The notes beneath the pieces are model-generated. The model had not been told where the DNA came from, searched no databases, and saw only the letters and a list, made by a program, of their open reading frames with translations. From SAR116 cluster bacterium (GTDB lineage: Bacteria; Pseudomonadota; Alphaproteobacteria; Puniceispirillales; Puniceispirillaceae), in assembly GCA_004212735.1 (NCBI GenBank), contig SHBD01000008.1, forward strand, positions 1 through 64,000: DNA of 64,000 nucleotides, given 5' to 3'. This document shows, piece after piece, positions 1 through 64,000 of the stretch. The position numbers and the translations under genes were made by a program. Every line of letters begins with the position of its first letter. The first letter of the stretch is position 1.

Positions 1-119
1 TAGTGCTTGCAGATCTTGAGGCACGGGCAGAAACGCTGGCGCGTGATGTCCTCAGAATTGGTGAGGAAATTCAGCAGTTAGGTAATCAGATCACACGCCT
101 TAGGCAATCAGACTGGTGA
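1..119 (+). CDS. 3' end of an unidentified gene (partial)
   Basis: An open frame enters from the left edge and ends with TGA at 117-119. The visible 38 residues begin around LADLEARAETLARD and end QSDW. They are rich in Leu, Glu, Arg and Gln with heptad-like spacing, so the C-terminus is probably a coiled coil. The family cannot be named from this fragment; the rest of the gene lies outside the window. Confidence 0.55.
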   Translation, partial: VLADLEARAETLARDVLRIGEEIQQLGNQITRLRQSDW

Positions 120-376
120 TATGATAGCCTCCGCAACCCGTTAATACAGGCTCATTTTTGTATTGATAATGGTTGGACCGGCTCTTTACCTTGAGCTTTG
201 ACGTTTTGATGTTGTGACGTTTTGAGCCATAATCTCGTTGTGGGCGGCGGCGGTCACGCTTTGCAGCGAGGGTAATCCAGCGATGTCGAAAATTTTGCCC
301 GCTCCAGCTGGTGTGGGGCGACCACTGCCCCAGACAAATCATATTATCGCAAGAGGGATTGAGCTGCGTGTTTTGG
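120..376. other. Convergent intergenic region, no supported gene
   Basis: The stretch lies between the partial plus-strand gene and the SOUL gene, which reads toward it on the minus strand. The only structure noticed is a direct repeat TGACGTTTTGA at 199-209 and 215-225. An Arg/Lys-rich minus-strand reading frame crosses it but resembles no family. No hairpin followed by a T-run was found. Confidence 0.4.
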
Positions 377-982
377 CTACAAAGTATATTTTTGCTGCCA
401 CTTAATTCTATACATCGCCTCATTGCGACGCAGGAAGGGTGGGGTGAAAGGACCATTATAGGTCGCCCGGATCGCCGGCCCCAGGGGCGTCAGCCCGCTG
501 GCATGCAACTCATCAAGAAGCCTCTTCCTATGGGTTTCAAAATTGCGGTCATTCGCCCGGCCTGAATAACGGATTACGGCAAAATGGCCGGACGCCAGCG
601 CGCGGATCGTGATTGCTGGATCAGTTGGCTCAGGGGCTGTCTTCAGAGTAAAGAACGCAGGCAAAAAGAACTGCATGACCGTCTGATCATCGGCTCTTGT
701 TTGGGTCACCGGCGTTGTCATCTCAATCTTTGTGGATTGCGTAACGGGCGTTGTCATTTCAACCGCCCGCGCGGTCTTGTTGTTGCCGGAAATATAGCCA
801 AATAGCGTGCGAAATCCGCTGTTCTCACCGCTGTAGGCTACCTCCGCGACAACCCGCTCAGGATAGTGACGCACCTCGAAGCCCTCAGCGCGAAACACCA
901 CCTCATATGATGAACCCTCATAGGCCATGGCGGTGGTGCAAAAAAAAACCGAAAGTGCGGCAGTAAATATCCGTAGGGTCAT
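377..982 (-). CDS. SOUL-family heme-binding protein, exported
   Basis: 201 aa. An N-terminal signal peptide (about residues 1-20, cleavage likely after TAMA) is followed by one SOUL domain to the C-terminus. Typical family features are YEVVFRAEGFEVRHYP near the start of the domain and the doubled EMTTPV motif around residues 75-92. SOUL proteins bind heme or related tetrapyrroles; bacterial members with a signal peptide probably act in the periplasm. Bound ligand and physiological role are inferred from the family only. The gene stands alone, facing the partial gene at the left edge; a 17-bp tandem repeat lies just upstream. The family assignment is firm, the function is not. Confidence 0.88.
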   Translation of the reverse strand: MTLRIFTAALSVFFCTTAMAYEGSSYEVVFRAEGFEVRHYPERVVAEVAYSGENSGFRTLFGYISGNNKTARAVEMTTPVTQSTKIEMTTPVTQTRADDQTVMQFFLPAFFTLKTAPEPTDPAITIRALASGHFAVIRYSGRANDRNFETHRKRLLDELHASGLTPLGPAIRATYNGPFTPPFLRRNEAMYRIKWQQKYTL

Positions 983-1004
983 CCGACCAGTCTATTAAGC
1001 ACCT

Positions 1005-1038
1005 CTTACCTGTCAAGAAGACTTACCCGTCAAGAAGA
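1005..1038. repeat. 17-bp tandem duplication upstream of the SOUL gene
   Basis: CTTACCTGTCAAGAAGA at 1005-1021 is followed directly by CTTACCCGTCAAGAAGA at 1022-1038, a perfect tandem copy apart from one T/C difference. It lies 22 bp upstream of the SOUL gene start and could affect its promoter or be a chance slippage product. Confidence 0.6.
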
Positions 1039-1071
1039 CCGGGATGCGCATCAGGCCAACCCTCGCAGCGA

Positions 1072-1311
1072 TCAGCGGATTTTATCTTTGATCATCAACC
1101 ACCGATTGCTCAGATTGACATCGGCAGTTTTTGAAAATCGCATGGAAACGCCTGTTCTACTGAGCGTCACCTCGTTCCCGTGTCGTTTACATTTCAAAAC
1201 AAAATGGTCGATGCCGTTCCACAACTTCTTTGCTATTACCTCATAGGGTTCACCGGAAGATCTGTCGTACAACAGCTCCTGAGGCCCCTCTATATTGTTT
1301 TCACGTTTCAT
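1072..1311 (-). CDS. Small hypothetical protein
   Basis: About 79 aa if translation starts at the ATG of MKRENN (GAGGG upstream at a suitable distance); a TTG five codons earlier is the alternative. The product is basic, with a short central stretch (NGIDHFVLKCKRHG) that looks like beta-strands, and no signal peptide or membrane segment. No family is recognised. It is on the same strand as the SOUL gene but separated by the tandem repeat, so co-transcription is uncertain. It is accepted mainly because it fills a gap without a competing frame. Confidence 0.4.
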   Translation of the reverse strand: MKRENNIEGPQELLYDRSSGEPYEVIAKKLWNGIDHFVLKCKRHGNEVTLSRTGVSMRFSKTADVNLSNRWLMIKDKIR

Positions 1312-1567
1312 GCCCATCGCCCTCAAACAAAACTCAGGCTGACTGCATCATCATTTGGTAAAAAAACACCGACACAATCACGATTGGCCTTTTTTTATAG
1401 TGGGCTGGTCACCGACCACTATTGCAACGCTGGGCTGCGTTTCTTCAAAAATCAAGAACTTTGCTTCCCATTTTGGGTGTCCAACAACGTCGAGCGCAGG
1501 GTGATCATTTTGTTGGGCATCGCTCAACCCCAATCTGCGCAATTCTTTCTGTTCGGGTAAGACCCGT

Positions 1568-2056
1568 CTAGTCAGTTCGCGCGTGTGTTGTATCAATTTT
1601 TTGCCGCAGCTGGGCAAGACGCTGTTTGATATCCTCGCCAATCTCGGGAGACTGCGTCTCAGAAAGGGCATTTTCCAAAGCGACGGAAATGCGCTCCAGC
1701 TCTCTGGACAATTCATTGCTTTGTTCATTCGAAGCAATCAGTCGCAATTGTGTCTTTCGGATCAGCGCAGCAACCACAATATCCTTGCGACGAATTTCAT
1801 CAAAATAGCTTTTCGGAATCTTCCTCGCGGTTACACCACCAGCGCCGGCAACCACTGAGACGCTGCGCGTTGTTTGCAACAACAGTGATGTCTCTCCGAA
1901 AATTTCATCTTTACCAAGGCGACTCAACTTCAATCCATCACCGGTCAGGATGTCCACGGTGCCCTCCATGATTAAATAGGCTTCAAAACCCTTGTCCCCA
2001 ACCTCGTAAACAGTCTCACTGCTGTCCCAGATTACAACATCACCCTTTTCCAACAT
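1568..2056 (-). CDS. Cyclic nucleotide-binding-domain protein (Crp-type sensor domain)
   Basis: About 162 aa from the ATG of MLEKGDVV. The N-terminal half is a cNMP-binding beta-roll: YEVGDKGFEAYLIMEG near residues 16-31 and the LGKDEIFGETSLL phosphate-binding-cassette region near residues 45-57. A C-terminal helical tail rich in Glu, Gln and Arg follows. No DNA-binding helix-turn-helix is visible, so it is not a complete Crp/Fnr regulator. The cassette lacks the RxA signature of true cAMP binders (TTRSVSV instead), so the ligand is unknown. The frame stays open to 2209, but that extra segment is Trp/Cys-rich and unlike the family. It is divergent from a second single-domain cNMP protein at 2292, suggesting a related pair. 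Confidence 0.72.
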   Translation of the reverse strand: MLEKGDVVIWDSSETVYEVGDKGFEAYLIMEGTVDILTGDGLKLSRLGKDEIFGETSLLLQTTRSVSVVAGAGGVTARKIPKSYFDEIRRKDIVVAALIRKTQLRLIASNEQSNELSRELERISVALENALSETQSPEIGEDIKQRLAQLRQKIDTTHARTD

Positions 2057-2291
2057 GGCGTGCCCCAAAATCCCAATAACCCAACGTTGGCAGATGCTAA
2101 ACCACATGCGGTGGAACTTCCAGTGTGAACGGCAGCACTGCAACCTATCGAGGAGGGCCTGGGGCGAATTGTGACGGAAATCTGGATCAATATTGTACTC
2201 ATCATGCACATCGCTCTTCTAAAATAATGTTAAAGTCCCCATTTATAGAGAGTCGTTAGGAGACAATTCGTCACAAAAAGGCGCCCGCAAA

Positions 2292-2705
2292 ATGAGTATA
2301 AAATCTGTCAAACAAATTCCGCATCGCACCTATAACGCCGGCGAGATCATCTATTCAGTGGATGAGCAGAGCCGGAATGTATTTTTAATCCACAGTGGCC
2401 AAGTGGCGATTGAGACGCGGCTGGGGTTGGATGTCGGCGTATTGAATGAGGGTGAAATTTTTGGCGAGGTTGGCCACATCACGTCAAAACCCCGCACCGT
2501 CACCGCACGTGCCAAGACCAAATGTATTGTCAAAGTGATCGACGAAGACACATTAAAGGCCAAGATGAATGGGGCAGATCCAATTTGCCTTGCAATCATT
2601 CGCGGCCTGTCAATGCGTATCAGCGACGCCAATGCCAAAGCCGAGCAATATTGGAAAGAGCTAAGCCTCTATAAAGCTCTGGAGGTTGACGGGACCGACG
2701 ACTAG
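2292..2705 (+). CDS. Single-domain cyclic nucleotide-binding-like protein
   Basis: 137 aa, almost entirely one cNMP-binding beta-roll: YNAGEIIYSVDEQSRNVFLIHSGQV at residues 14-38, then LNEGEIFGEVGHI and KPRTVTARAKT, the cassette with an R-T-V-T-A arrangement. A short helical C-terminus follows with no DNA-binding domain. Such stand-alone domains bind a nucleotide or act as protein-interaction modules. It is divergent from the related protein ending at 1568 and overlaps the start of the downstream hydrolase by 20 bp, so it is probably co-transcribed and translationally coupled with it. Fold assignment is confident, function unknown. Confidence 0.8.
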   Translation: MSIKSVKQIPHRTYNAGEIIYSVDEQSRNVFLIHSGQVAIETRLGLDVGVLNEGEIFGEVGHITSKPRTVTARAKTKCIVKVIDEDTLKAKMNGADPICLAIIRGLSMRISDANAKAEQYWKELSLYKALEVDGTDD

Positions 2706-3780
2706 CTGTACCGCAAAGTTCGACACCAACTGTGACAGCTGTCTGGAGGATGGACAAATCACCTTTGTTCGTAACGACGCCGAAGACCTGATTCCAGCCT
2801 TTGACGGTGAGGCCTTTCCATGGAAAGGCGGCGACCTCCAGACAATGCGTCATTTCATCTGCCGTGACGCACCGTCAGCTCCGCTTGCAGAGCCGATATT
2901 GCTAGATCTACCCGATGGCGATCGCCTTCTTGCCATGTGCCATCTGCCCAATGGACAGCCACGCGGATGCCTGATTGCTGTCCATGGTCTGAATGGGTGT
3001 ATGGATGCACCCCATATTCTGTGGCTCGTTCCAGCGGCGCTCGCTGCTGGGTTTGCCCTGCTACGAGTCAACATGCGTGGCGCAGGGTCCGCCCGTACGC
3101 TGGCCCGAAAAACCTACAACGCGGGAGCCGGTGCTGATTTAATCCCCTTCGTCGACTGGGCAAAACGGCGTTTTGGCGCATTGCCGCTCTTTATGATGGG
3201 CCATTCACTTGGTGGGACAACGGCGCTGAACATGGCGCTGGACCATCCTTTCGTGGCATCCCAGCTTGCCGGCATTGTGACAGTGGGTGCGCCGATCGAC
3301 ATGGCGGCAACCGCCAAAAAATTCCACCTCCCCCGTAACCGGTTATATGTCCGCTACATGCTGGCTGGCATGAAACAGATAGTCACGACCACCCCAGAGC
3401 TTGAACAGCGCTATATCGATGCTGCGTTGCGGGCCACCAATGTCTATATCTTCGACGATCAGGTGACAGCGCATTTGGCTGGCCATGGAGATGCCACCAG
3501 CTATTACGCGGCATCAAGTGTTCATAATCGGCTGTCGCAGCTAAACATTCCCGCCATGGTTATCCAATCGACAAATGACCCCTGGGTTCCCGTTGAACCA
3601 TGCCTTGCGCAGCCGCGTGAGGCGGGCCTACCCTCCATCGTCGTAACCAAGGGCGGGGGTCATGTCGGCTTCCATGATCGCAAGGGCAGCTGGTACATCC
3701 GGGCGACACTTGTCTGGATTGCCGCACAGCTTGGGAAAATTCAGCCCTCTTACAGTGGCGCCGCCGCTGATACGACATAG
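2686..3780 (+). CDS. Alpha/beta hydrolase of the YheT (COG0429) type
   Basis: 364 aa from a TTG preceded by GGAGG; the SD is unusually close, so an ATG at 2845 is an alternative start. The C-terminal two thirds is an alpha/beta hydrolase: oxyanion region VHGLNG near residue 98, NMRGAG, nucleophile elbow GHSLGG with Ser near residue 174, Asp in STNDPWVP near 295, and His in GGGHVGF near 324. The NMRG and GGGHVGF motifs match the YheT/EMB8 group of esterases with unknown natural substrates. It follows the cNMP-domain gene with a 20-bp overlap. Its 3' end overlaps the opposing GST-like gene by 31 bp. Confidence 0.85.
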   Translation: MTGPTTSCTAKFDTNCDSCLEDGQITFVRNDAEDLIPAFDGEAFPWKGGDLQTMRHFICRDAPSAPLAEPILLDLPDGDRLLAMCHLPNGQPRGCLIAVHGLNGCMDAPHILWLVPAALAAGFALLRVNMRGAGSARTLARKTYNAGAGADLIPFVDWAKRRFGALPLFMMGHSLGGTTALNMALDHPFVASQLAGIVTVGAPIDMAATAKKFHLPRNRLYVRYMLAGMKQIVTTTPELEQRYIDAALRATNVYIFDDQVTAHLAGHGDATSYYAASSVHNRLSQLNIPAMVIQSTNDPWVPVEPCLAQPREAGLPSIVVTKGGGHVGFHDRKGSWYIRATLVWIAAQLGKIQPSYSGAAADTT

Positions 3781-4682
3781 CCAGCGATAGGAAAATGTAC
3801 CGCAACCGCGCCGGTTTCAGGACTCGTGTGATCAATCGATATGCGCGTATCATCCAGATAGCGCAACCTGCCGTACACATCCGGGTCCGCTGTCTGCCCG
3901 CGCTGCCGCAGCATGATCTGTTGGCCAAGCTGAAGACCCGCATCAAAGCCCGCAACAATCCCTGTTGGCGTCGCCGGTTCATGCGCATTGGCGTGCGCCA
4001 GCGCCGCCTCCGCCGTCATCTCGGTGGTGTTGCCATTGCCCCTGCCAACAAGCATCTCCTCAAGCGCACAAATATGGGAAAACGGTGCTAGAAGGGCAGC
4101 ACCTCCATCCCACCGCCCCCGCAAAAACCAGGCAATATAGGCAATCGCAGCATCGGCATAGGAGAGCTTGCTGCCAATCGCAAAGCCAGTCGCGGACAGC
4201 ATGTCGTCAGTCCAGGCCAGATGCGCTTGAAGCTGTAGAATGACCGCAGGCAAAGCAACTTTCATCCCAGCCTCTGTCCAATCCGGTTCGAAATAGAGTG
4301 CCCCTCGGTCAGCAATGAATTCTGGCGGAGCAGTTCCAATTGCCGATGTGATGACAATGCGAACTGCGAGGTCAAACATCGCCGTTTCAGCCCATCCGGC
4401 CAATGCCATTGCCTGCCCAACACAGCCATCCGGAAACAGGGTGTTGGCGTGGCCAGCCGAAGCAATGGCACGAATGATATTCTGGCTGTCACAATGAATA
4501 TCGGCACCAATCTGTAACACCGGCACACGCCGGTAGTTTGCCGTCAATGGCATGAGCAGCGGCTTTGGAGGTAAACGTGGGATTTCCACAGAATGCCAAT
4601 CAGCCAAGGCGATGCCCAAAGCAAAGCGGATCTTCTGGGCGACAGGTGATTGCGGGTAATGATGCAGAATGAGGTCAGACAT
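3750..4682 (-). CDS. Glutathione S-transferase-like protein
   Basis: 310 aa. Residues 1-80 form a thioredoxin-like GST N-domain (LILHHYPQSPVAQKIRFALG, then VPVLQIG with the cis-Pro, and the DSQNIIRAI glutathione-gamma-Glu site). An all-helical C-domain follows to about residue 205. A further roughly 100 residues, more than in a usual 200-220 aa GST, continue to the end and are unassigned. Many such alphaproteobacterial proteins have no known substrate. The 3' end overlaps the convergent hydrolase gene by 31 bp. The start ATG fits the family. Confidence 0.82.
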   Translation of the reverse strand: MSDLILHHYPQSPVAQKIRFALGIALADWHSVEIPRLPPKPLLMPLTANYRRVPVLQIGADIHCDSQNIIRAIASAGHANTLFPDGCVGQAMALAGWAETAMFDLAVRIVITSAIGTAPPEFIADRGALYFEPDWTEAGMKVALPAVILQLQAHLAWTDDMLSATGFAIGSKLSYADAAIAYIAWFLRGRWDGGAALLAPFSHICALEEMLVGRGNGNTTEMTAEAALAHANAHEPATPTGIVAGFDAGLQLGQQIMLRQRGQTADPDVYGRLRYLDDTRISIDHTSPETGAVAVHFPIAGYVVSAAAPL

Positions 4683-4798
4683 AAGGCGATCGCCATTTCT
4701 TGGTCATTTAATCACTGAACATAAGCGACCGACAGCATGCCGGAAAGACAGCAGAAAGACCAGCCATCTGTCAGACTCAATCTGTCTGATACCACTGG

Positions 4799-5287
4799 CT
4801 ATGGCTGATCCAAATTCCGTTGACCGGGCAGATTGGACCAGCCAAAGGCATGAGACGATGGGCCATCACTGCGCAACCGGGCCAGTCGATCCAGTGCCTC
4901 GGCAAGTGTGGGTAAAACACCGGCCGGCACCCACCACAAGACAAAATAGGGCTGATCAAGCGGGACAAACCATTCGGCACGCCGTTTCATGAACTGGCGA
5001 TGCACCGTATTCCAGACATAATGCTCCAAATCGGCGCTCGTCTGCCAAACCGAAAGATTGACAATCTCACGTGGGTTTTCAGAATATTTGACACCGGTCG
5101 CGTTACCAGCCTCATCCTGCAACCGCCAGACAAAACCTGGACTGCGATCTGCAATGCGATTCACCTTATCAAGCGCCTTCATGAAGCCAGCCATTGTCGG
5201 CGTGTCCAGATCATCTACAGCCAGACCGATATTCAACTCCGCCAAATAATGCCCATCGGGTTGACATGCGTAGATATCATCACTCAC
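4799..5287 (-). CDS. DUF3291 family protein
   Basis: About 162 aa from a GTG preceded by GAAGG; the frame extends upstream to a TTG at 5347, but that part is hydrophobic and not family-like. The core HYLAELNIG...MAGFMKALDKVN...SPGFVWRLQDE...LSVWQTSADLEHYVW...WFVP...VLWWVPAG is the DUF3291 domain, a dimeric alpha/beta ferredoxin-like fold related to antibiotic-biosynthesis monooxygenases. No biochemical role is established. The gene stands alone between the GST-like and DUF3422 genes on the same strand. Confidence 0.82.
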   Translation of the reverse strand: MSDDIYACQPDGHYLAELNIGLAVDDLDTPTMAGFMKALDKVNRIADRSPGFVWRLQDEAGNATGVKYSENPREIVNLSVWQTSADLEHYVWNTVHRQFMKRRAEWFVPLDQPYFVLWWVPAGVLPTLAEALDRLARLRSDGPSSHAFGWSNLPGQRNLDQP

Positions 5288-5410
5288 CGCTACAGTGCCT
5301 TCGGCAAAGCTTGTCAGGAAGCACCAAACATAAGACCAAAATACCAATGCGGATAATCACATATGCGTGATATCAGATATGTTATCAGTGTGGCCTGTCT
5401 AACCGCCGTT

Positions 5411-6703
5411 TTACTCTGCGCTGTCCAGCCTGACCCTGACCGCACGGACGGCGAGCCACACGAGAAAGGCGATCACCGGAACAAAGGCCGCTTTGACGAC
5501 GATCAGATCAAATCCCCAGCTCTCTAGTGGCAGGGGCCTTGCCAAATAGCCGACAAGTCCCACCCCGTAATAGGTAACGGCAGCAATCGACAGCCGTTCA
5601 ACAGTCTGTTGCAGATGCAACTGCGCCTTGGCGCGGCTGTTCATTGACGTCAAAAGATCCCGGTTCTGGCGCTGGATGATCATCTCTGTCTGCGTCTGTA
5701 ATAGATCACCAGCCCGGGTTATACGCGCTGATAATTGCGCCAACCGCTCAGAAAAGGCATGACAGCTATCAAGAGCGGGAGTCATGCGCCGGTTCAAAAA
5801 CCCCCTGACACCCTGAAAGCCAATGAGGCGGGTCAGCCTCAGCCCAGAAATCCTGTCGGCCATGATGCTCTCATAGGCTTTGGTCGCGGCCATCCGGTAG
5901 GACGTCTTGGAATATATTTCTTCCAAATCAGCGGCCTGCGCTGTCAAGGTAGACAATAAATTTTCCACCTTGCCATCGGGCAATTTGATTTCCTCAGCCA
6001 ACTCGTTGGTCAATTTGCCGACAGCATCCTCAATCTCGCCAAGCCGTTTGCCGTTGTCGCGCACCGCAGCAAATCCAAGCAGCGCCAGCAACCGGTAGGT
6101 TTCAAGTTCAACGACACGCTGGACGGCGCGGCCCATTCGTTTTGCCGAGATATCACTGTTAAACAATGCTATGCGGGAAAAACCCGCAGAATCAATATCG
6201 AAGGCAAAATGCAGCTGGCCAGCACCATCACTGAAGTGGTTAGCAGCAACAGCACGGCTGTCAAGCGTGGCCAGCATCTTGGCATCATTGACTGCCCGCG
6301 GTGGCTTTGCCCCCACCTCCAGCCAGATAGCCTGAAACAGGGTCGCGGGCGCGGCCTTCGCCCACTCGAGCGGCAAACCGACGGCCTCTGGATCAAAGGC
6401 TTCGGGCAACAGACCGGATCTGATCACCCGCCCTTTCTGGATGAAAGATAGTGAGAGAAATTCGGTGTGACGCTCAAATCGAAACGCATAACTGTCAAAT
6501 TCCACCCGAGCGAATTTGCTTTCCGGGGCGATCGGCACCGACTCCTCCGCTTGGAGAAATGCGTTCACATAATCAAGAAAACTGGCGGCGTCATGATCAA
6601 TCAGAAACACAAAGCGAATAAACCGCCCTGCGCCATCAAAATCGTGAAATGCACGGGCATGCAATTCATCAGACAAAATGCGCCGTAAATTTGGCTGGGT
6701 CAT
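5411..6703 (-). CDS. DUF3422 family membrane-anchored protein
   Basis: 430 aa from an ATG with GAGGAA six bases upstream. The N-terminus LRRILSDELHARAF is the hallmark of DUF3422. The middle is a long helical region (EIEDAVGKLTNELAEEI, then LAQLSARITRAGDLLQTQTEMI) predicted to be coiled coil. Two hydrophobic segments near the C-terminus (TYYGVGLVGYLA and VVKAAFVPVIAFLVWLAV) anchor it in the inner membrane. The domain is widespread in Alpha- and Betaproteobacteria and its function is unknown. The overall architecture resembles CorA-like proteins with terminal membrane helices, which is inference only. Confidence 0.85.
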   Translation of the reverse strand: MTQPNLRRILSDELHARAFHDFDGAGRFIRFVFLIDHDAASFLDYVNAFLQAEESVPIAPESKFARVEFDSYAFRFERHTEFLSLSFIQKGRVIRSGLLPEAFDPEAVGLPLEWAKAAPATLFQAIWLEVGAKPPRAVNDAKMLATLDSRAVAANHFSDGAGQLHFAFDIDSAGFSRIALFNSDISAKRMGRAVQRVVELETYRLLALLGFAAVRDNGKRLGEIEDAVGKLTNELAEEIKLPDGKVENLLSTLTAQAADLEEIYSKTSYRMAATKAYESIMADRISGLRLTRLIGFQGVRGFLNRRMTPALDSCHAFSERLAQLSARITRAGDLLQTQTEMIIQRQNRDLLTSMNSRAKAQLHLQQTVERLSIAAVTYYGVGLVGYLARPLPLESWGFDLIVVKAAFVPVIAFLVWLAVRAVRVRLDSAE

Positions 6704-6792
6704 GATTTCCTCACACACAAGCGTGCCATCCAGATGTTTGGATTACCGCGCCCCGTAAGCCTAGCACGACGAACTGCAACAAAACCAGCCAC

Positions 6793-7416
6793 CTAGCTGT
6801 TCAGCTGCTTTTCGATGGCGGCAATCAGCTTGCGCGAATTCGGCCGCGTTGTTGAGCCAAACCAGTCAACGAGGTTGCCATCGGCATCGATCAGATGCTT
6901 AAAAAAATTCCAGCGTGGCATTTTCAACCGACCCTGTGTGGCCACCCATTTATAATAGGGATGCGCACCATCACCCCTGACGCGCACCTTGTCAGTCATC
7001 GGGAAATCAATGTCAAAATTAACTGTGCAGAATTGCTTGATCTCGACTGCCGTTCCCGGTTCCTGACCGCCGAAATCATCGCTTGGAACGCCAAGCACAA
7101 CCAGCCCACGATCGCGATAGGTCTCCCATAACGTCTGAAGCGCGGCATATTGGCCAGTGAAACCGCATTGAGACGCGGTGTTAACCAGCAACACTGTTTT
7201 GCCTCGAAAGTCGGAAAGCGGCAAAGGGCCCCCTTCAATACTCTCAAAAGTAAAGCCATGCGCGCCAGTGGGCGATGCCACCACGGCGTTGGTATTCAAC
7301 AGCAATACAGCCTCCATCAGCATAACAACACCCAAGACAAACCGTCTTGTCCGGTTAGCAGGTTTTCGCTCCGATGAGCAGGGTGCGGCACTTTGCGGCT
7401 TCTGCAAGGAAAACAT
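6793..7416 (-). CDS. Glutathione peroxidase family, exported or membrane-anchored
   Basis: 207 aa from the third of three consecutive ATGs, six bases after GGAGAGG. A basic N-terminus and one hydrophobic segment (FVLGVVMLMEAVLLL) indicate export or membrane anchoring. The peroxidase domain follows: VNTASQCGFTGQY with the peroxidatic Cys, LGVPSDDFGGQEPG with the conserved Gln region (Asp-Asp replaces the more usual Cys-Asn), and PRWNFFKHLID with the conserved Trp-Asn. It reduces hydroperoxides, probably using thioredoxin or glutathione, on the periplasmic side if the signal is used. It is divergent from the Ala-rich protein gene at 7606. Confidence 0.88.
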   Translation of the reverse strand: MFSLQKPQSAAPCSSERKPANRTRRFVLGVVMLMEAVLLLNTNAVVASPTGAHGFTFESIEGGPLPLSDFRGKTVLLVNTASQCGFTGQYAALQTLWETYRDRGLVVLGVPSDDFGGQEPGTAVEIKQFCTVNFDIDFPMTDKVRVRGDGAHPYYKWVATQGRLKMPRWNFFKHLIDADGNLVDWFGSTTRPNSRKLIAAIEKQLNS

Positions 7417-7605
7417 CATCATCCTCTCCAATTTCATCATCGGGTTTTTGGATTGTTCTGTAGATAGGTGATGTCAGCGTCAAATCAACGCCGCTTGACT
7501 CGCTTTGGCGTTAGTTGGTCAAACGGCTTTTGGGTTGGTTTCACCCATGAACGTCCGCATAATGCCCTCCCCTTCATTATTGTGAATTATTACGGGACAG
7601 GCCAG

Positions 7606-7962
7606 ATGGACAACAGCAGCACAACCAGCACAGACGCCGGAAACGAGGCTGAGGGAACCTTTGATAGCGTGCTTGATAAGGCGGGTGCGTTGTGGAATGA
7701 CACCACGGCCGCCACGGGAAAAGTAACACAATCAGTCAAAGGCAAGGTCGATGATGCGCTTGGTGACGGCAATCTTGGTGAGGCAGTCGATGATGTTGCC
7801 AACCGCCTTAGTGAGACTGCCAGCGCGCTTGGCGAGAAGGCCAGCACGCTTCGCACAGATTTGGGTGGTAAGGCTGGCAGCACGGCTGAGCAGGCCAAAG
7901 GGTTCTTCAGCGAAAATCTGGATCATCTAATCAATTTCACCAAGAGCTTGTTCGGCGGCTAA
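7606..7962 (+). CDS. Small Ala/Gly-rich helical protein, unknown function
   Basis: 118 aa from ATG 7606; the frame stays open further upstream, but those codons encode an unrelated Trp/Phe-rich stretch across the promoter region. The product is nearly all amphipathic helix with repeated spacing (VTQSVKGKVDDALGDG, RLSETASALGEKASTL, SGTAEQ-like turns) and no Cys. The composition recalls CsbD-like or phasin-like stress proteins, but no signature is clear enough to assign one. It is followed by a short ORF and a strong terminator, so it may be a highly expressed short transcript. Confidence 0.6.
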   Translation: MDNSSTTSTDAGNEAEGTFDSVLDKAGALWNDTTAATGKVTQSVKGKVDDALGDGNLGEAVDDVANRLSETASALGEKASTLRTDLGGKAGSTAEQAKGFFSENLDHLINFTKSLFGG

Positions 7963-8064
7963 GCGGAAAACAGCGCTATCCCGGATAGATCAGTCGCTTG
8001 CTAAGAAAAAAGGTGACAGGCCAAGTGTTACCACCTAAGGTTTTTTCCATTGTTCAAACAATCC

Positions 8065-8079
8065 AAAGGAGGTGATCTG
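8065..8079 (+). promoter_or_regulatory. Full-length anti-16S Shine-Dalgarno
   Basis: AAAGGAGGTGATC (8066-8078) is complementary to the entire 3' tail of bacterial 16S rRNA. It sits directly before ATG 8080, so the GGAGG core is spaced about 7 nt from the start. Few genes carry the full match. Confidence 0.6.
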
Positions 8080-8160
8080 ATGTCTAGTGAATTTCGGTTG
8101 AAAGCGCGTAACCAAGAGGTGACAACCAGACTGATGAGCAGCCTTGTCACGTCTGTCTGA
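8080..8160 (+). CDS. 26-residue small protein or leader peptide, novel
   Basis: ATG 8080 to TGA 8158-8160 encodes 26 residues starting MSSEFRLKAR and ending SSLVTSV. It is preceded by a perfect extended Shine-Dalgarno and followed 35 bp later by a strong intrinsic terminator, so it is the last element of the transcript that also carries the Ala-rich protein. The peptide is basic with a mildly amphipathic C-terminal half and has no signal peptide. No family is recognised. It may be a real microprotein, or the SD could serve another purpose. Confidence 0.5.
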   Translation: MSSEFRLKARNQEVTTRLMSSLVTSV

Positions 8161-8195
8161 CATCCATATTTTGGTTACTTGCTAACCATCACGTT

Positions 8196-8222
8196 AAAGG
8201 GAGGCCGAGGCCTCCCTTTTTC
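8196..8222 (+). terminator. Strong Rho-independent terminator
   Basis: A perfect 10-bp stem, AAAGGGAGGC (8196-8205) with its complement at 8210-8219, has a CGAG loop and ends in TTTTTC. It ends the transcript carrying the Ala-rich protein and the 26-codon ORF. The stem also begins with A, so it may work for transcripts from the opposing TPR gene. Confidence 0.85.
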
Positions 8223-8258
8223 GTTTCTTATCGCTTACGTCAGAGGAGAGATGTTCGC

Positions 8259-8810
8259 TTACTGCGCCTTTTTATAGGCGGCAATGGCATCTTTGAGATC
8301 TCTGACTTCACTGCAGTTGAAACTGCAAGTCTTGTTCAGCCGTGCAAGCAACTCCTCAGCTCCAGCCAAATTGCCGAGGGTAAGATAGAGCTCACCCTTG
8401 TATTCCAGTGCGCCCTTGTGTTTTGGGTTGATCGCCAGCGCCTTGTCATAGGCCGCCTCGGATGTCACATAATCGCCCAGCTTGCGTGATGAAAAACCGA
8501 TCAGGTTCCAGGCATCGGCATTGCCTGGATCATTGGTCACTTCCTTTTGAAGAAATGGCATGGCATCAGCAAACGCTTCCTCTTTGACCAGAACTGTTGC
8601 CTGACGCATCTCAGCCGAAACGCCATAGCTCTTATATTTGTCACCACCTCCCGATCCACTATCCGATCCGGCAGCAAATGCGATGCTGGCAAAACTGGCA
8701 ATTACGAGCGCAAGAATGGCAGTCATGCCAAAAACAATTATCGCGCGCAAACGGGTCTCGGCCGCATCCGCAACGATTGCCCGGGCACGGGCTGTCTTAC
8801 GGCGCGCCAT
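8259..8810 (-). CDS. TPR-repeat protein with N-terminal membrane anchor or signal
   Basis: 183 aa from the ATG of MARRKTARAR. A basic N-terminus and one hydrophobic segment (about residues 25-48, ending IAFAAG) form a signal peptide or anchor. After a Gly/Ser-rich linker come tetratricopeptide repeats: the PGNADAWNLIGFSSRKLGDY unit, then INPKHKGALEYKGELYLTLG. Two Cys near the C-terminus (CSFNC) could form a disulfide. TPRs mediate protein contacts; the partner is unknown. The start ATG overlaps the stop of the upstream rhodanese gene by one base (TAATG), indicating translational coupling. Confidence 0.8.
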   Translation of the reverse strand: MARRKTARARAIVADAAETRLRAIIVFGMTAILALVIASFASIAFAAGSDSGSGGGDKYKSYGVSAEMRQATVLVKEEAFADAMPFLQKEVTNDPGNADAWNLIGFSSRKLGDYVTSEAAYDKALAINPKHKGALEYKGELYLTLGNLAGAEELLARLNKTCSFNCSEVRDLKDAIAAYKKAQ

Positions 8811-9181
8811 TATTCTGTTGCCCCGCCGGCGTCTTTCCACGCCTGAAACCCACCTGCGTTGGAAACATTGGTGTAGCCCATATCGATTAACGTCTTGCCG
8901 GTTAGCGCAGCCATGCCCCCAGCCCCACAAACCAATATGATCTCGCTATCCTTGGTTAACGCATCGTTATGGAATGGTGTCGCGTCATCTGCAGCAAATT
9001 CAACAAATCCCCGCGGAATGTGCAAAGCGCCGGCAATTGTCCCGGTCTCGGCAATTTCGCTGCCGTCACGAACATCAATAAATACGGCCTCACCAGCTGT
9101 GTGGCGCGCAATCGCTCCCTCAACAGCGATTTTTGGCACAACGGCATTCGCCTCGGCCAGATAATCCTGAGCAGTTTTCAT
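8810..9181 (-). CDS. Rhodanese-like sulfurtransferase domain protein
   Basis: 123 aa from the ATG of MKTAQDY, preceded by AAGGATG. A single rhodanese domain: VFIDVRDGSEIAETGTIAGALHIPRG, then the active-site loop LVCGAGGMAA with the catalytic Cys, followed by GKTLIDMGYTNVSNAGGFQAW. The enzyme carries a persulfide on the Cys and transfers sulfane sulfur; the acceptor is unknown. It is coupled to the downstream TPR gene through a TAATG junction, so the two products may work together. Confidence 0.9.
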   Translation of the reverse strand: MKTAQDYLAEANAVVPKIAVEGAIARHTAGEAVFIDVRDGSEIAETGTIAGALHIPRGFVEFAADDATPFHNDALTKDSEIILVCGAGGMAALTGKTLIDMGYTNVSNAGGFQAWKDAGGATE

Positions 9182-9430
9182 GGAAACATCCTTTTTTTCT
9201 CGCGTTAATAGACAGGCACTTTGGTACCCGCTGGAGATAGGCACTCACGCCTTCTGTTCAAGGTCGCCAGCAACACGGCCGATCAACATTCTGCGAACAT
9301 TGGCAAGGTGTTTGCGGCTTTGCCACACCCGATGCCACCGGGTCTACACGGCAACTTTGTCCCGGCCTGATTTGGTGATCTGTCGCGATTGCCGCCGTCG
9401 TGCGGGAGTTTCACTCGGCGGACACAAATT

Positions 9431-10348
9431 TTAGCCCTTGTTGCCGCGAAGCGCAGCGGCCAGATGCGCGATATGATCTGGTGAAATACCACAACAACCG
9501 CCGATGATATCAGCACCAAGCGCTTGCCATTCGAGAGCATAACGAGTGTAGTTCTCCGGCGTAATATCTTCACGCAGTTTATGCACTGAGGTATTCGAGC
9601 CCTGATAATTTTCATCCATCAACGGAAAGGCGTTTGCATAAACTCCGATCAACGGTTCAGCCTTGCCATGCTGTCGTGCAAAACGGTCCAGCGTCGCTCT
9701 GGCAAGCCGGATCGCATCACCCATAACCTCAGGTTGCGAACAATTGAACAGCAGCGCATCATGGCGATGCCGCTCCACAGCATGCAGCAAGTCAAATAAT
9801 GGCTCACCTGAACGAAGGCGTGGATTTTTCGGATCGGCATCAACATCTTCAAGCGTCACAGACACCCATAAGTCAGCTGCGACATCACCAAACACATCCA
9901 GAAAAGCTGTGACCTCAGCAATTGAGCCGAGCGTCTCACCGCAGAAGATATCGGCAACTGGCGCTAATTTTTGGCGAAACTGCTTCATCATCTGCCGGCC
10001 ACGTGCCGAGTCAAAAGCCTCCGGCAGGTAGGAGCCAAACATCGGTGGCACGCTGGCGGCAACACGAACATACCGATCGGCAGCCGCCGCCGACTCACGC
10101 GCCTCTCTTGCCGCGATGGCTAACAACTCATCACCTCTTTCAGCAAACATTTCCTCGCCAATGTGATGCGGAACCACCGCATAGGAATTGGTCGAGATCA
10201 CATCCGCACCCGCAGCGATGAACGCATCATGCACGGCCCGAACAAAATGCGGCCCCTCAATCAGTGCAGCCGCCGACCATTCAGGTTGACGAAAAGGGGC
10301 ACCCATCGCCTCAAGCTGGCGACCAAGCCCCCCATCTAGGATAATCAT
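9431..10348 (-). CDS. Homocysteine S-methyltransferase family protein
   Basis: 305 aa. The N-terminus IILDGGLGRQLEAMG and the zinc-binding cysteines (FNCSQPE near residue 205 and IIGGCCGISPDHI near residue 283) define the pfam Pcm/MHT barrel. Members transfer a methyl group to homocysteine from S-methylmethionine, SAM or betaine, making methionine. The donor cannot be told from sequence. An SD (GGAGGAAA) precedes the ATG. No riboswitch was seen upstream. Confidence 0.87.
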   Translation of the reverse strand: MIILDGGLGRQLEAMGAPFRQPEWSAAALIEGPHFVRAVHDAFIAAGADVISTNSYAVVPHHIGEEMFAERGDELLAIAAREARESAAAADRYVRVAASVPPMFGSYLPEAFDSARGRQMMKQFRQKLAPVADIFCGETLGSIAEVTAFLDVFGDVAADLWVSVTLEDVDADPKNPRLRSGEPLFDLLHAVERHRHDALLFNCSQPEVMGDAIRLARATLDRFARQHGKAEPLIGVYANAFPLMDENYQGSNTSVHKLREDITPENYTRYALEWQALGADIIGGCCGISPDHIAHLAAALRGNKG

Positions 10349-10536
10349 GCTGTTTCCTCCAGGTCACTTTCTGCGCTGCGGCATACACCGCACTAAACAA
10401 TTTTCCCGAATGTCTCCCCAGCATTCCGGTTAAGGGTAAACCGCATTATGATGATGTGGCAACATGGCACAGGCAGAACAGCGAAATTTTGACATCGCGA
10501 GACAATCTGTGGCAAAAATTGATCCCGGAGGGCACC

Positions 10537-10913
10537 ATGTATGATGCAGGGCTTGCCGAACGCCTGCATGATCACATTGGCGGCATGTTCGAAATGGAAC
10601 TTACCACGATGTTTGGCGGCTATGGCTTTTTGATGAATGGCCATATGTGTGTGTTTATCTGGGGTGACAGGCTGTTATCCGGATTGGTGAGGCTGCGACA
10701 AACGCAATTGCCAACCAGCCGCATGTTGGTCCGATGGATTTGACTGGCAGGCGAATGCGCGGATGGGCTGCCATCGCCCATGAGGGAGTTGCTGAGGATT
10801 CTGCTCTGCACCGTTATGTCGACATGGCGATCATGTTCTGTGCGACATTGCCGCCAAAGGAGGCCAAACCAAAGGTGCGGGGTTCACGAAAAACTACGCG
10901 TAAACCAAACTGA
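10537..10913 (+). pseudogene. TfoX N-terminal-domain gene with a frameshift
   Basis: ATG 10537 opens a typical TfoX-N domain (LTTMFGGYGFLMNGHMCVFIWGDRLL). Near 10675-10680 the similarity moves to another frame, which continues IRIGEAATNAIANQPHVG, PMDLTGRRMRGW and a Lys/Arg-rich tail to TGA at 10911-10913. A one-base loss in CTGTTATCCGG explains the break: the original probably read LLxIRIGE. As given, the first frame stops at 10743. The intact product would be about 125 aa. Solo TfoX-N proteins are common in alphaproteobacteria and their role is not settled. The break may be a real mutation or an assembly error. Confidence 0.72.
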
Positions 10914-10918
10914 GGTTG

Positions 10919-11164
10919 CTATCCGAAATCAAATCCGCACATGCGGGCAATCGCCCGCACCACGTCCTGATTGTGCACAGCAAACGGCAGAATGGCAATG
11001 GCAATCAGCATCAACACCGCCCAGACCAGCCATGCCGACAGATCGGCATGCCTTTGCGGCGGTGTCTCGGCATTTCTGCTGTCCAGCGAGGAGTGGCTGG
11101 AAGGCATGTTACCATCGGGCCGGGTTCTGGCCTGTGGGTCAGGTGATGATATGGGCATAGGCAT
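10919..11164 (-). CDS. Small single-pass membrane protein
   Basis: 81 aa. A polar, Pro/Ser/Arg-rich first half is followed by one hydrophobic helix (LSAWLVWAVLMLIAIAILPFAV, about residues 42-63) and a short C-terminal tail. No family is recognised. Its ATG follows the stop of the upstream 66-aa gene with no gap (TGAATG), so the two are almost certainly coupled. Confidence 0.55.
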   Translation of the reverse strand: MPMPISSPDPQARTRPDGNMPSSHSSLDSRNAETPPQRHADLSAWLVWAVLMLIAIAILPFAVHNQDVVRAIARMCGFDFG

Positions 11165-11365
11165 TCACAGCTTCATGACAAATTCCAGGCCAGATTGCGA
11201 GCCAACGTAAAGGCCCGGTTTGCTCTTCCGCAGCGAGACAAGAATGTTTGCTCCACCATCCAGCATCACATCGACCCGGTCGCCAACAATCCGCACGATG
11301 GTCCCGGGCGCATCGCGGCCCGTGTCGGTACAATTGAGAGTTACTTTCTGATCTATGGCAAGCAT
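11165..11365 (-). CDS. Small beta-rich hypothetical protein
   Basis: 66 aa from an ATG with AGGAGA six bases upstream. The sequence alternates short hydrophobic strands and turns (IDQKVTLNCTDTGRDAPGTIVRIVGDRVDVMLDGG), suggesting a small SH3- or OB-like barrel. No name can be given. It is the first gene of a two-gene unit with the 81-aa membrane protein. Confidence 0.6.
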   Translation of the reverse strand: MLAIDQKVTLNCTDTGRDAPGTIVRIVGDRVDVMLDGGANILVSLRKSKPGLYVGSQSGLEFVMKL

Positions 11366-11441
11366 GGCTGTCTCCTGTTGCACCATTCTAGCATGGTTCC
11401 TGACAAAACAGCACCGCTTTGCAAGATCTCAGTGCCAACCC

Positions 11442-11834
11442 CTATTGCAGGTCGATTGCATGCGCTTTCAAATCATCGAGCGAACAGATATGCAGGGTCA
11501 CTATGTTGGTGGCGGAAAGCCGCACCCTGGGCGCACAACCCGCTTGCCGCGCCTGCTCCCAGCGCGCAGCGCACAGGCACCATTGGTCACCATCACGCAA
11601 CCCGGGAAAGCCAAATTGCGGCATCGGTGTAGACAGATCATTGCCAGCTTTCTTGCTAAAAGCCAGAAACTCATCCGTCATGATGGCGCAGACCGTGTGC
11701 AGACCCTGGTCCTGCGGTCCGGTATGGCAACACCCATCACGAAAAAAGCCTGTGACAGGATCATGCGAACAGCTGATCAGTGTTTGCCCGAGTACGTTTT
11801 TCTGCCCCTCAGGGCGGCCACCTCCACCATCCAT
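11442..11834 (-). CDS. DUF2237 family protein
   Basis: 130 aa from an ATG preceded by GAGGAGG. It contains the full DUF2237 core: NVLGQTLISCS, DPVTGFFRDGCCHTGPQD, HTVCAIMTDEFLAFSK, GNDLSTPMPQFGFPGL, GDQWCLCAARW and LDDLKAHAID. The invariant cysteines suggest a metal site or redox role, but no function is established. The gene lies just downstream of plsC on the same strand. Confidence 0.9.
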   Translation of the reverse strand: MDGGGGRPEGQKNVLGQTLISCSHDPVTGFFRDGCCHTGPQDQGLHTVCAIMTDEFLAFSKKAGNDLSTPMPQFGFPGLRDGDQWCLCAARWEQARQAGCAPRVRLSATNIVTLHICSLDDLKAHAIDLQ

Positions 11835-11862
11835 GATCGTGCCTCCTCGGCATTTTTTGTCT

Positions 11863-12576
11863 TCACTGCTGTTTATATGGGCTGTCGATTGCGGCCATAC
11901 CAGCCTCAATCTGCTTTTCGAGTTCGGCCATGAAAGCCTTACGCGAAAGACCCGGCGCTATCGGCGGTAAAAATTGAACATCGACAACACCCGGGCGCTT
12001 GGTCCAGCTATTGCGCGGCCAAACATGGCCAGAATTGAGCGCCACCGGCACAACCGGAAGACCGGTCGCATCATAAAGAGCAAACACGCCCACCTCATAG
12101 CCATGGCTGGTACCCGGTTCGACGCGCGTTCCTTGCGGAAAAATCAATAGTGACCGGCCGTGCCGCCAATGCCTTACCGCCGCCTTGCGCAATTCCCGCA
12201 GCGCCCGCATGCCGCCCGCTCGATCAACCGCGATACAGCCTGCGCGCAGGAAAAACAGCCCAATCAGCGGCAGAAACAGCAATTCCCGCTTCATCACCGT
12301 CACTGGCATCCGCAGGCAACCGACCAGAACGATGGTCTCCCACGCCGATTGATGTTTAGCGGCATAGATCACCTGTTGGTCAAGCGCCATGTCACCCCAA
12401 ATCCGATGTCGGACTCCTACAATCAACAGAAGTTTGGCTGTCATCCAGCCCCAACAGCGGGCGACAAGCCGCACAACAGCCGAGGGCAGTAACAAAAGCG
12501 GCAACAACAGCACAACAACCATCGCGGTCATCAGATAGAACATACTGTTAAAGATGAATGATCTGAGATAAACCAT
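11863..12576 (-). CDS. plsC: 1-acyl-sn-glycerol-3-phosphate acyltransferase (PlsC family)
   Basis: 237 aa from the ATG of MVYLRSFIF, the usual alphaproteobacterial start; the frame stays open to 12618. Two hydrophobic N-terminal segments anchor it in the inner membrane. Acyltransferase block I is KHQSAWE (His near 75, with Glu in the place of the usual Asp) and block III is FPQGTR. It acylates lysophosphatidic acid to phosphatidic acid in phospholipid synthesis. It is divergent from the 118-aa gene at 12633, leaving only 56 bp for both promoters. Confidence 0.85.
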   Translation of the reverse strand: MVYLRSFIFNSMFYLMTAMVVVLLLPLLLLPSAVVRLVARCWGWMTAKLLLIVGVRHRIWGDMALDQQVIYAAKHQSAWETIVLVGCLRMPVTVMKRELLFLPLIGLFFLRAGCIAVDRAGGMRALRELRKAAVRHWRHGRSLLIFPQGTRVEPGTSHGYEVGVFALYDATGLPVVPVALNSGHVWPRNSWTKRPGVVDVQFLPPIAPGLSRKAFMAELEKQIEAGMAAIDSPYKQQ

Positions 12577-12632
12577 ACCGGCAAAATAGGCGCAAATAGA
12601 CAGCGCCGCAATCACCAAGTGGCAGGCCGGAG

Positions 12633-12989
12633 ATGGACCAGAATCCAGACATCAGCGAACAGCGCAGCGAGGCCATCTGGCAGCATCGCGCTGAAATGGC
12701 GCTAGCCTCGGTCATCGCTGCGGACAGGCTGATCACCTATGCGGAGTTGGCCGACGCCGCCTCCATCCCACCACCGCACCGCATCCATAGATTGACCCTG
12801 TGGCTGGAGACAAGTCTGGTCGCAGATCATCAGGCAGGAGCAAAGCTCCGGGCGGCCAGAGTCATTTCACGCAACCGCGGTGGCATACCGGCCCCAGGAT
12901 TTTTCATCAAATGCCGCGAGCTGGGGCTGTATGACGGGCCTACTGATGGTCCGCTTGCGCAGGCATTTCACCTGAATTTGCTCGGGTAG
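12633..12989 (+). CDS. Conserved alphaproteobacterial small protein, function unknown
   Basis: 118 aa. The sequence ITYAELADAASIPPPHRIHRLTLWLE...RAARVISRNRGGIPAPGFFIKCRELGLYDGPTDGP recalls proteins I know from other alphaproteobacteria that are sometimes misannotated. The YAELAD segment and the GIPAPGFF loop resemble the fold of alkyltransferase-like DNA-binding domains, but no catalytic Cys motif is present, so the function is unknown. GGCCGGAG precedes the ATG. Confidence 0.65.
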   Translation: MDQNPDISEQRSEAIWQHRAEMALASVIAADRLITYAELADAASIPPPHRIHRLTLWLETSLVADHQAGAKLRAARVISRNRGGIPAPGFFIKCRELGLYDGPTDGPLAQAFHLNLLG

Positions 12990-13037
12990 ATTATTTACTG
13001 GGTTAGATTATTTAAGGGGCTAGATCGGGGATCGCCG

Positions 13038-13331
13038 TCAGGCTGTTTGGCTAGCGCCGACACGAATGCAGAAGGTGAACACATCATCTTCGCTCCTTGT
13101 CTCGATCAGCTCATGGCCGCCAGTGCTGCAAAAATGCTCAAAATCCAGTGGTGCTGCAGGATCATCAGCCATCACATCAAGTCGGTCATCAGCCGTCATC
13201 TGACTGATCTGGCGGCGCGCTTTCAACACTGGCAACGGGCATTTCAAACCCGTCAAGTCAAGCGTTGTGACAGAAACCGTTTGCTCCGCGCCAGCGCCAA
13301 CGCCAGCAGATTTTGCCAATGCATTTTCCAT
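13038..13331 (-). CDS. TusA/SirA-like sulfur-carrier protein
   Basis: 97 aa. A short N-terminal extension leads to a TusA-fold domain with the sulfur-accepting Cys in LDLTGLKCPLPVLKARR (CPxP motif). Further conserved parts are DDRLDVMADDPAAPLDFEHFC. TusA-type proteins relay persulfide sulfur for tRNA thiolation, molybdopterin or sulfur metabolism; the precise branch is not clear. It stands alone, convergent with the 118-aa gene. Confidence 0.85.
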   Translation of the reverse strand: MENALAKSAGVGAGAEQTVSVTTLDLTGLKCPLPVLKARRQISQMTADDRLDVMADDPAAPLDFEHFCSTGGHELIETRSEDDVFTFCIRVGASQTA

Positions 13332-13481
13332 GTCGCTAGCCTATCCATACACCCCGGTATGCGCTAGTGCGAAAATGCCGCAACCTGCTGATTGACTGTA
13401 ATACTGACGGCAAGGGCTAAAAAGATAGATTGCAAAACAGACCGTTACAGGCTTGCTATTGGCTGTTGCCAGACGCTAGAT

Positions 13482-14219
13482 ATGCGCATGAGTATTTGGG
13501 GAATGATCATCGGCGGCGCAGCAGGCTTTGCTTTTGGTGGCCCGATTGGCGGCCTGTTGGGCGCAGCGGCCGGTATTGCTGTGGAACGGGGCTTCTCGCC
13601 AACAAAGGCGACTGAAGATGCTGACGCCAGTCGCAGGGTTGCCTTCACCGTCGCGGTGATCGCCCTCTCTGCGAAAATGGCCAAGGCCGATGGTGTGGTG
13701 ACTCATGATGAGATTTCAGCCTTTCGCCAACGTGTTCACATACCCCAAACCGAGGTCAGCCAGGTTGGCAAGTTCTGGGATTTGGCGCGGCAAACGCCAG
13801 ATGGTTTTGAGAGCTATGCGAAACAGGTCGCCAAGCTGTTTGACGAGCGCGCACCAATTCTCGAGCAATTGCTTGATCTATTATTTCACATCGCCAGATC
13901 AGACGGCGCTGTGACACCCCCTGAGGCCAAATATCTCTCAACCGTGGCAGAGATTTTTGGCTTTTCCGAGACAGATTTCGCGCGGCTGATGGCGCTGCAT
14001 GGCGAGGCTGGCCCTACACCCTATGAGGTGCTTGGCGTTGACCGGGATATTGGCGATGCGGATTTGCGCAGCCGCTGGCGCGACCTTGTGCGCGCCAACC
14101 ACCCGGACAAACTGATCGCCGAGGGTATGCCTGAGGAATTCATCAAGGTGGCCACCGACAAGCTGGCGAAAATCAACGCTGCCTATGACAGCATCGCCCG
14201 CCAGCGAGGACTTGGCTGA
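13482..14219 (+). CDS. TerB/DnaJ-domain co-chaperone-like protein (DjlA type)
   Basis: 245 aa from ATG 13482 (a second ATG two codons later is equally possible). A Gly-rich N-terminal membrane segment (GMIIGGAAGFAFGGPIGGLLG) is followed by a TerB-like domain and a C-terminal J domain with HPD near residue 207 in RANHPDKL. This order (membrane glycine segment, TerB, J domain) is that of DjlA, which stimulates DnaK ATPase at the inner membrane. The stop is 2 bp before the uup start, so the two are likely co-transcribed. Confidence 0.83.
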   Translation: MRMSIWGMIIGGAAGFAFGGPIGGLLGAAAGIAVERGFSPTKATEDADASRRVAFTVAVIALSAKMAKADGVVTHDEISAFRQRVHIPQTEVSQVGKFWDLARQTPDGFESYAKQVAKLFDERAPILEQLLDLLFHIARSDGAVTPPEAKYLSTVAEIFGFSETDFARLMALHGEAGPTPYEVLGVDRDIGDADLRSRWRDLVRANHPDKLIAEGMPEEFIKVATDKLAKINAAYDSIARQRGLG

Positions 14220-14221
14220 CC

Positions 14222-16159
14222 ATGCCGACGCCCCTGCTGACCATCGCCGATTGCGGGATCAACCTTGGCGATCGCTGGCTGCTTCGCGGTGCCGACCTCG
14301 CGCTTCATGCTGGCGACAGGCTGGCTCTTGTAGGGCGAAATGGTGCCGGCAAATCCAGCTTGATGAAACTATTATCCAGACATGGTGAAATGGATGAGGG
14401 CAGCCTGTGGGTCGCACCCGGTACGCAAATTGCCTACTTGCCTCAGGCTCCTGAAATTCATCCGGGCATGACGCTGCGCGCCATTGTCACTGCCGGCTAT
14501 GATGCTGACGCCGCTGGTCGGCCGGTGCCAACGCACCAGGCAGAAGCAATCCTGATGCGGATGGGGCTGGACCCCAATCGAATGAGTGACGGGCTATCGG
14601 GTGGCGAGGCACGGCGGGTTTCGCTGGCCCGGGCGCTATACACCGAACCCGATATTCTCCTGCTTGACGAACCAACAAATCACATGGACCTGCCAACCAT
14701 CGAATGGATGGAGGATCTGTTGCGGCAACACCGGGGCGCCCTGCTGGTTGTTAGCCATGACCGCGCCTTTTTGCGCAATCTGGGGACAGGCATCATCTGG
14801 CTGCATCAGGGCAAGTTGCGCCGCCGTGATGGCCATTTTGGCGAATTTGACGATTGGTCCGAGGGCATTCTCGCCGAAGAGGCAGTCGTGCTGCATAAAA
14901 TGGACCGCCGTATTGCAAGCGAGACCAAATGGTCACGCGAAGGCATTTCCGCCCGCCGAAAGCGCAATCAGGGACGGTTGCGCGAATTGGCGTCACTGCG
15001 CAGCGAGCGGGCAAAGTCGGGCGGCATCACGCAGCGCGCCATGCGCATGGAAACAGGCCCTGCAGAGGGCGGTGGACAAATGGTGCTTGAGGGCATTGAC
15101 CTGTCCGCATCCGTGCCGGCGACAACATCCAAGACAGCCACCACAAATGGTGAGGCAACCCGCCGCCAGCTTCTCAATCATTTCAATTTGCTGGTCCGGC
15201 GTAGTGACCGCATTGGAATTGTTGGGCCGAACGGCATCGGCAAATCAACGCTGGTACGCATCCTTCTGGGATTACAGCAACCGGATAGCGGGCGCGTACG
15301 CGAGGGTTTTGGGCTATTGCACGCCTATTTTGACCAGCGGCGCGAAACTCTCGACCGGACGGCGTCGCCCTGGACAATTCTGACTGGTGGCACGGGTGAT
15401 ACAGTTGAGGTTGCGGGCCAGACCAAGCACGTAACCGCCTATCTGCGCGATTTCATGTTTGATGATCACAAGATGACACAGAAGGTATCGACCCTGTCAG
15501 GCGGTGAACAGAACAGGCTATTGCTGGCCAAGCTATTCGCTCAAAGCCACAATTTTCTTGTGCTTGACGAACCGACTAATGATCTTGATCTGGAAACGCT
15601 TGAGCTATTGCAGGAGGTAATTGCCGATTATGACGGCACCATCCTGATTGTCAGCCATGACCGCGATTTTCTGGACCGAACAGTGACTGCATTGCTGGCT
15701 TTTGAGGGTGATGCGAGGGTGGTCAGCCATGCCGGTGGGTATTCAGACTATCTGGAGCGCCGGAAGGCCACACAAGCGCGGCAAATTGCAAGGGCCGGTG
15801 ACCAAACCGGGAGAAAGGCTGGCCGAAAAACAGGAAGCAAGACAACAAAAGGCACCGGTGCCAACAAGGGGGACGCCAAAGGGACAAAGGCGGCAAACCG
15901 CCCTGTCCGCCTCACCTTTCGCGATCAGCATGCACTCGACAGATTGCCAGACGAGATCGAACAACTAGCCGCCGCCATTGCCACGCTGGAGGCGGCGATG
16001 GCCGACCCTACGCTGTTCACCACCGACCCGGAAAAATTCAATCAGGCCGCAGCGGCGCTCGCCACCGCGCAAGCGAAGAAAGATGAGAAGGAAACACAAT
16101 GGCTCGAGGTCGCTGAACGCGCCGAGGCGCTGGCATCTGACAGCGACGCACAGCCTTGA
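14222..16159 (+). CDS. uup: ABC-F ATPase, Uup-like
   Basis: 645 aa with two ABC domains and no membrane segments. Domain 1: Walker A GRNGAGKSS near 39-47, signature LSGGEARR near 125, Walker B ILLLDEPTNHMD near 148. Domain 2: GPNGIGKST near 334, LSGGEQNR near 425, LVLDEPTNDLD. The highly charged, Lys/Gly-rich C-terminal linker and helical pair (about 520-640) match Uup's coiled-coil domain. ABC-F proteins bind the ribosome; Uup is linked to DNA-transposon excision control and translation. It follows the TerB/DnaJ gene by 2 bp. A second ABC-F protein, EttA, occurs at 49698. Confidence 0.87.
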   Translation: MPTPLLTIADCGINLGDRWLLRGADLALHAGDRLALVGRNGAGKSSLMKLLSRHGEMDEGSLWVAPGTQIAYLPQAPEIHPGMTLRAIVTAGYDADAAGRPVPTHQAEAILMRMGLDPNRMSDGLSGGEARRVSLARALYTEPDILLLDEPTNHMDLPTIEWMEDLLRQHRGALLVVSHDRAFLRNLGTGIIWLHQGKLRRRDGHFGEFDDWSEGILAEEAVVLHKMDRRIASETKWSREGISARRKRNQGRLRELASLRSERAKSGGITQRAMRMETGPAEGGGQMVLEGIDLSASVPATTSKTATTNGEATRRQLLNHFNLLVRRSDRIGIVGPNGIGKSTLVRILLGLQQPDSGRVREGFGLLHAYFDQRRETLDRTASPWTILTGGTGDTVEVAGQTKHVTAYLRDFMFDDHKMTQKVSTLSGGEQNRLLLAKLFAQSHNFLVLDEPTNDLDLETLELLQEVIADYDGTILIVSHDRDFLDRTVTALLAFEGDARVVSHAGGYSDYLERRKATQARQIARAGDQTGRKAGRKTGSKTTKGTGANKGDAKGTKAANRPVRLTFRDQHALDRLPDEIEQLAAAIATLEAAMADPTLFTTDPEKFNQAAAALATAQAKKDEKETQWLEVAERAEALASDSDAQP

Positions 16160-16191
16160 CCCGTCGGCCCTGCCACCTCTAAACTTATGCT

Positions 16192-16599
16192 GCTGTCAGA
16201 TGGCTGGATGACCGCTGCCACCAACGGAGAAATCCGGTGGGAGAGGAAAGTCCGGGCTCCACAGGATCAGGATGCCGGGTAACGCCCGGCGGGGGTGACC
16301 CCAGGGAAAGTGCCGCAGAAAACAAACCGCCCATACGCCCCACGGGACGTATGCTGGTAAGGGTGAAAAGGTGCGGTAAGAGCGCACCGCCAGGCTGGTA
16401 ACAGGCTGGGCATGGTAAACCCCATCCGGAGCAAGACCATGTAGGGACACATGCCGCGTGCGGCTGGTGCGATCCTGCACTGATGTCCGGGTAGGTCGCT
16501 TGAGGCGGCTGGCAACAGCCCGCACTAGATGAATGGTCATCACCCTCTGCGTCATGCAGGCGGGACACAGAACCCGGCTTACAGGCCATCTGACAGCTT
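16192..16599 (+). ncRNA. rnpB: RNase P RNA (M1, type A)
   Basis: The ends pair: GCTGTCAGATGGC at 16192-16204 with GCCATCTGACAGC at 16585-16597 (helix P1). Inside are hallmarks of bacterial RNase P RNA: GGGAGAGGAAAGTCCGGGC near 16237, AGGGTGAAAAGGTGCGGTAAGAGCGCACC near 16358-16390, and ACAGAACCCGGCTTACAGGCC at the 3' end. It is the catalytic RNA that trims tRNA 5' leaders. No protein gene is needed in this stretch, and reading frames through it are shadows. No clear T-run terminator follows. Confidence 0.97.
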
Positions 16600-16710
16600 A
16601 TAGATCTGATAACGCGACGCTTTTGACGGGGGTGCCTTGATCAAATTTCCCTGTCTTTTCACATCTTGGAGTGTCTTGCTGTTTTGCTGTTTTGCCCTGA
16701 TGTGACGGCC

Positions 16711-17460
16711 TCATTTTGGCTTGGTCTGCCTAGAGATGATAGGCTCTTTCGCCGTACTGACCAATGGCCACATCTGCCCCATAGCAAGGGCCGCTGCCTG
16801 ATCACCGAGTTCATTCAGCGCCGCATCAAGCTGACGACGTGCTGTTTCCAATATCTGCCGGTCGGCGGCGCGTCCGTCACCGCGCCCAACATGCAGCGGC
16901 GCACCCATCACAAAGCGGCCGGACGAAAAAGGCTTCGGCACAAACATCTGGTCCCAGCCTGACGCGCGCCAGTGGCGTCTGGTTGCCCAGCAAAACGGCA
17001 CGATCGGCTTGCCGGTAATCTGTGCCAGCGCTACCGGCCCCACCGCCACACAGCGCGCCGGACCCCGCGGCCCATCAGGCGTCAACGCGACAGATTTGCC
17101 ATCCTGCAGGACCCGCATCAGACCCCGCAACCCGGCCCGGGGCTGGCGATTTGAAGAGCCCCACACCGTGCGCAAACCAAAACAGCCAATTACATGCGCC
17201 ATCATTCGACCATCGGCATGTGGAGATTGCAGCGCATAGAGCGGAAACTGTCGTGGCCAAAGCCACGGCATGGCCAAGGTCCGTTCATGCCAAAACACCA
17301 TGATCACACCTTCCTGTTCAGCAAGGAAAGCAGCGATGTGGGACTGGTCCTTGCGTGACCAGCGTATGGTCAGCATCAATCCAGCAATCAGGCTTGCCAG
17401 CAGCAGGCCGACAAACCGACAACCAAGCGATGATCTAATCAATGCTTTATGTAGCTTCAT
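16711..17460 (-). CDS. DUF374 lysophospholipid acyltransferase family protein
   Basis: 249 aa from the ATG of MKLHKALIRSS; the frame is open to 17538. One N-terminal hydrophobic segment (VGLLLASLIAGLMLTI) anchors it. The acyltransferase core includes VFWHERTLAMPWLW (His with Arg), SPHADGRMM, SSNRQPRAGLRGLM and LTPDGPRGPA, all typical of DUF374. Family members are thought to acylate lysophospholipids or lipid A-type substrates; the substrate here is unknown. It is the second acyltransferase of the window after plsC. A small ORF on the same strand lies directly upstream. Confidence 0.85.
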   Translation of the reverse strand: MKLHKALIRSSLGCRFVGLLLASLIAGLMLTIRWSRKDQSHIAAFLAEQEGVIMVFWHERTLAMPWLWPRQFPLYALQSPHADGRMMAHVIGCFGLRTVWGSSNRQPRAGLRGLMRVLQDGKSVALTPDGPRGPARCVAVGPVALAQITGKPIVPFCWATRRHWRASGWDQMFVPKPFSSGRFVMGAPLHVGRGDGRAADRQILETARRQLDAALNELGDQAAALAMGQMWPLVSTAKEPIISRQTKPK

Positions 17461-17538
17461 CCAATTTGCCTTTTCCGCCGGGCCTCTCCCACATTTTCCG
17501 GTTGCATGGTCGCATCCACGCTCACTCCAGATCATCAA

Positions 17539-17730
17539 TTAGCCCAGCGGGTAAGATTTGCCGTCAATGCACAGGCTGGTGGTAAAGGCCGACAACGACG
17601 CAAACTCACCGGAACGTGATAAAAGTTGCCAGAAATTCACCTTTTGCGGTTGTGGTGTCACACCACCCCGCCAGCGCCATGTGCGGGTTGAATAATGGTC
17701 CGGAACTGATCTGCCCTCCTCTTTCAGCAA
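17539..17730 (-). CDS. Possible small protein upstream of the DUF374 gene
   Basis: 63 aa from a TTG start with AGAGGAGG inside its first codons, so the start is unclear. The product is Trp/Arg-rich at first (STRTWRWRGGVTPQPQKV) with no recognisable domain. It ends 78 bp before the chosen DUF374 start. The composition is plausible for coding but it may be spurious. Confidence 0.3.
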   Translation of the reverse strand: MLKEEGRSVPDHYSTRTWRWRGGVTPQPQKVNFWQLLSRSGEFASLSAFTTSLCIDGKSYPLG

Positions 17731-18239
17731 GAAAAGACGACACAGAGATCAGGCTTTGCCATCGCCTGGCAAAACGACAAGCCAGAAACCAGCGAGCATC
17801 TGTTCATCGGCTGATGTAATGAGCGAAAATCCAAAGTTGTAACAGGCAGAAACCTGTCTTGCTGACCCTTTAGCTGGCAAATATATCTCTCAAAATAGTA
17901 CAAAAACAGAACATCATTGATTTTCAATATGTTATATAATGATGTTGAATAATGAAATTAAACTATTGAAACCATTGGCTTTTCCCATGAGAAAACAGTG
18001 TTAACCCATTGACCTCCACAAATTCCCATGATATCCCATAATATCCCATTTTAAGTTTGGGGTCCTGCGTTCGGCCGCAGGCAGCGTTGATGTCAACAGC
18101 TGCAAGATGGCTAGAAAGCAGGCCCAGAGCCAAAAACGGGAAAGAGGAAACACCGGTGAAGGGGACACACAGGCCGTAGAGGCAGTTCACCCCACCGCTG
18201 GAGCAGGCCCGAGAGGGCGGAAAATTTGGGGACAGGCAC
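17730..18239. other. dcw upstream control region, no protein gene
   Basis: About 500 bp without a supported gene. The part up to about 17980 is A/T-rich and contains a TATAAT hexamer at 17935-17940. It is followed by five in-phase CCCAT boxes at 17984-18049 and a G/C-rich, purine-rich leader up to the mraZ start. A TTGACC at 18009-18014 within the boxes is a candidate -35 element. Confidence 0.6.
17984..18049 (+). promoter_or_regulatory. MraZ operator: five phased CCCAT boxes
   Basis: CCCAT occurs at 17984, 18005, 18025, 18035 and 18045, always in the same orientation. The last three are spaced exactly 10 bp (5-nt gaps); the other steps are 21 and 20 bp, close to two helical turns. On the other strand each reads ATGGG. 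MraZ of enterobacteria binds TGGGN direct repeats with 5-nt spacers upstream of its own gene, so these are the expected operator of the mraZ gene 190 bp downstream. The TTGACC -35-like hexamer overlaps them, suggesting repression. Confidence 0.8.
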
Positions 18240-18716
18240 GTGGATTTATTTCTATCCACATTTGAAAACCGCATTGACAAAAAGGGGCGCCTTTCGGTGC
18301 CGGCGCCTTTCCGATCAGTGCTGGAGCGTCGTCGTGATCCGCTCTATCTTTTCAAATCCCTGACCGAGCCATGCCTTGAGGGCTGCGGGCCGGAACGGAT
18401 CGGTCAAATTGTCGACGCCATTGACAGTATGGACAGTCTCTCGGCTGAGGTGGCAACCCTACAGACAATGCTGTCCAGCGCCCAGGAAATGAAGCTGGAT
18501 AGCGAGGGCCGCATCATGCTGTCGGCTGATTTCATCAGCTTTGCCGAGCTACAGGATGTGGCACTCTATGCTGGCATCGGCCGGTCGTTCCAGATTTGGC
18601 TGCCTGACCGGTACCGCACGCGCGAGGCAGATGCGCGCAGCCGTGCCAAGACAAGCGGCCTTCCAAGCCTGCGACTTGGCGCGCACCGGCGCGAGCCTGA
18701 CAGCGGAGCCCAGTGA
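18240..18716 (+). CDS. mraZ: MraZ, transcriptional regulator of the dcw cluster
   Basis: 158 aa from a GTG. Two SpoVT/AbrB-like half domains: FLSTFENRIDKKGRLSVPAPFR (residues 4-25) and AQEMKLDSEGRIMLSADF (about 80-98), both with the DxxGR signature that forms the DNA-contacting swapped hairpin. MraZ oligomerises into a ring and binds repeated boxes before its operon. The phased CCCAT array upstream supports autoregulation. The stop overlaps the rsmH start by one base (TGATG). First gene of the dcw cluster. Confidence 0.95.
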   Translation: MDLFLSTFENRIDKKGRLSVPAPFRSVLERRRDPLYLFKSLTEPCLEGCGPERIGQIVDAIDSMDSLSAEVATLQTMLSSAQEMKLDSEGRIMLSADFISFAELQDVALYAGIGRSFQIWLPDRYRTREADARSRAKTSGLPSLRLGAHRREPDSGAQ

Positions 18717-19708
18717 TGCCAGAACAGCAGCTTCACCATCAGGCGCTCCACCAATCGGTTCTGTTGCGCGAGGTGGTGGCAGCGCTGACCCCAGCGGATA
18801 ATGCCATCTATCTTGATGCCACCTTTGGAAATGGTGGCTACAGTCGGGCGCTATTCGAAGCAGCTGACTGTAAGGTGATCGCCATTGACCGCGATCCCGA
18901 TGCGATCCGGCGTGGCCAGCCCATGCTTGCCGAATTCGCAGGTCGCTTTTCGCTTGTCGAGGGTTGTTTTTCGGAAATGATCAGCCTGCTTGACCCTGAA
19001 ACTGAACTGGATGGCGCGGCCTTTGACCTCGGTGTCTGCTCGACTCAGTTAGACCAACCCGAGCGAGGTTTTTCTTTTCGCACTGATGGGCCGCTAGACA
19101 TGCGGATGTCAAAAAGCGGTGACAGCGCGGCAGATGTTGTGATGCAGGCAGATGAGCGAATGCTGGCGCAGATTCTGTGGGATTATGGTGAGGAAAAGGC
19201 GTCACGGCGCATTGCCAAGGCGATTGTTAGCGCCCGCAGGGAATATCCCATCACCTCCACCAGCCAATTGGCAGCGATCATCCACGCGGTTATGCCAGCC
19301 AAACGGCCTGGGCAAATCGACCCGGCGACACGCAGCTTTCAGGCATTGCGCATCTATATCAACCGCGAGCTTGACGAGTTGACGGAAGGCCTTGTCGCCG
19401 TCGAGGCAATGCTAAAGCCGGGCGGCATTTTGGCTGTGGTGTCCTTTCACTCACTTGAGGACAGGATTGTTAAACGCTTCCTCACAGCGCGCAGTCAGGC
19501 CGCGGCGAGGCCATCACGCCACATGCCCGACATCGATGGGCCTGCCCCCACTTTTGAATTGTTGAGCCGCAAAGCGGTTGTACCAAGCGCCAGCGAACAG
19601 GCAGAAAACACACGTGCGCGGTCAGCAAAGCTGCGTGTCGCCCGTCGCACCGCTGCGCCTACCATCGCGGCCAATCATGACGCCCCCCATCAAGCAGGGA
19701 GGGGCTAG
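18716..19708 (+). CDS. rsmH: 16S rRNA m4C1402 N4-methyltransferase
   Basis: 330 aa from ATG 18716 (a GTG lies one codon upstream). Family landmarks are HQSVLLREVV, the SAM site LDATFGNGGYSRALF near residue 36, VIAIDRDPDA, FDLGVCSTQLDQPERGFSF near residue 100, and TRSFQALRIYINRELDEL. It methylates N4 of C1402 in 16S rRNA. It overlaps mraZ by one base and precedes ftsL by 3 bp, the usual dcw order. Confidence 0.95.
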   Translation: MPEQQLHHQALHQSVLLREVVAALTPADNAIYLDATFGNGGYSRALFEAADCKVIAIDRDPDAIRRGQPMLAEFAGRFSLVEGCFSEMISLLDPETELDGAAFDLGVCSTQLDQPERGFSFRTDGPLDMRMSKSGDSAADVVMQADERMLAQILWDYGEEKASRRIAKAIVSARREYPITSTSQLAAIIHAVMPAKRPGQIDPATRSFQALRIYINRELDELTEGLVAVEAMLKPGGILAVVSFHSLEDRIVKRFLTARSQAAARPSRHMPDIDGPAPTFELLSRKAVVPSASEQAENTRARSAKLRVARRTAAPTIAANHDAPHQAGRG

Positions 19709-19711
19709 ATC

Positions 19712-20104
19712 ATGCGGATCATTCTGTTGTGCGCTCTCTTTCTGGCTACGCTTGGCACCATCCTATATCAGGTCAAGACCGGCATCGATATCCGTGAGGA
19801 CAGACTTGCCGCGCTGGAGTCCGATATCCGCAAGACCAAACGGGAAATCGCCGTTCTTGAGGCCGAGTGGGCATATCTCTCTCGTCCGGAGCGCGTCATG
19901 GAATTATCTGATCGCTTGCTCGGCATGCGCCCGATCGCCAGAGACCGGGTGCTCCCAATTGATGCAATCCCGATGCGGCTGATCCCACAATTCAAGGATC
20001 GTGCTGTCGGGCCGGGGCAAATGAAACCAGCCGCCGGTGACAGCATCGCCCCTGAACTGAACCTGTTCAGGGAAATCTCCGGGTCGGGGGCCACACAGCC
20101 ATGA
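19712..20104 (+). CDS. ftsL: Cell division protein FtsL
   Basis: 130 aa: a very short N-terminus, one transmembrane helix (residues 2-19), then a periplasmic coiled coil (DRLAALESDIRKTKREIAVLEAEWAYLSRPERV). FtsL joins FtsB and FtsQ to activate FtsWI. The YLSRPERVMEL segment is typical of alphaproteobacterial FtsL. The Pro/Gly-rich tail is variable. It overlaps ftsI by 4 bp (ATGA). Confidence 0.85.
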   Translation: MRIILLCALFLATLGTILYQVKTGIDIREDRLAALESDIRKTKREIAVLEAEWAYLSRPERVMELSDRLLGMRPIARDRVLPIDAIPMRLIPQFKDRAVGPGQMKPAAGDSIAPELNLFREISGSGATQP

Positions 20105-21840
20105 CCAAGACCGAGATAACCCAGAACAGGATGAAACAAAGTTTGCTGGCGGCGCGGAGTCTGGTTTTTCCGGACCGTCCCGATCCTGCAAAATCAAGAC
20201 GCATCGCCGAGGGCCGGCTTGTCGCCAGTTGTTTCATTGCACTGGCCGTGTTCATCACCATCGGTGTTCGCATCGTCACACTGGCAACAGCCACGGAAGC
20301 CGCCAGCGTCAGCCCGGTTCCACTTGCCGGCACCACCGAGCGTGGCCAGATTCTTGATCGCCGTGGCCGGTTGATGGCGACCAATCTACCGATGACTGTG
20401 CTGCATGCCGATCCCAGCGAAATCATGGATGTGACTGAGGCAGCCCTTCAGCTTGCCCCGCTGATCGCACATCATGACGAGGCCAGTCTGACCAGACTGC
20501 TGCAGAAAGACGCCCGTTACGTCGAGCTTGACCGCAAACTTACCCCGGAGCGGCACGCCGCCATTCTTGGCCTCGGCATTCCCGGCATCAATTTCCGTGA
20601 CGGCATGCTACGCGCCTATCCACGTGGCAACGCGGCGGCGCATATTCTTGGCCAGGTCGATACACAGAATCACGGCATTGCTGGCGTGGAAAAATCAATG
20701 GAGGCACAGCTGCTGGCCGGCAATGATGTCACCCTGTCGATCGACATTGGGATGCAGGCCATTCTTGCGAAGGAAATATCCAGCCAAATCAATGATTTTG
20801 AGGCAATTGGCGGCGCTGGCGTGCTGCTCGACATCAGGAGTGGCGAGATTTTGGCAATGGTGTCATTGCCAGATTTCAATCCTAACCATCTTGGCAAGAT
20901 CAGCGCAGATGCGCGCTTCAACCGCGCCACCAAAGGGCTTTACGAAATGGGCTCCACCTTCAAGGTGCTGAACACGGCCATCGCCCTCGAGACAGGGGCT
21001 GTTCGCATGGGTCAGACATATGATGTGGCGAAGCCACTCCGTGTCGCGCGTTTCACAATCAATGATTTTCATGTCTATAAGCGACCCTTGAACATTTCTG
21101 AAATTCTCGTCTATTCCTCGAACATTGGATCGGCAAAAATGGCTGAGGCGATCGGTCCTCAAACACAGCGCCTGTTTATGGAAAAGCTTGGGCTGCTTGA
21201 CCATCTCCCCCTCGAGTTGCCCGAAATCGGACGTCCACTGACCCCACGACAGTGGAAACGAATTGAGACGATGACTGTTTCCTACGGTCACGGCATTTCT
21301 ATCTCACCCGTGCATCTAGCCAGCGCAGTTGGCGCTGCAAGTGGCGATGGCTTATGGGTAACGCCAACACTGCTCAAACGGCAGACCGGGGACAATCCAA
21401 TCAAGACCCGCGTCTTCTCCGCTGAGACCACGCGCAATGTCCGTTCGATGATGCGGCTCGTTGTCTCGCACCCTGATGGCACCGGCAACTTTGCCGAGGC
21501 GCCCGGCTATATGGTCGGCGGCAAGACGGGCACCGCCGAAAAAATTCTTGGTAACGGCTATGACAAGAAGGCCAATTTGGCAACTTTTGTCGCCACCTTT
21601 CCAGTGCATGACCCACGCTACGTTCTGGCGGTGATGGTTGATGAGCCAAAGGGACAGAAAAAATCCTATGGCTACGCCACGGGTGGCTGGGTGGCTGCAC
21701 CAGCTGTAAAGCGCATCGTCGAACAGGCAGCTCCGCTGCTTGGCATTCTTCCTGTTGACGAAGAATCGCCGGAAATTCGCCAAAAACTTCGCGTTGATTT
21801 GCAGATTGGAGAGGAGAAAAAAACTCTTGCGACTTTCTGA
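20101..21840 (+). CDS. ftsI: Penicillin-binding protein 3 (septal transpeptidase FtsI)
   Basis: 579 aa. An N-terminal membrane helix (about 39-58), a dimerisation domain beginning TTERGQILDRRG, and a transpeptidase domain with active-site STFK near residue 285 (in GSTFKVLN), SSN near 339 and KTGT near 475. It crosslinks septal peptidoglycan with FtsW. It overlaps ftsL by 4 bp, and murE starts 14 bp before its stop, so translation is coupled through the junction. Confidence 0.94.
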   Translation: MTKTEITQNRMKQSLLAARSLVFPDRPDPAKSRRIAEGRLVASCFIALAVFITIGVRIVTLATATEAASVSPVPLAGTTERGQILDRRGRLMATNLPMTVLHADPSEIMDVTEAALQLAPLIAHHDEASLTRLLQKDARYVELDRKLTPERHAAILGLGIPGINFRDGMLRAYPRGNAAAHILGQVDTQNHGIAGVEKSMEAQLLAGNDVTLSIDIGMQAILAKEISSQINDFEAIGGAGVLLDIRSGEILAMVSLPDFNPNHLGKISADARFNRATKGLYEMGSTFKVLNTAIALETGAVRMGQTYDVAKPLRVARFTINDFHVYKRPLNISEILVYSSNIGSAKMAEAIGPQTQRLFMEKLGLLDHLPLELPEIGRPLTPRQWKRIETMTVSYGHGISISPVHLASAVGAASGDGLWVTPTLLKRQTGDNPIKTRVFSAETTRNVRSMMRLVVSHPDGTGNFAEAPGYMVGGKTGTAEKILGNGYDKKANLATFVATFPVHDPRYVLAVMVDEPKGQKKSYGYATGGWVAAPAVKRIVEQAAPLLGILPVDEESPEIRQKLRVDLQIGEEKKTLATF

Positions 21841-23377
21841 ACTGCTGCCAAAAAGCCTGACTGAAACAACGCTGCCAGCGATCACCGGCGACCTCGCTGT
21901 GACCGGGTTGAGCGAAGACTCGCGAAAAATTCGTGCTGGCCATCTGTTCTTTGCTATCGCCGGAACAAAATCCGATGGACGGCAATTTTGCCAGCATGCC
22001 GTGGATGCAGGCGCCATCGCAGTTATCACCGATAACCGCGATCTGGATGATGAGCTGGACGCACTCAGGCAGGCCGGCACACCCGTCATCCAGACCGCCA
22101 ATCCCCGGCGGGTGCTTGCAAGAGCCGCTGCCAAATTCTGGCCACGTCAACCATCAATGATCGCCGCTGTCACCGGCACTAACGGCAAGACTTCAACCGC
22201 GGAGTTTCTGCGCCAGATATGGAAACGTGTCACCTGGGACGCGGCCTCACTCGGCACGTTGGGGGCGCAAGGAACAGATACACGCAAACTCAAGGGCAAG
22301 ATGATTGACCTGCCATCGCTAACAACACCTGACGCAATCAGCCTGCACAGCAACCTGCATGTACTGGCAAGTGCCGGCATCACCCATCTGGCGCTAGAGG
22401 CGAGCAGCCATGGGCTGGAGCAATATCGGCTTGACGGTCTGAATATTCATGTCGCGGCCTTTACCAATCTGACCCGTGACCATCTCGACCATCACCATGA
22501 TATGGATACCTATTTCGCGGCGAAAGCACGGCTGTTCACCGACATTCTAATGCACGCCGGCGTCGCGGTAATCAACATTGATGATCCCTATGGCCGCAAG
22601 CTCGCCGAGATGATTGCCGCCGACACGGCCACGCCGCGCGTGTTGGTGACGCTCGGCTTTGCCAAGGATGCCGATTTCCGAATTATCAAGATTGAGCCAG
22701 TCGCTGGCCTGTTGCAGATGCTGGTCAGCCACTGTGATGATGATTGGCACATTCCGCTGGCACTGTCTGGCACCTTTCAGGCAATGAACGCATTGACCGC
22801 AGCAATCATGGGTCATATGAGCGGATTGCCCCTGCAGGACTCCCTGCATGCCATCGCCTTTCTCAAGGCGGCAACCGGCCGCATGCAGACGGTATCTGGA
22901 CATCCTTATGGAGCGCAGATCGTTGTCGATTATGCGCATACGCCAGATGCGCTTGCAGCAGCATTGGCAGCACTGCGGCCAGAGGTTACTGGCCGGCTTG
23001 TGGTGTTGTTTGGCTGCGGCGGCGATCGCGACCCCGGTAAGCGCCCGATGATGGGCGAGATCGCAAATGCCGGTGCCGACGTGATATTTGTGACAGATGA
23101 TAATCCACGTTCTGAGGATGCCAGCACCATTCGTAGCGCGATCATCACCACCTGCCCCAACGCTGTGGAAATTGCTGGCCGGGACAGGGCTATTGCCACC
23201 GCCATTAGTGAGCTTGCAAATGGTGATGTGCTGCTGATCGCTGGCAAAGGCCACGAGACTGTACAGCTTATCGGCGATGAAACCCTGCCCTTCAGCGATG
23301 CTAATGTCGCCCATAATGCCATTTCAACATTGATCGATGCACGTCAGATCCAAGCGGCAGACGCAGGCGGTGGATGA
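21827..23377 (+). CDS. murE: UDP-MurNAc-tripeptide synthetase MurE
   Basis: 516 aa from TTG 21827, chosen because GGAGAGGAG lies about 10 bases upstream and LRLSELLP matches the family start. ATP site VTGTNGKTSTAEF, then ALEASSHGLEQ, NLTRDHLDHH, and DDNPRSED, whose DNPR indicates meso-diaminopimelate as the added amino acid. It acts in the cytoplasm on UDP-MurNAc-L-Ala-D-Glu. It overlaps ftsI by 14 bp and murF by 4 bp. Confidence 0.93.
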   Translation: MRLSELLPKSLTETTLPAITGDLAVTGLSEDSRKIRAGHLFFAIAGTKSDGRQFCQHAVDAGAIAVITDNRDLDDELDALRQAGTPVIQTANPRRVLARAAAKFWPRQPSMIAAVTGTNGKTSTAEFLRQIWKRVTWDAASLGTLGAQGTDTRKLKGKMIDLPSLTTPDAISLHSNLHVLASAGITHLALEASSHGLEQYRLDGLNIHVAAFTNLTRDHLDHHHDMDTYFAAKARLFTDILMHAGVAVINIDDPYGRKLAEMIAADTATPRVLVTLGFAKDADFRIIKIEPVAGLLQMLVSHCDDDWHIPLALSGTFQAMNALTAAIMGHMSGLPLQDSLHAIAFLKAATGRMQTVSGHPYGAQIVVDYAHTPDALAAALAALRPEVTGRLVVLFGCGGDRDPGKRPMMGEIANAGADVIFVTDDNPRSEDASTIRSAIITTCPNAVEIAGRDRAIATAISELANGDVLLIAGKGHETVQLIGDETLPFSDANVAHNAISTLIDARQIQAADAGGG

Positions 23378-24879
23378 TGACTGATAACCTGACCAAGACA
23401 GCGCTTCATGCAACTGAAATTCTGGCCCGGGCCGGCGGCCATGTTACCGCTGGGCAAAGCACTGATTTCATCATCACCGACATTACTATTGATAGCCGTA
23501 GGTGCCGCGAGGACAGTCTCTTTGTCGCCCTACCCGGCGCCCATGCTGATGGCCACGACTTTGTTGTTGATGCCGCAAAAAATGGGGCGGCGGCGGCACT
23601 GGTATCGCGTATCATTGAAGACTCTGCGCTCCAGGCCAGCGGCTGCATACAGATTCTGGTCGGTGACAGCCTGCAGGCACTTGGCGATCTTGCGGTTATG
23701 GGACGAATTGCCCATCAACTAAAAGGTGGCCGTCTGGTTGGCATTACTGGATCGGTCGGCAAAACCGGTAGCAAGGAAATGCTGGCGCATATTCTGCGAC
23801 GTATGGGCGGCTGCCATGCCAACAAAGCCAGTTTCAACAACCATGTTGGCGTTCCACTGACGCTCGCCGCATTGCCTGCAGATGCCCCCGTCGCCATTCA
23901 GGAAATGGGAATGAACGCGCCTGGTGAAATTGCCGATCTCAGCCTCATGGCCGGACCCGACATTGCCTTTATCACTCGCATTGCTGACTCGCATGCCGGC
24001 TTCTTTACCTCACTTGCCGAGATTGCTGCTGCAAAGGCGGAGATCTTTGATGGTCTGTGCGGACTTGGTGTTGCCGTCCTGAACCGGGATGATGAATTCT
24101 TCGATGATTTGTCACGCCGCGCCAAGCTGGCGGGTGCTGGCCGGATCATCAGCTTTGGCACCGGAAATGATGCTGAATTCTGCCTCTTGTCCAATGACAC
24201 AGCCCAAAACAGTCAGAAAATAGAAGCCGATTGCGCCGGCATTCCCCTTACCTTCACACTTGGCATGGCGGCACCTCATTGGGCGCTGAACGCACTTGGT
24301 ATTCTGGCAGTGATCGAGGCTCTGGGCCTTGATGTGAGGGAGGCTGCCAGCCATCTGGAAGATTTTTCTGATCTGCCGGGGCGCGGCGCACAGCATCACG
24401 GGATATTCGCACACCAACCGGTAACGCTTGTTGATGACAGCTATAATGCAGGTCCTGCCTCGATGGCGGCAGCACTCTCTGGGCTTGCCGACACGCCGCC
24501 GGACATAATAGTGCTCTCCGATATGCTTGAACTAGGGGATGGCACCGCCGCGGCGCATGATGCGCTTGTGCCACTACTGACATCGCTTGCGCCGCGTGAT
24601 GTGATTGTCCTTGGCCCGCAAATGGGCCAAATGGCAACGGCATTGGAGACCGCCTGTCCGGCAGTAACCTGTCATCCTGCCAATGACAGTGAGCAGGCGC
24701 TCAGTCTGCTTGCCGGCCTTATTCAGCCACATGATCGGATCTTTATAAAAGGGTCGAATGGGTCAGGCGCGCACCGTATCGCCAATTCACTCATTAACGA
24801 GTTGGCCCCACCGCCCGAAGACACGACAGACGGTGCCAGACGCGCCAACCCACAGGAGGGAGAGTTCCATGCTGCCTGA
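23374..24879 (+). CDS. murF: UDP-MurNAc-pentapeptide synthetase MurF
   Basis: 501 aa. N-terminal substrate domain ([19 protein letters not shown]), central ATPase [15 protein letters not shown] near residue 126, [14 protein letters not shown] and [11 protein letters not shown], and the [12 protein letters not shown] segment at the start of the third domain. It adds D-Ala-D-Ala to the tripeptide. It overlaps murE by ATGA and mraY by 11 bp. Confidence 0.94.
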
Positions 24880-25957
24880 CCTGCTCGTGCCTCTGGCCGC
24901 TGAATTTCAGCCCTTCAATCTTTTCCGCTACATCACCTTTCGCACAGGTGGCGCGACAATAACCGCGCTGATTTTGAGCCTGATGTTCGGACCAATGATG
25001 ATCCGCTGGCTAAAAACCAATCAGGGCGAGGGCCAGCCGATCCGTGATGACGGGCCGGAGTCACATCTAATCACCAAAGTTGGGACCCCAACCATGGGTG
25101 GGCTACTCATACTCGGCGCGTTTGCGATGTCGACAATCCTGTGGATGCCACTCTCAAACCCCTATCTGTGGCCAGTTTTGGCCATTGCCCTCAGCTTTGG
25201 TGTTATCGGCAGCGTTGATGACTGGATGAAGTTGCGCCGTCGGTCACATAACGGCATGTCAGGACGGATGAAACTTGGCCTGCAATTGCTGGCGTCTTTC
25301 TTTGTCACACTGGTTTTGATTGAGTTATCACCAGACCAGTTGCGCTACGGCATTGCCGTGCCATTCTTGAAGGATAATCTGCTAACGATGGGGCTGCTAT
25401 ATGTCCCCTTCGCGATGCTGGTGATTGTTGGCTCCTCAAATGCAGTCAATCTGACAGATGGGCTTGACGGGCTCGCCATCGTTCCGGTGATGATCGTTGC
25501 CGCCTGTTTTGGCTTGATTGCCTATCTGGTCGGCAACAGCAATTTTTCTGCCTATCTGCAAATCAACTATGTCCCTGGCACAGGTGACCTAGCGGTGATG
25601 TGCGGCGCGCTAATCGGCGCCGGACTGGGCTTTCTGTGGTTCAACGCACCACCAGCGAAGGTGTTTATGGGCGATACCGGATCGTTGGCGCTTGGCGGAG
25701 GACTTGGCGCAATTGCCGTTGCCACACGGCACGAGCTTGTCCTCGCCATTACCGGCGGTCTGTTCGTTGTGGAAACCCTGTCGGTAATTTTGCAGGTCGC
25801 CTCCTTCAAATTGACCGGCAAAAGAATTTTCCTGATGGCTCCGCTGCATCATCATTTTGAGCGCAAGGGTTGGGCCGAATCCACAATTGTCATCCGGTTC
25901 TGGATCATTGCTGTCGTGCTGGCACTGGCTGGCCTGTCATCACTGAAGCTGCGCTGA
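24869..25957 (+). CDS. mraY: Phospho-MurNAc-pentapeptide translocase MraY
   Basis: 362 aa from ATG 24869, with GGAGGGAG upstream. About ten transmembrane helices. Conserved loops: [50 protein letters not shown] with the catalytic Asp, [14 protein letters not shown] and [16 protein letters not shown]. It transfers phospho-MurNAc-pentapeptide to undecaprenyl phosphate, making lipid I at the inner membrane. It is followed by murD after 14 bp. Confidence 0.96.
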
Positions 25958-25971
25958 GGGGATGTGAGGCG

Positions 25972-27306
25972 ATGTTGATACCGACACAGATGACAGGAAA
26001 GATTGTTGGGGTTCTTGGCCTCGGCAAGTCCGGTCTCGCCGCCGCGGCGTCCTTGTTGGCGGCAGATGCCACCGTGTTTATGGCTGATGACCATAATATA
26101 CCCAAACGGCTTCCAGAGGGGGCACATCTGCGCCCATGGTCACAGTGGCCCTGGGCCGAGATTGATCTTATGGTGATTAGCCCCGGGATCGCGCACGCTT
26201 ACCCGGAACCGCATCCAGCGGCAAAGCTGGCCGCCGATCATGATGTCAATGTGGTCAGTGAGATAGAAATCGCGATGCTGGCACAGCCATCAGCGCGCAT
26301 TGTTGGGATTACCGGAACCAATGGAAAATCAACAACCACCGCGCTGATCGGTCACTGCCTGAATGTGGCAGGAATTCCTGCCGCAGTTGGCGGCAATATC
26401 GGTGACGCTTCGTGTCAAATGGATGATCCCGGTCCAGACGGTGTGATCGTGCTGGAGCTGTCATCCTACCAGCTGGAGACAACTCCATCGCTGCGCACGG
26501 ATATGAGTGTGTTGCTAAACATCAGTCCCGACCATCTTGACCGACATGGCGGCATGGATGGCTATGTCAAGGCAAAGGCGCGAATTCTAAAGGCACTTGA
26601 CGGCAGAGGATTGGCCATACTGGGAGACGGTGACGGGCATGTACGCAGCCTTGCAATGGCATGGACCGCCGAAGGCCATCCAGTTGAGATTGCCCGCAGC
26701 AATGACGCTCCACCCAGCATCGCCGCCTGTCCAGCACTGACCGGTGCGCATAATGCGGAAAATGCCGCTGCCGCAGCCCTTGTGCTACGCCAGCTTGGTG
26801 TTTCCACAACCATCATTGATCAGGGTATGGAAAGTTTTGCCGGCCTGCCCCACCGGTTGCAGCATGTTGCCAGCGCCGGCCCGATTACCTTTGTCAATGA
26901 CTCAAAGGCAACCAATGGGGTGGCAGCGGCGCGGGCTTTGCAAGCCTTTGAAAATATCTACTGGGTTGCGGGCGGCCTTGCGAAAGAGGACGGCATTGGC
27001 GCAGCGGTACAGGCACTTGAGCATGTGACCAGCGCTTATCTGATCGGCGAGTCAACTCCGGTTTTTGCCAGCGCACTTGAAGGGCGCTGTCCAGCAACAG
27101 AGCATGGTGACCTTCGCGCAGCGACTACCGCCGCCTTCGCCGATGCCTGGGCAGGCGGCATTGCCGCGACCGTGCTGCTGGCACCGGCCGCCGCCTCTTT
27201 TGACCAGTTTGAGAGCTTTGCCGCGAGAGGCGATGCTTTTACCGGCATTGCCCGGCAACTGGCAGCGTCTGTAGGTGGAACAGGCACGGGTGGTGCCCAT
27301 GCTTGA
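25972..27306 (+). CDS. murD: UDP-MurNAc-L-Ala D-glutamate ligase MurD
   Basis: 444 aa from ATG 25972. N-terminal Rossmann-like domain GVLGLGKSGLAAA, ATP site GITGTNGKSTTTALIGH near residue 110, ELSSYQLE, NISPDHLDRHGGMDGY, and NDSKATNGVAAARAL. It adds D-Glu to UDP-MurNAc-L-Ala. Its 3' end overlaps ftsW by 8 bp. Confidence 0.94.
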   Translation: MLIPTQMTGKIVGVLGLGKSGLAAAASLLAADATVFMADDHNIPKRLPEGAHLRPWSQWPWAEIDLMVISPGIAHAYPEPHPAAKLAADHDVNVVSEIEIAMLAQPSARIVGITGTNGKSTTTALIGHCLNVAGIPAAVGGNIGDASCQMDDPGPDGVIVLELSSYQLETTPSLRTDMSVLLNISPDHLDRHGGMDGYVKAKARILKALDGRGLAILGDGDGHVRSLAMAWTAEGHPVEIARSNDAPPSIAACPALTGAHNAENAAAAALVLRQLGVSTTIIDQGMESFAGLPHRLQHVASAGPITFVNDSKATNGVAAARALQAFENIYWVAGGLAKEDGIGAAVQALEHVTSAYLIGESTPVFASALEGRCPATEHGDLRAATTAAFADAWAGGIAATVLLAPAAASFDQFESFAARGDAFTGIARQLAASVGGTGTGGAHA

Positions 27307-28474
27307 CCGCACTGACCGCTCACTTGTTGGCACTTGGTGGTGGACCGTTGACAAATGGCTGCTTGCCGGGGCGCTGATCCTGATGGTGCTGGGAGCTCTG
27401 CTTGTAATGGCAGCCGGACCAGCAGTGGCAAATTTGATTAACTTGCCGTCACAACATTTCATGGTGCGGCAACTGCTGTACATCATGCCGTCACTGGCTG
27501 TGATGATCACAGTCTCTATGCTTGAGCCACGTCCAATTCGGGCACTTTCGCTGGTGGGACTTGCCGGCGTTATTGGCCTGATGATCATGGCCATTGTTGC
27601 CGGTAGCGAGATCAAAGGCGCAACACGATGGATCACCCTGTTCGGTTTCAATCTGCAACCATCTGAATTTGCGAAACCACTTTTCGCCATCGTCTCAGCA
27701 TGGTTGTTGACCCTGTGGCGTGAGGGAGAGGACTTTCCCGGCTGGATCTATTCGACCGCACTGTTGGCTGGCCTTGTAACAATTCTGGTGCTGCAACCCG
27801 ATATCGGCATGACAGCGGTGATCGTCCTGACCTGGGGCTTTCAGATGTTCCTTGCCGGTATGCCCATGCTGTTTGTCATTGGCGCAGTCGCTGTGGCACC
27901 GCTTGCCCTCTATGTCGCTTACCTCAATCTCGACCACGTAACATTGCGGATCAACAAATTCTTCGAGGGGGGATCGTGGCAGGTGGAACGCGCCCGCCAG
28001 AGCTTCGCCGAGGGAGGAATCTTCGGCGTCGGTCCCGGCGATGGCACAGTAAAGCTGCATCTTCCCGATGCTCATTCAGATTTCATCTTTGCGGTGGCAG
28101 CTGAGGAATATGGTGCGCTCGCCTGTCTTGTGCTGCTCGGCATCTATGGCTTCATCGTCATGCGAGGCTTTGCCAGAGCGCTTTCAGATGAAGGGCTGTT
28201 CTGCCTGATCGCCGCCTCCAGTCTGGTTATGCAGATTGGTGTACAGGCAGCCATCCATATGGCGTCATCAGTCGATCTTATCCCAACCAAAGGCATGACC
28301 CTGCCTTTTGTCAGCTATGGCGGTTCCTCTTTGCTGGCAAGCGGCTTGACCATGGGCTTGTTGCTGGCACTGACGCGGCGGCGCAATTCCTGGTCTACGT
28401 TTTCGCGTTATCGCACCGGCAGTGAAACCTTGTCTGTTGACTCTACAACAGAGGCGAAGGGGGCGGCACGATGA
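27299..28474 (+). CDS. ftsW: Septal peptidoglycan polymerase FtsW
   Basis: 391 aa from ATG 27299 (a GTG at 27275 is an alternative). SEDS family, about ten membrane helices: GATRWITLFGFNLQPSEFAKPLF, then LQPDIGMTAVI, GGSWQVERARQSFAEGGIFGVGPGDG, and IPTKGMTLPFVSYGGSSLLASG. FtsW polymerises lipid II together with FtsI. It overlaps murD by 8 bp and murG by ATGA. Confidence 0.95.
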   Translation: MLDRTDRSLVGTWWWTVDKWLLAGALILMVLGALLVMAAGPAVANLINLPSQHFMVRQLLYIMPSLAVMITVSMLEPRPIRALSLVGLAGVIGLMIMAIVAGSEIKGATRWITLFGFNLQPSEFAKPLFAIVSAWLLTLWREGEDFPGWIYSTALLAGLVTILVLQPDIGMTAVIVLTWGFQMFLAGMPMLFVIGAVAVAPLALYVAYLNLDHVTLRINKFFEGGSWQVERARQSFAEGGIFGVGPGDGTVKLHLPDAHSDFIFAVAAEEYGALACLVLLGIYGFIVMRGFARALSDEGLFCLIAASSLVMQIGVQAAIHMASSVDLIPTKGMTLPFVSYGGSSLLASGLTMGLLLALTRRRNSWSTFSRYRTGSETLSVDSTTEAKGAAR

Positions 28475-29601
28475 CAGGCGGGCTTGAAACCGGCAAATTC
28501 ATTTGCCTCGCTGCCGGCGGTACAGGTGGTCATGTCTTTCCTGCACTGGCAGTCGCCGAACGATTGCAGGCAGAGGGCCACACCACGCTGTTGTTTACCG
28601 ACGGGCGCGGCGCCCGCATGGTCACCGGAGTTCCTCAGACAATCATCGCCGCAGCCTCGCCATTCCAACAGGGATTATTACGCCGGTTACGGGCACTGTT
28701 GCTGTTGTCCGGCGGCGCGGTGAAATCGCTGCTGCAGCTGGTGATGAGACGGCCTGCGGCGATGATTGGTTTTGGCGGGTATCCCTCATTTCCACCATTG
28801 TTGACAGCGGCACTACTGCGGATACCGACAATGGTGCATGAGCAGAATGCCTATCTCGGCAGAGCAAACAAGATGCTGGCCGGTCGCGCCGGACATCTTG
28901 CGCTAAGCTGGCAGCAAACAGCCAATCTGCCTCAGGATGTAAACTGCTTTACCGGCGGCATGCCCGTACGGCAGGCCTTTTTCAATATCAAGCCAAACAG
29001 CATTGCCCTGGATGCACCGCTTCAGCTCACAGTTCTTGGCGGCAGCCTCGGCGCCGGGATTTTTGCTGACTTGCTGCCCGAAGCGATCGCCGCCCTGCCC
29101 GCCAGCATCCGATCGCGCCTCCGCCTGACTCAGCAATGCCGCCCCGAGCAACTTGACAATCTGCGCGCAACCTACCGGGAACTTAGGGTGAGTGCGACAG
29201 TGGAACCATTCTTTGATGACATTCCAGATATTCTGGCCAACAGCCATCTTGTAATCAGTCGGGCTGGTGCCTCATCCGTTGCCGAACTGGCGGCGGCAGG
29301 ACGAGCAGCCATTCTTGTTCCATTGCCGAGCGCAATGGACGATCACCAAACAGCAAACGCCCACCAGCTGGCCAATATTGGCGGCGGCCTGTGCCGTTCC
29401 GAAGCCGAACTGGACGCCGTCAGCCTTGCTGCCGATATCAGCACTCTTTTTGGAGATGGCGAACAATTAGCGCAGATGGGCCATAACGCCCGAAAGCTGG
29501 CAATGCCAGATGCTGCCAAGGCGATTGCGGATTATGCGCTGGCACTTGGTGACAATAATAGCCAGCAGCCAACCCATGGCATTTCAGGAGGCCAGTCATG
29601 A
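28471..29601 (+). CDS. murG: Lipid II synthase MurG (GlcNAc transferase)
   Basis: 376 aa. GT28 glycosyltransferase with GGTGGHVFPALAVAE at residues 12-26, GFGGYPSFPPLLTA, MVHEQNAYLGRANK, LGGSLGAGIFADLL, and the donor site FFDDIPDILANS/SRAGASSVAELAAAGRAAILVPLP. It transfers GlcNAc to lipid I on the cytoplasmic face. It overlaps ftsW and murC by 4 bp each. Confidence 0.95.
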   Translation: MTGGLETGKFICLAAGGTGGHVFPALAVAERLQAEGHTTLLFTDGRGARMVTGVPQTIIAAASPFQQGLLRRLRALLLLSGGAVKSLLQLVMRRPAAMIGFGGYPSFPPLLTAALLRIPTMVHEQNAYLGRANKMLAGRAGHLALSWQQTANLPQDVNCFTGGMPVRQAFFNIKPNSIALDAPLQLTVLGGSLGAGIFADLLPEAIAALPASIRSRLRLTQQCRPEQLDNLRATYRELRVSATVEPFFDDIPDILANSHLVISRAGASSVAELAAAGRAAILVPLPSAMDDHQTANAHQLANIGGGLCRSEAELDAVSLAADISTLFGDGEQLAQMGHNARKLAMPDAAKAIADYALALGDNNSQQPTHGISGGQS

Positions 29602-31034
29602 GCGAACTGCCCCTCTCGATTGGTACCCTGCATTTCACCGGGATTGGTGGCATCGGCATGAGCGGCATCGCCGAGATTCTATTTGAAATGGGATATCAGG
29701 TGCAGGGAAGTGACATGTCCGACAATGCCAATGTGAAGCGCCTAAGGGCTAAGGGCATTCCGGTGATGTGTGGCCAGAGTGCAGATAATCTCGGGGACGC
29801 TTCGATCGTCGTCACCTCAACCGCAATAAGACCCGATAACCCTGAGGTAATGGCGGCACGTGAACGCTTTCTGCCCATTGTCCACCGAGCGGAAATGCTT
29901 GGTGAATTGATGCGCCTGCGCTGGTCAGTCGCGGTTGCTGGTACACATGGCAAGACAACCACGACCTCGCTGGTGGCGACTTTGCTCGATAGCGCGGGCA
30001 TTGATCCCACCGTGGTCAATGGCGGCATCATCACTGGCTGGGGCAGCAATGCCCGGCTTGGCAAGGGCCAATGGATGGTGGTCGAGGCGGATGAATCCGA
30101 CGGTTCTTTTGCCAAGCTGAACCCGACCGTTGCCGTGGTGACAAACATCGACCCGGAACATCTCGATCATCATGGCAGTTATGAGGCGCTGGAACAGGCG
30201 TTCCTAAATTTCGTGTCGTCTATTCCCTTCTATGGCTTTGCCACCCTGTGTATAGACCATCCCGCCGTGCAACGGATGATGGCCGGAATCAAGGACCGTC
30301 GGATTATCACCTATGGCTCAGCGGCGAACGCCGATGTCCGTGCGGTAAATGTGCGCTCCGAAGATGGGTCAATGGTGTTCGACGTTCAGCTGTCAGACAG
30401 GATTTGTGACGGTCTGGAACGTATGAACGACGTCCATCTGCCAATGCTCGGCGACCACAATGCACAGAACTGCCTCGCGGCAATCGCCGTAGCGCTGGAA
30501 ATGAGTGTTGCCCCGGAGCGCATCATCGAGACCTTGGCAAAATTCGGTGGTGTGGGACGCCGGTTTGATAAGAAAGGCGTTAGCCAAGGTGTCACCGTAA
30601 TTGACGATTACGGACATCACCCTGTCGAGATCAAGGCAGCGTTGCAGGCAGGACGGATGCTCTGCGCTGAGAATAAGTTGATCGCCGTCGTCCAGCCACA
30701 CCGCTACAGCCGCCTGTCTGACCTGTTTGCTGATTTCTGCGCCTGTTTTAATGACGCTGACGAGGTGCTTGTCGCCGATGTTTATGCCGCTGGCGAGACA
30801 CCGATTGAGGGCGCCGATAAGACGGGTCTGGTAAATGGTTTGCGAGACCATGGCCACAAGGGGTCCGCAGCGCTGGAATCACCCGCACATCTGGCAGCTG
30901 AAATCGCCGCCCGCACCAAACCGGGTGATCTGGTGATGTGTCTGGGTGCCGGAGATATCACCAATTGGGCAGCCGCGTTACCCGAACAGTTGGAGGAAAT
31001 TCACCTATCCGCAAGACAGGAGACAAGCCAATGA
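29598..31034 (+). CDS. murC: UDP-MurNAc L-alanine ligase MurC
   Basis: 478 aa. LHFTGIGGIGMSGIAEIL near the start, YQVQGSDMSDNAN, the ATP loop VAGTHGKTTTTSLVA near residue 113, EADESDGSF, NIDPEHLDHHGSYEAL, DDYGHHPVEI and QPHRYSRLSDL. It makes UDP-MurNAc-L-Ala, the first peptide step. It overlaps murG and murB by ATGA. Confidence 0.96.
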   Translation: MSELPLSIGTLHFTGIGGIGMSGIAEILFEMGYQVQGSDMSDNANVKRLRAKGIPVMCGQSADNLGDASIVVTSTAIRPDNPEVMAARERFLPIVHRAEMLGELMRLRWSVAVAGTHGKTTTTSLVATLLDSAGIDPTVVNGGIITGWGSNARLGKGQWMVVEADESDGSFAKLNPTVAVVTNIDPEHLDHHGSYEALEQAFLNFVSSIPFYGFATLCIDHPAVQRMMAGIKDRRIITYGSAANADVRAVNVRSEDGSMVFDVQLSDRICDGLERMNDVHLPMLGDHNAQNCLAAIAVALEMSVAPERIIETLAKFGGVGRRFDKKGVSQGVTVIDDYGHHPVEIKAALQAGRMLCAENKLIAVVQPHRYSRLSDLFADFCACFNDADEVLVADVYAAGETPIEGADKTGLVNGLRDHGHKGSAALESPAHLAAEIAARTKPGDLVMCLGAGDITNWAAALPEQLEEIHLSARQETSQ

Positions 31035-31948
31035 GCCTGCTTGATCGTCTCCCAAAAGTGCGCGGTAACTATGCCGAGCAGGCATCCATGGCGCGCCACA
31101 CCTGGTTTGGCGTTGGTGGTCCAGCCGATGTTATCTTCTGCCCAGCCGATGCCAGCGACCTTGGCGCCTTTCTCGCCGCCTGTCCGTTGGATATCCCGAT
31201 TCTCGCAGTTGGCGCGGGATCGAATCTTCTGGTTCGTGATGGCGGTGTCGCTGGTGTTGTGATTCGCGTGACCGAAGGATTGAAGGCAATCAGTCACGAA
31301 GGCAGCGTCGTCACCGCACAAACCGGTGCACTTGATGCCGAGGTTGCACGCTATGCGGCAAAGGCTGGCCTTGCGGGTTTGGAATTCCTGATTGGCATTC
31401 CGGGTAGCATTGGTGGTGGCCTGCGGATGAATGCGGGTGCCTATGGCGGCGAATTCAAGAATATCGTGATTACCGCGCACGGTTTTGATCGGCAAGGCAA
31501 CGCAATCACCGCAACGCCAGCCGATATAGGCATGGCCTACCGCCATACCGATGCACCGGCCGACTGGATTTTTACTTCGGCCACCCTGCAAGCAACGCAG
31601 GGCGATACCAGCAAGATCAAGGCCCGTATGAAGGAAATTGTCGCCAGCCGGGGCGATGCCCAGCCACGCGGTGTGCGCACAGGAGGCAGCACCTTTGCCA
31701 ATCCGGATGGTGGCAAAGCATGGCAGGAAATTGATCGCGCTGGATGCCGTGGCCTTTGCGTTGGTGGCGCCCAGGTATCGGAAAAGCACTGTAACTTTCT
31801 GATAAATACAGGTGATGCAACCGCATCCGATATCGAAACGCTCGGCGAGAATGTGCGCGCCCGCGTCACCGCCAACGGCGGCCCAGATCTACGCTGGGAA
31901 ATCCGGCGGGTTGGTCGTTCAGATGACAGCAAAGGAGCGGTCTCATGA
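31031..31948 (+). CDS. murB: UDP-N-acetylenolpyruvoylglucosamine reductase MurB
   Basis: 305 aa from ATG 31031. Type IIa-like FAD enzyme: HTWFGVGGPADV, AVGAGSNLLVRDGGV, GIPGSIGGGLRMNAGAYGGEF, catalytic Ser in RTGGSTFANPDG near residue 220 and the ACGRGL-like AGCRGLCVGGAQVSEKHCNFLIN. It makes UDP-MurNAc using NADPH. It overlaps murC by 4 bp and ddl by 4 bp. Confidence 0.95.
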   Translation: MSLLDRLPKVRGNYAEQASMARHTWFGVGGPADVIFCPADASDLGAFLAACPLDIPILAVGAGSNLLVRDGGVAGVVIRVTEGLKAISHEGSVVTAQTGALDAEVARYAAKAGLAGLEFLIGIPGSIGGGLRMNAGAYGGEFKNIVITAHGFDRQGNAITATPADIGMAYRHTDAPADWIFTSATLQATQGDTSKIKARMKEIVASRGDAQPRGVRTGGSTFANPDGGKAWQEIDRAGCRGLCVGGAQVSEKHCNFLINTGDATASDIETLGENVRARVTANGGPDLRWEIRRVGRSDDSKGAVS

Positions 31949-32847
31949 ACACCGATCGTGTTGCCGTTTTGATGGGAGGCTGGACTTCGGAGGCATCGGT
32001 AAGCCGGGTGTCTGCCAGTTTCTGTGGCCAGGCAGCCCGCAATGCTGGCTGGGATGCTGTCGAGATCGAGGTTGACCGTGATCTGCCGGCAAAGCTGCGC
32101 GAAATCAGCCCCGGACGAGTGTTCAACGCGCTGCATGGCCAGATTGGCGAGGATGGTAACGTGCAGGGTCTGTTGAACATCATGAACATCCCCTACACGC
32201 ATAGTGGCCTGCTGGCATCAGCGATTGCCATGGACAAAATCATGGCAAAACGCTTGATGGCGATAGCCGGAATCATGGTCCCGCAGGACCTCCTGTTGGT
32301 TGAGGATAGCCGGGTCTACCCGCAAGACAGCTCACAAGCGCATGTGATCAAGCCACGCAATGATGGTTCCAGTGTTGGCGTAGTGATTGTCAAAGAAGGT
32401 GATGAAGCACCAAAGCGCAGCCATTGGGACCTTGAGACACAACTGATATGCGAGCCTTTCATCCCCGGGCGTGAGCTCACAGTGACGGTCCTTGACGGCA
32501 CTGCGCTCTGTGTCACCGAAATCAAGCAGGAAAATGAGTTCTATGATTTCGATGCCAAATATGCGGCAGGCGGCTCGCAACACATCCTGCCAGCTGACAT
32601 TCCCGAGCCGGTGACATTGCTGGCCTGCGATTGGGCCGAACGCGCCTACCGCACACTTGGCTGCCGTGGTGTGATCCGCGCCGATTATCGCTGGGATGAG
32701 AAGAACAACCAGCTCTACATGCTGGAAATCAACACCGTTCCCGGGATGACAGCGACTTCACTTGTTCCCGAACAAGCCCGTTTCATTGGGCTGTCGGGGG
32801 AAGAACTGATCAATCATTTGCTGGAGATGGCCCAATGCGACGACTGA
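31945..32847 (+). CDS. ddl: D-alanine--D-alanine ligase
   Basis: 300 aa, the short DdlB type. N-domain VAVLMGGWTSEASVS, LHGQIGEDGNVQGLL, PYTHSGLLASAIAMDK, ATP-grasp features VIKPRNDGSSVGVVI, GRELTVTVLDG and MLEINTVPGMTATSLVPEQA. It provides D-Ala-D-Ala for MurF. It overlaps murB by 4 bp and ftsQ by 13 bp. Confidence 0.95.
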   Translation: MNTDRVAVLMGGWTSEASVSRVSASFCGQAARNAGWDAVEIEVDRDLPAKLREISPGRVFNALHGQIGEDGNVQGLLNIMNIPYTHSGLLASAIAMDKIMAKRLMAIAGIMVPQDLLLVEDSRVYPQDSSQAHVIKPRNDGSSVGVVIVKEGDEAPKRSHWDLETQLICEPFIPGRELTVTVLDGTALCVTEIKQENEFYDFDAKYAAGGSQHILPADIPEPVTLLACDWAERAYRTLGCRGVIRADYRWDEKNNQLYMLEINTVPGMTATSLVPEQARFIGLSGEELINHLLEMAQCDD

Positions 32848-33653
32848 TCCCATCGATAGGCAAATCCCGACAGCCATCAGAAGCCACACCAAAGCAGCAG
32901 CGCCGCCTGCCCCAGGTAAAGCTGTTCGTTTCTGCCATTGTCCTGATCGCGGCAACCATCACCACCGGTTACGGTGTCGCGGAACGCGACCAATTGACCC
33001 GTGATCTGGTGCGCTTGAGTGGTGAGATGGGTGTGAACCTGCGATATATTCAGGTTACTGGCCGCTCGCATACGCCAACAGAAATGCTGGTCGCGGCAAC
33101 TGACATCAAGCTGGGGCAACCGCTGCTGGGCATCCCGCTTGCAGACGTGCACCGCAATCTCACGCAGATTGGTTGGATTGAGTCGGCGATTGTCGAACGA
33201 CTGATGCCGTCAACAATCAAAATCACGATCACCGAGCGTATCCCTCTTGCCTTGTTACAAACGCGCAACGGTCATGAGTTAATCGACCGGACAGGCACCA
33301 TCATTGAGGGCGCCGACCCCACCGAATTTTCGCATCTGACCGTAGTTGCCGGGACCGGTGCCGCAGCCAATGCCAGTCTTATTCTTGATGTTCTGAAAAC
33401 CGAACCAGAGCTGTTTGCCGAGGTTTGGGCCGTGACCTATCAATCAGGCCGCAGATGGGATGTGCATCTGCGCAACGGCATTGATATCAGGCTTCCCGAG
33501 ACCGACCCCAGCACCGCTTGGGCGCGCCTAGCCGTCGTTGACCACAAGAAAAAGATTATTGGCCGTGATTTGGCGGTGATTGATCTGCGTGTTCCTGAAC
33601 AGCTGATCGTCGAACCAAATATCCCAGTGCGTGGTGAGGGTCAGAACACATGA
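32835..33653 (+). CDS. ftsQ: Cell division protein FtsQ
   Basis: 272 aa. A basic cytoplasmic N-terminus, one membrane helix (about 31-48, LFVSAIVLIAATITTGYGV), a POTRA domain beginning LRYIQVTGRSHTPTEMLVAA, and the FtsQ domain with WIESAIVERLMPSTIKITITERIPLAL. It scaffolds FtsLB. It overlaps ddl by 13 bp; 31 bp separate it from ftsA. Confidence 0.92.
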   Translation: MRRLIPSIGKSRQPSEATPKQQRRLPQVKLFVSAIVLIAATITTGYGVAERDQLTRDLVRLSGEMGVNLRYIQVTGRSHTPTEMLVAATDIKLGQPLLGIPLADVHRNLTQIGWIESAIVERLMPSTIKITITERIPLALLQTRNGHELIDRTGTIIEGADPTEFSHLTVVAGTGAAANASLILDVLKTEPELFAEVWAVTYQSGRRWDVHLRNGIDIRLPETDPSTAWARLAVVDHKKKIIGRDLAVIDLRVPEQLIVEPNIPVRGEGQNT

Positions 33654-33684
33654 ACAACCATAAAAACATAGCCAGGAGACCGAG

Positions 33685-34980
33685 ATGATGCTCCGCCGCA
33701 GCCGCACCAATCGTCGCCCCTTCGCCGTTCTTGATATTGGCTCGTCAAAGATCTGCTGTTTGATCGCAGATCCTGACCGTCATGGAGGTTTGCATCTCAT
33801 TGGTCAGGGGACGCACGCCTCTGCGGGCATGCGCGGGGGAGAAATCAGCGACCTTGAGGCAATCAGCGAGGTGATTGGCAAAACCGTGCAGACTGCTGAG
33901 CGGGAAGCTGGCCTGTCAATGTCCTCGGTGACGATTGTCCTGCCTGGTGGCAAACCCACCTCGTCCATTCAAACACAAACAATCACTCTTTCGGACAATA
34001 CGGTAAACCGTCGTGACATGCGCCGCCTCATGGATAGGGGAACAAGCCGCCAAACGGAGGGAACGCATCAACCGATGCAGATGCAGACGCTTCAATATGG
34101 ACTGGACGAGGTGCGCGATATCTCAGACCCCCGCGGCATGCGGGGGCGCGTTCTCTCAGTTGACTACACTGTAGTGTCAGCTGCCAGAACGAGCCTTGCC
34201 AACTTCCGGGAGGCGCTGGCGCTGAACCACCTGTCGGTGGACCGTTTCATCCACGCCGGTTATGCCGCTGGGGTTGCCTGCCTGAGCGAAGAGGAGCGCG
34301 ACCTCGGCAGCACCGTGATTGATTTTGGCGGCGGGACAACTGCAATGGCGACATTTATGGATGGCAAGTTGATCTATGCCGACAGCGTTCCACTTGGCGG
34401 GCATCATGTCACCACGGATATTGCCCGTATCCTCTCAACCCCCATCGCCGATGCAGAGCGCCTGAAGGCTGTTGAGGGATCAATCATGCCAATCGATACT
34501 TTGGCAACCGCACCGGATCTGCTCAAAGAGGCGGTGAAAATGGGCCAGTCAGACAACATCACACTGCCTGGCCTGGGCGATATGATTGAAGTCGGCGGCA
34601 AGATGATTGAGCGCAATCTGCTGAGCGCCATCATACGTCCCCGGATTGACGAGATAATTGAGATGTTGATGCGTCGCATGGAAGCCTCGAAAATGCAGCA
34701 TGCGGCGGGCAGCCGGTTCATTCTGACCGGAGGCGCGAGCCAACTTACCGGTCTCAACGATTTTTGCGGCACCAGCCTTGGCAAGACCACAACAATTGGT
34801 CTGCCAACTGGCGTGACCGGCTTGGCAAATGACACGAGTAGCGCCGGCAACGCAGCTGCGATTGGCGCGCTGATCCATGTGAACCGGCTTGATGATGATG
34901 ACCCAGCCGAACGGCAGACCCGCACCCTGCCGCACGGTCCGATTGAACGTATCGGTGCGTGGCTTCGAGACAACCTCTGA
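33685..34980 (+). CDS. ftsA: Cell division protein FtsA
   Basis: 431 aa, actin-like ATPase. FAVLDIGSSKICCLIAD is the phosphate 1 motif, STVIDFGGGTTAMATFMDG phosphate 2, and LTGGASQLTGL the adenosine motif. The C-terminal region ends IERIGAWLRDNL, the amphipathic membrane-targeting helix. It tethers FtsZ to the membrane. ATGATG starts the gene after AGGAGACCGAG. A 54-codon ORF separates it from ftsZ. Confidence 0.94.
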   Translation: MMLRRSRTNRRPFAVLDIGSSKICCLIADPDRHGGLHLIGQGTHASAGMRGGEISDLEAISEVIGKTVQTAEREAGLSMSSVTIVLPGGKPTSSIQTQTITLSDNTVNRRDMRRLMDRGTSRQTEGTHQPMQMQTLQYGLDEVRDISDPRGMRGRVLSVDYTVVSAARTSLANFREALALNHLSVDRFIHAGYAAGVACLSEEERDLGSTVIDFGGGTTAMATFMDGKLIYADSVPLGGHHVTTDIARILSTPIADAERLKAVEGSIMPIDTLATAPDLLKEAVKMGQSDNITLPGLGDMIEVGGKMIERNLLSAIIRPRIDEIIEMLMRRMEASKMQHAAGSRFILTGGASQLTGLNDFCGTSLGKTTTIGLPTGVTGLANDTSSAGNAAAIGALIHVNRLDDDDPAERQTRTLPHGPIERIGAWLRDNL

Positions 34981-34995
34981 ACAAGGACAGCACAG

Positions 34996-35160
34996 ATGTC
35001 AAAGCAGATTTTAACCGCAAGCCATGAGGCTGGCATTTTCCAATTCAGTCGCGGGACGCAACAATATCCCATTGCCCCGCTCCCAAAAGACAGGCAACGC
35101 CGGACAGCTGCTGGCACCCTGTTACAAAGGTCAACCCAAACAGAAGGGAGAACATCATGA
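34996..35160 (+). CDS. Possible 54-aa ORF between ftsA and ftsZ
   Basis: ATG 34996 to TGA 35158-35160. AAGGACAG lies shortly upstream, and its stop overlaps the ftsZ start by ATGA, the same junction as most dcw neighbours. The product begins [17 protein letters not shown] and ends rich in Arg, Thr and Gln. No family is recognised, and it could simply be the ftsZ leader. If translated, it would couple ftsZ translation to upstream ribosomes. Confidence 0.35.
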
Positions 35161-36998
35161 CCATCAACCTTAGCGTACCACAAACCATGCAGGAACTTCG
35201 TCCACGCATCACCGTTGTCGGTGTTGGTGGGGCCGGGTGCAATGCAGTCAACAACATGATTTCGGCCGATCTGGATGGTGTTGATTTTCTTGTTGCCAAC
35301 ACTGACGGTCAGGCGTTGGCGCATTCACTGGCCAGCCGCAAGATCCAGCTTGGCAGCGCCATCACGCAAGGTCTTGGCGCTGGATCAAAGCCGGAAATTG
35401 GCCGGGCAGCAGCAGAGGAAAGCCTCGAAGACGTTATGGCTGAACTCGCTGATTGCAACATGGTGTTCATCACCGCGGGCATGGGAGGCGGCACCGGCAC
35501 AGGCGCAGCGCCAATCATCGCTCGGGCCGCCCGCGAACGGGGCATTCTGACCGTTGGCGTGATCACCAAACCCTTTGAATTTGAGGGACAACGCCGCATG
35601 GCGCAGGCCGAGGAAGGAATCGAGGAGATGCAGGCACATGTCGACACGCTGATCGTCATTCCCAACCAAAATCTGTTCCGCCTTGCCAATGAGCGCACCA
35701 CCTTTGCCGATGCCTTTCATATGGCAGATACTGTTCTGCACCAGGGTGTCTGCGGTGTTACCGATCTGATGATCAAGCCAGGCATGATCAATCTGGACTT
35801 TGCCGACATCCGCGCAGTAATGGGCGAAATGGGCAAGGCAATGATGGGAACTGGCGAATCTTCGGGAGACAGCCGGGCCATTGACGCCGCAGAGGCCGCG
35901 ATCAATAACCCATTACTGGATGACACAACGATGAAGGGTGCACATGCGGTGCTCATCAATGTGACCGGCGGTATGGACATGACCCTGTTCGAGGTTGATG
36001 AGGCCGCCAACCGGATCCGCAAGGAAGTTGATCCGGATGCTGTGATCATTTTCGGATCAGCCTTTGATGAAAAGCTTGAGGGCATTATGCGGGTATCCGT
36101 CGTTGCCACCGGTATCGACACCCAGACTGGTGTTATGGCTCGGCCCGTGCAGGCGTTGCGGAAAGCCACAGCCACCGTGCCGCCCCGCACCTCGACCATC
36201 ATCACTCCGCAAACCATCTCCGCGGGCACTCCGGAGCCTGTCGGCGATACAGAGCCGGATGAGGCAGATGAAAATCGCCAGATCGACATCACCGAGGCTG
36301 TAGCAGCAGCCAATGAACCTTCCGGTGAAGCCTCTCGTGAAACGGACATTGAGGGGACAAGTGCAATAACTGCGACCAGCAGCGAAGAAACGCCCAAGGA
36401 CACGGTTTCTGAGACTGAGCCCGATGCCATGACACAGGCGTCAGACACAATGGACGGCGAAATGGATACGTCTGAAACACCTGGCACGGCCATCTCGCAG
36501 TCAGAGACGACGAGCGATGACAAAGCCGACATCATGACCAAGCCGTTGGTGGCGGACAAGGCGGATGACCTGCTGTTGCCAAAGGCACCCGTCAAACAAA
36601 CTGCCTTCATCCCGCCAGCGGCGGCAAAACTGCCAGAGGAAGAATCGGTTCCGGTCACTGGTGAGACAACCACTTCCCGGCCAAGCCTAATCAACAAAAT
36701 CTCTGGTCTTTGGAGCCAAAAGCCGGACAGTGGCACAGCCAGCAAGTCCACCCCAGATTTGGCGTCTGAGAAAGTTACCGGATCAGGGGAAAGGACCAGC
36801 TCAATTCTAGATCTGCCGAGAGGAGACATGGTACAGCAGGGCAATGACGACAGTGCAACAGCGAGCAACAAGCATGAAACGTCAGGCGGTACACCCGACG
36901 GTACACCCGACGGTACACCCGACGGTACACAAGGCAGCCTCGATAATGCAGGTGACGACCTTGATATTCCTGCGTTCCTGCGTCGTCAGGCCAACTAA
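35157..36998 (+). CDS. ftsZ: Cell division GTPase FtsZ with extended linker
   Basis: 613 aa, much longer than a typical 380-500 aa FtsZ. The GTPase/polymerisation core (residues 1-320) has [16 protein letters not shown], the tubulin signature [15 protein letters not shown] near residue 105, and [11 protein letters not shown]. An acidic, Ser/Thr/Glu-rich intrinsically disordered linker of about 275 residues follows, ending in tandem GTPD repeats. The C-terminal peptide DIPAFLRRQ is intact and would bind FtsA. Long FtsZ linkers occur in other alphaproteobacteria. Gene start after GAAGGGAGAAC. Confidence 0.95.
36888..36935 (+). repeat. 12-bp tandem repeat within the ftsZ linker
   Basis: GGTACACCCGAC is repeated three times at 36888-36899, 36900-36911 and 36912-36923, followed by a degenerate fourth copy (GGTACACAAGGC). 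It encodes GTPD units in the disordered linker of FtsZ, in frame, so copy-number changes only lengthen or shorten the linker. Confidence 0.85.
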
Positions 36999-37060
36999 GG
37001 ACAGAAAATCGCTGACAGATCACGTTGCTACAATCCGTAACCAAATGTGATTTGCTATGG

Positions 37061-37098
37061 ATCCGACTGCCTCATAGGATGCAGTTGGGTCTTTTTTC
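37061..37098 (+). terminator. Rho-independent terminator after ftsZ
   Basis: ATCCGACTGC (37061-37070) pairs with GCAGTTGGGT (37081-37090), with two G-T pairs, around a 10-nt loop; CTTTTTTCTT follows. It separates the mraZ-to-ftsZ transcript from lpxC, which must then have its own promoter in the next 130 bp or rely on read-through. Confidence 0.8.
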
Positions 37099-37229
37099 TT
37101 GGCCCGTGAGGGCAAAGCATCAAGCAACCGGCGGGGTGGTTTTGGTTCACGAGATGAGTGCCCTCGTAAAAAGTGAACATCGGTCGGAAATGGCCAAAAG
37201 CGAAACAAGTTTATAGAGGCCAGACCTTA

Positions 37230-38168
37230 ATGTTCATCGATCAACCTTTCCAGACGACATTGGCCGCCAAGATTCAGCTTGAGGATATCGGCCTGCACTC
37301 TGGCCGGTATGTTCGTGCCGTAATCTGCCCTGCCCCAGCCAATAGCGGCATCAAGTTTCGCCGTATCGACGTCGAGGAAAGCCTACAAACTGTTCCGGCT
37401 CATGCCGAATATGCAACTGAGGCGCGGCTGTGCACCCGGATCGAGAATGGCGAAGGCGTCGGACTGGAGACTGTAGAGCATTTCATGGCTGCCTTTGCCG
37501 GCCTTGGTGTCGATAATGCAATTGTGGATATTGATGCCAGCGAAGCACCAATTCTGGATGGTAGCAGCAAACCGCTGGTGGACGCAATCAACCGGGTCGG
37601 GTTGACAGTCCAGCCTGCCCGCCGCCGTCACCTCGTTGTAACCAAGCCAATTGAAGTGCAATTGGAATGTGGTGCTTGGGCGAGGATTGAGCCTGCCGAC
37701 CATCTTGAGATCGACATTGAAATCGATTTTGAGGATACGGCGATCGGCAAACAAAATTATCACTACCGGCACGGCAATGGAAAATTTGAGGCTGAACTCG
37801 CTGGCGCCAGGACTTTCTGTCAGATGCGTGATGTCGAATTCATGCAAAACGCTGGACTTGCGCTTGGTGGCTCGTTGAACAATGCCGTGGTAGTCGAAAA
37901 CGGGGCTGTGCTCAACGAGGGTGGGCTTCGGATGGAAAATGAATTCGTCCGCCACAAAGCGCTTGATTGTCTTGGTGATCTGTACCTTCTCGGCATGCAG
38001 ATCAGAGGTAAGCTGACGTCTTTCCGCCCCGGACACGCTCTCAGCACCAAACTGGTGCAGGCACTGTGGCGAGATACCATGGCCTATCAGATCATCGAAG
38101 ATGGTGTGCCGATGGCAAGTTCCGATGGTTATGCACTGCCGGAGGTGGCCGCCGCAGCCGCTGTATAG
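37230..38168 (+). CDS. lpxC: UDP-3-O-acyl-N-acetylglucosamine deacetylase LpxC
   Basis: 312 aa from ATG 37230, with TAGAGG upstream. FQTTLAAKIQLEDIGLHSG, then TVEHFMAAFAGLGVDNA with a zinc His, LDGSSKPLVDAI, ARTFCQMRDVEFM, and the catalytic RHKALDCLGDLYLLG with zinc His and Asp. It catalyses the committed step of lipid A synthesis. A terminator after ftsZ lies upstream. Confidence 0.95.
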   Translation: MFIDQPFQTTLAAKIQLEDIGLHSGRYVRAVICPAPANSGIKFRRIDVEESLQTVPAHAEYATEARLCTRIENGEGVGLETVEHFMAAFAGLGVDNAIVDIDASEAPILDGSSKPLVDAINRVGLTVQPARRRHLVVTKPIEVQLECGAWARIEPADHLEIDIEIDFEDTAIGKQNYHYRHGNGKFEAELAGARTFCQMRDVEFMQNAGLALGGSLNNAVVVENGAVLNEGGLRMENEFVRHKALDCLGDLYLLGMQIRGKLTSFRPGHALSTKLVQALWRDTMAYQIIEDGVPMASSDGYALPEVAAAAAV

Positions 38169-38349
38169 GCGCCCGCCCTATCCTATTCACCTCTCCTGGC
38201 TTGGCGTCGATACCTCGTGCGTCCAAAATCAGAAAGCAGCCCCTTTTCACCGGCGCGATGACCGGCTATTGTTGAGCCGTTCGCAGGACCCACCGCGCAT
38301 GGACCGGCGCCTGCTCGTTGAACACGAATGCCGGTGATGGAGCTTCAAT

Positions 38350-39165
38350 TTGGCCTATTCAATTCCAAAAAGCATGATTGTGGCAACACTTGTCCTTTTG
38401 GTTGGTTGTGCCTCGGATGAGGTCGTGGAGCAGGTCGAACGACCAGTTGACGATCTCTATAATGAGGCGCTTGCCAGCGCGCTTGCCGGCGACACCAAGG
38501 CGGCAGCTCCACAGTTTGAGGAAGTTGAGCGCCAGCATCCCTATTCAAGTCTTGCTGTTCAGGCACAGATCATGGCTGCTTGGGCCTTCTATCGGGAAAA
38601 TGACTATCCAAGAGCAGTAGCAGCATTACAGCGCTTCATTGAACTCAATCCAGCCGACAAGCGCGTAGAATATGCCTATTACCTGGTCGCACTCAGCTAT
38701 TATGAACAGATTGTCAATGTTGAACGCGATGCTGAAATGACCCGGCTAGCCCTGACCGCATTTGAAGAGCTGCAGCGCCGCTTTCCTGATGGTGTCTATG
38801 GACGCGATGCCCTCTTGAAAATTGATCTAGCGCGCTCGCATCTGGCTGGCAAGGAAATGGCCGTCGGCCGCTATTACCTTCAAAGCGGGCATTACGGCGC
38901 GGCTTTGAGGCGTTTTGAGACAGTGATCAATGACTATCAGACGACAAATCAGGTGCCCGAAGCACTTTTTCGTATGACCGAAGCCTATCTGGCGTTGGGT
39001 CTCATTGATGAGGCAGGTCGGATCGGCTCAGTGGCGAGTTACAACTTCCCTAATTCAATCTGGACCGAGCGTCTTGCCGAGATAGAGGCAAATCCTGAGC
39101 GCGAGCTGCCAAAAGGCATTTTCACACGGTCCATGGAAACTCTGACCAGCCTCTTTGAAAATTAG
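38350..39165 (+). CDS. bamD: Outer membrane assembly lipoprotein BamD
   Basis: 271 aa from TTG 38350, with GGAG seven bases upstream. A lipoprotein signal peptide with lipobox LVGC (Cys near residue 20) is followed by five TPR-like helical repeats, for example PYSSLAVQAQIMAAWAFYRENDYPRAV. BamD is the essential partner of BamA in beta-barrel insertion. An intergenic gap of 181 bp precedes it; recN follows 2 bp after its stop. Confidence 0.92.
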   Translation: MAYSIPKSMIVATLVLLVGCASDEVVEQVERPVDDLYNEALASALAGDTKAAAPQFEEVERQHPYSSLAVQAQIMAAWAFYRENDYPRAVAALQRFIELNPADKRVEYAYYLVALSYYEQIVNVERDAEMTRLALTAFEELQRRFPDGVYGRDALLKIDLARSHLAGKEMAVGRYYLQSGHYGAALRRFETVINDYQTTNQVPEALFRMTEAYLALGLIDEAGRIGSVASYNFPNSIWTERLAEIEANPERELPKGIFTRSMETLTSLFEN

Positions 39166-39167
39166 CG

Positions 39168-40829
39168 ATGCTGCACAGCCTGACTGTTTCCAACATTGTC
39201 CTGATCGAACAGATGACCCTGCAATTTGGTGCTGGGTTGACCGTGCTGACAGGCGAGACCGGGGCGGGCAAATCTATTCTACTGGACGCACTTGGGCTCA
39301 CACTTGGAAGCCGGGCCGATTTTGGTCTAATCCGCAATGGCTCAGATCAGGCACAGGTTACGGCAAGTTTTGTCCTTGCCAAGGAGCACCCTGCACATGC
39401 CCGTCTCGATGAGGCTGGCATTGCCGCTGATGACATGCTGATCCTCCGCCGGCGTCTTAAACGCGATGGCAAATCCAACGCCAGTATCAATGATGTTCCC
39501 GTGTCGCTGGGGCTGCTGCGTGAGATTGGTGATATGCTGGTGGAAATTCAAGGACAGTTTGAGGGCCGTGGTCTGTTGGACGTGGCAACCCACATTACCT
39601 TGCTGGACAAGGCAGCCGGGCATGCTGACGCTCTTACCAAACTTGGATCTGGCTGGACCAACTGGCAACAGGCAAAGCGCAATCTGGCGCAAGCGAAGAA
39701 GGAACTGGACAAGGCGCGCGCCGAAGAAGAATGGCTTCGCGATGCAGTGGAGCAGCTGGATGCACTCGCACCGCAGGCGGGTGAGGAGGCAAACCTGACC
39801 GGCCAACGGGAAATGTTGGGCAATGTCGGCAGAATTGGCGAAGGTCTTGCCATGGCCGATGATGCCATCCTCGGGGAGGATGGAGCGCAGACGCTTCTCG
39901 GCAAGGCGCGCACCGCGCTTGAACGGGTGGCGCCATTGGCTGGTGGCGGCCTCGATCAAGCATTGACCGCAATGGAACGCGCTGATGCCGAGCTTGCTGA
40001 GGCCAGCGCGGCCATCAGCAGTGCGGCGCATGAGTTGGAGGCTGATCCAAACAGGCTGCAGGAAGTCGATGATCGGTTGCATGAATTGCGCCAGCAGGCA
40101 CGCAAACATGGTTGCGAAGTTGATCAGCTGTCGAACATACACACACAACTTGCGGACTCACTCGCTGGCTTGGAAGACACAGCAGGCACGCTGGCCGGTC
40201 TTGCCGAAAACGAACGCCGGTGGAGTGACCATTACCGAGAAATGGCCAAAATCATCAGCGAAAACCGTCATGCCGCTGCCGCCAAACTCGATGCGGCGGT
40301 AATGGCAGAGCTTCCCCCGCTTAAGCTCGAAAACGCCGAATTTGTCACCGCCATCACACTACTTGACGAGACGCAATGGGGCCCAATCGGGATGGATCAG
40401 GTGCGTTTTGAAGCCAGCACCAACAAGGGAATGACCGCAGGTCCGATAGACCGCATTGCATCAGGTGGTGAGCTTGCACGGTTTCTACTGGCACTCAAGG
40501 TCTCTCTGGAGGATGAAGGCGCTAGCCGCACCCTGATTTTTGACGAGGTTGATTCGGGTGTTGGCGGCGCCGTTGCCGCTGCGGTTGGAGACAGGCTGTT
40601 GCGCCTTGGCGCGGGAATGCAGACACTGGTTGTCACCCACTCACCGCAGGTTGCAGCCAAAGGACTTCATCACATGCGCATCGCCAAGACCACCAGCGAC
40701 ACCGGTGTGGTCAGTGGTACTGAGCCACTTGACTCCCTCGCACGCACCGAGGAAATTGCCCGCATGCTGGCGGGCGAGGAAGTCACGCCGGAGGCTCGCG
40801 CCGCTGCCGCCGCCCTGATGGAGGACTAA
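39168..40829 (+). CDS. recN: DNA repair protein RecN
   Basis: 553 aa, an SMC-like ATPase. Walker A in LTGETGAGKSILLDAL near residue 28, central coiled coil (about 150-360), signature-type RIASGGELARFLLALK and Walker B LIFDEVDSGVGG. RecN bridges DNA ends for double-strand break repair. ligA begins directly after its stop (TAAATG). Confidence 0.95.
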   Translation: MLHSLTVSNIVLIEQMTLQFGAGLTVLTGETGAGKSILLDALGLTLGSRADFGLIRNGSDQAQVTASFVLAKEHPAHARLDEAGIAADDMLILRRRLKRDGKSNASINDVPVSLGLLREIGDMLVEIQGQFEGRGLLDVATHITLLDKAAGHADALTKLGSGWTNWQQAKRNLAQAKKELDKARAEEEWLRDAVEQLDALAPQAGEEANLTGQREMLGNVGRIGEGLAMADDAILGEDGAQTLLGKARTALERVAPLAGGGLDQALTAMERADAELAEASAAISSAAHELEADPNRLQEVDDRLHELRQQARKHGCEVDQLSNIHTQLADSLAGLEDTAGTLAGLAENERRWSDHYREMAKIISENRHAAAAKLDAAVMAELPPLKLENAEFVTAITLLDETQWGPIGMDQVRFEASTNKGMTAGPIDRIASGGELARFLLALKVSLEDEGASRTLIFDEVDSGVGGAVAAAVGDRLLRLGAGMQTLVVTHSPQVAAKGLHHMRIAKTTSDTGVVSGTEPLDSLARTEEIARMLAGEEVTPEARAAAAALMED

Positions 40830-42941
<2,112 letters not shown>

Positions 42942-42959
42942 AACCACAGGTGTTAGAGA

Positions 42960-44747
42960 TTACAAGGGTGCGCAAGCCCGGCGCAACCATTCCCGCACCA
43001 CCTCATCACCATCCAGAAGCGGCGACACCAACGCCTCAACCTTGGAATGATACGCGTCCAGCCATGCCCGCTCAGCCTCCGTCAACATCCCGGCATTGAT
43101 TAGCCGTTTGTCGATCGGGCAATGGGTGATTGTTTCAAAGCTGAGAAAACCCGCGTCATCCGGTGGGTTGACGATAATGAGATTCTCGATCCTAATGCCC
43201 CATTCACCCTGTCGATAATAGCCCGGTTCATTCGAGAGCAACATCCCAGTACCCAGCCGTTCGGTTCCACGCTTGGACAGGTTCGCTGGCCCCTCATGCA
43301 CCTGCATGATATGGCCAACGCCATGCCCCGTGCCATGTGCGTAATCCAAACCCTCAGCCCATAAGGGACCGCGCGCCAGAACATCAATCTGCTGGCCCGT
43401 GCTATCTGCCGGAAACCGGGCACGGGCCACCGCGATATGTCCCTTGAGCACACAGGTAAAGGCATGTCGCATCTGCTCGCTTGGGGTGCCGATCGCCATG
43501 GTGCGGGTGATGTCGGTTGTGCCACTGGAATAATGGGCACCCGAATCCACCAACAGCAGACTGTCACCAACAAGCGCACTGTCGGCACCCTTAATCGCCC
43601 GGTAATGGACGATCGCTCCATTGGGCCCTGACCCGCAAATGGTCTCGAAGCTGGAGGAGATGAAGTTAGGATTTTCACGGCGAATGGAAAGTAGATGCTC
43701 CGCAATCTCCGTTTCCTGCAACTGACCGGGGGTCAATGTCTCAAGCCATGCGAGGAAACGCGCCATGCTGGCTCCATCTTCAATATGGGCGCAGCGTGTT
43801 CCTTCCTGCTCGGCTTCATTCTTCAGCGCCTTGGCATGCATCACCGGACAGGGACGCCGGACCAATTCAACAGTGCTTTCATCAAGAATATCAAAGATTG
43901 ATTTTGGTAAACTGGCAGCCTCAATCATCACTTTTGTGCCGCTGTCATAGCCGGCATCCGGGTCTAGGAGGGCTGCAAAATTCGCCAGTGGTACAACTGA
44001 TGTCTCTGAGGCCAGATCATCCACCATCACCGCCGCCAGCCGTCCGGGTTCGGCAAGCAGGATCAGCCCATTTTCCCTATGGTAAAGGGCATACGCATGC
44101 ATCACAGGTGTGCAGGCAAGGTCGCGGCCACGGATATTGGTCAACCAGTTGACCGAATCAACACGGCTGAGAAAAATGGCAGTGCAATCAGCATCCTGCA
44201 AAGCCGCATCAAGCTGTTGCAGTTTTTCTGCCATCGTTGCGCCAGCTGTTGCCACATTGAGACGGAAAGGAGCTGGCACAGGCGGTGAAGGCTGATCCTG
44301 CCAGATGCTGTCAATCAGGTTCATATCAGCGCCAATCAAGGTGGCATCTGCATCACCAAAAATACGCGCCAATCTGTCGAAAGTGGCGAGCGTCACCAGA
44401 TTTTTATCAACACCAATCTTCAGGTCAGCAACCGACATGCCCTTCAGCCATCCGGCAAGCGTTTCTTCGGGCATGGTGTGGGTGGTCCAGTTGGCTTGGT
44501 TGGTCTGGTTCACCATCTGTAGCGTGTAGCGACCATCGCTGAACAGCGCGGCGCGATCTTTTAGCACAAGGCCAAAACCGGCTGAGCCGGTGAATCCGCA
44601 CAAAAAAGCGAGCCTCTCGTCACCAGCCTGAACCTCTTCGCCCTGAAACATATCCTCGCGCCCGACAAACCAGCCATCCAGATGCTGCGACGCCAAACTG
44701 TCACGCAGTGCGGCAAGCCGGAGATCATGCTGCGTTGTTCCCACCAT
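42960..44747 (-). CDS. Xaa-Pro aminopeptidase (M24)
   Basis: 595 aa: two N-terminal creatinase-like domains (from residue about 8) and a C-terminal pita-bread M24 domain. Metal ligands visible: Asp in LLVDSGAHY, Asp in TTDITRTM, His in GHGVGHIMQVHEGP, Glu in LSNEPGYYRQGEWGIRIENLI and Glu in LSFETITHCPI. It releases N-terminal residues linked to Pro. Long, three-domain type as in eukaryotic APP1. Its start lies 3 bp after prmA's stop on the minus strand. Confidence 0.92.
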   Translation of the reverse strand: MVGTTQHDLRLAALRDSLASQHLDGWFVGREDMFQGEEVQAGDERLAFLCGFTGSAGFGLVLKDRAALFSDGRYTLQMVNQTNQANWTTHTMPEETLAGWLKGMSVADLKIGVDKNLVTLATFDRLARIFGDADATLIGADMNLIDSIWQDQPSPPVPAPFRLNVATAGATMAEKLQQLDAALQDADCTAIFLSRVDSVNWLTNIRGRDLACTPVMHAYALYHRENGLILLAEPGRLAAVMVDDLASETSVVPLANFAALLDPDAGYDSGTKVMIEAASLPKSIFDILDESTVELVRRPCPVMHAKALKNEAEQEGTRCAHIEDGASMARFLAWLETLTPGQLQETEIAEHLLSIRRENPNFISSSFETICGSGPNGAIVHYRAIKGADSALVGDSLLLVDSGAHYSSGTTDITRTMAIGTPSEQMRHAFTCVLKGHIAVARARFPADSTGQQIDVLARGPLWAEGLDYAHGTGHGVGHIMQVHEGPANLSKRGTERLGTGMLLSNEPGYYRQGEWGIRIENLIIVNPPDDAGFLSFETITHCPIDKRLINAGMLTEAERAWLDAYHSKVEALVSPLLDGDEVVREWLRRACAPL

Positions 44748-44750
44748 AGT

Positions 44751-45761
44751 TCACTCCTCCTCGGATACCATCGCCGCTGGTTGGCGACCATGCCATAGTC
44801 GAGGCATCGCGCCAAAGGCAGCAGGGCGCATGACAATCGTTGTCCAATCGCCAATGCGCAACATCGCCCAGCAGCGCAGACCCCTCGCAGCATAGGCACG
44901 TTCAACGCCAACGGCCTGTTCATTGAGAATGCCTGAGAGAATCAGCCAGCCATTTGCCGTCAGATGGGGCACCAGATCAGACGCCATCCGGCGCAACGGG
45001 CCGGCTAGGATATTTGCCAAGATCATGTCATAGGGCCCTATGCGGCGCACCTCGCGTCCAGCAAAACCAGTCGAAACAACACATCGCATCTGCTGTGGCG
45101 TAATGCCGTTCAACCGGGCATTGGCACTGGCAACGCGCACCGCAATGGGATCATCATCCGCCGCCATCACCCATGATGATGGCCAGATTTTCCGCGCCGC
45201 CATCGCCAGAATGGCAGACCCACAGCCCATATCAAGAACATGTCCGGGTGAGGGGCGCGACAGAGCAGCAATCATTTGCATGGCGCGCAAGCAGCCTTCC
45301 GTTGTCGGATGTGTTCCAGACCCGAAGGCCTGCGCAGCCTCCACCAAAAGAGGCAGGCTGCCTGCCGGTGCAGGCTGATCCACATGGCTGCCGTGAATCC
45401 AGATGCGGCCAATGTGCAATGGGGGAAAGGATGCCCTGTTTTCCGCCAGCCAGTCGCGCTGTTCAAGCGAGCCAAATTCAGGTTCAATGTCATCAAGGCC
45501 GAGAACACCAAGCGGTTGCTCAAGCATCGCCATGACAACCGGCCTGTCAGGCTCACCATCAAACAACGCCTCGACCAGCCATCTGTGATCGGCAAGCCGC
45601 AGATGCGATGTGGCGAGGCTATCCATCAATTCGGAAAAAACTGTTTCAATGTGACCAACCTCACTGGTGGTCACGTGTTCTGGCAGGGTTATCGCTACCC
45701 GATATAGCGTGACATCCGCAGAACCCGGGCCTTGGCGCGGCTTCGTCAAAAGGTCCGTCAT
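44751..45761 (-). CDS. prmA: Ribosomal protein L11 methyltransferase PrmA
   Basis: 336 aa. An N-terminal L11-recognition part, then a SAM-binding domain with LDMGCGSAILAMAARKI, GTHPTTEGCL, and NILAGPLRRMASDL. It methylates ribosomal protein L11. The start overlaps the uvrD stop by ATGA, and the aminopeptidase gene follows after 3 bp, so all three may be one operon. Family assignment is firm; a few family residues were not traced. Confidence 0.9.
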   Translation of the reverse strand: MTDLLTKPRQGPGSADVTLYRVAITLPEHVTTSEVGHIETVFSELMDSLATSHLRLADHRWLVEALFDGEPDRPVVMAMLEQPLGVLGLDDIEPEFGSLEQRDWLAENRASFPPLHIGRIWIHGSHVDQPAPAGSLPLLVEAAQAFGSGTHPTTEGCLRAMQMIAALSRPSPGHVLDMGCGSAILAMAARKIWPSSWVMAADDDPIAVRVASANARLNGITPQQMRCVVSTGFAGREVRRIGPYDMILANILAGPLRRMASDLVPHLTANGWLILSGILNEQAVGVERAYAARGLRCWAMLRIGDWTTIVMRPAAFGAMPRLWHGRQPAAMVSEEE

Positions 45762-47998
45762 GGCTTGCTCACAAAACCGGAGACAACTTTTTTATGGCCG
45801 GCGCGATCAAAGGCGATTTCCAACTTGTCCCCATCGACAATAATGACATTTCCCATCCCGAATTTCTGGTGAAAAACGCGATCACCGATGACGAAGGCCG
45901 TGCCGCTATCCTGCGCGGTGAAGCTGGGATCGCTTCCTTGCTGCTGCCGGGCCGCCATGCGTCGCCATCCGGGACCATAACCAGATGTAGCGCCAAAATG
46001 CGAGGCATCGGCAAGCTCAGCCGGTGTGGCGCGGCCAAAACCACTACCCATAGCCTGCATCCCCTGCACATTATCCTCTATTATGCTTTCCGGCGGGAGT
46101 TCCTGCAGAAAACGGGATGGAATAGCCGACTGCCATTGCCCGTGAATGCGCCGGGATCCGGCATAACTGATGTGAACAAGCTTACGCGCCCGGGTGATGC
46201 CGACATAGGCAAGGCGGCGCTCCTCCTCAAGGCCGACAGCCCCATTCTCGTCAATGGTTCGCTGGCTTGGAAAGATGCCCTCCTCCCAGCCCGGCATGAA
46301 AATGGTGTCGAACTCAAGCCCCTTGGCAGCGTGCAGCGTCATTAACGTGACCTCGCCATTCTCTGCCTCGGTGTCGCCATCCATGACGAGAGCGATATGT
46401 TCAAGAAATCCTGCCAGCGAGTCAAATTCCTGCATCGCATTGACAAGTTCGGTCAGGTTCTCCAGTCGCCCTCCGGCATCAGGAGATTTATCCAGCTGCC
46501 ACATCCGCGTGTAACCTGACTCATCGAGGACCATTTTCGCAAGATCCGCATGATGCATTTTGGCAACCGCATCACGCCAGCGTTTGATGTCCCTGATGAA
46601 CTCGGTAAGCGATGTTCTGGCAGCCGGCCGCAATTCGTCCGTGTCAATCAGATCAAAAGCGGCGGCCAGCAGCGGCTTTTGCGAGGCGCGCGCCTGAATA
46701 TGGATTGCTTGCAGGCTGGCGGCGCCTAGACCTCGTTTCGGTAAATTGACAATGCGTTCAAATGCCAGATCGTCCGCAGGCTGCGCGATAAGGCGGAAAT
46801 AGGCAATGGCATCACGAATCTCTGCACGCTCATAAAATTTTGCGCCAACGACACGATAGGGCAGACCAATAGCGATGAACCGTTCTTCGAATTCGCGTGT
46901 CTGAAATCCGGCACGCACCAACACCGCGATCTGCGAGAGGTTACCGCCCTCTTCCATCATCCGCTCAATCTGGCTGGAAACTGTTCGCGCCTCATCAGCA
47001 CCGTCCCAATAGCCGTTGACGCGCAATTTTTCACCTTCTTCGGCAGCCGTGAACAGAGTTTTGCCAAGCCGCGTCTCATTATGCGCGATCACTGCAGAGG
47101 CAGCGGCCAGAATATGTCCCGTGGACCTATAGTTTTCCTCCAGCCGGACCGTTTTGGCGCCTACAAAATCACTCTCAAATTTGAGGATATTGCCAACCTC
47201 AGCACCCCGCCATCCATAAATTGACTGGTCGTCATCACCAACGCAACACAGATTGTGCCGACTGCCTGTCAACAAACGCAACCACAGATATTGAGCGACA
47301 TTCGTATCCTGATATTCATCAACCATCACATGTGTGATGCGCACATGATATTCGGCCAGCACGTCAGGATGATTCTGCAGGATGGTCAATACATGCAGTA
47401 GCAAATCACCAAAATCCGCCGCGTTCAGGGCTAGAAGACGAGCCTGATAGTCTGCATAGATTTCACGCATCTGACCATTGGCAAGGTCTCCCGCCTCAGC
47501 CACCCCAACCTTTTCTGGGGTCAGGCCACGGTCTTTCCAACGTGATATAACACCGCCCAGCATACGCGCCGGCCACCGCTTGGCATCGAGATCTTTGGCC
47601 TCAAGCAATTGCTTCAACAGCCGTGTCTGGTCATCGGCATCAAGAATCGTGAAATCAGGCCGCAGCCCGACAAGATCAGCGTGCCTGCGCAACATCCGTG
47701 CCGCCAGCGCATGGAACGTACCAAGCCATACCTGCTCGGCCATGGGGCCGACCATATTCGCCACCCGCATTTTCATTTCCCGGGCGGCCTTGTTGGTGAA
47801 GGTCACCGCCAGAATATTCCATGGTTTTGCCGTATCAGTGGCAACAAGTTCAGCAAGGCGCGCTGTCAGCACGCGGGTTTTGCCGGTGCCAGCACCAGAC
47901 AGCACCAGCAGCGGCCCGTTAAGCGCCTGCACGGCTTCCTGTTGCGCGGAATTAAGGCCGTCAAGCCACGGACGATGGGGAATTGAAACCTCGTTCAT
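45758..47998 (-). CDS. uvrD: UvrD/PcrA-type DNA helicase
   Basis: 746 aa, superfamily 1A. Walker A GAGTGKTRVLTAR near residue 35, motif Ia TFTNKAAREMK, motif II VDEYQDTN near 225, motif III DDDQSIYGWRGA, motif IV LEENYRSTGHIL, motif V TLHAAKGLEFDTIFM and motif VI EERRLAYVGITRARK. A C-terminal Tudor-like segment (GDRVFHQKFGMGNVI) follows. It unwinds 3'-5' in repair and replication restart. First gene of uvrD-prmA-aminopeptidase. Confidence 0.95.
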   Translation of the reverse strand: MNEVSIPHRPWLDGLNSAQQEAVQALNGPLLVLSGAGTGKTRVLTARLAELVATDTAKPWNILAVTFTNKAAREMKMRVANMVGPMAEQVWLGTFHALAARMLRRHADLVGLRPDFTILDADDQTRLLKQLLEAKDLDAKRWPARMLGGVISRWKDRGLTPEKVGVAEAGDLANGQMREIYADYQARLLALNAADFGDLLLHVLTILQNHPDVLAEYHVRITHVMVDEYQDTNVAQYLWLRLLTGSRHNLCCVGDDDQSIYGWRGAEVGNILKFESDFVGAKTVRLEENYRSTGHILAAASAVIAHNETRLGKTLFTAAEEGEKLRVNGYWDGADEARTVSSQIERMMEEGGNLSQIAVLVRAGFQTREFEERFIAIGLPYRVVGAKFYERAEIRDAIAYFRLIAQPADDLAFERIVNLPKRGLGAASLQAIHIQARASQKPLLAAAFDLIDTDELRPAARTSLTEFIRDIKRWRDAVAKMHHADLAKMVLDESGYTRMWQLDKSPDAGGRLENLTELVNAMQEFDSLAGFLEHIALVMDGDTEAENGEVTLMTLHAAKGLEFDTIFMPGWEEGIFPSQRTIDENGAVGLEEERRLAYVGITRARKLVHISYAGSRRIHGQWQSAIPSRFLQELPPESIIEDNVQGMQAMGSGFGRATPAELADASHFGATSGYGPGWRRMAARQQQGSDPSFTAQDSGTAFVIGDRVFHQKFGMGNVIIVDGDKLEIAFDRAGHKKVVSGFVSKP

Positions 47999-48228
47999 GA
48001 TGATTGCAAACTCGCAAAAAGCCGACGTATGGTCAACGCTCGAAGTGTCGCAAGAGTGCGAAAATTGGATGATTCTGGGTATGGACTGTTACCCGAGAGG
48101 CAATGGCCACACCGGGATGAGTTGAGATATTGAGAACTGGCCATGACGGCCTATTTCGGCAAAACCATTTTATACTTTAGCTAATTGGGATATCATTAGA
48201 CTCATCTAGATGCGAGTGCGGACGAACA

Positions 48229-49023
48229 ATGCGATATTCACCCAGACCAGCGGGACCTATAGTGACGAGAGCGACATTCACATTTTTGCTTGCGGCCATT
48301 GTCTGGTCAGCTGTTTCAGGCTGCAGCTCTTTGCCGGAAAGCCAGCGCAGCGATCTGCGCGATCCCTTCGAAAACGGAAACCGGAAGGTTTTTGCCTTCA
48401 ACATGGGTTTTGATACCTATGTTATCGAACCCGTTGCCGATGCCTATCGTAACGGGGTACCCGAGGGCGGTCAGCGGGCTATCGGCAATCACGTTAAGTG
48501 GGCCGGAATGCCATCAACTGCAATCAACTCCGCACTGCAAGGCAAAGCCGAAAATGCCGGTCTGGCCACATTGAATTTTCTGGTTAACGGCCTGACGCTT
48601 GGGTTTGTCGATCTCGTGGAAGACGACACGCCAATCATCAAGGAAGATTTTGGCCAGACGCTCGCTGCCGCCAACGTGCCGGAAGGCTCTTTTCTGATGG
48701 TCCCCTTTCTTGGCCCCAAAACCACGCGCAGTTTTGCCGGCACCATCGGCGATATGGTGATGGATCCGATAGGCACATTGGCTAGAGGCGGTAACTTGCA
48801 AACCGTCAACCAACTGCGCACCCCTGTTGCCGTAGTCGATTTTCGGGCGCGAACCTTTGATGCATTCAATGACGTTAAATACAACGCCATCGACCCCTAT
48901 TCCCGTGTCAGGTCAGTCTACTACCAAACAAGAGCCGGCATGCTAGAGGACAGGGTAAGGTCCACCATTGGCGCATCTGAAAGCAACGATGAATTTGATG
49001 ACTTTTTTGAGGATGAGTCGTGA
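48229..49023 (+). CDS. mlaA: MlaA family lipoprotein (VacJ)
   Basis: 264 aa with a lipoprotein signal peptide and lipobox VSGC (Cys near residue 32). The MlaA domain has DPFENGNRKVFAFN, NFLVNGLTLGF, EDFGQTLAAANVPEGSFLMVPFLGPKT and YNAIDPYSRVRSVYYQTRAG. It removes misplaced phospholipids from the outer leaflet of the outer membrane with MlaC. A TATACT hexamer 53 bp upstream may be its -10 element. It overlaps mlaC at TGATG. Confidence 0.9.
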   Translation: MRYSPRPAGPIVTRATFTFLLAAIVWSAVSGCSSLPESQRSDLRDPFENGNRKVFAFNMGFDTYVIEPVADAYRNGVPEGGQRAIGNHVKWAGMPSTAINSALQGKAENAGLATLNFLVNGLTLGFVDLVEDDTPIIKEDFGQTLAAANVPEGSFLMVPFLGPKTTRSFAGTIGDMVMDPIGTLARGGNLQTVNQLRTPVAVVDFRARTFDAFNDVKYNAIDPYSRVRSVYYQTRAGMLEDRVRSTIGASESNDEFDDFFEDES

Positions 49024-49658
49024 TGCCTGTTTCATCTGCTGTAAAACTCTGCCGCATGGCATCCATGCTGATGCTTTTTACATCTCTGGTGATAGTGGCG
49101 CTGCCGGCCGGTGCCGATAATCACAGTAAAGCCGCCGAGGCGCATATCGAGGCGATGATCGGGTCGGCGAAGGCCCTGCTGACGACAGATAGTGATGATC
49201 TGGCTGCGCGCACTGAACAGGTGACCGATCTGCTGGACACCTATTTCGACTTTCCCGGCATTACCAGGTTTTCAGCTGGCCAATATTGGCGTGCTGCCAG
49301 TGTCACAGAAAAACAGGAATATGAGCTGGTGATCCGGGAGGTGATCATCGGCACGGTTGTGCGCAATTTTGACCAGTTGAAAGGGCTTGAATACAGCCAT
49401 GTTGCCAGCACCGAAAAGGGCAGCAAGCTGGTGCTTGTCACGGGTCGCTTCAGTGACGCTATGGGCGAACGCCCCTCGGTATTGGTGAACTGGCGAGTTA
49501 CAACCCTACCCGGAAAACCGGTTAAGGTTCTCGACATCGAAATTGAGAATATTTCGATGCTGGTCACGCAGAAACAGGAAAATGTCGCTATAATCCGCAA
49601 GAACAAAGGCAAATTCGGCGCACTCATCACGGCGATGCGCAAGAAGCTGGCCAGCTAG
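49023..49658 (+). CDS. mlaC: MlaC (periplasmic lipid-binding protein)
   Basis: 211 aa from ATG 49023; the upstream GTG is an alternative. A signal peptide (LVIVALPAGADN) is followed by the MlaC/Tol_Tol_Ttg2 domain: DTYFDFPGITRFSAGQYW, RNFDQLKGLEYSHV, NWRVTTLPGKPVKVLDIEIENISMLV. It ferries phospholipids from MlaA to an inner-membrane MlaFEDB transporter, not in this window. It is coupled to mlaA by TGATG and convergent with ettA. Confidence 0.9.
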   Translation: MPVSSAVKLCRMASMLMLFTSLVIVALPAGADNHSKAAEAHIEAMIGSAKALLTTDSDDLAARTEQVTDLLDTYFDFPGITRFSAGQYWRAASVTEKQEYELVIREVIIGTVVRNFDQLKGLEYSHVASTEKGSKLVLVTGRFSDAMGERPSVLVNWRVTTLPGKPVKVLDIEIENISMLVTQKQENVAIIRKNKGKFGALITAMRKKLAS

Positions 49659-49697
49659 CCCCGCCACGGCAGAGCCAGCAGCCACAACGCAGTAGGA

Positions 49698-51377
49698 CTA
49701 GCGGCTGATAGGCTTGTATTTGATCCGCGTCGGGCGATCGGCTTCTGCGCCAAGACGGCGTTTTTTGTCCACCTCATAGGCCTCGTAGTTGCCCTCAAAC
49801 CACTCAACATGGCTGTTGCCCTCAAAAGCCAGAATATGTGTGGCGATCCGATCGAGGAACCAACGATCGTGGCTGACCACCACGGCGCAGCCGGCAAACT
49901 CCTCAAGCGCTTCTTCAAGCGCCCGCAGCGTGTCAACATCAAGATCATTGGTTGGCTCATCGAGCAACAATAGATTCGCACCACTTTTCAACATCTTTGC
50001 CAGATGCACACGGTTGCGTTCACCACCCGAGAGCTGACTGACCTGCTTCTGTTGGTCGCCGCCTTTAAAATTGAACTGCCCGACATAGGCGCGTGACGCC
50101 ATCGTGCGCTTGCCAAGTTCAATCTCGTCAAGGCCATCTGAGATGACTTCCCAGACAGTTTTACCTTCCTCCAGATCATCGCGGGATTGATCGACATAGC
50201 CGAGCTTGACCGTATCACCGATGGTAAAGCTGCCATTGTCTGGCGCGTCGGCACCGGTGATCATCCGGAACAAGGTGGTCTTACCGGCACCATTTGGCCC
50301 GATCACCCCAACAATGCCGCCCGGCGGCAAACGGAATGACAGATCATCGATCAGCAGGCGGTCACCAAAACCCTTGCCAAGACCCTCGGCGTTGATCACC
50401 ACGTCACCAAGACGCGGCCCTGCTGGAATGTGGATTTTCGCAACATCCATCTGGCGCTGCTGATCATCGGCAAGCAGCTTTTCATAGGCATTGATTCGCG
50501 CTTTGGATTTTGCCTGCCGCGCCTTGGGTGCCGAACGGACCCACTCAAGCTCACGCGACAAAGATTTCACCCGCGCATCCTCCGCACGTCCCTCTTGTTC
50601 AAGACGCTTGTGCTTCTGTTCCAGCCATCCGGAATAATTGCCCTCATAAGGGATGCCTGCACCACGATCCAATTCCAGAATCCAGCCAGCAACCTCATCG
50701 AGGAAATAGCGGTCGTGTGTGATGGTCACGACAGTGCCGGGAAAATCATGCAGGAACTTCTGCAACCAGCTCACCGATTCGGCGTCCAGATGATTTGTTG
50801 GCTCGTCAAGAAGCAGCATGTCAGGCGCACTCAACAATAATTTGCACAGAGCAACACGGCGTTTTTCACCTCCCGACAATTTTGTGACATCGGAGTCACC
50901 CGATGGCACTCGCAGAGCGTCCATCGCGATCTCCGCTTTGCGCTCAAGATCCCAGCCGTCAATTGCATCTATCTCTTCCTGCAACTCAGCCTGTTCAGCA
51001 ATGACAGCGTTCATCTCATCATCGGTCAATTCCTCGGCGAAACGAGCGCTGACTTCATTGAACCGGTCCATCAGTTCTTTCGCACGACCAAGCCCAGCCA
51101 ACACATTACCGGTGACATCCAGGCTTTCATCAAGCTCGGGTTCCTGTGCCAGATAACCGACCTTGATCCCATCGGCCGCCCACGCCTCACCATTGAATTC
51201 GGTATCTAGCCCCGCCATGATGCGGAGCAAGGTCGATTTACCAGCGCCGTTCAAGCCAAGGACACCAATCTTTGCTCCCGGCAAGAATGACAGGCTGATG
51301 TTTTTCAGAACTTCCTTGCCACCGGGCCAGCTTTTCGAAAGACGATGCATTACATAAACATATTGATGGCTGGACAT
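49698..51377 (-). CDS. ettA: Energy-dependent translational throttle protein EttA (ABC-F)
   Basis: 559 aa from ATG 51377 with AAGGAG upstream; the frame extends to 51503 but the extension is not family-like. Two ABC domains: GLNGAGKSTLLRI and GPNGAGKTTLFRM, signatures LSGGEKRRVALCK and LSGGERNRVHLAK, Walker B sites LLLDEPTNHLD and LLLDEPTNDLD. EttA binds the ribosome E site and gates early elongation by ATP/ADP ratio. Its length and the YVYVMHRLSKSWPGGKEVL start match EttA. Paralog of uup at 14222. Confidence 0.94.
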   Translation of the reverse strand: MSSHQYVYVMHRLSKSWPGGKEVLKNISLSFLPGAKIGVLGLNGAGKSTLLRIMAGLDTEFNGEAWAADGIKVGYLAQEPELDESLDVTGNVLAGLGRAKELMDRFNEVSARFAEELTDDEMNAVIAEQAELQEEIDAIDGWDLERKAEIAMDALRVPSGDSDVTKLSGGEKRRVALCKLLLSAPDMLLLDEPTNHLDAESVSWLQKFLHDFPGTVVTITHDRYFLDEVAGWILELDRGAGIPYEGNYSGWLEQKHKRLEQEGRAEDARVKSLSRELEWVRSAPKARQAKSKARINAYEKLLADDQQRQMDVAKIHIPAGPRLGDVVINAEGLGKGFGDRLLIDDLSFRLPPGGIVGVIGPNGAGKTTLFRMITGADAPDNGSFTIGDTVKLGYVDQSRDDLEEGKTVWEVISDGLDEIELGKRTMASRAYVGQFNFKGGDQQKQVSQLSGGERNRVHLAKMLKSGANLLLLDEPTNDLDVDTLRALEEALEEFAGCAVVVSHDRWFLDRIATHILAFEGNSHVEWFEGNYEAYEVDKKRRLGAEADRPTRIKYKPISR

Positions 51378-51621
51378 GGTAACTCCTTCTGGGAAAATTC
51401 CCCGTGGTCTCTGCCATTGCGCAGGACCCACGCGTAGAACAATTGTGCGCGCGTTGAAGCGGGCTTCACATGGCGTTTTAGCCTTTGCGACAGCGTATAA
51501 CAATGCTGAAACGAAAATTTACCATGCGCGTGCCAACAACAGTGGGACGGAGGCTGGCGGCGTAGACAAGTTAGTGCTATCATAGTGCCTCTGAACTCGC
51601 AAAAATCGGCGGCGCTTTTAA

Positions 51622-51987
51622 ATGGTTGGTAATGTGTTAGCACAAAGCGCACCTGCACTGGGGATTCTTGTGGATCTGCCATTGGGGGTTTTGATGTGGG
51701 CGGCTTTGGTGCGCTTTTTATTGACGATTTTCATCAAAGAGGACAGTCGCGTCTTGCCAATGCGCCTGCTGGTCAGCTTTACCAGCCCCGTGATGGCAAC
51801 GATACGTCCCATAACACCGGGATGGGTGATCGACCGGATTGCGCCCCTTTATGCCGCCATTATCTTGCTGATTTTACGCTATTACTTGTTCCCACTTTTA
51901 ATCGGTTATGACGTATTGTCATTTGGCAATTTGCCCCTCGAAAGCATGGTGTTGTCAGTCTATTTCGACTACATAGCGATAGGCTAG
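51622..51987 (+). CDS. YggT-like integral membrane protein
   Basis: 121 aa with three or four hydrophobic segments (LGVLMWAALVRFLLTIF, FTSPVMATIRPI, LYAAIILLILRYYLFPLLIG). The pairing of two short hairpins around RPITPG recalls YggT proteins, which have been linked to osmotic and division phenotypes in other bacteria. The identity is tentative. It is convergent with the next gene, with a 4-bp tail overlap. Confidence 0.6.
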   Translation: MVGNVLAQSAPALGILVDLPLGVLMWAALVRFLLTIFIKEDSRVLPMRLLVSFTSPVMATIRPITPGWVIDRIAPLYAAIILLILRYYLFPLLIGYDVLSFGNLPLESMVLSVYFDYIAIG

Positions 51988-52334
51988 TCAGATTTAAGGG
52001 TGATTTTCTGGGTGATCCTGCCAGCACCTGTTAAACGCCAGATTTGCTGCCCATCCGGCATGTCAAGAACCAGAATCATGCCGGATTTGTCCGATGAGGC
52101 AGCGCTTACATGCGCGCCAGCTGGCAAAATAAGATTGATCTCGCTTGCTGCGCGATTGGCTGAACCGGCCTGTAACCGTGAGTAAATCGTCACCACTATC
52201 ACCAACAGGGCAGCAACGATCAACACCGCCATAATGATGGCAAGCGCCTTGATCAGTCCCAGATGACGCACCACGGCAGAGGGCTCATGGGCATCGGCCT
52301 GATCGACAGCAGCATCGGGGGACGGGTCTTGCAT
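51984..52334 (-). CDS. DUF6476-like membrane protein
   Basis: 116 aa from ATG 52334, with GGAGC nine bases upstream; a TTG at 52376 is possible. One membrane helix (LIKALAIIMAVLIVAALLVIVVTI), then a short periplasmic beta-rich part with DMPDGQQIWRLTGAGRI. Similar small proteins lie next to rluD in other alphaproteobacteria, as here. Function unknown. Its gene ends facing the YggT-like gene and starts divergently from rluD. Confidence 0.7.
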   Translation of the reverse strand: MQDPSPDAAVDQADAHEPSAVVRHLGLIKALAIIMAVLIVAALLVIVVTIYSRLQAGSANRAASEINLILPAGAHVSAASSDKSGMILVLDMPDGQQIWRLTGAGRITQKITLKSD

Positions 52335-52450
52335 GAATTTGCTCCACAGGCTCGCAACGGATGAAAGGTCGGCCAAGCATCACCACCAGAGGAAGGATCG
52401 AGGAACACCAGCCTATCACGCGCCACCATTATAGGCTATTGTTCGTGCCC

Positions 52451-53542
52451 ATGACCACTCCTACCACAAATGCAACCAACATCAATACCGCCGCAGGGGA
52501 TCTTGCATCAGGCGAGGTCGTCCGGATCATCGCACCTGAAGAAGCTGGCGGTGAACGTCTTGACCGCTTTCTTGCCACCGCCATCGCAGCCCGCAACAGC
52601 GAGGATGAAACGCCAACTGACAGCCACAGCCTGTCTCGTAGCCGTATCAAGACGCTGGTGCTTGATGGATGCCTGCATGAAAATGACAAGATCATCACCG
52701 ACCCCTCAGCAGGCATAAGACCCGGCGCCATCTATCAACTAGTGGTCCCCAAACCAAGCGATCCAACACCGCAGGGCGAAGCCATCGCACTGGATATCCT
52801 GTTTGAGGATGAACATCTTATCGTCATCAACAAGGCAGCCGGAATGGTCGTCCATCCAGCCCCGGGCAGCCCATCGGGAACGCTGGTCAACGCATTGATC
52901 GCACATTGCGGCCCCAGCTTGACTGGCATTGGCGGTGTCATGCGGCCCGGCATTGTCCATCGGCTCGACAAGGACACATCGGGAGTGATGATGGCGGCAA
53001 AGACTGACCGCGCCCACCAGCGTCTCACCGACATGTTCGCCGCACATGATCTTGACCGGCGTTATAACGCACTTGTCTGGGGTAGCGGCGTCGACCGTCA
53101 GGGAACTGTCGATGCTCCGATTGGCCGCGCCGAGCGTGACCGCAAACGTCAGGCCGTTACCGCAAAGGGGCGCAAGGCCATCACCCACTGGCAAATGATT
53201 CGGGTCTATCCTCCCTTTGGGTCACTGATCGAATGTCAACTTGAGACTGGGCGCACGCACCAGATCAGGGTGCATATGGCACATATTGGCCATGGCGTGA
53301 TTGGCGATCCTCTTTATGGCAAGCCAGCCCGCGCCAGCCAGATGCCTGATGCTCTCTCGCGCACGTGCCTAGGACAGTTAAGGGGTTTTGGTCGACAAGC
53401 ACTGCATGCGGTACATCTGGGCTTTGCCCATCCGCTAACTGGCGAGGCGCTGGCATTCAGCACGGACATGCCAGCAGATATGGCGCACCTGCATCAGGTT
53501 ATGGAAACTGCCGTGGCGGCGCGGGCCAGCTCCAGCCGATAG
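52451..53542 (+). CDS. rluD: Large-subunit rRNA pseudouridine synthase, RluD family
   Basis: 363 aa from ATG 52451. An N-terminal S4-like domain (ERLDRFLATAI...LSRSRIKTLVLDG) and a catalytic domain: VNKAAGMVVHPAPG, GIVHRLDKDTSGVMM with catalytic Asp near residue 169, and ETGRTHQIRVHMAHIGHGVIGDPLYG. RluD modifies U1911/1915/1917 of 23S rRNA; RluC remains possible. Precedes rpoH by 250 bp. Confidence 0.9.
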   Translation: MTTPTTNATNINTAAGDLASGEVVRIIAPEEAGGERLDRFLATAIAARNSEDETPTDSHSLSRSRIKTLVLDGCLHENDKIITDPSAGIRPGAIYQLVVPKPSDPTPQGEAIALDILFEDEHLIVINKAAGMVVHPAPGSPSGTLVNALIAHCGPSLTGIGGVMRPGIVHRLDKDTSGVMMAAKTDRAHQRLTDMFAAHDLDRRYNALVWGSGVDRQGTVDAPIGRAERDRKRQAVTAKGRKAITHWQMIRVYPPFGSLIECQLETGRTHQIRVHMAHIGHGVIGDPLYGKPARASQMPDALSRTCLGQLRGFGRQALHAVHLGFAHPLTGEALAFSTDMPADMAHLHQVMETAVAARASSSR

Positions 53543-53794
53543 AATGATCGGCAAGTTTGCCCATCCAAGGCATGCTCTGGGAGATTTCGTTAAATGGGTT
53601 TAAAAACAACGGCTAAATTTTGTTTTTCTGCGCGTGAAACTATGTAAAAGAGCGGCCAGACAGCCCTATTCTTGCCCAATTTGGTAATAATAATGGTGAT
53701 CTGAAAAAGACTTTTGCCAAAAACTGCCTTAATTCGAGTAACGAAGGGTGGTTAGATATGACATGTCAAATACAAAACGTGTGAGGAATTGACA
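53543..53794 (+). promoter_or_regulatory. rpoH upstream region
   Basis: About 250 bp between rluD and rpoH, including A/T-rich segments (TAATAATAATGG near 53685). No promoter could be placed with confidence; a TTGCCC near 53673 with the TAATAAT run 16-17 bases later is the best candidate. A TTG (53789) two codons before the ATG is not the likely start. Confidence 0.4.
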
Positions 53795-54718
53795 ATGGCC
53801 GCAAAAACCAATCTTCCTGTCCTGTCACCTGATGGGAACTTGTCACGTTACCTTGAACAGATCCGCGCGTTTCCAATGCTGGAGCAAAAGCAGGAATATA
53901 CGCTTGCCAAGTCTTGGAAAGAAAAGGGCGACATTGAAGCTGCGCACCAGCTTGTCACCAGCCACCTACGGCTTGTTGCAAAGATCGCCATGGGCTACCG
54001 CGGCTATGGCCTGCCGGTTGCCGACCTGATTTCCGAAGGCAATATGGGAATGATGCATGCGGTGAAAAAATTTGAGCCGGAAAAAGGATTTCGGCTGGCC
54101 ACTTATGCAATGTGGTGGATCAAAGCAGCGATTCAGGAATATATCCTGCGCTCCTGGTCTCTGGTGAAAATTGGCACCACCGCAGGCCAGAAAAAGCTGT
54201 TTTTCAACCTGCGTCGGATTAAAGGGCAAATCCAAGCCATTGACGAGGGTGATCTCAAGCCAGAGCAAGTTACACACATTGCAGACCAACTTAACGTTAC
54301 CGAAGCCGAAGTGATGTCGATGAATCAGCGCATGGCTGGCAATGACCGCTCTTTGAATGTGCCATTGTCCCGCGATGGCGAGGGTGCCGGCGAATGGCAG
54401 GACTGGCTCGAAGATGACGGTATTGATCAGGAAACCAGCTTCGCCGAGCACGAGGAATATTCTGCGCGCCAATCCTTGATGATGGATGCGATGAAAGATC
54501 TGAATGAACGCGAACAACGTATCCTTCAGGCACGCCGCCTTGCCGAACCACCGCTGACGCTGGAAGATCTGGCGACCGAATTTTCTGTCAGCCGGGAGCG
54601 CATCCGCCAGATTGAGGTGCGGGCCTTTGAAAAGTTGCAAAAGGCTGTCCGCGATAAGGCGGCCGAGCTGAAGCTCCTGCCTGACGTTGATGGTGACCCG
54701 GCATTGCTGCCGCAGTGA
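53795..54718 (+). CDS. rpoH: Heat-shock sigma factor RpoH (sigma-32)
   Basis: 307 aa from ATG 53795. Group 3 sigma: region 2 with DLISEGNMGMMHAVKKFEPEKGFRLATYAMWWIKAAIQEYI, the RpoH box QKKLFFNLRRIKGQ near residue 131, and region 4 with LEDLATEFSVSRERIRQIEVRAFEKL. It directs core polymerase to heat-shock promoters. The RpoH box separates it from RpoD. It is a single gene here; regulation by mRNA structure cannot be judged by eye. Confidence 0.95.
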   Translation: MAAKTNLPVLSPDGNLSRYLEQIRAFPMLEQKQEYTLAKSWKEKGDIEAAHQLVTSHLRLVAKIAMGYRGYGLPVADLISEGNMGMMHAVKKFEPEKGFRLATYAMWWIKAAIQEYILRSWSLVKIGTTAGQKKLFFNLRRIKGQIQAIDEGDLKPEQVTHIADQLNVTEAEVMSMNQRMAGNDRSLNVPLSRDGEGAGEWQDWLEDDGIDQETSFAEHEEYSARQSLMMDAMKDLNEREQRILQARRLAEPPLTLEDLATEFSVSRERIRQIEVRAFEKLQKAVRDKAAELKLLPDVDGDPALLPQ

Positions 54719-54762
54719 GCAGACAGAATCTCCCCACATCACAGCCACCGACCTCCCGAGAG

Positions 54763-54779
54763 CCTTCCCGGCGGGAAGG
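54763..54779 (+). terminator. Possible hairpin after rpoH
   Basis: CCTTCCC (54763-54769) and GGGAAGG (54773-54779) form a 7-bp stem with a GGC loop, 44 bp after the rpoH stop. It lacks a T-run, so it is either a factor-dependent stop signal, an RNA-stabilising hairpin or chance. Confidence 0.35.
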
Positions 54780-54831
54780 GTATGTGCTGTCCGATAAAAA
54801 TGCCAGAAAACCCGTCAAAAACACCCTGTAG

Positions 54832-54847
54832 TTAACGTTTTATTAAC
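54832..54847 (+). promoter_or_regulatory. CtrA-type box upstream of the secreted protein gene
   Basis: TTAA at 54832-54835, seven bases (CGTTTTA), then TTAAC at 54843-54847: a perfect match to the CtrA consensus TTAA-N7-TTAAC. It is 51 bp upstream of ATG 54898. A second TTAAC-like pair follows (CTTAACC). CtrA is the alphaproteobacterial response regulator of cell cycle and motility; occupancy here is inferred. Confidence 0.6.
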
Positions 54848-54897
54848 TTAACCTGCCGCATACTCCCCAGATTATTTCTGGAAAATGGAGGCGGAAA

Positions 54898-55500
54898 ATG
54901 AGACGCAGTGACCGGACCGGGCCGACAGGCTGTTCTGTCGCCCTTTTCACCCTCGTGGCCCTTATGACCCATGGCGTGATCCTTGACAGCATTGCGGCGA
55001 GGGCCGACCAACAAGGCCCTAAATTCATTGAGGTGGGAATGACGGCAAATGTTACAACATCGCAAGCACTACAAAATGCCAATCTTAGCGAGCCAGAAAC
55101 CAGCGGCGAAATCATCTGGACCTATAGCGAGATTGGCGCATCACCCGCGTCAGCCAAACCAAGACCCAAGCCGCAGGGGGTGCCATTGAACACGCTGGAC
55201 TCTCTTGGTACAGATTTTCAGACGTTATCGTCTGAAAAGATAATGGTCAGCAAAACGGTGGTGGGCAATCCAGAAGTAGGCAAGACAGCACCGCGGCATG
55301 CCAGCTTTGAGACAACTGCCCTACATTTTGGCGACCCGGCAGACCTCGTCGCCAGCGAGGCGGCAATCAAGCCCCGTAGCCCCTCGACACGCGGCCTACC
55401 CCCCAAGGTCACGCAGGCACCGTTGAAGAAACTTGTCATTCTGCCACAACAGGGTGGCGGTCTGGTTGTTGAGACACGAATCGTTGACACCAACAATTGA
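54898..55500 (+). CDS. Secreted protein of unknown function
   Basis: 200 aa from ATG 54898, with GGAGG ten bases upstream. A signal peptide (about 12-35, ending SIAARA) is followed by a mostly polar, Pro/Ser/Thr-rich region and a C-terminal stretch with alternating hydrophobic residues (LKKLVILPQQGGGLVVETRIVD). No family is recognised. A perfect CtrA-type box lies 51 bp upstream, suggesting cell-cycle or motility-linked expression. First gene of the atypical 54.8-57.2 kb stretch. Confidence 0.65.
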   Translation: MRRSDRTGPTGCSVALFTLVALMTHGVILDSIAARADQQGPKFIEVGMTANVTTSQALQNANLSEPETSGEIIWTYSEIGASPASAKPRPKPQGVPLNTLDSLGTDFQTLSSEKIMVSKTVVGNPEVGKTAPRHASFETTALHFGDPADLVASEAAIKPRSPSTRGLPPKVTQAPLKKLVILPQQGGGLVVETRIVDTNN

Positions 55501-55535
55501 CACCGGCAATCGATACCATTCAATGAACCCATTGG

Positions 55536-55846
55536 TTAACCCCATTTATTGACCCAATGGTCGATAAGCGTCATTGAAACAAGCCATTGTGGTTGGCGCT
55601 GGTCCTCATCGCCCTTGATACGCGATGGTCGGGGTAGCGGCGATGTTCTATCCGCCCACTCGAGCAGGAGACGAAACAGCTCCTCACCCGTGCTATATTT
55701 TGGATCCGGATGGGGCAGAGCCTCAAAGGGCGCAAGTTCAAATCGCGGACCAGACGGTCCGTAATCAACCCGCGACCCGGCGTATGGCAGGCACCCAGGA
55801 GCCCAGCTCCCACGAGCAGCGCAAAGACCAAAAACCGTTGGGACAT
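55536..55846 (-). pseudogene. Frameshifted lipoprotein gene
   Basis: ATG at 55844-55846 opens a lipoprotein signal peptide MSQRFLVFALLVGAGLLGAC (lipobox LLGAC). After about 20 codons the coding signal moves to another frame, which reads PYAGSRVDYGPSGPRFELAP...ALPHPDPK...LFRLLLEWADRT...WLVSMTLIDHWVNKWG and ends at TAA 55536-55538. A one-base loss near the Cys codon would explain it. The restored product would be about 103 aa, an outer- or inner-membrane lipoprotein of unknown family. The first frame as given reaches 55571 with unlikely Arg/Cys-rich residues. Confidence 0.65.
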
Positions 55847-55928
55847 GATGCCCACCTTGGTTGGTTGCGGTTGATCAGGACAAGAAATTGCACGCGCAAA
55901 TAGTGTGGCCTGTCTGGCATCAGGCCGA

Positions 55929-56135
55929 CCACTACGTAACTGCACGAAAGCGAAGTTCCTGCCTATTTCCCAAAGGGTCTTTTATTTGGCAGGCGACCCG
56001 ATAAGGGGTCGCTTCCGTGGGCGTGTACGTAGTGGAACGCACAGCCTAGCCAACACCCCCGACCTTTGCAAATCAGGGGCTGAACCCACAGAAAAGGGAG
56101 TGTTTCTGCGGGTTACAGCGCAACACAAAATGCAC
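55929..56135. ncRNA. Candidate structured RNA of unknown class
   Basis: CCACTACGTA (55929-55938) is the exact reverse complement of TACGTAGTGG (56026-56035), with CACG/CGTG continuing the stem inside. Within it CCTGCC pairs with GGCAGG, and GCGACCC (55993-55999) with GGGTCGC (56006-56012). A downstream hairpin AACCCACAGAAA / TTTCTGCGGGTT (about 56083-56115) and a CCCC/GGGG pair follow. The density of perfect stems in a gene-free stretch suggests a noncoding RNA or leader. Strand and class are unknown; it does not look like tRNA, tmRNA, SRP RNA or RNase P. Confidence 0.45.
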
Positions 56136-56179
56136 CAAAGTCTCAATTAAGTAACATTATACTCACGTTAATCTTTGCC

Positions 56180-56195
56180 TTAACGTTTAATTAAC
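56180..56195 (+). promoter_or_regulatory. CtrA-type box before the small membrane-protein gene
   Basis: TTAA 56180-56183, seven bases (CGTTTAA), TTAAC 56191-56195 match TTAA-N7-TTAAC. It lies 43 bp upstream of ATG 56239. The surrounding TTAACGTTTnATTAAC is nearly the same as at 54832, so both genes may share regulation. Function is inferred from the consensus. Confidence 0.55.
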
Positions 56196-56238
56196 CTGAC
56201 CTCACCTATCATCACTTTGGCGCCGATGTAAGGACGAG

Positions 56239-56517
56239 ATGGTGGCAAATATTCCTTTTATTTTCTGGTGCGGCGCGTTCCTATGAACCGCCTATGCGAT
56301 GCTGGATGCGCTCGGTCTGGCGCGCCCTCTGACGCGCTGGATCACCGCGAATGTCTGGCCTGGGATCACCGCGCCAATCCGGAAATACCCAATCCTATTT
56401 GCTGTTCTGGGATATATCGGCGGCCTCGGCGTTCTGGTCTGGGCCTCCTACGAACCGATTGGCCTGTTCGACAATTCCACTTCAAAACCTTTGAGAGCAC
56501 AATTCAACCATGCATGA
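56239..56517 (+). pseudogene. Small membrane-protein gene interrupted by an in-frame UGA
   Basis: ATG 56239 follows AAGGACGAG and reads MVANIPFIFWCGAFL, then TGA at 56284-56286, then continues in the same frame TAYAMLDALGLARPLTRW...FAVLGYIGGLGVLVW to a stop at 56515-56517. Both halves are hydrophobic and join smoothly if TGA is a former Trp (TGG). The whole would be 92 aa with two membrane segments. A restart at ATG 56299 would give a 72-aa protein. UGA is used as a stop throughout the window, so recoding of the whole genome is unlikely. Confidence 0.6.
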
Positions 56518-56540
56518 GATAACCCAATATGTAGAAGAGT

Positions 56541-57238
56541 TTGTGGAGCGCGATATACCCGGTTCGGGCCGGTTTTCTATGGCACGACTGTTATCGCTAC
56601 TTTGGAAGGCCGAGCGCTGGTGATAATGAGAGAGCGATGAACGAACTTCACTCTCTTCTTGTAAGTTGGGGCATGTATCGGGGAAATAGTTTTCTCGCCA
56701 AAAAAGACAAATGGGGCCATCAAGAAACTGTCAAAATCGTTCAGGATACCGAGTTCGTCAAACTACGCGAAGATTGCGCAAAAATCGGCACAGCCAAGTC
56801 AGATGCCAAAACCATTGAAAAAACCCTATTGCTGTACAAAAAACTTGAGGACGCATATCGACAGACAAAATGCACAGCCGCAGAAACGAAGGCTGGGCTG
56901 TCTAAGGTAACCGTTTCTTCAGGTCTGGTCTCAAAAGTCATGCTCGGGACAGTGGGCTGCCTGCCTTTGATGATTATGCGCAAAAAGCACTCGGAGGCAT
57001 AAAAGAAGTCAGAGGATGGCCAAGCAATCTGACAGATGAGTCAAAAAGAAAAGATAGAATGGAGAGATTGTGGGTGTTTTATCGAAACAATGAAGCTCAC
57101 TTTACCAAAGCCGTTAAAAAATTCGATCTGACGGAGAGGCATTGCGCCTATCCACCAATAAAAATGATGGACATGTATTTGCAGGAAAAAGGGCAATTTC
57201 TGCTGAAACAGGAAAAGGACAAAGCCATCAAAGGCTAA
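56541..57238 (+). pseudogene. Frameshifted Lys-rich gene of unknown function
   Basis: A first frame from about 56541 (or ATG 56637) reads ...FLWHDCYRYFGRPSAGDNERAMNELHSLLVSWGMYRG, then a Lys/Glu-rich helical part. Past about 56905 coding character moves to a second frame reading FDDYAQKALGGIKEVRGWPSNLTDE...MERLWVFYRNNEAHFTKAV...MMDMYLQEKGQFLL and ending TAA 57236-57238. One lost base would join them into roughly 200-230 aa. A/T-rich codons and high Lys differ from neighbours, suggesting acquisition. The HDCY segment faintly recalls phospholipase-like motifs, which is not enough to assign. Confidence 0.5.
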
Positions 57239-57266
57239 ATCTCTGTAGTTCCCACAGGCGAATCCG

Positions 57267-58559
57267 TCACCCGCCGAAGGGGTCAGTCACAAGGATCGTG
57301 TCATCACGCTCGGGGCTGGTTGAGAGCAGGGTCACTGGCGTTTTCGTCAGCTCCTCAACGCGGCGGATATATTTGACCGCATTCGCCGGCAACTCGGCCC
57401 AGCTTCGCGCGCCATAGGTGCTTTCATGCCAGCCGGGCATTTCCTCATAGATCGGTGTGCAGGCCGCCTGCGCACCCGCATCAGAGGGAAAATGATCAAG
57501 CCGGGTGCCATGCAGATCATAGCCGATACAGATTTTCAGCACGTCAAAGCCATCCAATACATCGAGCTTGGTCAGCGCCATGCCGGTGATGCCAGCCACC
57601 GCATTTGCCTGGCGCACCATCACCGCATCAAACCAGCCGCAACGGCGCTTGCGGCCTGTCACCGTTCCGAATTCTCGCCCGCGTTCACCCATGCGCTCCC
57701 CATCATCGCCAAAATCTTCGGTTGGAAAGGGGCCGCTGCCGACGCGGGTGGTGTAAGCCTTGGTAATGCCAAGGACAAAGCCAATGGTTGTCGGGCCCGT
57801 ACCGGACCCGGTTGCCGCCTGTCCGGCAACGGTGTTTGATGAGGTAACAAACGGATAGGTGCCATGATCTATATCCAGCATCACACCCTGCGCTCCCTCG
57901 AACAAGACACGCTTGTTGTTCGCCCGGGCATCTGCCAGCAATTGCCAGCTCTGGCCAGAAAATGCCAGCAATTCATCGCGCATCGCCATCAGATCGGCGT
58001 GCATCAGGTCGGCATCGGCCAAAGCATGCCCGACTGCCGCCAGCCAGACATTATGATGTGCCGCCATTGCCGCAAGTTTTTCAGCCAGCGTGTCGCGGCT
58101 TGCCAGATCGCCAAGCCGCACAGCGCGGCGCGCCACCTTATCCTCATAGGCAGGGCCAATGCCGCGGCCGGTGGTGCCGATCTTGGCATCACCCCTTGCG
58201 GCCTCGCGGGCGGCGTCAATTGCCTGATGCACCGGCAGGATCAGGGCAACCGAGTCCGAAACAAGCAAAGTGTCCGGCGTAATCTCTGCCCCTTGCGAGC
58301 GCAGCAGCTTGATCTCAGACAGCAGATGTGCCGGGTCGAGAACCACACCATTGCCGATAACCGATCGCTTGCCGGGCCGCACAATGCCGGAGGGAAGTAA
58401 CGACAATTTGTATTCCACACCATCGATGACCAGCGTATGGCCGGCATTGTGCCCCCCTTGAAAGCGCACCACCACATCAGCCCGGCTCGACAGCCAGTCA
58501 ACGATCTTGCCCTTGCCCTCATCGCCCCACTGGGCGCCGATCACGGCTACATTTGTCAT
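57267..58559 (-). CDS. purA: Adenylosuccinate synthetase
   Basis: 430 aa. [18 protein letters not shown] with the P-loop-like GDEGKGK at residues 11-17, catalytic His in [44 protein letters not shown] and [10 protein letters not shown]. It makes adenylosuccinate from IMP, Asp and GTP. 150 bp separate it from serA on the same strand, so it may have its own promoter. Confidence 0.97.
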
Positions 58560-58710
58560 GGATTTTCCTGTGGTTGATGATGATCAGACAGAACGGCAGA
58601 CATTTTGCAAACAGACCGCCTGCAAACGGCCACCTCAAAACGCGCCGGACATTACCCAAAAAAGGCGGCTACCGCAAGCGGCGACGCCTGATTTGCTGCT
58701 AGTCGTGGAG

Positions 58711-60309
58711 CTATGCCGACTGGCTGAAACGCAGAAAATCTGCGCGCACCACCTGTTTCAACCCACGCAGTTCCTGTAACGTCTCGGCGTCCATCCCACC
58801 ATCAATCTCGACAAGAGCAATGGCTTCCCCACCGGCCTGTTTACGGCCCAGATGAAAAGTCGCGATATTGATACCGTGCGCGCCGCACAGGCTGCCAAGG
58901 TCGCCAATGAAGCCGGGCTTGTCATAATTACGCAGATATAAAAGATTGTCCGGAAAATCAGACTCGACAGGAATGTGCTGGACCTCAACAATCCGGGCCT
59001 TGTCACCGCCAACGAGCGTGCCTGCAATCGTCCGCTCGCCACCACCATGACTCACATTCACCCGCAAAAGCGTCTCATAGTCACAGCGCCGATCATGGCG
59101 AATGGTGGAGACGGCTATGCCATTGGCGCTGGCGGTGGCCGCAGCATTGACCATATTCACCGACTCCATCGCCGAGCCAAGCAGGCCTGCGAGAGTCGAG
59201 GCTACGACAGGGTCCGGGTTGAGCGTCGCCGCCTTGCCATCAAACTCAATGCTGACGGTGGCTAGACCACCGCTGTCCACCTGTCCCAGAAATTCACCAA
59301 GTTTGCGCCCAAGCGACATGTAAGGGCGCAGGATCGGCGCTTCCTCTGCACTGACCGAGGCCATATTGAGGGCATTTGTCACGGCGCCATTAATCAGGAA
59401 GTCGGCCATCTGTTCAGCTACCTGCAAAGCGACCTTTTCCTGTGCCTCGAGCGTACTGGCACCAAGATGCGGCGTTGCAATGACATTGTCCATGCCGAAC
59501 AGGATGTTTTCAGTTGCCGGTTCACTGGCAAACACATCCAGCGCCGCGCCGGCGACATGCCCAGTTGACAGCGCCGCGGCCAGCGCAACCTCGTCAATCA
59601 ACCCACCGCGCGCGCAATTTATGATCCGCACCCCAGCTTTGGTCTTATTCAGCGCATCAGCTGAAATGATGTTGCGTGTCGCATCGGTCAGCGGCGTGTG
59701 CAGGGTGATGAAATCAGCCCGTGCCAGCAAGTCAGCCAGCTCGACCTTTTCGATGCCGCTGCGCTTCGCGTTTTCAGGTGTCAGGTATGGGTCGAAACCA
59801 ACAACCCGCATTTTCAGCCCTTGCGCACGGTTAGCGACAATCGCACCGATATTGCCGCAGCCAATGATGCCAAGCACCTTGCCAGTAATCTCGGTTCCCA
59901 TGAATCTGGCTTTTTCCCATTTGCCAGCCTGTGTCGAGGCATTGGCCGCAGGGATCTGGCGGGCAAGTGACAACATCATGGTAATCGCATGTTCAGCTGT
60001 TGTGACCGCATTGCCATAGGGGGTATTCATCACCACAACACCCTTTGCCGTCGCGGCTGGAATATCGACATTATCAACGCCAATGCCGGCCCGGCCAACA
60101 ACCTTCAAATTTGTTGCGGCGGCGAGGATTTCCGCCGTTACCTTGGTCGCCGAGCGAATGGCAAGTCCTTCATAATCACCGATGATGCCGACCAATTCAT
60201 CCGGGCTGAGGCCGGTTTTAACATCCACGTCAACGCCGCGTTCCTGTAGAATTTCTGCTGCATGCGGGCTCAATTTGTCACTGATCAGTAGTTTTGGCAC
60301 GATCTTCAT
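58711..60309 (-). CDS. serA: D-3-phosphoglycerate dehydrogenase
   Basis: 532 aa, the long type with ASB and ACT domains. N-terminal [13 protein letters not shown], Rossmann loop [17 protein letters not shown], active-site Arg in [10 protein letters not shown], Glu and His in [13 protein letters not shown]. The C-terminal ASB segment (SISIE-like repeats) and ACT domain ([23 protein letters not shown]) provide serine feedback. It oxidises 3-phosphoglycerate as the first step of serine synthesis. serC lies directly upstream with 27 bp between, and the two should share a transcript. Confidence 0.96.
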
Positions 60310-60336
60310 CCTGTTGTCTGGGGTCTTGAAAAGGGG

Positions 60337-61515
60337 CTAGGCAGCATCTGCCTGATAATGGGCGCGCGTCTGCACATAGGCCCAGTCAAGCCATGGCAGC
60401 AACGCGCCGACATCTTCGGGGTCGACCGTTGGCCCGCACCAGATACGAAGCCCGGTTGGGGCGTCGCGGTAGGCGCTGATGTCAATCGCCACCTCCTCTG
60501 CCGCCAGCAGCGCCTCAACATCCTTGACTACGGCTTTCTGTTGATCAGCAATCAGACCGATGAACCAGTCATCGACAAATCGCAGACAGACCGAGGTCTG
60601 TGATATTGTCGCGGGATCAACCGCCAGATAGGCATAGTTGGGCGTGCGTGCGACCCATTCATCCATCAGCGCAAAGCTGGCATCAACGCGCGCAATCAAC
60701 CCACGCGCCCCACCAAGGTTTTCGGCCCACAAAAGCGCATCAAGCGCATCCTCGATCACCAGCAGCGATGGCGTGTTGATTGTCGCCCCGTCAAACAGCC
60801 CGGCATCGAGCTTGCCCTTCTTGGCAAGTGACAGAATTTTTGGCACTGGCCATGGCGGGGTATAGCTATTGACCCGTTCCACCGCACGCGGTGACAGAAT
60901 GATCACGCCGTGACCGCCCTCACCGCCGAGTGATTTCTGAAAGCTGAAAGTCACCACATCCAGCTTTTCCCATGGAATATCCATGGCAAAACAGGCCGAG
61001 GTGGAATCGGCAATCGTCAGGCCAGCCCGATCATCTGGGATCCAGTCACCATCCGGGACGCGAACCCCGGCGGCAGTGCCATTCCAGGTGAACACCACAT
61101 CATTATCGAAATTGACCGCTGACAAATCCGGCAGATGACCGTAATCAACAATATGGGTGGTGACATTTTCCAGCGGCAACTGGGTGACGGCATCGGCAAC
61201 CCAAAGGCGGCCAAAAGCGTCCCAGGCCAGAACATCGACACCACGCGCACCAAGTAGCGACCACATCGCCATCTCAACCGCGCCCGTGTCCGATGCGGGC
61301 ACTATGCCAACGACATAATCATCTGGCAGCTCAAGAACCGAATGAATTTTGGAAATACAGGTCTGGATTCTAGCTTTCGGTCCGGCGGCGCGGTGAGAGC
61401 GCCCCACCGCCGCATCATCGAGGGCTGCAGGCGACCATCCTGGCCGTTTGCGCGTTGGACCGGTTGAAAACAGCGTGGATACCGGCTTTTTGGCCGGTTT
61501 GGCGTTAGGAGACAT
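60337..61515 (-). CDS. serC: Phosphoserine aminotransferase
   Basis: 392 aa from the ATG at 61515. The frame continues upstream to a TTG at 61587, but that region forms an SD-sequestering hairpin and is better read as a leader. PLP Lys in [16 protein letters not shown] near residue 192; other parts [23 protein letters not shown] and [14 protein letters not shown]. It transaminates phosphohydroxypyruvate to phosphoserine. It is followed by serA. Confidence 0.93.
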
Positions 61516-61575
61516 CGCACCCTCGTCAGAAATGTGGCCATCCGTTGGGGGATGACGACCCGAGGTGAGAGTGCG
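61516..61575 (-). promoter_or_regulatory. Structured serC leader sequestering the ribosome-binding site
   Basis: On the minus strand CGCAC (61575-61571) pairs with GTGCG (61520-61516), and CCTCG (61565-61561) with CGAGG (61525-61521), with a TCTCA bulge on one side. A CATCC/GGATG hairpin lies inside. The 3' strand carries GAGGGTGCG directly before ATG 61515, so the Shine-Dalgarno is buried. A conserved serC leader motif is known in alphaproteobacteria; this matches in place and logic, but I have not aligned it to the published consensus. Confidence 0.6.
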
Positions 61576-61591
61576 CATGACCGACAAAAAT

Positions 61592-61607
61592 TGTCAACCA
61601 CTTGACA
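61592..61607. promoter_or_regulatory. Palindromic operator-like site upstream of serC
   Basis: TGTCAA (61592-61597) and TTGACA (61602-61607) form an inverted repeat with a 4-bp centre. It lies 77-92 bp upstream of the serC ATG and 17 bp beyond the leader hairpin. TTGACA is also the -35 consensus, but no good -10 lies at the right distance on the minus strand. It may bind a dimeric regulator. Confidence 0.45.
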
Positions 61608-61662
61608 GACAGATGGAAGGAAAGATTTTTCTCTTATGCTTTTATATTGATTTTATTTACTT

Positions 61663-63015
61663 TTACGCCACCGCTTTTTGCAGGCGCAAAATTATTTCAG
61701 CCATTGTTGCCTCAAGCACTGCATCGTCATCCGCCTCGACCATCACCCGGATCAGCGCCTCGGTGCCTGACGGGCGCACCAGAATCCGGCCCGCATCGCC
61801 AAGCTTTGTCTCAATTCTGCCAAGGTCAGCCTGTACCGCCTCATCCTGTAGGAGGATAGGGTCCAGCCCTCGCAAATTTTCCAGCTTTTGTGGTGACGGG
61901 GTGAAGGCATTGAACAATTGGCTGGCCGGTTGCTCGCCGCGTTTGAGCAAGGCCAGCATCTGCAGCGCGGCGACAAGACCATCGCCCGATGTACCAACCG
62001 AAGTCATCAGAATATGGCCTGATTGTTCACCACCAAGATTGATCCCGGTCTGGCGCATCATTTCGAGAATGTAGCGATCTCCAACACGCGCTCTGTGCAG
62101 GGCTAGGCCATGGCCCTTAAGGTAGCTCGCAAATGCCCGGTTGCTCATAACCGTACCGACAACACCATCACCGGTCAGCGTGCCCTCTGCCTTCATCGCA
62201 ACTGCAAGGCACGCCAGAATCTGGTCCCCATCAAGCACGTGACCGGTTTCATCAGCAAGGATCAAGCGATCAGCATCGCCATCAAGTGCAATGCCCGCCG
62301 CCGCACCATGCCTCACCACGGCCGCTGCCATCACCTCAGGGTGAACAGCGCCGCAACCCTCATTGATGTTATAACCATCGGGCTCGTTGAATAGCGGGAT
62401 CACCTCAGCGCCGAGATCGCTAAGGGCGTCAGGAGCACTCCGGTAGGCGGCACCATTGGCGCAATCAACCACGATCTTCATACCATCAAGACGCAGATCG
62501 TCAGGAAAGGATGATTTGGCAAATTCAACGTAGCGGCCAACCGAGTCCAGCATCCGTCTGGCACGGCCAAGATCGGGCGCATCCGCAAGCGCGATTGATC
62601 CTGCGGCCAGCTCGGAGATCGCAATCTCGATCTCATCATCAAGCTTGTAACCATCAGGGCCAAACAATTTGATTCCATTGTCATGATGCGGATTGTGGCT
62701 GGCGGAAATCATCACACCAAGATCAGCCCGCAGTGAATTTGTCAGATGGGCCACAGCTGGTGTCGGCAGAGGCCCCAAAAGGCGGCAATCCATGCCAATT
62801 GAAGTAAAGCCCGCCACAAGAGCAGATTCAAGCATATAGCCAGATAGACGCGTATCCTTGCCAATCACAACCTTCGGTCGGCCAACACGACCTTCCATGT
62901 TATTGTCAACAAACCAGCGACCCGCAGCAAGCGCAAGCCTGACAACAGCCTCAGCGGTCATCGGGCCAGTATTGATGCGGGCACGCACGCCGTCAGTGCC
63001 GAAAAGTCCTGCCAT
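61663..63015 (-). CDS. glmM: Phosphoglucosamine mutase
   Basis: 450 aa. FGTDGVRARINTGPMTAEAVV at the N-terminus, active-site phosphoserine in VMISASHNPHHDNGIKLFG near residue 102, metal loop ALDGDADRLILAD near 245, sugar loop GGEQSGHILM and phosphate loop RPSGTEALIRVMVEADDD. It converts glucosamine-6-P to glucosamine-1-P for UDP-GlcNAc. It is preceded by folP, the usual pairing; serC follows. Confidence 0.96.
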   Translation of the reverse strand: MAGLFGTDGVRARINTGPMTAEAVVRLALAAGRWFVDNNMEGRVGRPKVVIGKDTRLSGYMLESALVAGFTSIGMDCRLLGPLPTPAVAHLTNSLRADLGVMISASHNPHHDNGIKLFGPDGYKLDDEIEIAISELAAGSIALADAPDLGRARRMLDSVGRYVEFAKSSFPDDLRLDGMKIVVDCANGAAYRSAPDALSDLGAEVIPLFNEPDGYNINEGCGAVHPEVMAAAVVRHGAAAGIALDGDADRLILADETGHVLDGDQILACLAVAMKAEGTLTGDGVVGTVMSNRAFASYLKGHGLALHRARVGDRYILEMMRQTGINLGGEQSGHILMTSVGTSGDGLVAALQMLALLKRGEQPASQLFNAFTPSPQKLENLRGLDPILLQDEAVQADLGRIETKLGDAGRILVRPSGTEALIRVMVEADDDAVLEATMAEIILRLQKAVA

Positions 63016-63060
63016 ATTTCTGCCGTTCCCCGAGAGACTCTAGCCGTTACCGGATGTTGA

Positions 63061-63074
63061 TAATAATAATAATA
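63061..63074. repeat. TAA trinucleotide run between folP and glmM
   Basis: TAATAATAATAATA, four TAA units and part of a fifth, in the 123-bp gap between folP and glmM. Such a run can vary by slippage. The sequence shows no evidence of regulatory use. Confidence 0.6.
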
Positions 63075-63138
63075 GGGCAGCAACCGCCAGCTTCACAAGT
63101 CCATTCACAGGCAGACGCGCCACCACTTTGAACGATCA

Positions 63139-63993
63139 TCACTCAACTCCCAATAGGAGCGCACGCTCAATCAAGAGTGCCTGTGCGGTCTCAGCAACAT
63201 CATGCACCCGCAACATCTGCGCACCTTGCCGGGCGGCGGCCATGGCCAACCCCAGAGATCCGGGCAGACGCTGATCAGCCGGCTCGCCAGACGCGAGTTT
63301 TGCAATGCTTGATTTTCGGCTTGCGCCAAACAGTAATGGCACCCCAAGGCCATGCAGCATCGCCAGCCAGTTTACCAGCTGCAGATTATGATGGACCGCC
63401 TTGCCAAAACCAAAACCAGGGTCAACGCTGATTTTCTCCCTCGGAATCCCAGCTTGCAACGCCGCCGCAATCCGGCTTTCCAAAAATTTGTAGATATCGA
63501 CCGGAGCAAACCCATATTGCGGGTCATCCTGCATCGTCTCAGGCGTTCCCTGCATGTGCATAATGACAACATGACAGCCCGTCCGTGACGCCGCCTCAAG
63601 AGCGCCCTCGCCACGAAGTCCAGCAACATCGTTGATGATACCCGCGCCCGCAGCGGAAGCACGGTCCATCACCGCGGCATGACGGGTGTCAATCGACAGC
63701 ACGGCTCCGCATTGCCTCAATCCGGTCAACGGTGGCAGCACCCTTGCCAATTCCTGATTGCGGGTGATCGGTGCGGCCCCAGGGCGTGTTGACTCGCCGC
63801 CGATATCTATTATCCCGGCACCCGCAGCGACCATGGCCTTGCCAGCAGTCACCGCCAGTGCAGGCGCACTATGCTGACCACCATCCGAGAAACTGTCAGG
63901 CGTTACGTTCAAAATGCCCATGATCGCGGGAGCTGTCATGGCAAGGCCCGCAAATTGTGGGCGCGGCGCTGTCATATTGTCTATGATTTTCAC
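63139..63993 (-). CDS. folP: Dihydropteroate synthase
   Basis: 284 aa; the first ATG is 7 bp from the right edge, so an upstream start cannot be excluded. IMGILNVTPDSFSDGGQH near residues 25-41, DIGGESTRPGA, SIDTRHAAV, GIINDVAGLRG, VIMHMQGTPETMQ, VDPGFGFGKAVHHN and FGASRKSSIAKL. It joins dihydropterin-PP and pABA in folate synthesis and is the sulfonamide target. It precedes glmM. Confidence 0.95.
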   Translation of the reverse strand: MKIIDNMTAPRPQFAGLAMTAPAIMGILNVTPDSFSDGGQHSAPALAVTAGKAMVAAGAGIIDIGGESTRPGAAPITRNQELARVLPPLTGLRQCGAVLSIDTRHAAVMDRASAAGAGIINDVAGLRGEGALEAASRTGCHVVIMHMQGTPETMQDDPQYGFAPVDIYKFLESRIAAALQAGIPREKISVDPGFGFGKAVHHNLQLVNWLAMLHGLGVPLLFGASRKSSIAKLASGEPADQRLPGSLGLAMAAARQGAQMLRVHDVAETAQALLIERALLLGVE

Positions 63994-64000
63994 CGCAAGA

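Follow-up and report, generated by a model that had tools for sequence, protein, structure and literature searches.

A predicted MraZ operator interleaved with the dcw promoter of a SAR116 alphaproteobacterium

Upstream of mraZ in a SAR116 (Puniceispirillum-like) alphaproteobacterium, the pentamer CCCAT recurs in a single orientation at helical spacing. The locus raises the question of whether this segment is an operator for MraZ, encoded by the first gene of the dcw cluster, or whether the repeats belong to the promoter or to a different regulator. The comparisons reported here strongly support an MraZ operator at the dcw promoter: the array is conserved before mraZ and hardly ever precedes rsmH in genomes that lack mraZ. 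The segment 17984-18049 is very probably the operator-promoter of the dcw cluster, predicted from its sequence, at which MraZ would act as an autorepressor that occludes RNA polymerase. Coordinates refer to the window, that is, the whole 64,000-nt stretch of DNA analyzed.

Boxes, promoter and genes

An initial annotation had placed CCCAT boxes on the + strand at 17984, 18005, 18025, 18035 and 18045, with steps of 21, 20, 10 and 10 bp, and had claimed an exact 5-nt gap between the last three. All five boxes are present, and those at 18025, 18035 and 18045 lie at exact 10-bp steps. A TTGACC element resembling a -35, which had been described amid the boxes, was also borne out, and its first T is shared with the box at 18005. 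A degenerate box at 18015 was overlooked; it fills the 20-bp gap between 18005 and 18025, and since nCCA is kept there in nearly all of the family, the reported 20-bp step hides a degenerate slot. The array comprises five consecutive 10-bp slots (18005, 18015, 18025, 18035, and 18045) and one distal box, 21 bp 5′ of the box at 18005. The features are as follows, with slots numbered from the box at 18025.

17984..17988, + strand: distal MraZ box CCCAT, at offset -41 from the box at 18025
18005..18009, + strand: box slot -20, CCCAT, overlapping the -35; CCCA in 72% and nCCA in 93% of the family
18009..18014, + strand: predicted -35, TTGACC; 93% of the family have TTGAC separated from TATCCC by 17 bp
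18015..18019, + strand: box slot -10, degenerate TCCAC; nCCA in 97% of the family, 94% of the order and 82% of the class
18025..18029, + strand: box slot 0, CCCAT; CCCA in 97% of the family and 85% of the class
18029..18037, + strand: predicted extended -10, TGaTATCCC; TG and TAT near-invariant, the base between them variable in the order and class
18035..18039, + strand: box slot +10, CCCAT, its CCC shared with the -10; CCCA in 100% of the family and 91% of the class
18045..18049, + strand: box slot +20, CCCAT, at the predicted start (~18044); kept in 93% of the family and 53% of the class
18045..18239, + strand: predicted 5′ leader of ~195 nt; fold z about -3.7 to -4.6 against shuffles
18240..18716, + strand: mraZ, GTG start, presumed repressor of the operator; Pfam MraZ, 8.6e-17
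18713..19708, + strand: rsmH (mraW), the second dcw gene; Pfam Methyltransf_5, 8.6e-98

The segment 17984-18049 holds at least three direct repeats with a TGGG core (CCCA on the other strand) at steps of about 10 bp. Taken singly, CCCAT is no more frequent in the window than expected (141 occurrences vs. 197 expected), and the signal therefore lies in clustering and phase. The pattern CCCATN5CCCATN5CCCAT occurs once in the 2.49 Mb SAR116 genome, and the control gave 0 matches. Of 20,000 first-order Markov copies of the intergenic region 17540-18239, 0 had three boxes spaced exactly 10 bp apart and 215 had five or more boxes on one strand at any spacing. A search of the whole genome for triples with one mismatch returned 16, two of them overlapping the mraZ array, vs. 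12 with the control, revealing no further targets that would point to a wider regulon.

The promoter elements share bases with the boxes. Near-invariant TG and TAT around a variable middle base in CCCATGnTATCCCA are as expected of an extended -10; thus, the T and G of the box spacer serve the promoter, and the -10 hexamer ends in the CCC of the next box. The spacer between TTGAC and TATCCC is 17 or 18 bp in 97% of the order's other families. Unlike the E. coli consensus, TATCCC has no T at -7, a base often missing from alphaproteobacterial promoters. The position of this -10 suggests a transcription start near 18044. A promoter scan preferred CATAAT (18037-18042) as the -10, but that hexamer is less conserved and has a poor match or none for a -35. 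Members of SAR116 share an A-T-rich block (about TTAAnTnATTGAAAAnATTnnnTTTT) just 5′ of the distal box, at 17950-17983, possibly an UP element or a site for another regulator.

The encoded protein has the characteristics of MraZ. It matches PF02381 (8.6e-17) in two stretches, the DxxGR motif is intact in both halves, and residues D13, G16, R17 and D87, G90, R91 are invariant in the alignment. The first motif aligns with R15 of E. coli MraZ, a residue needed for DNA binding. The predicted model (pLDDT 77) has the MraZ fold, superposing on 1n0e with Z 15.9 and an rmsd of 2.8 over 135 residues; the M. pneumoniae and M. genitalium MraZ proteins score about 15.8, and the next unrelated row has a Z of 5.0. 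The array adjoins mraZ (18240) at the head of the dcw cluster, a location conserved in relatives. The ORFs 3′ of rsmH have the sizes of ftsL, ftsI, murE, murF, mraY, murD, ftsW, murG, and murC, which by position we take them to be, in the usual dcw order. On the other side lie a DUF374 gene (16711-17538, - strand) and the RNase P RNA (RF00010, 310.7 bits) at 16196-16597, 1.6 kb upstream of mraZ. RNase P RNA likewise adjoins mraZ in Pelagibacter (PMC2704228).

We rejected the leader RNA as a conserved element in its own right, as the family mean fold z is only -0.73 despite the strong local fold. Leader length ranges from 30 to 273 nt among relatives, and neither length nor fold is conserved. 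The Rhodobacter UpsM leader is similarly long (268 nt vs. ~195 nt predicted here) and contains a terminator that yields an sRNA (PMC5089854), whereas no intrinsic terminator was found on the + strand between 17540 and 18300 in SAR116.

Conservation of the array in relatives

Box number and phase before mraZ in related genomes had been proposed as a check on the initial annotation, and array and phase proved to be kept across SAR116 and Alphaproteobacteria. The family alignment comprised 40 sequences with upstream DNA, anchored on CCCATGNTATCCCA, and 31 sequences represented other families of the order. The family consensus (n = 40) reads TTTTcCCat...(21 bp)...CCCATTGAC..CCAt.A.tTCCCATGATATCCCATAa.AtCCCA. 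The same layout is found in essentially all informative family genomes (n = 40), and the other families of the order share its core (n = 31). Registers flanking the box slots are empty in the family, apart from 5% at -21.

Across the class the array is reduced, usually to three or four boxes, and the consensus elements are TTGAC, nCCAn, CCCATGnTATCCCA and CCCA. At least three exact CCCA at 10-bp steps precede mraZ in 65 of 90 alphaproteobacterial genomes with an MraZ match, while the TGGG counterpart does so in 1 of 90; five of the 90 sequences have no box pair (one of these is cut by a contig end). The extended site CCCATGNTATCCCA occurs in 95 of 192 genomes, at 100 sites vs. about 5 for a control pattern. 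For at least 86 of these sites, a listed MraZ match is found on the same strand within the next 1 kb downstream. Of seven others that were inspected, two (in G097 and G102) are also located before mraZ, and no MraZ-like frame was found near those in G005:C83, G170, G074, G100:C7 and G020.

The initial annotation had read the extra upstream boxes as suggesting a larger ring footprint than that of the usual three or four boxes. The distal box is real and phased, and it recurs at -41; the contiguous part of the array, with about five slots of which one is degenerate, is the alphaproteobacterial norm and not specific to this genome. CCCA stands exactly at -41 in 22 of the 39 family sequences with enough upstream DNA. 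In the class it does so in 10 of 89 sequences, while offsets further upstream average 0.34 each (P ~5e-12, uncorrected for the number of offsets); one of the ten is a SAR116 genome and two come from one genus, leaving about eight outside lineages. This recurrence indicates that the distal box is a real optional element on the same helix face. In two genomes (G163 and G063; loci L101 and L108), the distal box lies 1 bp further out, at -42, and another CCCA lies further upstream, which suggests an even longer array in their genus.

Genomes without mraZ and competing explanations

Over the alphaproteobacterial genomes, presence of the array follows presence of mraZ. The site CCCATGNTATCCCA was found in 1 of 28 genomes lacking an MraZ HMM match vs. 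94 of 164 with one (Fisher 3e-8, genomes counted as independent), and in that lone genome, G020, it does not precede any recognizable dcw gene. Regions upstream of rsmH were read in 24 of the 28 genomes; 22 remained after exclusion of G040 and G014, which have divergent MraZ-like frames. An array of three precedes rsmH in 1 of these 22 mraZ-less genomes vs. 65 of 90 (Fisher 4e-9, genomes again counted as independent). The sole exception, G117, reads CCCATTGACGCCCAGCTATTCCCATGTTATTTT, in which TTGAC and TGTTATTTT are kept and the boxes over and after the -10 are lost. Since this genome keeps the promoter core and loses the boxes, promoter and operator are separable, and mraZ-less genomes can serve as natural deletions for telling one from the other.

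Two side observations concern these genomes. G117 (L240) is a reduced genome of 0.8 Mb with no mraZ detected, in which the array, a decaying relic, lies ~230 bp upstream of rsmH with its promoter core intact. The MraZ-like frames upstream of rsmH that the Pfam search had missed (L251 and L236, in G014 and G040) contain DDKGRVAIP and DRKGRVSVP.

Could the repeats simply be a conserved promoter, read by RNA polymerase and general activators with no role for MraZ? Few positions are as conserved as TTGAC and TGnTAT, and box sequence is partly shared with them. However, 10-bp phase is also kept by CCCA at +20, nCCA at -10 and the distal box, none of which is a promoter element; the near absence of boxes before rsmH in genomes without mraZ, the survival of the promoter without boxes in G117, and a repeat core identical to the TGGG repeat of E. 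coli also argue against this explanation, which we regard as highly improbable. Even harder to credit is an operator for another dcw regulator, such as NtrX or CenR. Both bind upstream of mraZ in Rhodobacter sphaeroides (PMC7240162; PMC9275681), but the predicted NtrX site, GCAn9TGC, is unlike the CCCAT repeats (PMC7240162), and presence of the array tracks that of mraZ.

Alternatively, MraZ may bind here as an activator or an architectural wrapper, for example with the distal box looped to the core array round one ring. The distal box lies exactly at -41, about four helical turns away, in many lineages, and slot -30 is mostly empty. Furthermore, the four-box complex of entry 9sz7, as far as its title describes it, implies that one assembly can take several boxes. 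On the other hand, the boxes overlap the -35, the -10 and the start region, so that bound protein should exclude RNA polymerase, and many relatives have a degenerate distal box or none. We consider an activating or architectural role unlikely.

The reading that we favor is autorepression. RNA polymerase would recognize TTGACC (18009) together with the extended -10 TGaTATCCC (18029-18037) and begin transcription near 18044. The first gene would supply MraZ, which would contact the CCCAT repeats (TGGG in the complementary strand) once per helical turn, weakly at 18015, with a probable sixth contact at the distal box at 17984. Bound MraZ would then cover the -35, the spacer, the -10 and the start site, shutting the polymerase out and thereby repressing the operon that encodes it. 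The six boxes could be occupied by one larger ring or by two assemblies, or they could offer sliding registers. The title of the M. genitalium complex (9sz7) indicates that MraZ can engage four boxes, and the arrays described here are ready test substrates for how MraZ rings read four to six.

Comparison with known MraZ operators

At the E. coli promoter Pmra (NC_000913, L058), as in SAR116, direct repeats with a TGGG core and a 10-bp step precede mraZ at the head of the dcw cluster. The E. coli operator lies downstream of the -10 and has three boxes, whose TGGG is on the coding strand at -43, -33 and -23 relative to the start codon; the E. coli leader is 38 nt long, and the boxes lie around its start site (PMC5089854). 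In contrast, the SAR116 array has six boxes (one degenerate) with CCCA on the coding strand, reaches from the -35 to the start site, and shares bases with the promoter, so that it does not conform to the E. coli type. Among non-alphaproteobacterial sequences drawn from the phylum, all four with at least three exact boxes are of the TGGG type, several of them right after a -10-like sequence. Two-box cases in the same draw are mixed, some being CCCA and several of these far upstream.

E. coli and the sampled non-alphaproteobacteria mostly have TGGG downstream of the -10. Against that pattern, the operator of Alphaproteobacteria runs in the opposite orientation and has moved upstream, where it spans the -35 and -10. 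The initial annotation had overlooked this polarity. We found no paper stating the inversion or upstream shift in Alphaproteobacteria within our partial coverage of the literature, and an earlier description is possible. A broader proposal, which we offer tentatively and with some doubt, is that Alphaproteobacteria have a distinct MraZ operator, inverted relative to that of E. coli, fused with an extended -10 and often provided with a distal box, with the whole dcw promoter wrapped by a single ring or by two that cooperate. With the class-wide consensus and its inverted polarity, the dcw switch of Alphaproteobacteria can be predicted from sequence.

Repeats at 10-bp steps are also known from the dcw operator of Burkholderia cenocepacia, where a fragment with four repeats (7 nt plus a 3-nt spacer) was bound by MraZ in EMSA (PMC7761207). 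These repeats, which a GTG motif had served to find, are located downstream of the -10, as in E. coli, and unlike those of SAR116 they are not interleaved with the -35 and -10 (PMC7761207). The Mollicutes share the MraZ fold and direct repeats before mraZ. Their repeats are AAAGTG[T/G], with four boxes in the promoter bound by M. genitalium MraZ in a cryo-EM structure, according to the title of 9sz7, whereas SAR116 has CCCAT in five slots and one distal box.
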